In this document: positions 1 through 20,942 of the stretch, one piece after another
Position numbering within the stretch: the stretch's first letter is position 1
Layout: every line of letters starts with the position of its first letter
From: a virus
Length of the DNA: 20,942 nucleotides
Virus record (IMG/VR): IMGVR_UViG_3300031608_000062
Coordinates: 1-20,942 of that record
Direction: 5' to 3' (one strand)
Position numbers and translations under genes: made by a program
The notes under the pieces: generated by a model
Databases searched by the model: none
The model's input: only the letters and a program-made list of their open reading frames with translations
What the model was told of the DNA's origin: nothing

Positions 1-46
1 CTTTTTCTGCCATTCTTTTCATTTGTTCTTCGGTAGGATTTACCAT
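1..46 (-). CDS. Partial leftward gene, N-terminus only
   Basis: A leftward frame starts at an ATG at 46 and is still open at the left edge, giving 15 residues beginning MVNPTEEQMKRM. The start was chosen because its context (ATTATG) matches the starts of the two other leftward genes (CATTATG at both 521-523 and 995-997). The frame stays open upstream of the ATG for a further 26 codons or so, back to a TGA near 129, without a better ATG, so a longer protein from a TTG is possible. A different frame from an ATG at 80, preceded by AGAGGA, is also open to the edge. Which of these frames is used cannot be settled from the visible part, and no function can be named. Confidence 0.4.
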   Translation of the reverse strand, partial: MVNPTEEQMKRMAEK

Positions 47-142
47 AATAGTTAGAACACTGAGGTAGTTCAAGCTCCATTTAGTTAGTTCCTCTTTAGT
101 GTAGTGAACACGGTAAGACCTACGTCTTCAAGAGGTGTGTTG

Positions 143-523
143 TTATTCTTTTTCTATTAACGCTTTTAACGTATTGATCGCAGAGGCTAAGCCATCTACT
201 CTTCCGTTAATGTACTCCTGAGAGTATCCGTCTTCCGTAGTGGTCACAGACCAGTCAGACAGTTGACACTCGATTGATGCTAACACTAATACTATTGATG
301 AGTTGTTCATAACGTTTTTTGTTTCGTTAGTTATTGCTAATTCCATTTCTTCTTGCGATTCCATAATCGCTAACTCGTTAGTTAAGAACTTAACCATATC
401 GTTGGCTTCTTCTTGATTGAACGAATCGTTATCCGTTGAGACTTGGATCATTTTCCACGTTTGTAGAGCGTCCTCTAATGTCTCTACTGATTGTCCTTGA
501 AATACTTGGTTTGGCTGTGCCAT
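143..523 (-). CDS. Acidic soluble protein of unknown function (126 aa)
   Basis: I do not recognise this protein. It is rich in Glu, Asp, Gln and Asn, has no signal peptide and no clear membrane segment, and looks mostly helical. A run of Glu-rich helix lies around residues 37-65 and the C-terminus (near GLASAINTLKALIEKE) is amphipathic. The ATG at 523 sits in a CATTATGG context shared with the neighbouring leftward gene, and there is no strong Shine-Dalgarno site, as is usual in Bacteroidota. It lies between two other small leftward genes, on the strand opposite the structural operon. In crAss-like phages the non-structural genes commonly run in this opposite direction, so an early or host-takeover role is possible but is only inference. 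Confidence 0.75.
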   Translation of the reverse strand: MAQPNQVFQGQSVETLEDALQTWKMIQVSTDNDSFNQEEANDMVKFLTNELAIMESQEEMELAITNETKNVMNNSSIVLVLASIECQLSDWSVTTTEDGYSQEYINGRVDGLASAINTLKALIEKE

Positions 524-673
524 AATGAATGATGTGTTGTTATACTAAATGATTGTACTGCTTTGACGGGTAGATTCGAACGTTGTTCTCAACCGCACCG
601 TTTTCTTAACAGTACTATAGTATAGGTTATGTGACGTTAGTAGCCACTTTTGAATGAATGAGAGACAGATTAG

Positions 674-694
674 AGTGCATCGCTCCCTTGCACT
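674..694 (-). terminator. Small hairpin just after the 98-aa leftward gene
   Basis: AGTGCA (674-679) and TGCACT (689-694) form a perfect 6-bp stem around a 9-nt loop. In the leftward transcript it begins about 7 nt after the stop codon ending at 701. The sequence after it is pyrimidine-rich but lacks a true T run, so it may be a weak terminator or an mRNA end-protecting stem. Confidence 0.35.
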
Positions 695-700
695 TGGGTA

Positions 701-997
701 TTAATCTTTAGCTATTGCTACTACTATGGTAGCTATTACACCAAGAGAGACCATTAATGATCCTCCTTTGATTACTTTTATAGCGTTATCGGTACGGACT
801 TGCGTCATACCTCTTTCTTCGCATTTAGTTTCGTGCTCTTGTGCACGCTTGATAGTCTTGTTATTTTTCTCCGTTAGCTTGGTACCCTCGGCTACCTTCT
901 TGGCGATAGAGTTTAGTTGCATAGAGATACAGATCCCTGATGCTGTTGTTGGTACGTCTTTGGTTGCGGTAAGTAATGTTGAGAAGAATGTATTCAT
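701..997 (-). CDS. Small protein with one C-terminal membrane segment (98 aa)
   Basis: I do not recognise a family. The N-terminal 35 residues are mildly hydrophobic and Thr/Ser-rich. Residues about 36-70 are strongly charged and likely helical (Lys, Glu, Arg). Residues about 79-96 (GGSLMVSLGVIATIVVAI) form a clear hydrophobic segment just before the C-terminal AKD. This makes a tail-anchored or single-span membrane protein likely, with the charged part in the cytoplasm. The ATG at 997 follows GGGAG with a 4-nt gap, and that GGGAG lies inside a hairpin (1003-1023). It is the first leftward gene beside the divergent control region. A small holin-like or superinfection-exclusion membrane protein would fit, but nothing in the sequence decides this. 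Confidence 0.75.
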   Translation of the reverse strand: MNTFFSTLLTATKDVPTTASGICISMQLNSIAKKVAEGTKLTEKNNKTIKRAQEHETKCEERGMTQVRTDNAIKVIKGGSLMVSLGVIATIVVAIAKD

Positions 998-1002
998 AAT
1001 GC

Positions 1003-1023
1003 TCCCACACTTTGGTAGTGGGA
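1003..1023 (-). promoter_or_regulatory. Hairpin overlapping the ribosome-binding site of the 98-aa gene
   Basis: TCCCAC (1003-1008) and GTGGGA (1018-1023) pair perfectly over 6 bp with a 9-nt loop. In the leftward mRNA the 3' arm GTGGGA overlaps the only Shine-Dalgarno-like sequence (GGGAG, 4 nt before ATG 997). Folding would hide the ribosome site, so this could be a translational switch or a protein-binding operator. The stem is seen directly; the role is inferred. Confidence 0.4.
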
Positions 1024-1098
1024 ATCTCCGTATTAGTTATGCACGTTGAAATCAACTTGCTTTTGATAGAACAGGTGGCGTAGCCTAAAAGATTGGGT

Positions 1099-1115
1099 TG
1101 CACACGGGGTGTACA
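1099..1115. promoter_or_regulatory. Imperfect palindrome in the divergent control region, possible operator
   Basis: TGCACAC (1099-1105) is followed by GGG and then GTGTACA (1109-1115). Six of seven arm positions pair, with one C/A mismatch. It lies between the divergent gene starts at 997 and 1188 and about 40 bp before the rightward -7 box. Such a site could bind a dimeric repressor or activator that sets the early/late switch. No terminator-type T run follows it. Confidence 0.3.
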
Positions 1116-1153
1116 GGAGAGGGCATCACACATTCACATTTAAAAAAAAAGTT

Positions 1154-1161
1154 TATATTTG
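1154..1161 (+). promoter_or_regulatory. Bacteroidota-type -7 promoter box for the late operon
   Basis: TATATTTG is a perfect match to the TAnnTTTG -7 element used by Bacteroidota primary sigma factors. It lies 34 nt before the ATG at 1188, directly after an A9 tract, which predicts a leader of about 20 nt. The usual -33 TTTG element is not obvious at the expected distance, so an activator or a phage factor may be needed. The location, at the head of a rightward operon in a divergent gap, supports the assignment. Confidence 0.5.
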
Positions 1162-1187
1162 CCTAGGAACAATTCAAAAATAAAGAT

Positions 1188-1454
1188 ATGCCTAATAATA
1201 AGTACGGAGGAAAAGGAAGTGTAAATGTATACTCCAAGACGACGAGTAAGACTAAGTCTAAGACAAAAAACGGTAAAGAGAAGGTAAAGAACAAGTACAA
1301 GAACATTACTACTACGACGGACTCTACTGGAACTACTACATATAAAACAAAGTCTAAGACTAAGAACGGTAAAGAAACAGTGAAGACTAAATTCAAGTTT
1401 AAGCCTAAAGGAAAGGGCAAGACTTTAAGGGAAAGAACTAGATCGAGAGGTTAA
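1188..1454 (+). CDS. Lysine-rich repeat protein, very basic (88 aa)
   Basis: The protein has 24 Lys and 4 Arg against 4 acidic residues, a net charge near +24. It has low complexity and is dominated by Lys-Thr-Ser-Lys alternation. A 17-residue unit is duplicated: residues 22-38 and 54-70 both begin TKSKTKNGKE and continue VK.K.K; the DNA copies are at 1251-1301 and 1347-1397. A Thr-rich linker (TTTTDSTGTTT) separates them, and the C-terminus changes to Arg-rich (RERTRSRG). There is no membrane segment. It is the first gene of the late operon. An alternating-Lys protein like this should bind nucleic acid or an acidic partner, for example condensing or neutralising DNA during packaging, but no known family was recognised. 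The next gene, 13 nt on, is equally acidic. Confidence 0.8.
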   Translation: MPNNKYGGKGSVNVYSKTTSKTKSKTKNGKEKVKNKYKNITTTTDSTGTTTYKTKSKTKNGKETVKTKFKFKPKGKGKTLRERTRSRG

Positions 1455-1467
1455 TAAATACAAAGGG

Positions 1468-1791
1468 ATGAAGAGATATATTGAGACTCCATACGGGGAG
1501 ATATTCCGTGACGAGATGGGTAACTTAACTTTAGAGTATGAGACAGCGGACTTTTCCGAGTTCTCACCTATGGATCCTATAGACGGAGAGATAGACCTGT
1601 GGTTGATAGATAATGATTACATAATACTGGATAGGGATATATACTTTAACGATCCCGTTGTTGAATCTTTGAATTACATATACTTTGATCAGGAGACTCA
1701 GGACTACGAAGAGATTGATGTTCCAGTTAGTTACTCTGACGACATGGATGTTGGTAACTTTATGCTTAAGTATAAATTAGAAAGAGCCTAA
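1468..1791 (+). CDS. Highly acidic small protein of unknown function (107 aa)
   Basis: The protein has 28 Asp/Glu and only 7 Lys/Arg, a net charge near -21, with many Tyr and Ile residues, so it is likely a compact beta-rich or alpha/beta acidic fold. There is no signal peptide or membrane segment. The ATG at 1468 follows AAAGGG, one of the few Shine-Dalgarno-like sites in the window. It lies between the Lys-rich protein and the gene before the terminase, and its TAA overlaps the next ATG (TAATG). The opposite charge of its upstream neighbour suggests that the two may bind each other. Alternatively it could be a DNA mimic. No family was recognised. Confidence 0.85.
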   Translation: MKRYIETPYGEIFRDEMGNLTLEYETADFSEFSPMDPIDGEIDLWLIDNDYIILDRDIYFNDPVVESLNYIYFDQETQDYEEIDVPVSYSDDMDVGNFMLKYKLERA

Positions 1792-2327
1792 TGTATCTAC
1801 TCAAACTAAAGAAAAAAGGGGATAGTGTGATAGCTGAAGACAATGGTCTATTGGCTGTACCAGAATTCCATAAGTTATTAAAGGAAAAGAAGTTGGGCGA
1901 GAAGGCTATGCGTTATGTAGCATTGAGTCAGGACTACGATTCTCCATATAGGTACTTGAATGAGCGAGATCGGAATAGGCAAATCTGCACGGACTTAACA
2001 GGGAAGCCTGAATGGGCTGACACTAAACATCCTTTAATGGTGGCGGCAATTAAGAAGTATGGAGAACTACAAAGGGATCCTTTAGATGACCAGCTCGGAG
2101 CGTTCAACAGGAAGATCGATCAATACACTACACTTATAGATAACTGGTTTTTGGATCAGGAAACTGCTGAAGACTTACAGAAGGTAATGATCGGTATTGA
2201 AAAACTATTAGGTACTCGTACTGTTTTGCTGGAGGCTATTGAGCGTCGTGGTGAACGGAAGGTAATTAGTGGTGAACAGAAACTAAGCTTCCTTGAGAAT
2301 AGAGCTGCTAGACTAAAAGATTCATAA
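1791..2327 (+). CDS. Protein upstream of the large terminase; possible small terminase subunit (178 aa)
   Basis: The gene ends in a TAATG overlap with the large terminase start at 2327 and itself starts in a TAATG overlap at 1791. The N-terminal third contains charged segments (LKLKKKGD, HKLLKEKKLGEKAM). A middle region has Tyr/Arg-rich loops (YRYLNERDRNRQ). Residues about 110-178 are predicted long helices ending in a basic stretch. Small terminase subunits, which recognise DNA for packaging, are usually encoded directly before the large subunit, are about 130-200 residues long and are largely helical, so position, size and composition fit. I could not identify a convincing helix-turn-helix, so the assignment rests mainly on context. 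Confidence 0.6.
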   Translation: MYLLKLKKKGDSVIAEDNGLLAVPEFHKLLKEKKLGEKAMRYVALSQDYDSPYRYLNERDRNRQICTDLTGKPEWADTKHPLMVAAIKKYGELQRDPLDDQLGAFNRKIDQYTTLIDNWFLDQETAEDLQKVMIGIEKLLGTRTVLLEAIERRGERKVISGEQKLSFLENRAARLKDS

Positions 2328-4156
2328 TGGCTGGTAGATTCGACGTACAACAATACAGACCTATACCTAATCACGGACACCCCAAACTCGACACCGATAG
2401 TTTAATCTATCAAGACTATTGGGAGGAGGAGATGAACCGCTGCATTAATGGCTATAAACCTATTGGCGGTGCGTGGATACCTGGGAACTACTACTGGTAT
2501 CTTAACTACTATATGATATTAGGTAACGACGGTACAGACGGGAATCGAAAGACTCTTATCTATCCGTGGTATAGAGATATGGATCTTGAATACTTTATGC
2601 TATTCGACACCTGCCGTAGAGAAGGTAAAGGAATGATCGTAATTAAAGCCCGTGATAAAGGTTTTAGTTATATGAACTCTGGATTAGTTGCTCATGAATT
2701 CACATTCTTTCCGCATTCCGAGGTCGGAATTGCGGCTGGACTAGGGGTTACTGCGAATTCATTTTTTGATAAGGTTAAGAAGGGGCTGATGAACCAACAT
2801 CCTAATTTCAGGCATGGTTGGTTAAAGGATACTAAGGATACATTAAGGGCAGGTTATAAGGAGAAGAACTCTGAAGGTCGGTGGGATATAAGTGGTTATC
2901 AATCTGTGATACACTGTAGAACCATGGATGATCCAGAAGTTTATAAAGGAGAGCGTTTATCTATAATGATTTTTGAGGAGGCTGGTGAATTCAAGAGATT
3001 GAAGAACGCCTACATGTCTTCCAAGGCTTGCTTCATGGATGGATCTAAGCAGTATGGAGTTCCTGTGGTCGGTGGAACAGGTGGGGATATAGATTCTGCC
3101 TCTGCCGATTTTATGGATATGTATTATAATGCTGATGCGTTTAATCTTATTCCTATGTTTATTCCTGCGTCTGTTGCATTACACGGATTCTTTAGTCCTG
3201 TTACTGGAGTAGACGACGAACCAGCGGCTCGTAAATTCATTGAAGACGCTAGAGAAGATATACTAAATGGTGGTGGTGATAGTAAGGCGTATAATTTACA
3301 TATACAAAATTACCCACTAACCATACAGGAGGCGTTCTTAAAGACTAAAGGATCGAGGTTTGACATTGCGTTGCTTAATCAACAAAGAGGCCGTGTGCAA
3401 GACCTGAAGGATCCTGAGCAGCACTTAACGACTGGTCATCTTGATTGGGTAATAGGAGATAAAGGATTAACTCAAGAAGTTAAGTTCACTCCTCATCCTC
3501 ACGGGCCATATAAAATACTACACCACCCTAAACCTCATTTAACTGGATTAGACATAGGTGGTATTGATAGTTATGATCAGGATCAGGCTGGTGCGGCACC
3601 ATCTTTGGGTTGTGCTATGATATTCCGTAGAATAGAGAATACAAACGTACCATATAGGCTTCCTGTTGCAGAATATACAGATAGACCTGAAACTGCTGAC
3701 ATGTTTTTCGAAGGATGTCTGAAATTAGCTGTATATTACAACGCACAAATGCTGGTGGAGTATACTAAGATTGGTATACTAGATTACTTCCTTAGAAATA
3801 AGGCTCAGAGGTACTTGAAGACCAAACCTCGTAGTGCACACTCGCCTGGAACTAAGACGAGAAACAACTACGGTGTTCACATGAATAAGCAAATTAAGTC
3901 ATATATGGAGTCATTGATGTACGATTACATAAAGGAAAAGGCAGACGATATATGGTTTATAGACCTGCTAGACGAGTTATGTGACTGGGGTTCAAGGAAT
4001 ACGGATAGGGCGATTGCATTCGGTTTGTGTCTTATACATGAAAATGATAACTTTGCGATTGAAGTGAAGAATAGAGAAACTGAGTCCATCAAAGAAAGTG
4101 GATTCTCTTATTACAAAAACGATAGTAATGGTACGCCAGTAAAACATAATAGATAA
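2327..4156 (+). CDS. terL: Terminase large subunit, ATPase-nuclease DNA-packaging motor
   Basis: This is the motor that pumps DNA through the portal into the empty head and cuts the concatemer. The ATPase domain shows a Walker A-like loop at residues 107-117 (KARDKGFSYMN), a Walker B with catalytic acid at 212-218 (SIMIFEE), and a coupling motif at 249-254 (GGTGGD). The C-terminal RNase H-like nuclease has acidic residues in the expected order: D409 in GLDIGG, E478 in LVEYT, and D560 in NTDRAIAF. At 609 residues it is a normal full length. The Walker A lacks the classical Gly-Lys-Ser end (it reads KGFS), a variation that is common among terminases. It is translationally coupled to both neighbours by TAATG overlaps. 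Confidence 0.93.
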   Translation: MAGRFDVQQYRPIPNHGHPKLDTDSLIYQDYWEEEMNRCINGYKPIGGAWIPGNYYWYLNYYMILGNDGTDGNRKTLIYPWYRDMDLEYFMLFDTCRREGKGMIVIKARDKGFSYMNSGLVAHEFTFFPHSEVGIAAGLGVTANSFFDKVKKGLMNQHPNFRHGWLKDTKDTLRAGYKEKNSEGRWDISGYQSVIHCRTMDDPEVYKGERLSIMIFEEAGEFKRLKNAYMSSKACFMDGSKQYGVPVVGGTGGDIDSASADFMDMYYNADAFNLIPMFIPASVALHGFFSPVTGVDDEPAARKFIEDAREDILNGGGDSKAYNLHIQNYPLTIQEAFLKTKGSRFDIALLNQQRGRVQDLKDPEQHLTTGHLDWVIGDKGLTQEVKFTPHPHGPYKILHHPKPHLTGLDIGGIDSYDQDQAGAAPSLGCAMIFRRIENTNVPYRLPVAEYTDRPETADMFFEGCLKLAVYYNAQMLVEYTKIGILDYFLRNKAQRYLKTKPRSAHSPGTKTRNNYGVHMNKQIKSYMESLMYDYIKEKADDIWFIDLLDELCDWGSRNTDRAIAFGLCLIHENDNFAIEVKNRETESIKESGFSYYKNDSNGTPVKHNR

Positions 4157-6324
4157 TGAAGAATTTCCCTAGTCAATTAATAGCTGATTCCAAGAAGGAC
4201 GAGAAGTGGTGCGAGCAGATGCTTGACGCTATGATTTATAATTCTGAACAGTCAGGTGACACGATTACTAAAGACGTAAGGAATTACGAAATCTATAATG
4301 GGCAGTTTAACCGAGAAGATTATAAATATCTAACAGAGCAATATGGTGCAAGTTACCCAGCTAGGTTAGTTAATTATCCTATCGTTCAGCCTAAGATAGA
4401 TTTACTATTAGGTGAGGATCTTCACAGACCTCTTGATACTAAGGTAGTTACGATTAATCAGGAAGCTATTAACAGAAAGGAAGACCATAAAGTTACTATG
4501 GTTATGAATAAGTTAATGGAAGAGGTTCGTGCTCAAATGAAAGAGCAGGGAATGGAGGTTAATGCTGAAGGGCAGGATATTCCAGTACCAGAAGATATAG
4601 ATACTTTCATGCGTTATAATTACAGAGAATCCATTGAGGAAGCTGTACAGGACGGGCTAGAGTTTCTAACTAATCGTTATAAAATAAAAAACAAATTCAA
4701 AGAAGGATTCAGGGATTTACTTATCACAGGTAAGGAAGCTTATAGAATAGAAATTAAAGATGGTGATCCTCAAGCACGACGTGTAGATCCTAGGTCTTTA
4801 GGTTATGACTTGTCTGGTGAAACAGATGACTTAGGTGAGGCTAACTGGATTACAGAAGAGCGTTGGTTATCTCCTAGTGATGTAGTCGATGAATTCGGAG
4901 ATCAACTTACCGATAAAGATATTAAACTAATAGAATCCCTATCCCAGCAAGCTGGTGGTGGAGATGTTGATGGTGCTAATAAATCTTGGCTAAGTAAAGG
5001 TGCTTCAGGAGATTTAAGGGTTAAGGTTGTTCACGGAGAATGGAGATCACTTAGAAAGATACAATACAAGTTAAGTAATAATAAGCACGATAGTGATAAG
5101 CCATTTAGAAAGATGGTTTCTGATAAATACAAGAAACGCAAAGGCGAGAAGGTTCGTAAGGTAGTGGTAGACGATATATGGCAGGCAACTAAGATTGCAG
5201 GAACCATGATTGTTAACGCTCAGAGAGTTCCTAATCAAATACGAGCACTGGATGATCCTAGTGCTGCGAACTTAAGTTATGTTGGGGTTGTAAGAAACCA
5301 CACGACGGGGGTATCTATCTCTATGGTAGACTTACTTAAGAATGTACAGATGCTTTACAATATTGTAATGTATCATATAGAATTATCTATGGCTCGTGCT
5401 GGTGGTAAGGCTGTAGTCTACGATGTAGCTCAGATGCCTGCCAATTTAGGTATGAACATGCAGGATGTAATGTATCACATCAAGAATGATGGTATAATCC
5501 CTATAAATTCTAAGGATGAGGGTATGCAAGCGCAAACCTTTAATCAATTCCAGCAAATTGACTTTACATTATCCAGCTCAGTGCAGCAACTAATAAACCT
5601 AAAGGTTATGTTAGAGGATATGGCTGGTCAAGTATCTGGTGTTACTAAACAACGAGAAGGTCAGGTTGAGCAGTACGAACAAGTAGGTAACGCTAAGCGA
5701 GCTGTTGTACAGTCAGCTACAGTTACTAGATCTTGGTTCTGGTCTCACGATATGGTTAAGCAAGATGTATTAATGCGTTGCGCTAACCTAATGAAGATTG
5801 CTTGGAGTGAAGGAAAGAAGACGGCTACGGTATTCGGTGACGGAACGTACAAGTTTATCTCCATCCTGCCAGATGTATCCCTTAATGACTACGGCGTATT
5901 CTTAGGTGATGGTGGTAAAGACGAAGAAATGAAAGCAGCTGTTGCTCAGTTAGCTCAGTCAGCGTTGCAGTCTGGTCAAATAGATATGCTAGATGTTATT
6001 AGAATATTTAAGTCAGATACCTTAACGGAATCAGAGCATATACTAGAAAGAGGATTAGAGGCTGCTAAAGAAATGCAAGCTCAACAACAAGAGGCTGCTG
6101 GTCAACAAGCTCAAGCAGAAGCAGAAGCTAAAGCTCAAGAACAACAGATTGAAGTTGAGATGAATAAGCTAGATAATGATACTAGAATTAAGGTAGCAGA
6201 AATCCAGTACCAATCCAAGCTCGATACAGCTGAAATACTATCCGATGATTCCTACGGAAACAAGCGAGCAGACGCAGCGCTTAATCAGCTGGAAGGACAA
6301 CTGAAAGGACAGATTAGAAATTAA
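4156..6324 (+). CDS. Portal protein (722 aa)
   Basis: The portal is the dodecameric ring at one head vertex through which DNA enters and leaves; it docks the terminase and later the ring proteins of the tail. Support comes from position directly after the terminase with a TAATG overlap, length typical of P22-like and crAss-like portals, and family-like stretches. These are an N-terminal acidic helical region, a wing segment around residues 165-260 (EGFRDLLITGKEAYRIE, then DPRSLGYD), and the helix following SGVTKQREGQ near residues 488-530 that resembles the tunnel-side helix of such portals. Residues about 640-700 are Gln/Ala/Glu-rich and should form a long coiled coil, the 'barrel' region. 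The gene is followed by a 38-nt gap with a possible promoter. Confidence 0.88.
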   Translation: MKNFPSQLIADSKKDEKWCEQMLDAMIYNSEQSGDTITKDVRNYEIYNGQFNREDYKYLTEQYGASYPARLVNYPIVQPKIDLLLGEDLHRPLDTKVVTINQEAINRKEDHKVTMVMNKLMEEVRAQMKEQGMEVNAEGQDIPVPEDIDTFMRYNYRESIEEAVQDGLEFLTNRYKIKNKFKEGFRDLLITGKEAYRIEIKDGDPQARRVDPRSLGYDLSGETDDLGEANWITEERWLSPSDVVDEFGDQLTDKDIKLIESLSQQAGGGDVDGANKSWLSKGASGDLRVKVVHGEWRSLRKIQYKLSNNKHDSDKPFRKMVSDKYKKRKGEKVRKVVVDDIWQATKIAGTMIVNAQRVPNQIRALDDPSAANLSYVGVVRNHTTGVSISMVDLLKNVQMLYNIVMYHIELSMARAGGKAVVYDVAQMPANLGMNMQDVMYHIKNDGIIPINSKDEGMQAQTFNQFQQIDFTLSSSVQQLINLKVMLEDMAGQVSGVTKQREGQVEQYEQVGNAKRAVVQSATVTRSWFWSHDMVKQDVLMRCANLMKIAWSEGKKTATVFGDGTYKFISILPDVSLNDYGVFLGDGGKDEEMKAAVAQLAQSALQSGQIDMLDVIRIFKSDTLTESEHILERGLEAAKEMQAQQQEAAGQQAQAEAEAKAQEQQIEVEMNKLDNDTRIKVAEIQYQSKLDTAEILSDDSYGNKRADAALNQLEGQLKGQIRN

Positions 6325-6332
6325 ACAAGGCA

Positions 6333-6358
6333 TTGTAAGTAAAAAATGCTTAATATTG
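6333..6358 (+). promoter_or_regulatory. Possible promoter before the scaffold-like gene
   Basis: TTG (6333-6335) and TAATATTG (6351-6358, one mismatch from TAnnTTTG) are 15 nt apart in the 38-nt gap between portal and scaffold genes. The spacing is shorter than the usual Bacteroidota -33/-7 distance. Transcription would begin almost at the ATG at 6363, so the second Met codon (6375) may be the real start of such a transcript. Weak evidence. Confidence 0.25.
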
Positions 6359-6362
6359 CAAA

Positions 6363-7361
6363 ATGGAAGAGACGATGGAACAAAAAGAGACATTAAGCGA
6401 GGAGGTTAGAGAATTTAATCCCGACGCTTTCGCAGGACTTGATAAACTGGTGGATTCGGTAGGACAATCAGAGGAGGCTTCTCCGTTGGTTGAAAACGAA
6501 GAGCCTGAAGTTTTAACAAATGAAACTGAAGAGGAAGATAATTCTGATTTTGATTGGGGAGCTGATGATACTCAAGACGAAGAGGAAGAGCCTGCAAGTG
6601 AAGAACCCGAAGACACTGACGATTGGGATGCTAAGGAAACTGTAACAGAAGATGAAGGCGAAGAGCCTAAGCCTGAAGGAGTTGACTGGGATTCGGTGGC
6701 AAGTGAGCTAGGACTGGAAGGGTCTTCTAAGGATGATATAATAAAAGCCTTAAACTCTAAACGAGAGCCAGAGGTGAAGAATGACACTACGGGTAAGTAC
6801 GAGGGATTCCTTAAACTTTCAGATCGTGAGCTATTAGCTGCCGACATGAAGGCTACTGGAATGGATGAGTACGATGTAGATGACTCGTTAGATAGAATGG
6901 AAGATTCTGGAATGCTCAAGCATGAAGCTCTTAAGATTAGAAAGCAATTAAAAAATGCTATCCGAACTGAGACTACAGCAGCTAGAGAAAAGAAAGAATC
7001 TGAAGCTAAAGGTAAGACAGAAAGCCAAGAGACTGCAAGGAAAGATTTGCAGAACGAACTTAAAGGCTTTAAGAATTACTTAGGTGGAAAAGTAACGGTA
7101 GAACAAAGAAAAGATCTGTATAAGTATATTACGACTGGCGATTTCAATGAGGACATATATAAGTCTCATGCCAATGTTGCGGAGGCAGCGTTCTTGTGGA
7201 AAAACAGAAGTCAAATACAGAATATGTTGAAGTCGCAAGGCTTTGAAGATGGTAAAGGTAGTGTCTTAGACAACCTTTCGAATCGAGGCGGTAGAGGAAA
7301 CAGTAAGCCTAAATATAAGGCAGGATCTGGTTTTGATGCAGCAGCATTTATGGGAGATTAA
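6363..7361 (+). CDS. Acidic head-assembly protein, scaffolding candidate (332 aa)
   Basis: The protein lies between portal and major capsid genes, the usual place for a scaffold. Residues about 36-110 are extremely acidic and probably disordered, and contain three Asp-Trp motifs: FDWGADD (W65), DDWDAKE (W88) and VDWDSVA (W109). The remainder is helical and charged. A long Lys/Glu helix spans about residues 190-245, and a basic C-terminal region (RGGRGNSKPKYK) precedes the final FDAAAFMGD. Scaffolding proteins of other tailed phages are acidic, helical and carry a basic C-terminal coat-binding end, so the overall plan fits. No sequence family was recognised, and an inner head or cargo protein is the main alternative. 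ATG 6375 is an alternative start. Confidence 0.65.
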   Translation: MEETMEQKETLSEEVREFNPDAFAGLDKLVDSVGQSEEASPLVENEEPEVLTNETEEEDNSDFDWGADDTQDEEEEPASEEPEDTDDWDAKETVTEDEGEEPKPEGVDWDSVASELGLEGSSKDDIIKALNSKREPEVKNDTTGKYEGFLKLSDRELLAADMKATGMDEYDVDDSLDRMEDSGMLKHEALKIRKQLKNAIRTETTAAREKKESEAKGKTESQETARKDLQNELKGFKNYLGGKVTVEQRKDLYKYITTGDFNEDIYKSHANVAEAAFLWKNRSQIQNMLKSQGFEDGKGSVLDNLSNRGGRGNSKPKYKAGSGFDAAAFMGD

Positions 7362-7364
7362 TTT

Positions 7365-7381
7365 TAACATCGTCAATGTTA
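7365..7381 (+). promoter_or_regulatory. Short hairpin in the leader of the capsid gene
   Basis: TAACAT (7365-7370) and ATGTTA (7376-7381) form a perfect 6-bp stem with loop CGTCA, beginning 3 nt after the previous stop codon. There is no T run, so it is not a classical terminator. It may mark the 5' or 3' end of processed transcripts around the capsid gene. Confidence 0.3.
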
Positions 7382-7410
7382 CGTATTAAAATGAATAGAA
7401 ACGTAAGTGC

Positions 7411-7453
7411 AATTTTTAAATTATTTTTTAATATTTCTAAATTGTAAAAAGAA
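7411..7453 (+). promoter_or_regulatory. A+T-only leader and likely promoter region of the major capsid gene
   Basis: This 43-bp stretch is almost pure A/T and directly precedes the ATG at 7454. It contains TAATATTT (7429-7436) and TAAATTG (7438-7444), each close to the TAnnTTTG box. The A-rich bases just before ATG (AAAAAGAA) are typical of efficient Bacteroidota translation starts. With the strong terminator after the gene, it suggests that the capsid gene can be transcribed as its own high-level unit. The exact promoter is uncertain. Confidence 0.35.
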
Positions 7454-8926
7454 ATGAAAACAAAAACTGGAACGTTTGGGGTCGATACCCAAAACTCAAG
7501 CTCGTTGGTAGCTAATCTATTAAAGCACCCTGAAATTGGAGCTACTTTAATTGAACAATACCCTCGTTACGCATTAACGTACCTATTAGAAAAAACAGGT
7601 CGTCATGCTAACTTAAAAATTGCTGGTGACAATTCTTTCGAATGGAAAGTATTAGGTCGCTCAAATCAATCTGTAGCGTTAGCTTCTGGTCAGACTACTA
7701 TTACAGCCACAGATGCTGGTACTGCATTAGTGGTTGCTGTTGGTATGGCTGACACATTCCTTGCATTGAACGATGTAGTTATGGATGCTGGTGGATTTGT
7801 TGCTCAAGTAACGGCTGTAGCTGGAACTGTTCTTAACAACCGTCCTACTGCAACATCTACTGTAAATGGTAGTGCTACTGGTTACAGTTACACTCTATCT
7901 TTTGCTGATGGTGCGTTTGGAACTGCTGCTGCTGGTGCTTTTGGTAAAATTGGTTCTGCATTTGGTGAGGGTTCTTTAGGTTCTGCTGTATCTGAATACA
8001 GTGCATACCCTGATACTCATAAAAACTGGTTAACAATCAATAGAAGTAAGTTATCTATCAATGGTGCTGCTTTAACTGATGTAACTTGGATTGAAAACAA
8101 CGGATCTAAACTGTGGTACTTTACTGCTGAGAAATTGTTTACAGATGAGTTCATGTACCAATTAGAGCTACAAAGATGGTTTGGTAGAGCTAGTATCGTA
8201 GATCCTTTAACGGCTGATGGCTTTGTTGGTGAAACTGGTACTGTTGTAAATGGTAACTTAATGGGTGACGGAATCCTTGCTCAAATCGAAGATGCAAACG
8301 GTGGAACTTATGATCCACAATTAGGTCTTACTGAAGACGTTCTTGCTCGATTTATTGCTGAACTTTCTCGTAACGCTAAATCTCCTGAAGGAAACGAATG
8401 GGTTGTATTTACTGGTACTGAAGGTAGATACCAATTCCATAGAGCTATGAAGGATATTTCTGTAGGTGGAACTGACGCTACTGGCGGTTCTATGCAATCT
8501 ATGAAAACTGGATCTGACGTATCTTTAGGTGTTAATTACACTTCGTACAATGTTTTGGGTAACAAAATGACTGTTGCTTATTGCCCTGTATTTGATGATG
8601 CTAATGTTCATGGTAGTGCTGCTTCTTATGATGGAACGGTTAAATCTTCTGGTGCTTTAGATGGAACTATGTCTGGTAAAATGGTATTCTTAGACTTCTC
8701 GTCTGTGGATGGCGTACCAAACGTACAACTAGTTGCTAAAGGTGCTGAAGGAGTTAATCGTAATTACATCAAGAAGTATATTCCTGGTATGGTTAATCCT
8801 TATGATCAAAAGTCAATGATGGCTGCTAACGGTGACGACTCATTCACATGTCAAATCATGTCTGAATCTGGAGTTATTGTTCGTAATCCTTTATCGTGCG
8901 GTATTTTATCTGCTGTTCACGCATAA
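7454..8926 (+). CDS. Major capsid protein, crAss-like HK97 fold (490 aa)
   Basis: This protein forms the icosahedral head shell. Length (490 residues) is that expected of crAss-like capsid proteins. Recognisable parts are the N-terminal segment ending in NLKIAGDNSFEWKVLGRS (residues about 55-70) and the conserved C-terminal stretch with NPYDQKSMMAANGDDSFTCQ and RNPLSCGIL. Position after terminase, portal and scaffold candidate agrees. Codon use differs from the neighbours: all 13 Arg codons are CGT, CGC, CGA or AGA, with no AGG, and Gly/Ala codons favour GGT/GCT, as expected for a very highly expressed gene. It has an A+T-rich leader of its own and is followed by a strong terminator. An Ala/Gly-rich stretch at about residues 145-180 may be a surface insertion loop. 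Confidence 0.92.
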   Translation: MKTKTGTFGVDTQNSSSLVANLLKHPEIGATLIEQYPRYALTYLLEKTGRHANLKIAGDNSFEWKVLGRSNQSVALASGQTTITATDAGTALVVAVGMADTFLALNDVVMDAGGFVAQVTAVAGTVLNNRPTATSTVNGSATGYSYTLSFADGAFGTAAAGAFGKIGSAFGEGSLGSAVSEYSAYPDTHKNWLTINRSKLSINGAALTDVTWIENNGSKLWYFTAEKLFTDEFMYQLELQRWFGRASIVDPLTADGFVGETGTVVNGNLMGDGILAQIEDANGGTYDPQLGLTEDVLARFIAELSRNAKSPEGNEWVVFTGTEGRYQFHRAMKDISVGGTDATGGSMQSMKTGSDVSLGVNYTSYNVLGNKMTVAYCPVFDDANVHGSAASYDGTVKSSGALDGTMSGKMVFLDFSSVDGVPNVQLVAKGAEGVNRNYIKKYIPGMVNPYDQKSMMAANGDDSFTCQIMSESGVIVRNPLSCGILSAVHA

Positions 8927-8944
8927 ACGATTCAATACTAAACT

Positions 8945-8970
8945 GAGTGAGGCTTCGGCCTCATTCTTTT
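8945..8970 (+). terminator. Rho-independent terminator after the major capsid gene
   Basis: GAGTGAGGC (8945-8953), a stable TTCG tetraloop (8954-8957) and GCCTCATTC (8958-8966) form a 9-bp stem with one G-T wobble, followed by TTTT (8967-8970). The next gene begins only 33 nt later with no evident promoter between, so partial readthrough must supply the downstream genes. This would give more capsid than connector mRNA. Confidence 0.85.
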
Positions 8971-9003
8971 AGAACGCAAACATCAATTTAAAAGAGAGAG
9001 AAA

Positions 9004-9663
9004 ATGAAACATCCAATTATTGTACGGGTAAGAAACCCTAAACGATTTGCCTACTTGAGCTTGGGGAGTTCTTATAAAGATCCAGCAGACAAGGGTAGAA
9101 GAAAAGTATTGAAAGATATTAACGGAGACGTTCAAGAGTTTACATTAAGAAGTAGTGCTATTGTATTTGACGTCTCTGATGACTACGATAAAGCTGTTCA
9201 TGACTGGTTGAAAGGTTATCCAGGTATTCTGAATAAATTAATATTTGAAGATACTATAGCCAAAGAAGTTATCAGTACAGAGAATATGATTAAGTCAGCA
9301 GACGCTATTCAATTAGCTGTGCAAATGACCGACAAGGATGTCTTAGATTTTTGTAAACTTACAGGTATTAGAACTAAAGACAATTCTATTGAATTCGTTA
9401 AGGCTCAGGTAATTAAAATGGCTAACGATAGTCCTTCTAAATTCTCTTCTATTATTAATGACAGAGATAAGGATTATAGAGTATTCATAGAGACTGCTAT
9501 TGAAGAAAAAAAGATTAACTTCGTCAATGGAACTTACAAGTATAATGCTGAGACTATTGGGCTTACTGAAGACCAAGTTATAGTATGGCTTAAAGATAAT
9601 AAAGACATTCACGCTCTGTTGAGAAAGGAAATGTCTGGAACTAAAACGAAAGCTAAGAAGTAA
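9004..9663 (+). CDS. Unknown head-region protein following the capsid gene (219 aa)
   Basis: I do not recognise a characterised family. The N-terminal part (residues 1-60) has alternating hydrophobics (IIVRVRN, AIVFDVSD) that suggest a beta domain. Residues about 85-170 are helical, and residues 172-208 have a compact pattern (NGTYKYNAETIGL, then VIVWLKDN) that looks like a small separate domain. The C-terminal ten residues are Lys/Thr-rich. The ATG at 9004 follows AAAGAGAGAGAAA, a purine-rich start region. Its location between capsid and ring proteins, with a TAATG overlap into the first ring gene, suggests an auxiliary capsid or head-completion protein. That function is inferred from context only. 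Confidence 0.8.
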   Translation: MKHPIIVRVRNPKRFAYLSLGSSYKDPADKGRRKVLKDINGDVQEFTLRSSAIVFDVSDDYDKAVHDWLKGYPGILNKLIFEDTIAKEVISTENMIKSADAIQLAVQMTDKDVLDFCKLTGIRTKDNSIEFVKAQVIKMANDSPSKFSSIINDRDKDYRVFIETAIEEKKINFVNGTYKYNAETIGLTEDQVIVWLKDNKDIHALLRKEMSGTKTKAKK

Positions 9664-10298
9664 TGACATACGCACAGGCGCAGATACACATAGATAACTT
9701 GCTGGATAAAGCAGGTACAGCATACTTCACTTCGGCAGAGAAAAATCAATTTATTGATCTAGCCGTAATGGAGTACACTAAAGGGTTAGTAAACACCTTA
9801 GAGTCTGATGCTCAGTCTATGGAAAAGATAGCTCCGCTAGTTGTTAAGTCACAAGCTTTAGTTCAGTCTTCTGGAGTAATCACATTACCTGTAGCCACTG
9901 CAGCTGCTACACCTGTACCAGAGTTATTTCCTGTATATCACATACTAAGAGCTTATACAGCTACTGGTGGTTACAGCATAAACATAATGGGTTACGGAGA
10001 GTACGCATCGGCTAAGAATGATCCCTTCCATAAGGCGGACTCTAAAAATCCAATAGGACTACTAAGAGGTTCATACCTTGATGTAATCGGAAACACAGAG
10101 AATGTGTATATAGAATACGTTAAGGTTCCTGTATTATCAGATGAAGGTACAATTACTGGTAGCACTCAATTCTTAGGTGGATACGAATTAAACTCTTCAG
10201 AAGAGATAGTAAATATTGCAGTACGAAAGATGATGTTATCGTTGGAAGATCCAAGGTATCAGCTACAGATGAATGAGCTGAGCGCTGAAAAGCGTTGA
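9663..10298 (+). CDS. Head-tail connector / ring protein (211 aa)
   Basis: The protein has the usual plan of short podovirus connector proteins that stack below the portal. There is an N-terminal helix pair (TYAQAQIHIDNLLDKAG and KNQFIDLAVMEYTKGLV), a central beta-rich part, and a C-terminal helix beginning SSEEIVNIAVRKMMLSLEDPRYQ. This 'EDPRYQ...NE' ending is typical of crAss-like ring proteins, related to the P22 gp4 / T7 gp11 class. It is coupled to the preceding gene by TAATG. It ends in TGA, one of few TGA stops here, in a TGATG context that would restart translation into a 7-codon dead-end frame before a terminator-like hairpin. Confidence 0.75.
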   Translation: MTYAQAQIHIDNLLDKAGTAYFTSAEKNQFIDLAVMEYTKGLVNTLESDAQSMEKIAPLVVKSQALVQSSGVITLPVATAAATPVPELFPVYHILRAYTATGGYSINIMGYGEYASAKNDPFHKADSKNPIGLLRGSYLDVIGNTENVYIEYVKVPVLSDEGTITGSTQFLGGYELNSSEEIVNIAVRKMMLSLEDPRYQLQMNELSAEKR

Positions 10299-10323
10299 TG
10301 ACTCTCTTTTCCCTGCGTTAGAA

Positions 10324-10360
10324 TGGGTAGTAGAACATAGGTTTTGCTACCCACTCTTTT
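10324..10360 (+). terminator. Terminator-like hairpin between two ring-protein genes
   Basis: TGGGTAGT (10324-10331) pairs with GCTACCCA (10346-10353) over 8 bp with one T-G wobble, enclosing a 14-nt loop and followed by CTCTTTT (10354-10360). The next gene starts at 10373 with no room for a promoter, so readthrough is required. It lies in the only non-coding gap (10299-10372) inside an otherwise overlapping block of connector genes. Confidence 0.7.
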
Positions 10361-10372
10361 AAAACATACGAT

Positions 10373-11002
10373 ATGACTTTAAATGAAATAGTTTATAACA
10401 TTAAGAATCTTGCTGAGGGTGGTTATTCTACTGACGACAGTAAGTTAGACGTACGTCAAATAAAGGCGTGGGTTAATTATCATAGACTAAATATACTTGA
10501 AGCATATACGAATAACGGAAAGAGCATTCCTCAAGGAGCTACTCAGAGTCTAGGTACGTTTTCAGTACCAGATGAAGGATCGTCTCTTAAACTACCTAAA
10601 ATAGCATCCTACGGGGATACTAGAGGTATTACAAGCATCACTTCTGTTGATGGTAACATGATTTTCGCTAGAACAACTCAAGATAAGATAGCATTCCAAG
10701 AGGAGAGTAGATTCACTTCTGCCATGCCTAAGTTTTACTTAGAGGAAGGTATAAGGTTGTTTTTTACTGGACCTGGTGGTGGCGAGCAGGTCAAGATTAT
10801 TGGAGTGCTAGAAGATCCAACTTCGGCTTCTGGCTGGGGAGGAGATGACTCAGAGTATCCATTACCATCACAATTAGTAGGTCCACTAATCGAGGCTGTA
10901 GCTAAGGTTGAGTTAAACTTAACAGTTAAGACTATTGGGGATGTAGTAAATAATGACATGGAGGGAGATAGAGAGGTTCAATCTCAACCACAAGGCAAGT
11001 AA
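10373..11002 (+). CDS. Second head-tail connector / ring protein (209 aa)
   Basis: The N-terminal helices contain the pattern SKLDVRQIKAWVNYHRLNIL (residues about 22-41), and the C-terminal part (residues about 162-203) has YPLPSQLVGPLIEAV followed by NNDMEGD. Both are characteristic of crAss-like tail or connector proteins that assemble as rings under the portal. The middle is beta-rich with Gly-rich loops (GPGGGEQ, SGWGGDDSE). At 209 residues it is close in size to the first ring protein and probably forms a neighbouring ring. The start ATG at 10373 follows the terminator hairpin by 12 nt, and the TAA overlaps the start of the IHF-like gene (TAATG). Confidence 0.75.
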   Translation: MTLNEIVYNIKNLAEGGYSTDDSKLDVRQIKAWVNYHRLNILEAYTNNGKSIPQGATQSLGTFSVPDEGSSLKLPKIASYGDTRGITSITSVDGNMIFARTTQDKIAFQEESRFTSAMPKFYLEEGIRLFFTGPGGGEQVKIIGVLEDPTSASGWGGDDSEYPLPSQLVGPLIEAVAKVELNLTVKTIGDVVNNDMEGDREVQSQPQGK

Positions 11003-11418
11003 TGTCGTACATAACATATAAAGATATTTACAAAAAAATATCGAGAAGAGTAAGGGTAGGTGCGTCTGGTAGAAAGAAGACGAAAGCTATACCTTACTCT
11101 TTGTACTTTAAAGTAGTTACTAAGTTTTTTGAAATCCTAGTTAGGGATTTGATAGTAAGAAAACAGAATATTTCCCTACCTTTGGGTTTAGGAATTCTGT
11201 CGGTGGAGAAGAAAGAGCACAGGAGAGCCTTCCATATACGGAAGGACGTGAAGGAGTCTAAGCTACAGGGAAAACCTGTTAGGTATAAGGTTCCAATTCT
11301 TAATGATTATTACCACAAGATTAAGTGGACTAAACGAAATAAGGATCTGTTCAAAGCTAAACTTTACCCAGCTAAAAAGGTTAGAGAACTATTAAAAAAT
11401 ACATATAATGCAAGTTAG
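11002..11418 (+). CDS. IHF/HU-family DNA-binding protein, phage type (138 aa)
   Basis: HU/IHF proteins bend DNA through a dimer with two beta arms. Here residues about 20-60 are helical (FKVVTKFFEILVRDLI). They are followed by NISLPLGLGILSVEKKEHRR (residues 55-74), which matches the start of the beta-arm region where cellular IHF has the G.F...R pattern. The arm and C-terminal parts are highly basic (HIRKDVKESK, KRNKDLFKAKLYPAKK). At 138 residues it is about 40 longer than cellular HU, and the extra length is a basic tail. An IHF-like gene inside the tail gene block is a known feature of crAss-like phages. The placement suggests packaging or late gene control. It overlaps both neighbours (TAATG upstream, 11 nt downstream). 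Confidence 0.75.
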   Translation: MSYITYKDIYKKISRRVRVGASGRKKTKAIPYSLYFKVVTKFFEILVRDLIVRKQNISLPLGLGILSVEKKEHRRAFHIRKDVKESKLQGKPVRYKVPILNDYYHKIKWTKRNKDLFKAKLYPAKKVRELLKNTYNAS

Positions 11419-12007
11419 TGTTAAAAGAGTAATCGGAAATGTAGCCAGAAACCTAGGATTAAATAATCCATCTGAGCATATAGAATCATTTATAGAATGG
11501 GCTTTTGAAGCTGAAGAGAAGATAGGTAGTTTTACCACGTTCGTGGATAAAGAAATTGATCTTGTTGTCTCGGCGAATAAAGCCTTACTGCCTTCAGATC
11601 TTATAACCTTAATTGACGTTAAGGGTAATACACTAATGGAGCCTACTCAAAAAACATTCAAGAGTGATGCTTCTGGTGATAAGTACTGGATAGTAGGTAG
11701 TTACATTCACTTCGCTAGTGTTGCTAATGGAAATGTTTCGATAGCATACAAAGGTCTTACTGTGGATTCGGACGGGTTTCCTACAATCAAACAAGGACAC
11801 GAAGATGCTGTTGCTCAGTACATTATGTGGAGATTCAAATCAATAGAATACTATAACGGAAAAATAGCTAGATACATCGTTCAGGATTTAGAGAAGCGAT
11901 GGTACTGGCTGTGCGGTCAAGCGAGAGGTAACGATAACTTACCTTCTGAGGCTGAGATGCGTAACATAGCAAAATACTGGAATACATTAATATCTGAAAG
12001 AGAATAG
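11408..12007 (+). CDS. T7 gp11-like tail tubular / ring protein (199 aa)
   Basis: The sequence resembles crAss-like 'tail tubular' proteins. It has an N-terminal helical part (SEHIESFIEWAFEAEEKIG), a beta-rich middle with the YIHFASVANGNVSIAYKGL stretch, then DSDGFPTI and a long C-terminal helical section with YIMWRFKSIEYYNGKI and the ending KYWNTLI. The pattern 'D.DG.P.I...H..A...Y' is common to gp11-type proteins in podoviruses, where the protein forms the ring between connector and tail hub or muzzle. The start overlaps the IHF-like gene by 11 nt, and the large muzzle gene begins 3 nt after its TAG stop. This grouping agrees with a tail-assembly role. Confidence 0.8.
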   Translation: MQVSVKRVIGNVARNLGLNNPSEHIESFIEWAFEAEEKIGSFTTFVDKEIDLVVSANKALLPSDLITLIDVKGNTLMEPTQKTFKSDASGDKYWIVGSYIHFASVANGNVSIAYKGLTVDSDGFPTIKQGHEDAVAQYIMWRFKSIEYYNGKIARYIVQDLEKRWYWLCGQARGNDNLPSEAEMRNIAKYWNTLISERE

Positions 12008-12009
12008 TT

Positions 12010-15000
12010 ATGGCTGAAAATTCTAAACCAAACACATTTAGTGAAGGTATGGTAACGGATTTAGACCCAGGATACCAAACTAAGCAATCATATTTTGAAG
12101 GGATTAACATTAGGGTTGTTACTAATGGAGATAAGTCCTTCTCTCTGGAGAACGTGCAAGGACCTAAACGTGTAACTGTATTGAATACGTTAAGGTTTGG
12201 AACGTTGGGAAGTACATATGAGTCGGGGGGGGATAGGTATGTAATTCACGGAGCTGTTATCGTTGATGATTATATGATAACCATTGAAGCTACCTTAACT
12301 TCGACTAGTAAGGCGTGGAAAATAAATAAGTACCTATTATCTGCTCCAGAATTTGTGGCTTATAATTTATGGACAGGACTTGGGTTGTTTAGTGATGACG
12401 CAGGAGAGTTGGATATGGAGTCTATCGTTGAAACCGAAACTATACATCGTATATATGCCACAGATGGATTAACGTCATTAAAATCCGTGAACGTAAGAGA
12501 TTCACTGATCGGTCTTTCAGTTGTTGACTTTGAAGTGTTCAAGCCTAATATAATGGCTTCAGCATCTATAGTTAGCTTCTCTGACGCTACAGGGGGGTTG
12601 CTTTGTGGGGCTTACAGTTATGTGTATAGATTCTACACTCAAGACCAATCCAATTACACGGAGTGGTCTCCAATGTCTAGAACTATAAATGTTCCTGTTA
12701 ATTCGGTTATAGATAATGATAGTTTAACTATAAGGGGTGGTACTGGAGCTGATGTCTCTTCACATACTATAGGAGTTAAAATATCAGGCATACCAGTTAA
12801 TTACACAAACATCGAGATTGCTAGAATACACTTTACTTCCGAAAACGTTAGTAGTATAGCCATAATCGAGAAAGGCGAAGTTCTGAGTTCTGAATATGAA
12901 TTTATTCATAGTGGATTCGAGACGGAAACTATGGTTACTGGAGGTATCGCAAGTACACTCATAAAGAATGACGTATGGAATGTGTGTAAGTCCTTGGCTA
13001 AGGCGGATAATAGGCTTTACGCATCAAACCTAGACGTCCAACAGTTAAGCTCGACATACAAATCCATTGATGATGTGTCTGTTTTATTAGATACATTCAA
13101 GGTTAAGGCATATAGAGCTCTATGGAATGGGAATGGAGAACATTCAGGCTGGTGGGGGCAAACCGTTCCAGGTCTTAATGAGCACAGACACAAGACTAGG
13201 TATAATTTAGGTAGCCCAGTGGATGATGCTACGACCTACTTTAAGTTTATAAAGTATAACTTCAATACAAGCGAGAATCCTAGATACGTATTGGGTACTG
13301 AAACTCAAGGGTTTACACTTGATGGTAATGACGGATTTAGAATAACATTCCAACACGAGAGCTACCCAGTAGATAGGACTTCCAGTCAAGCTTCTTCTAG
13401 TTTTGGTACAACGGAAAAGGTGGTTACCAACGGTCAGGATAGGCATTACAATGTTCCGTTTAAGGTTACAACTACGGATCCTGAATACTTAGACTCCGTG
13501 AAGGGGCCTATAAACCCTAAATGGGATCACGAATTTAGGAGCTTCCGTCGTGGCGAATGTTATAGGTTTGGTATTATACTTATCGATCTACATGGAGTTG
13601 AAAGTTTTGTTCACCATATTGGGGATGTAAAAATGCCTGATGGCAATGATCCTAATAATTATAAATTGGACGCTGACGGAACTGGAGCAATACCTAACGG
13701 ATCAGTCAATTGGGCTCCGTTTAGTATGACTCACGAAGGTAGTTGGGTTGCGCAAAAGACAATTACTGCTCATGCGTTAATTCCTAGGATAGATGTTAGA
13801 TTGCCTGAGTCAGTGAAGAGTATCATTTCTGGATATAGAATAGTAAGAGCTGAATTGAAGCCTGAAGATAAGGTTATGATAACTCAAGGCTTAGCTAGTG
13901 ATGTATTGAAGTATGACACTACAAGCACGGATTCTTCGGTTAGTGGTAGACACGGGGTAGGCTGCCTACCTCACACTAGATTATTCATGGAAGATGACGG
14001 TAATGGAAATATAACTAATATAGCTTCTGGTGCTGCCAGTCAAGTCGCTAATCACCTGTCTAGCGGTAATTCAGGTATGCTGATAGACACTCCAGATGTA
14101 ACCATAGGCGGTATGGATTATGAGTTAACTAACGGGTATGAAATGCAGTTAGGCTACTTAATGATGGGTAGAGGTCTGAACGATTATGGTTGGCATGGGA
14201 TTGTTATTTACGATGGGTTATCATCTACAGGAGGTGAGTGGGCTGACGGAGTACACTCTCAGCACCATAAATATTCCCCAATAAAACTATACTCGGATTT
14301 TAATGAATACACTCTAAGCGGTTACAACCAAGAATCTGTGTCGGCGCTTTCAGATATAGTGAATGCTTATAATTCTACTCAAGTACATCAAGAGAAAAAT
14401 GACACCGCTTATATAAAAACAGTTGTTAGTGGTGAGGTTGTATCTGGATCTAAGACTGGATTTTCTGGTGACTTCGTTAATGCGGCAGCTATTGATGGAG
14501 ATGGAACTCCAACACCTATTAGTAGTGTGCATAGCCTAGGATTTTTTGGTAAGGATAAATTAAGAGGTAATGATAAGATTGGCTCAGGAACAAAACTACT
14601 AGTATCAATGGTTGGTAATTGGGTGAATACTGGATCTTTAAAGAGTGCTAGTAGTGGTAACTGGTTAATACCAGGAGAGGATAAGTTCGATGAGGATTGG
14701 AACTTGGTTGGTACTTCTTCGGTTGCTAAGACTGGATATACCAGGGGTAAGTGGATTGTTGATTTAGTAAGGAAAACAAACGATGGAAGTGGGGGTACCA
14801 ACTTCGAGCAATACGGAGGTTCAAACGCTGAAGCCCTACAAAATACTAGATACATAGATTGCTCTACATTCACTCCTGTAAGTACATTTGTCAACCTCGT
14901 ATCTACAACTAGTATAACTGGTGGTGATACGTTTTGTGATATATATACCACCCTATCTACATTCAAGGTGGATAGCACTCAGAACGTTCCTTCAATAGGT

Positions 15001-16290
15001 GTTTCGTTTCCAGTAGAAAGTCCTTATAATATAGGGTATAGGACAGGTAGTTATTATGGGAGTAACTGGACTGCTGTAACTACTCAAGAGGATACTTACG
15101 AATATAACACCGCTTACAATCAGGCCGCCAGCACAAAGAGTTATGTTCAGAAGCCTGCGACATTCAACCCAAACACGGTATTTAAAAATAAAATAGCAGC
15201 CTCGCAATCTAAAATTTCTGGAGAACCACAAGACGCTTGGAGTTCATTTTTATCTAGAGACTTTATAGAGATGTCTCTTTCTGAAGGAGCCATTACAGGG
15301 CTTGTTAATTACAAGAATAGATTGTATTGCCTACAAGAGACGGCTATTGGGTTGGTCTCCATAAACACAAGAGTTTTAATTGCAGGAGAAGGTGCGGCTG
15401 CCGATATTCAGATAGTGTCAGGTACAGGAACGGTAATTGAGAGGTATGATTACTTAAGCACCCAATATGGTAGTCAGCACTACAATAACTCTATAGTAAC
15501 CCCTACGGGATTCTACACATTAGACGTAAGTAAAGAGGAGTTACTGAAGGTTGACGGTAAGTCGATTATTCCAGTATCCCTGAAGAATTCATACAAGAGT
15601 ACCATAAAGTCGCTAGTTAGAGGAAAGAATATTCCTGTTTCTTTTAATAATAATCTAGGATCTATATCTCAAGGGTTAGCTTCTGGGTATGATCCTGAAT
15701 TTAGAGAATGTCACTACACTATAACAGACTCAGAAGGTGACTCCGCAAGCTTCGTTGTCTCTGATTTGGACGGGAAGCTAGTAACAAAACTTGAATTGAA
15801 GTCACTATTAACTCCAAACGCACTACCTTATAAGAGGTACATAAACTTCATGAATAAGTTTTACGGAGTATCTCATGAAGATATGCCTGGAGATAATGAT
15901 TCACTCCAAGTATTTAATTCTGGGGTTTACCAAGACTACTCTTTTGGTGTTGTAGTAAACGATAATCCTACTGTCAATAAAGTCTTTGATACGTCGATGG
16001 TTTTTGGTCAAGGAAGTTTAGGTTCTAGTTATTTTCCTTTAGATTTCAATAGTCACACGATGACAGACTCAAGCTCTGGTGTACCTAAAGTGGGTGTTAT
16101 CGGAAACCAAACAGTAACTGAAGGAGTCCTTAGAATGCCACTGAGAAGTGAAGGTCCTAGGCTTAGGGGTAACTGGATGAAGTACTCATTGGCTTATAAT
16201 CAATTTTTAGTTGATGGAATAATAAGCGATGATGATGATAAAAATTTTAATATATTTGCTGTAAACACTAAGTATAGAATTTCAAGATAA
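12010..16290 (+). CDS. Very large tail 'stabilization' / muzzle protein (1426 aa)
   Basis: The N-terminus (NTFSEGMVTDLDP, then YFEGINIRV and SLENVQGPKRV, residues 7-55) is the typical opening of crAss-like stabilization proteins, which are distantly related to P22 gp10. In the crAss-like virion this class forms the tail end ('muzzle') that closes the DNA channel and may contact the host. The rest is rich in beta strands with Ser/Thr/Gly/Asn loops, as expected for a propeller or prism structure, and no membrane segment is seen. Towards the C-terminus the LVNYKNRLYCLQETAIGLV region (near residues 1098-1117) recalls propeller blades. The coding sequence contains G8 at 12225-12232 and G6 near 12592, unusual in this A+T-rich DNA. 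It is by far the longest complete gene here. Confidence 0.82.
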   Translation: MAENSKPNTFSEGMVTDLDPGYQTKQSYFEGINIRVVTNGDKSFSLENVQGPKRVTVLNTLRFGTLGSTYESGGDRYVIHGAVIVDDYMITIEATLTSTSKAWKINKYLLSAPEFVAYNLWTGLGLFSDDAGELDMESIVETETIHRIYATDGLTSLKSVNVRDSLIGLSVVDFEVFKPNIMASASIVSFSDATGGLLCGAYSYVYRFYTQDQSNYTEWSPMSRTINVPVNSVIDNDSLTIRGGTGADVSSHTIGVKISGIPVNYTNIEIARIHFTSENVSSIAIIEKGEVLSSEYEFIHSGFETETMVTGGIASTLIKNDVWNVCKSLAKADNRLYASNLDVQQLSSTYKSIDDVSVLLDTFKVKAYRALWNGNGEHSGWWGQTVPGLNEHRHKTRYNLGSPVDDATTYFKFIKYNFNTSENPRYVLGTETQGFTLDGNDGFRITFQHESYPVDRTSSQASSSFGTTEKVVTNGQDRHYNVPFKVTTTDPEYLDSVKGPINPKWDHEFRSFRRGECYRFGIILIDLHGVESFVHHIGDVKMPDGNDPNNYKLDADGTGAIPNGSVNWAPFSMTHEGSWVAQKTITAHALIPRIDVRLPESVKSIISGYRIVRAELKPEDKVMITQGLASDVLKYDTTSTDSSVSGRHGVGCLPHTRLFMEDDGNGNITNIASGAASQVANHLSSGNSGMLIDTPDVTIGGMDYELTNGYEMQLGYLMMGRGLNDYGWHGIVIYDGLSSTGGEWADGVHSQHHKYSPIKLYSDFNEYTLSGYNQESVSALSDIVNAYNSTQVHQEKNDTAYIKTVVSGEVVSGSKTGFSGDFVNAAAIDGDGTPTPISSVHSLGFFGKDKLRGNDKIGSGTKLLVSMVGNWVNTGSLKSASSGNWLIPGEDKFDEDWNLVGTSSVAKTGYTRGKWIVDLVRKTNDGSGGTNFEQYGGSNAEALQNTRYIDCSTFTPVSTFVNLVSTTSITGGDTFCDIYTTLSTFKVDSTQNVPSIGVSFPVESPYNIGYRTGSYYGSNWTAVTTQEDTYEYNTAYNQAASTKSYVQKPATFNPNTVFKNKIAASQSKISGEPQDAWSSFLSRDFIEMSLSEGAITGLVNYKNRLYCLQETAIGLVSINTRVLIAGEGAAADIQIVSGTGTVIERYDYLSTQYGSQHYNNSIVTPTGFYTLDVSKEELLKVDGKSIIPVSLKNSYKSTIKSLVRGKNIPVSFNNNLGSISQGLASGYDPEFRECHYTITDSEGDSASFVVSDLDGKLVTKLELKSLLTPNALPYKRYINFMNKFYGVSHEDMPGDNDSLQVFNSGVYQDYSFGVVVNDNPTVNKVFDTSMVFGQGSLGSSYFPLDFNSHTMTDSSSGVPKVGVIGNQTVTEGVLRMPLRSEGPRLRGNWMKYSLAYNQFLVDGIISDDDDKNFNIFAVNTKYRISR
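16251..16258 (+). promoter_or_regulatory. Possible internal promoter before the ejection-protein genes
   Basis: A second perfect TATATTTG box lies in the A+T-rich last codons of the muzzle gene, 45 nt before the ATG at 16296. The distance is close to that of the box at 1154 (34 nt before its gene). It is inside coding sequence and no clear -33 element is seen, so a chance match remains possible. Confidence 0.3.
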
Positions 16291-16295
16291 TAATT

Positions 16296-16853
16296 ATGGC
16301 TACAAAACCCGTAACTTTAAGTGACGTTGATCAAGAGAGATTCAACTCCATAAGCGCTAACAACCCAGGCCTTTCGTTTGAAGAGATAATGCAATTCCTT
16401 CAGGTGGATGCCCCCGCTACAGCCGATGCTGGTGGTGGAGGGGCTAAGGCTGGTAATGTGGCTGCCATAGCTGGAACCGTCCTTTCTGTTGCTGAGAAAT
16501 ACGGAGGAGATGATAATCCTTTAAAAACCAACCGAGCCCTTAGTGGTGGGCTTAACGGTGCTGTTCAAGGTGCTGCAGCGGGAGCTAAGGTGGGTGGAGT
16601 ACCTGGCGCTATCATTGGAGGTGTAGTCATGGGTGCTATCGGTGCGTCAGAAGGTAATAAAGAGCAAAAAGCTTTCGATAAGCAAGAAAAAATAGACGAT
16701 GCCGCAGAGGTTAACTATCAAGTAACGGAAAGAAATAGGGTATCAACATTGCAGTCTAATGCTGACTATTCAAAGAAAAGCCATGAGGCTACTAAGGATC
16801 TTTATGGATTTAAAGATGTGGATAATTTCGTAACAAAATACAGCAACTCATAA
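16296..16853 (+). CDS. Glycine-zipper virion protein, possible ejection protein (185 aa)
   Basis: The central part, residues about 47-112, is Ala/Gly-rich. It contains NVAAIAGTVLSVAEKYGG and then a small-residue hydrophobic stretch (AVQGAAAGAKVGGVPGAIIG, continuing GVVMGAIGA), a glycine-zipper pattern typical of proteins that pack into membranes as oligomers. Charged helical ends flank it, with a Gly-run linker (DAGGGG) before it and a Lys/Glu-rich helix after it. It is encoded right after the muzzle protein and is coupled by TAATG to the lysozyme-containing virion protein. This suggests a small partner that forms part of a trans-envelope channel during DNA entry, analogous in role, not sequence, to the small internal proteins of P22 or T7. 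The function is inferred. Confidence 0.7.
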   Translation: MATKPVTLSDVDQERFNSISANNPGLSFEEIMQFLQVDAPATADAGGGGAKAGNVAAIAGTVLSVAEKYGGDDNPLKTNRALSGGLNGAVQGAAAGAKVGGVPGAIIGGVVMGAIGASEGNKEQKAFDKQEKIDDAAEVNYQVTERNRVSTLQSNADYSKKSHEATKDLYGFKDVDNFVTKYSNS

Positions 16854-19513
16854 TGGATAAGAAACAATTAGAAGCATATATGAATAACCCTAATGTTAAT
16901 TGGGTTTTATACAATATACTAGAAGGAGAGTCTGGGAAGATTAACGGAAATGTTAATACTGGAGGATACAATGAATCTGGAGCTAATAAGAATGGACTGC
17001 ATAGTTCCGCTTATGGATCTCAGCAGTTTATTGGAGATACCAGAAACACTATATTAAAAGACTATAAGATCGATGCTTGGGCTGATAACTTGAATGAGCA
17101 ACAGTTGGCCTCTATAGCTTTAATGCACTCCAATGGCGATCTAGACGACGTAGCGGCTGGTGATTATAGTGGATTAAACAGCACTAATTATTGGGAAGCG
17201 TTCACTAAAGACTTCACTAAGCTTACTGGAGCTAAACCAGCAGGATGGGAAAAGACATATAGCGACTTGCAATCTAATAGCGTACATGATCCTGAAGGTT
17301 CGTGGGCTAAGGTTCCTGACGCAGCTAAAGAAGGCAAGAAAGGTTTGTTTGATCGTAAATATGGCGGTAGACCTGGAGGTTTGGATGTAGAAGAAGACAC
17401 CAACCCAAAAGCTGGACCTGAAGAGGAATCAACAGCTAAACCTTATAGCCCTATGGTAGGGGATGATTATGAAGTTCCGTTAACACCACAAGAGGAGAAT
17501 CAGAATAAAGTAAACGAAGCAGCCTCACTTATAGGTAAGGCTAGAGAGTTTTATTTATCACAAAAGAATACTCCAATATCCAAAGAGGATGCCTTAATAG
17601 TTAAGAATGCTTTAGCGGAATATACTTTAGAGTTCAGTAAAACGCTACCTGATAGTGGGTGGGGTAGTAGAAATAGCAATCTAGGAGCTAAAACTGAAGG
17701 ATACCAAAAAGAGTATCACGAAGGAGTGTTAAGCCTTATGGACGAGCTAACTGAAGGGTTAGACGAAAACACGCCAGAAGGTTGGGGGCAGATTGCCGCT
17801 ATAAGACGTAAGGCTTTTGACTTCTCCTCCTCAGAGGCATTCGCTATTGAGGTTATGGGTGATGATGCTGGTGTTTATGGCTCTATGGATGGGTCCATGG
17901 AGTACATAATCAGCAATAGAAAGCAGTTTGATTGGGGTTTCGGTAGTTACCACGACGACGACAAAGCTCTTGACCACGCTAGGATACCTAAGAATATCAG
18001 ATTAGAATTAGAAAACAATGCTTACGTCAAGGAGGTTAGCGACAATGTAGATCACCCAAATGAAATTTTCGATGCAAGCGATAAAGCTGACATCTTTAAG
18101 ACTCCTGTATTTGCTTTAGACCCAACGGATGTAGCTAAATACATGGCTAAAGGCTTGCAGCAGGGTTCTGTTTACAATAAGGATCAAGGTAATGTTAGGC
18201 AGGGTATCGTAGATAAAATACGTAACCACAAATCCGAGAAGGTAGTTACTGAAACAGGGGTTGAAGACGCCCCAGAAACACCAATAACGCCATTAAGTAT
18301 AGATGTCGATGAGACTACTTCGCTTATTAAAGATAGCGTTGTAGGTTCAGACGCTATAACAACTGATGGGTTGTTAAGTCAAGGTCAAGGTGCTGAAATA
18401 GATTTAGACAACCAAAAGGTTGTGCCTCAAAAGTCTGGAGAGTCAACGACTAAAGATGTCGAGGATACTAGAGGCTCTGAGGATAAGGAATTCCAGAAGT
18501 GGATGATTGACAACCCTGATGGAAATTATGACGAATACACTAAGTACTTTGATTTAAGAGGTGATATGTCTGGCTTAGGCGAGGAATCTTTCTTAGATAA
18601 GATAGGTGGGCTATCCTCCCTTATCGGAATAGCTACTGGGGCTATGGGCTTAGGCGAGGCATTGAAAGATGTAGACATCCCTAAAGATCCCAAATTAGGT
18701 CCTGCATTCCAGCAAAGACTAGCGGAATCTAAGCGTTTAGCTCAGCAAGGATTAACACCTTCTGAATTAGCTAAAGCTCACAATGATTTGGATTCGTCTT
18801 ACGCTACAGGTATAGAGAATATAGTTCGTGGTTCGGCAGGTAACAGAGCTCAGTTTATGGCTGGACTTGGTGGGCTTGACGTTGCTAGGCAATCTGCTCT
18901 TATGGATATTGCTGTAGCAGACGCAGGAATGCAACGAGAGAACCAAGAGAAGTACGATAAGATGATGATGGTGAACGAGAAGTATGAAGCTGCTAGAACA
19001 TCTAAATATGACCAAGCTAAATACGCAACGGAATTAGCTAACAAAGAAGCTGGAGCTGCTTTAGCTGGTAGTGCCTTGTCTATGGTTAATCAAAGTATTG
19101 GCGACAGACAAGTCAATAGATATAACAAACTAAAGACAGAACAATTAATGCGAACCATGGGTTATAAGCCCGACTCTAATGGTAACTCGATAGAAAAGCC
19201 TTTAGGTGTTGATGCTAAGACGGGAGAGAAAGTTCAAACATCTTTCAATTTCCTAGAAGGTAATGCGGATTTCGTAACCAAGGGAGGTTTACTTGATGAT
19301 AACGCAAAACATAACGCTGCTCAAAGTAGTTTGCTTAACGCAGCCCCTGCAATAAATAGCATGTTCGCTCCTCCTGTCGCTCCAAAGACCCCAGAGGAAT
19401 TAGCTGAAGAGGCTGATAAGATTAACGCAGTAACAACAACAAATAGCGCTATCCAAAACATGGGAAGTGCATTGACTGGATTCGGCCAATCAACTGGTTT
19501 GATAAACTATTAA
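16853..19513 (+). CDS. Large virion (cargo) protein with N-terminal lysozyme-like domain (886 aa)
   Basis: Residues about 10-130 show a lysozyme-fold pattern. There is a likely catalytic Glu in LEGESG (E24 or E26), then SSAYGSQQFIGDT (residues 51-63), comparable to the A.GRYQ.. motif of lambda-R-type (GH104) and related lysozymes, then NEQQLASIALMHSNGDL (81-97), comparable to the QD..AL motif that follows. A Pro/Glu-rich linker comes next, a central region of unknown fold (residues about 200-430), an acidic low-complexity stretch, a hydrophobic Gly-rich segment (near residues 583-600), and a long helical C-terminal region rich in Gln, Ala and Lys (about 615-775). This plan fits a protein packed in the virion and ejected, locally cutting peptidoglycan. 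It sits between two other probable cargo proteins. Confidence 0.75.
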   Translation: MDKKQLEAYMNNPNVNWVLYNILEGESGKINGNVNTGGYNESGANKNGLHSSAYGSQQFIGDTRNTILKDYKIDAWADNLNEQQLASIALMHSNGDLDDVAAGDYSGLNSTNYWEAFTKDFTKLTGAKPAGWEKTYSDLQSNSVHDPEGSWAKVPDAAKEGKKGLFDRKYGGRPGGLDVEEDTNPKAGPEEESTAKPYSPMVGDDYEVPLTPQEENQNKVNEAASLIGKAREFYLSQKNTPISKEDALIVKNALAEYTLEFSKTLPDSGWGSRNSNLGAKTEGYQKEYHEGVLSLMDELTEGLDENTPEGWGQIAAIRRKAFDFSSSEAFAIEVMGDDAGVYGSMDGSMEYIISNRKQFDWGFGSYHDDDKALDHARIPKNIRLELENNAYVKEVSDNVDHPNEIFDASDKADIFKTPVFALDPTDVAKYMAKGLQQGSVYNKDQGNVRQGIVDKIRNHKSEKVVTETGVEDAPETPITPLSIDVDETTSLIKDSVVGSDAITTDGLLSQGQGAEIDLDNQKVVPQKSGESTTKDVEDTRGSEDKEFQKWMIDNPDGNYDEYTKYFDLRGDMSGLGEESFLDKIGGLSSLIGIATGAMGLGEALKDVDIPKDPKLGPAFQQRLAESKRLAQQGLTPSELAKAHNDLDSSYATGIENIVRGSAGNRAQFMAGLGGLDVARQSALMDIAVADAGMQRENQEKYDKMMMVNEKYEAARTSKYDQAKYATELANKEAGAALAGSALSMVNQSIGDRQVNRYNKLKTEQLMRTMGYKPDSNGNSIEKPLGVDAKTGEKVQTSFNFLEGNADFVTKGGLLDDNAKHNAAQSSLLNAAPAINSMFAPPVAPKTPEELAEEADKINAVTTTNSAIQNMGSALTGFGQSTGLINY

Positions 19514-19523
19514 AAAAAATAAC

Positions 19524-20942
19524 ATGGCTATAGATTACGGAGGAATGATGGCGTTAACTGAGGTATTTAAAGGTACATCAGAAGCTAGGAGAAATAGGAG
19601 AGTTGAAGAAGGTAATATGCGTCAGGAAATGTTACAGCAAGAAAAGCTGGATTTCCAGAACGCAGAAATGATAGGTGCAGAGCAGGCTTCAATAGAGACT
19701 TCTCGTACAGCGTACTTAGAGCAGATTCAGAAGATACCTCACATGAGAGATTATGTGAATAACTACTTTGACGAAAAGTCAATAGAATTTAAGGGTGTAA
19801 TTAAATCATTCAATGGTAGATACTCCACCGCTATGAGTAGTGGTAAAGTGTTAGACTTTAGGGATGGATTAATGAAGAACCTAAAGAAGAGCGATAAGTA
19901 TCAATCTGGCTTAGCTTCGGCTAATAATTTAGCTAATTTCGATGCACGATATAACTCTAAAGAAACACAAGATTTAATATCAGGTCTTGACGCAAAGAAT
20001 AAGCGTAAGTTTTTGGCTGGAGAGATAGAATCATTTCAGTTAGGACCTTTAAGGGCTAAGTATAGCGAGGTTGACGCAGCCGACTATTACGAAGGAGAGC
20101 GTCCTAATTTCGATAAAATATTTAGTAGCGAGTACTCTTCTATTGTTCATAATTGGGCTGTAGAAAAAGGTGATCCAAATCAAGAAAAGTTAGCGGCTCT
20201 CGCCGAAGATACATTCCCTGGAGATCCAAACGCTAAAGATAAATACCTTAAGTCATGGGCTAGAGGTGATATGGGTATGAATGGTGGTTATGATCAGAAA
20301 ATGATTGGTACTAAAGAGGCTGATCCTGTTGCTTCTGCTTCTAGGTTCCGTGACGTATTCAACCAGAAAGCTAGAGGCGGTAACGCAAACGCTATGGGAA
20401 TGCTTGCTCATATAGCAGGTCAACCCGTACTAAATACTTTCGGTGTTAAGCTTGGAGGTCCTGCTCAAAAAGGTAGGGTTAAGATTGGTGGTTATCAAGT
20501 CTTTACTGACGCCCCTACAGCTGTACTTAAGGTTGTTCAAAAACAATTCGGAGGTTCAATGAAGGATAACAGTGATGGTACTTTTGATTTCGAACATGTC
20601 AAGGGTGCGTTTGATGCTGATGGAGTTTACATGGACGATAGTGACGGACAAGACTTTCATAGTAACATGACTTACGCTGGAGCTCACATGGTTTCTAAGG
20701 CTACGTTTAGATTCCCTGACGGTAAGGGTGGATACGGCTTGAAAGAGCAAATAATGGGAGTTTCTGATGATAGAGATTTAGCCGCTTCAATCGCAAAAGA
20801 ATGGGGAATCAAGCAGGAAGATATTACTTACGTTCCTACAATGGTTGCTACATTTGATCATGATGGTAAATTCGGTTTAGGATTTGACGATATGAGATTT
20901 TGGGATAAGCAAGTTATGGTTGAGATGGATCCTACGGGAATC
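19524..20942 (+). CDS. Long helical virion (cargo) protein, cut by the right edge (473 aa visible)
   Basis: The frame from ATG 19524 is open for 473 codons to the last base without a stop; the gene continues outside the window. The start follows an A8 tract (TTAAAAAAAATAACATGG) 10 nt after the previous stop, and no upstream in-frame ATG competes. Residues about 18-75 are a Gln/Glu/Arg/Met-rich helix likely to form a coiled coil (EARRNRRVEEGNMRQEML). The next 150 residues are also helical and charged. The last visible 150 residues are Gly/Asp-rich with short strands (GGYQVFTDAP, FRFPDGKGG). There is no signal peptide. Position after the lysozyme-containing protein suggests another internal/ejected protein or the first part of a tail-spike-type protein; the former fits the helical composition better. 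Confidence 0.75.
   Translation, partial: MAIDYGGMMALTEVFKGTSEARRNRRVEEGNMRQEMLQQEKLDFQNAEMIGAEQASIETSRTAYLEQIQKIPHMRDYVNNYFDEKSIEFKGVIKSFNGRYSTAMSSGKVLDFRDGLMKNLKKSDKYQSGLASANNLANFDARYNSKETQDLISGLDAKNKRKFLAGEIESFQLGPLRAKYSEVDAADYYEGERPNFDKIFSSEYSSIVHNWAVEKGDPNQEKLAALAEDTFPGDPNAKDKYLKSWARGDMGMNGGYDQKMIGTKEADPVASASRFRDVFNQKARGGNANAMGMLAHIAGQPVLNTFGVKLGGPAQKGRVKIGGYQVFTDAPTAVLKVVQKQFGGSMKDNSDGTFDFEHVKGAFDADGVYMDDSDGQDFHSNMTYAGAHMVSKATFRFPDGKGGYGLKEQIMGVSDDRDLAASIAKEWGIKQEDITYVPTMVATFDHDGKFGLGFDDMRFWDKQVMVEMDPTGI

Follow-up and report, generated by a model that had tools for sequence, protein, structure and literature searches.

The head of the late operon

The window analyzed here is the whole 20,942-nucleotide stretch of viral DNA held as IMG/VR record IMGVR_UViG_3300031608_000062. 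From position 1188 onward, all of its genes lie on the + strand, beginning with an 88-aa lysine-rich protein as the first cistron (1188–1454) and continuing with a 107-aa acidic protein (1468–1791), a 178-aa protein (1791–2327), the terminase large subunit (TerL; 2327–4156), and the portal onward, the last being P22-like (Pfam E-value of 1.4e-14). The open reading frames (ORFs) to the left of the promoter (143–523 and 701–997) are on the − strand. A gap of 13 nt separates the 88-aa and 107-aa ORFs, and the acidic gene is joined to the 178-aa gene by a TAATG overlap. Ahead of the first cistron, the late operon has a Bacteroidota-type −7 box, TATATTTG (TAtaTTTG at 1154–1161, + strand), with the ATG 26 nt further on. 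The box was read directly in the window and is conserved in relatives, where it is TATATTTGC or TATCTTTGC in 16 of the 16 related lineages checked; no −33 TTG is evident for it.

The 88-aa protein contains 28 Lys/Arg against 4 Asp/Glu (net charge of +24; pI 10.6), and the 107-aa protein 28 Asp/Glu against 7 Lys/Arg (net charge of −21; pI 4.1). In a pool of 445 gene-sized ORFs (80–130 aa) from the relatives described below, which includes genes of these two types themselves, +0.27 per residue is reached by 0.9% and −0.20 per residue by 0.2%. Both charges are extreme for genes of this size in related phages. When the 88-aa ORF is aligned with a 98-aa homologue (in locus L019), the gaps keep the frame and the differences number 24, 29, and 50 at codon positions 1, 2, and 3, respectively; because of this frame-keeping and the concentration of differences at the third position, the ORF is very likely coding. 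A first-pass annotation of this DNA had described two adjacent, oppositely charged genes behind a −7 box at the head of a late operon and in front of the packaging genes, and its charge counts, spacing, box, and gene order all hold.

The TerL of the window is 28–30% identical to annotated TerL proteins of gut crAss-like phages by tblastn, with the top-listed matches belonging to Crassvirales, whereas Flavobacterium phages outside Crassvirales match at ~26%. This protein suggests that the window represents part of the genome of a crAss-like phage. A TerL-alignment scan of genome contigs gave no match and therefore no host genome. The 178-aa protein has no hit in Pfam but is homologous to the 181–189-aa gene before TerL in cr118_1, cr10_1, cr115_1, and FpV4, and because its homologues precede TerL in these phages, we consider it a candidate small terminase subunit (TerS). 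The homologous pre-TerL gene of gut crAss-like phages (cr118_1 gp70, cr10_1 gp68, and cr115_1 gp25) lies in the same neighborhood, but the gut phages inspected have no recognizable acidic-family or 88-aa homologue beside it.

For comparison, DNA of relatives was fetched from viral contigs with TerL, the 178-aa gene, and the 88-aa and 107-aa proteins, yielding ~200 loci. Among them are clade A, with TerL 85–100% identical, and its sister, clade B, with TerL at ~65%. In clade A, the promoter is visible in 16 lineages, to which the lineage counts refer. L016, a 23-kb record with TerL 94% identical, is the closest relative that does not belong to the species of the window itself.

A conserved structured element (1074–1127, + strand) lies ~25–80 nt upstream of the promoter box and was found in the window, L016, L017, L020, L024, L025, L029–L038, L043, and L012. 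In a 15-sequence alignment, 93% of its cells are paired, with compensatory changes, and the covariation is above that of all 500 shuffles and far above that of slid controls. The inner hairpin in the window (1100–1114) reads GCACAC-GGG-GTGTAC, with one mismatch and the 3-nt GGG loop inside the closing stem. A covariance model gave one strong match per clade A record covering the region and weaker single matches at the late-operon head in clade B (e.g., L051 at ~1387–1458 and L065 at ~2544–2615). Occurrence once per record argues against a general promoter, and an operator, a non-coding RNA, an origin, and a packaging site are all candidates.

Two further late proteins of the window are strongly charged. 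A 332-aa protein (6363–7361; net −41), whose gene stands after that of the portal and before the following large structural gene, has a very acidic N-terminal half and is possibly a scaffold. A 138-aa protein (11002–11418; net +27) joins the 88-aa protein as a second very basic late product and has no match in Pfam or PHROG.

Lysine-rich ORFs around the terminase genes

At least one lysine-rich ORF lies between the promoter and the acidic gene in 15 of the 16 clade A lineages. These ORFs fall into four mutually unrelated sequence types, namely CKxGCKCKxC peptides of 23–31 aa, KPKxRKPKY peptides of 15–23 aa, CWxGY..VPNCVP peptides of 37–41 aa, and the 88/98-aa type to which the window's first cistron belongs, and they are often chained by TAATG overlaps. 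The exception is L016, in which there is no lysine-rich ORF at that place, the acidic gene (net −16) begins 60 nt past the promoter box, and no match to the 88-aa protein was found anywhere across the record. Since L016 has no such ORF there, the slot would be either dispensable or filled elsewhere.

In clade B, lysine-rich ORFs are found instead in the gap between the 178-aa gene and TerL, which measures 0.2–1.5 kb, with a few longer. At least one is present in 54 of 71 gaps, compared with 23% of random same-length stretches of clade B loci and 3 of 71 gaps read in antisense. Four modules recur in this gap: M1 (KGLYANIHAKRKR), M2 (DACYHKV..SGAMAKCR), M3 (RWFKEDWRTPSG), and M4 (WQRKEGK..GGLNAKGR). 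Regular expressions for M1–M4 matched inside the gap in 69 of 70 instances among 95 non-redundant loci, and those for the clade A types M5–M7 matched before the 178-aa gene in 19 of 21; as the expressions were composed after the sequences had been seen and the loci are 4–14-kb stretches around the terminase with related rows, these numbers describe location within the neighborhood and are not independent trials. Gaps of ~1.5 kb (e.g., in L046, L077, and L085) are crowded with several small lysine-rich genes. Such a packed gap before TerL is comparable to the region between gp16 and gp17 of cyanophages, which an earlier study (PMC3037559) had already identified as a hypothetical-gene hot spot.

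A separate element occupies the interval between the lysine-rich ORFs and the acidic gene in L021, L023/L024, L026, and L029–L032, and is absent from the window. By eye, it has acceptor, anticodon-stem, and TTCGAAT T-loop features of a tRNA together with a ~75-nt variable region, and its stems appear to covary; ARAGORN calls no tRNA in it, and a search of Rfam with L021, L023, and L029 returned nothing.

The 88-aa protein, as a small lysine-rich ORF in the terminase neighborhood, belongs to this slot. It shares no sequence family with modules M1–M9, so that its kinship with them is one of slot and composition only. No confident hit was obtained in PHROGs (best, phrog_7836, E-value of 0.048) and no match in Pfam or the PDB; tblastn against phage records also gave no match, with the low-complexity filter on, which weakens that negative. 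Comparison of the loci shows that unrelated, tiny, predicted lysine-rich proteins replace one another in a slot near the terminase genes.

Alternatively, the ORFs might be leader peptides, upstream ORFs whose translation is coupled to that of the terminase genes and whose encoded sequence is unimportant. Many of the clade A ORFs have the appropriate form: they are first cistrons, tiny (15–41 aa), TAATG-chained, fast-changing, and missing in L016. However, motifs are conserved within types, lysine-rich type 3 has homologues in other phages, the 88-aa gene evolves in a frame-keeping manner, and clade B holds its lysine-rich ORFs at a different place, all of which make leader peptides an improbable account of the slot.

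The acidic protein and the question of a pair

The acidic gene follows a different pattern. It is present in 16 of 16 clade A lineages, and all clade A loci that extend far enough have it immediately ahead of the 178-aa gene, with a net charge of −13 to −21. The same position in clade B is occupied mostly by proteins of 67–103 aa with net charges of about −14 to +8. Genes of this family usually overlap or abut the 178-aa gene, and the TAATG overlap of the window is shared by many relatives from both clades. Among the 2,813 ORFs of the full set of loci, a clade A-only HMM of the acidic protein placed eight members of this positional family as the next-ranked sequences, at sub-threshold E-values of 0.0014–0.22, and the similarity between acidic and neutral profiles by hhalign was weak (P of 0.13).

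AlphaFold2 models of the acidic protein (pLDDT 82; ββ-α-ββββ) and of a neutral homologue (pLDDT 87), built from separate alignments, have a β-β-α-β core in common. Neither model gave a confident fold match in the PDB or BFVD (acidic, best Foldseek E-values of 0.49 and 0.15 and a second-look Z-score of 6.2; neutral, best BFVD E-value of 0.077 and best Z-score of 7.9). For each model, the entries placed highest by the second-look aligner were permuted forms of ribosomal protein S6, with Z < 8; this points to a similar arrangement in the predicted structures and says nothing about function. Ribosomal-protein-S6-like, kinase-lobe, and I-DmoI folds were tied as matches and were not used to assign a function. 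The acidic sequence itself had no match in Pfam, phage records, or the PDB, and no confident one in PHROGs. Based on the sub-threshold HMM ranking and the shared core of the models, taken together, this protein is probably a diverged, clade-specific member of a family coupled to the 178-aa gene. Because the net charge of this family runs from −21 to about +8 across ~90 distinct relatives, its acidity is probably a trait of the clade and not a device that neutralizes the protein encoded upstream; we hold this with modest confidence, as part of the joint explanation given below.

This bears on the partnership that the first-pass annotation had proposed, and which it took to fail if related phages carried one gene without the other. 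Homologues of the 88-aa gene occur in only 2 of the 16 lineages, the window's own and one further lineage (L008, L010, L017, and L019; 98 aa, +29, 55% identical), so that the two genes are neighbors only there and the acidic gene stands without the 88-aa gene in the other 14. A dedicated pair, in which a DNA-condensing polycation is co-expressed with an acidic chaperone that guards against premature binding, would fit the extreme opposite charges, the close spacing, and the common promoter, and it would also fit the constant acidity of the downstream protein in clade A, where some lysine-rich ORF precedes it in all lineages but one. That one, L016, nevertheless retains the acidic gene and its charge, members of the family in the large sister clade are neutral to slightly basic, although they stay linked to the 178-aa gene and have strongly basic proteins next door, and only 5 of the 28 invariant residues of the acidic protein are acidic. 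No charge compensation was detected in clade B between the acidic family and nearby lysine-rich ORFs (Spearman coefficient of +0.22, p = 0.065). Nothing in the comparative record calls for a dedicated basic–acidic complex, and we consider one unlikely.

Two other functions for a small acidic protein are less probable still. As a strongly acidic, small, and folded protein, it might mimic DNA and block a DNA-binding defense protein of the host, but its gene belongs to the late packaging operon, its translation is coupled to that of the 178-aa gene, and relatives found in the same place are neutral; we give this little credence. It is very improbable that the genes form a toxin–antitoxin or effector–neutralizer system, with a nucleic-acid-binding effector and an acidic inhibitor: a small basic gene does stand beside a small acidic one, and the acidic gene occurs without the basic but never the reverse, as for an antitoxin, but the genes are ordered and expressed as in a late packaging operon, phages that lack the basic gene still have the acidic family linked to the 178-aa gene and TerL, and searches of Pfam and PHROGs with either protein gave no confident hit to known toxins or antitoxins.

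The explanation that we favor, by a modest measure, is that of two functionally separate late genes, the basic product acting on nucleic acid in packaging or in the head and the acidic product acting with the 178-aa protein or the packaging motor. The acidic protein would probably assist the TerS candidate or the motor. The 88-aa protein would most likely bind nucleic acid during packaging, or go in with the genome, and would act without its acidic neighbor.

Lysine-rich modules in other phages

The modules found in the terminase neighborhood of the window's relatives also occur in PHROGs 16028, 727, 4689, 14910, and 9737/4359, for which the function is listed as unknown and none of which is matched by the 88-aa protein. 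By tblastn, the KGLYANIHAKRKR module matched 119 phage records, mostly cyanophages together with pelagiphages and roseophages, and the CWxGY module matched from 243 (E-value of 0.01) to 360 (E-value of 1), mostly cyanophages. In T4-like cyanophages, a lysine-rich protein of 340–480 aa (T4-GC_119) carries up to four modules in series. It follows the gp16 TerS and, where gp17 is in view, lies between gp16 and the gp17 TerL. The module-bearing cyanophage proteins between these genes have net charges of +18 to +61 (+58 for Syn33_105). T4-GC_119 (Syn33_105, Syn19_101, and SBM3_00185) thus resembles the slot in being lysine-rich and beside TerS and in stringing together M2, M5, and M4 with an M3-like stretch, but it is a single myovirus protein of a different lineage, whereas the relatives of the window carry separate mini-genes.

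A gene of 44–50 aa between the scaffold and capsid genes constitutes the module in the T7-like pelagiphages HTVC168P and Eistla and in roseophage CRP-113, and in P-GSP1 the module gene is two genes ahead of TerS. ORF29 of S-SCSM1, three genes before TerL, contains M2, M4, M5, and an M3-like stretch and is annotated "virion protein". CsCl-purified particles of this phage were analyzed by mass spectrometry (PMC9602691), and the label may derive from those data. Modules also occur away from the terminase, in S-RIP1, S-CAM1, Sf-CH1b, S-H9-2, S-CAM9, and CRP-810, and several of these copies are near head or structural genes. By the terms tried, a literature search found no paper, among those covered, that prints the module strings or describes lysine-rich proteins beside the terminase.

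The charge of the 88-aa protein, its late expression, and the packaging and head setting of the modules in other marine phages are the grounds on which we infer that it binds nucleic acid and has a place in packaging or in the virion; by the same analogy, it would do the job of the unrelated modules that replace it in relatives. Of the first-pass interpretation, what stands is that the genes are real, that they head a late operon in front of the packaging genes, and that the basic protein probably acts on nucleic acid or in packaging, the last now argued from slot and cross-phage company; the partnership is not supported.

More tentatively, unrelated marine tailed phages may share a set of mobile lysine-rich modules that are virion-borne or active in packaging, with the 88-aa protein as the substitute that fills the slot in its own lineage. 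The phages concerned are crAss-like phages, T4-like cyanophages, and T7-like pelagi-, roseo-, and cyanophages, and the modules lie beside the terminase or between the scaffold and capsid genes. This proposal seems to us rather less probable than not. The link to the terminase across lineages is a more interesting result than the pair. A basic–acidic pair would leave the annotation of such genes as before, whereas the wider pattern would alter it for short lysine-rich modules beside packaging and head genes that are now filed under unknown function in phages differing in host, size, and tail. If true, the modules would have a common late role, such as charge neutralization or scaffolding of packaged DNA, which is testable in cultured cyanophages and pelagiphages.

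Proteins that neutralize DNA in virus cores, such as the core peptides of adenoviruses, are small, very basic, and late. The predicted 88-aa protein resembles them in size, charge, and timing, with no evident sequence relation.

The CW..GY..VPNCVP module (M5) was also found in an archaeal tailed virus, the halovirus HRTV-29, within gp36 (L225, 2815–4371), a protein with a net charge of −100 whose gene sits between the portal and capsid genes. Because it is present inside so acidic a protein, M5 need not act by positive charge.
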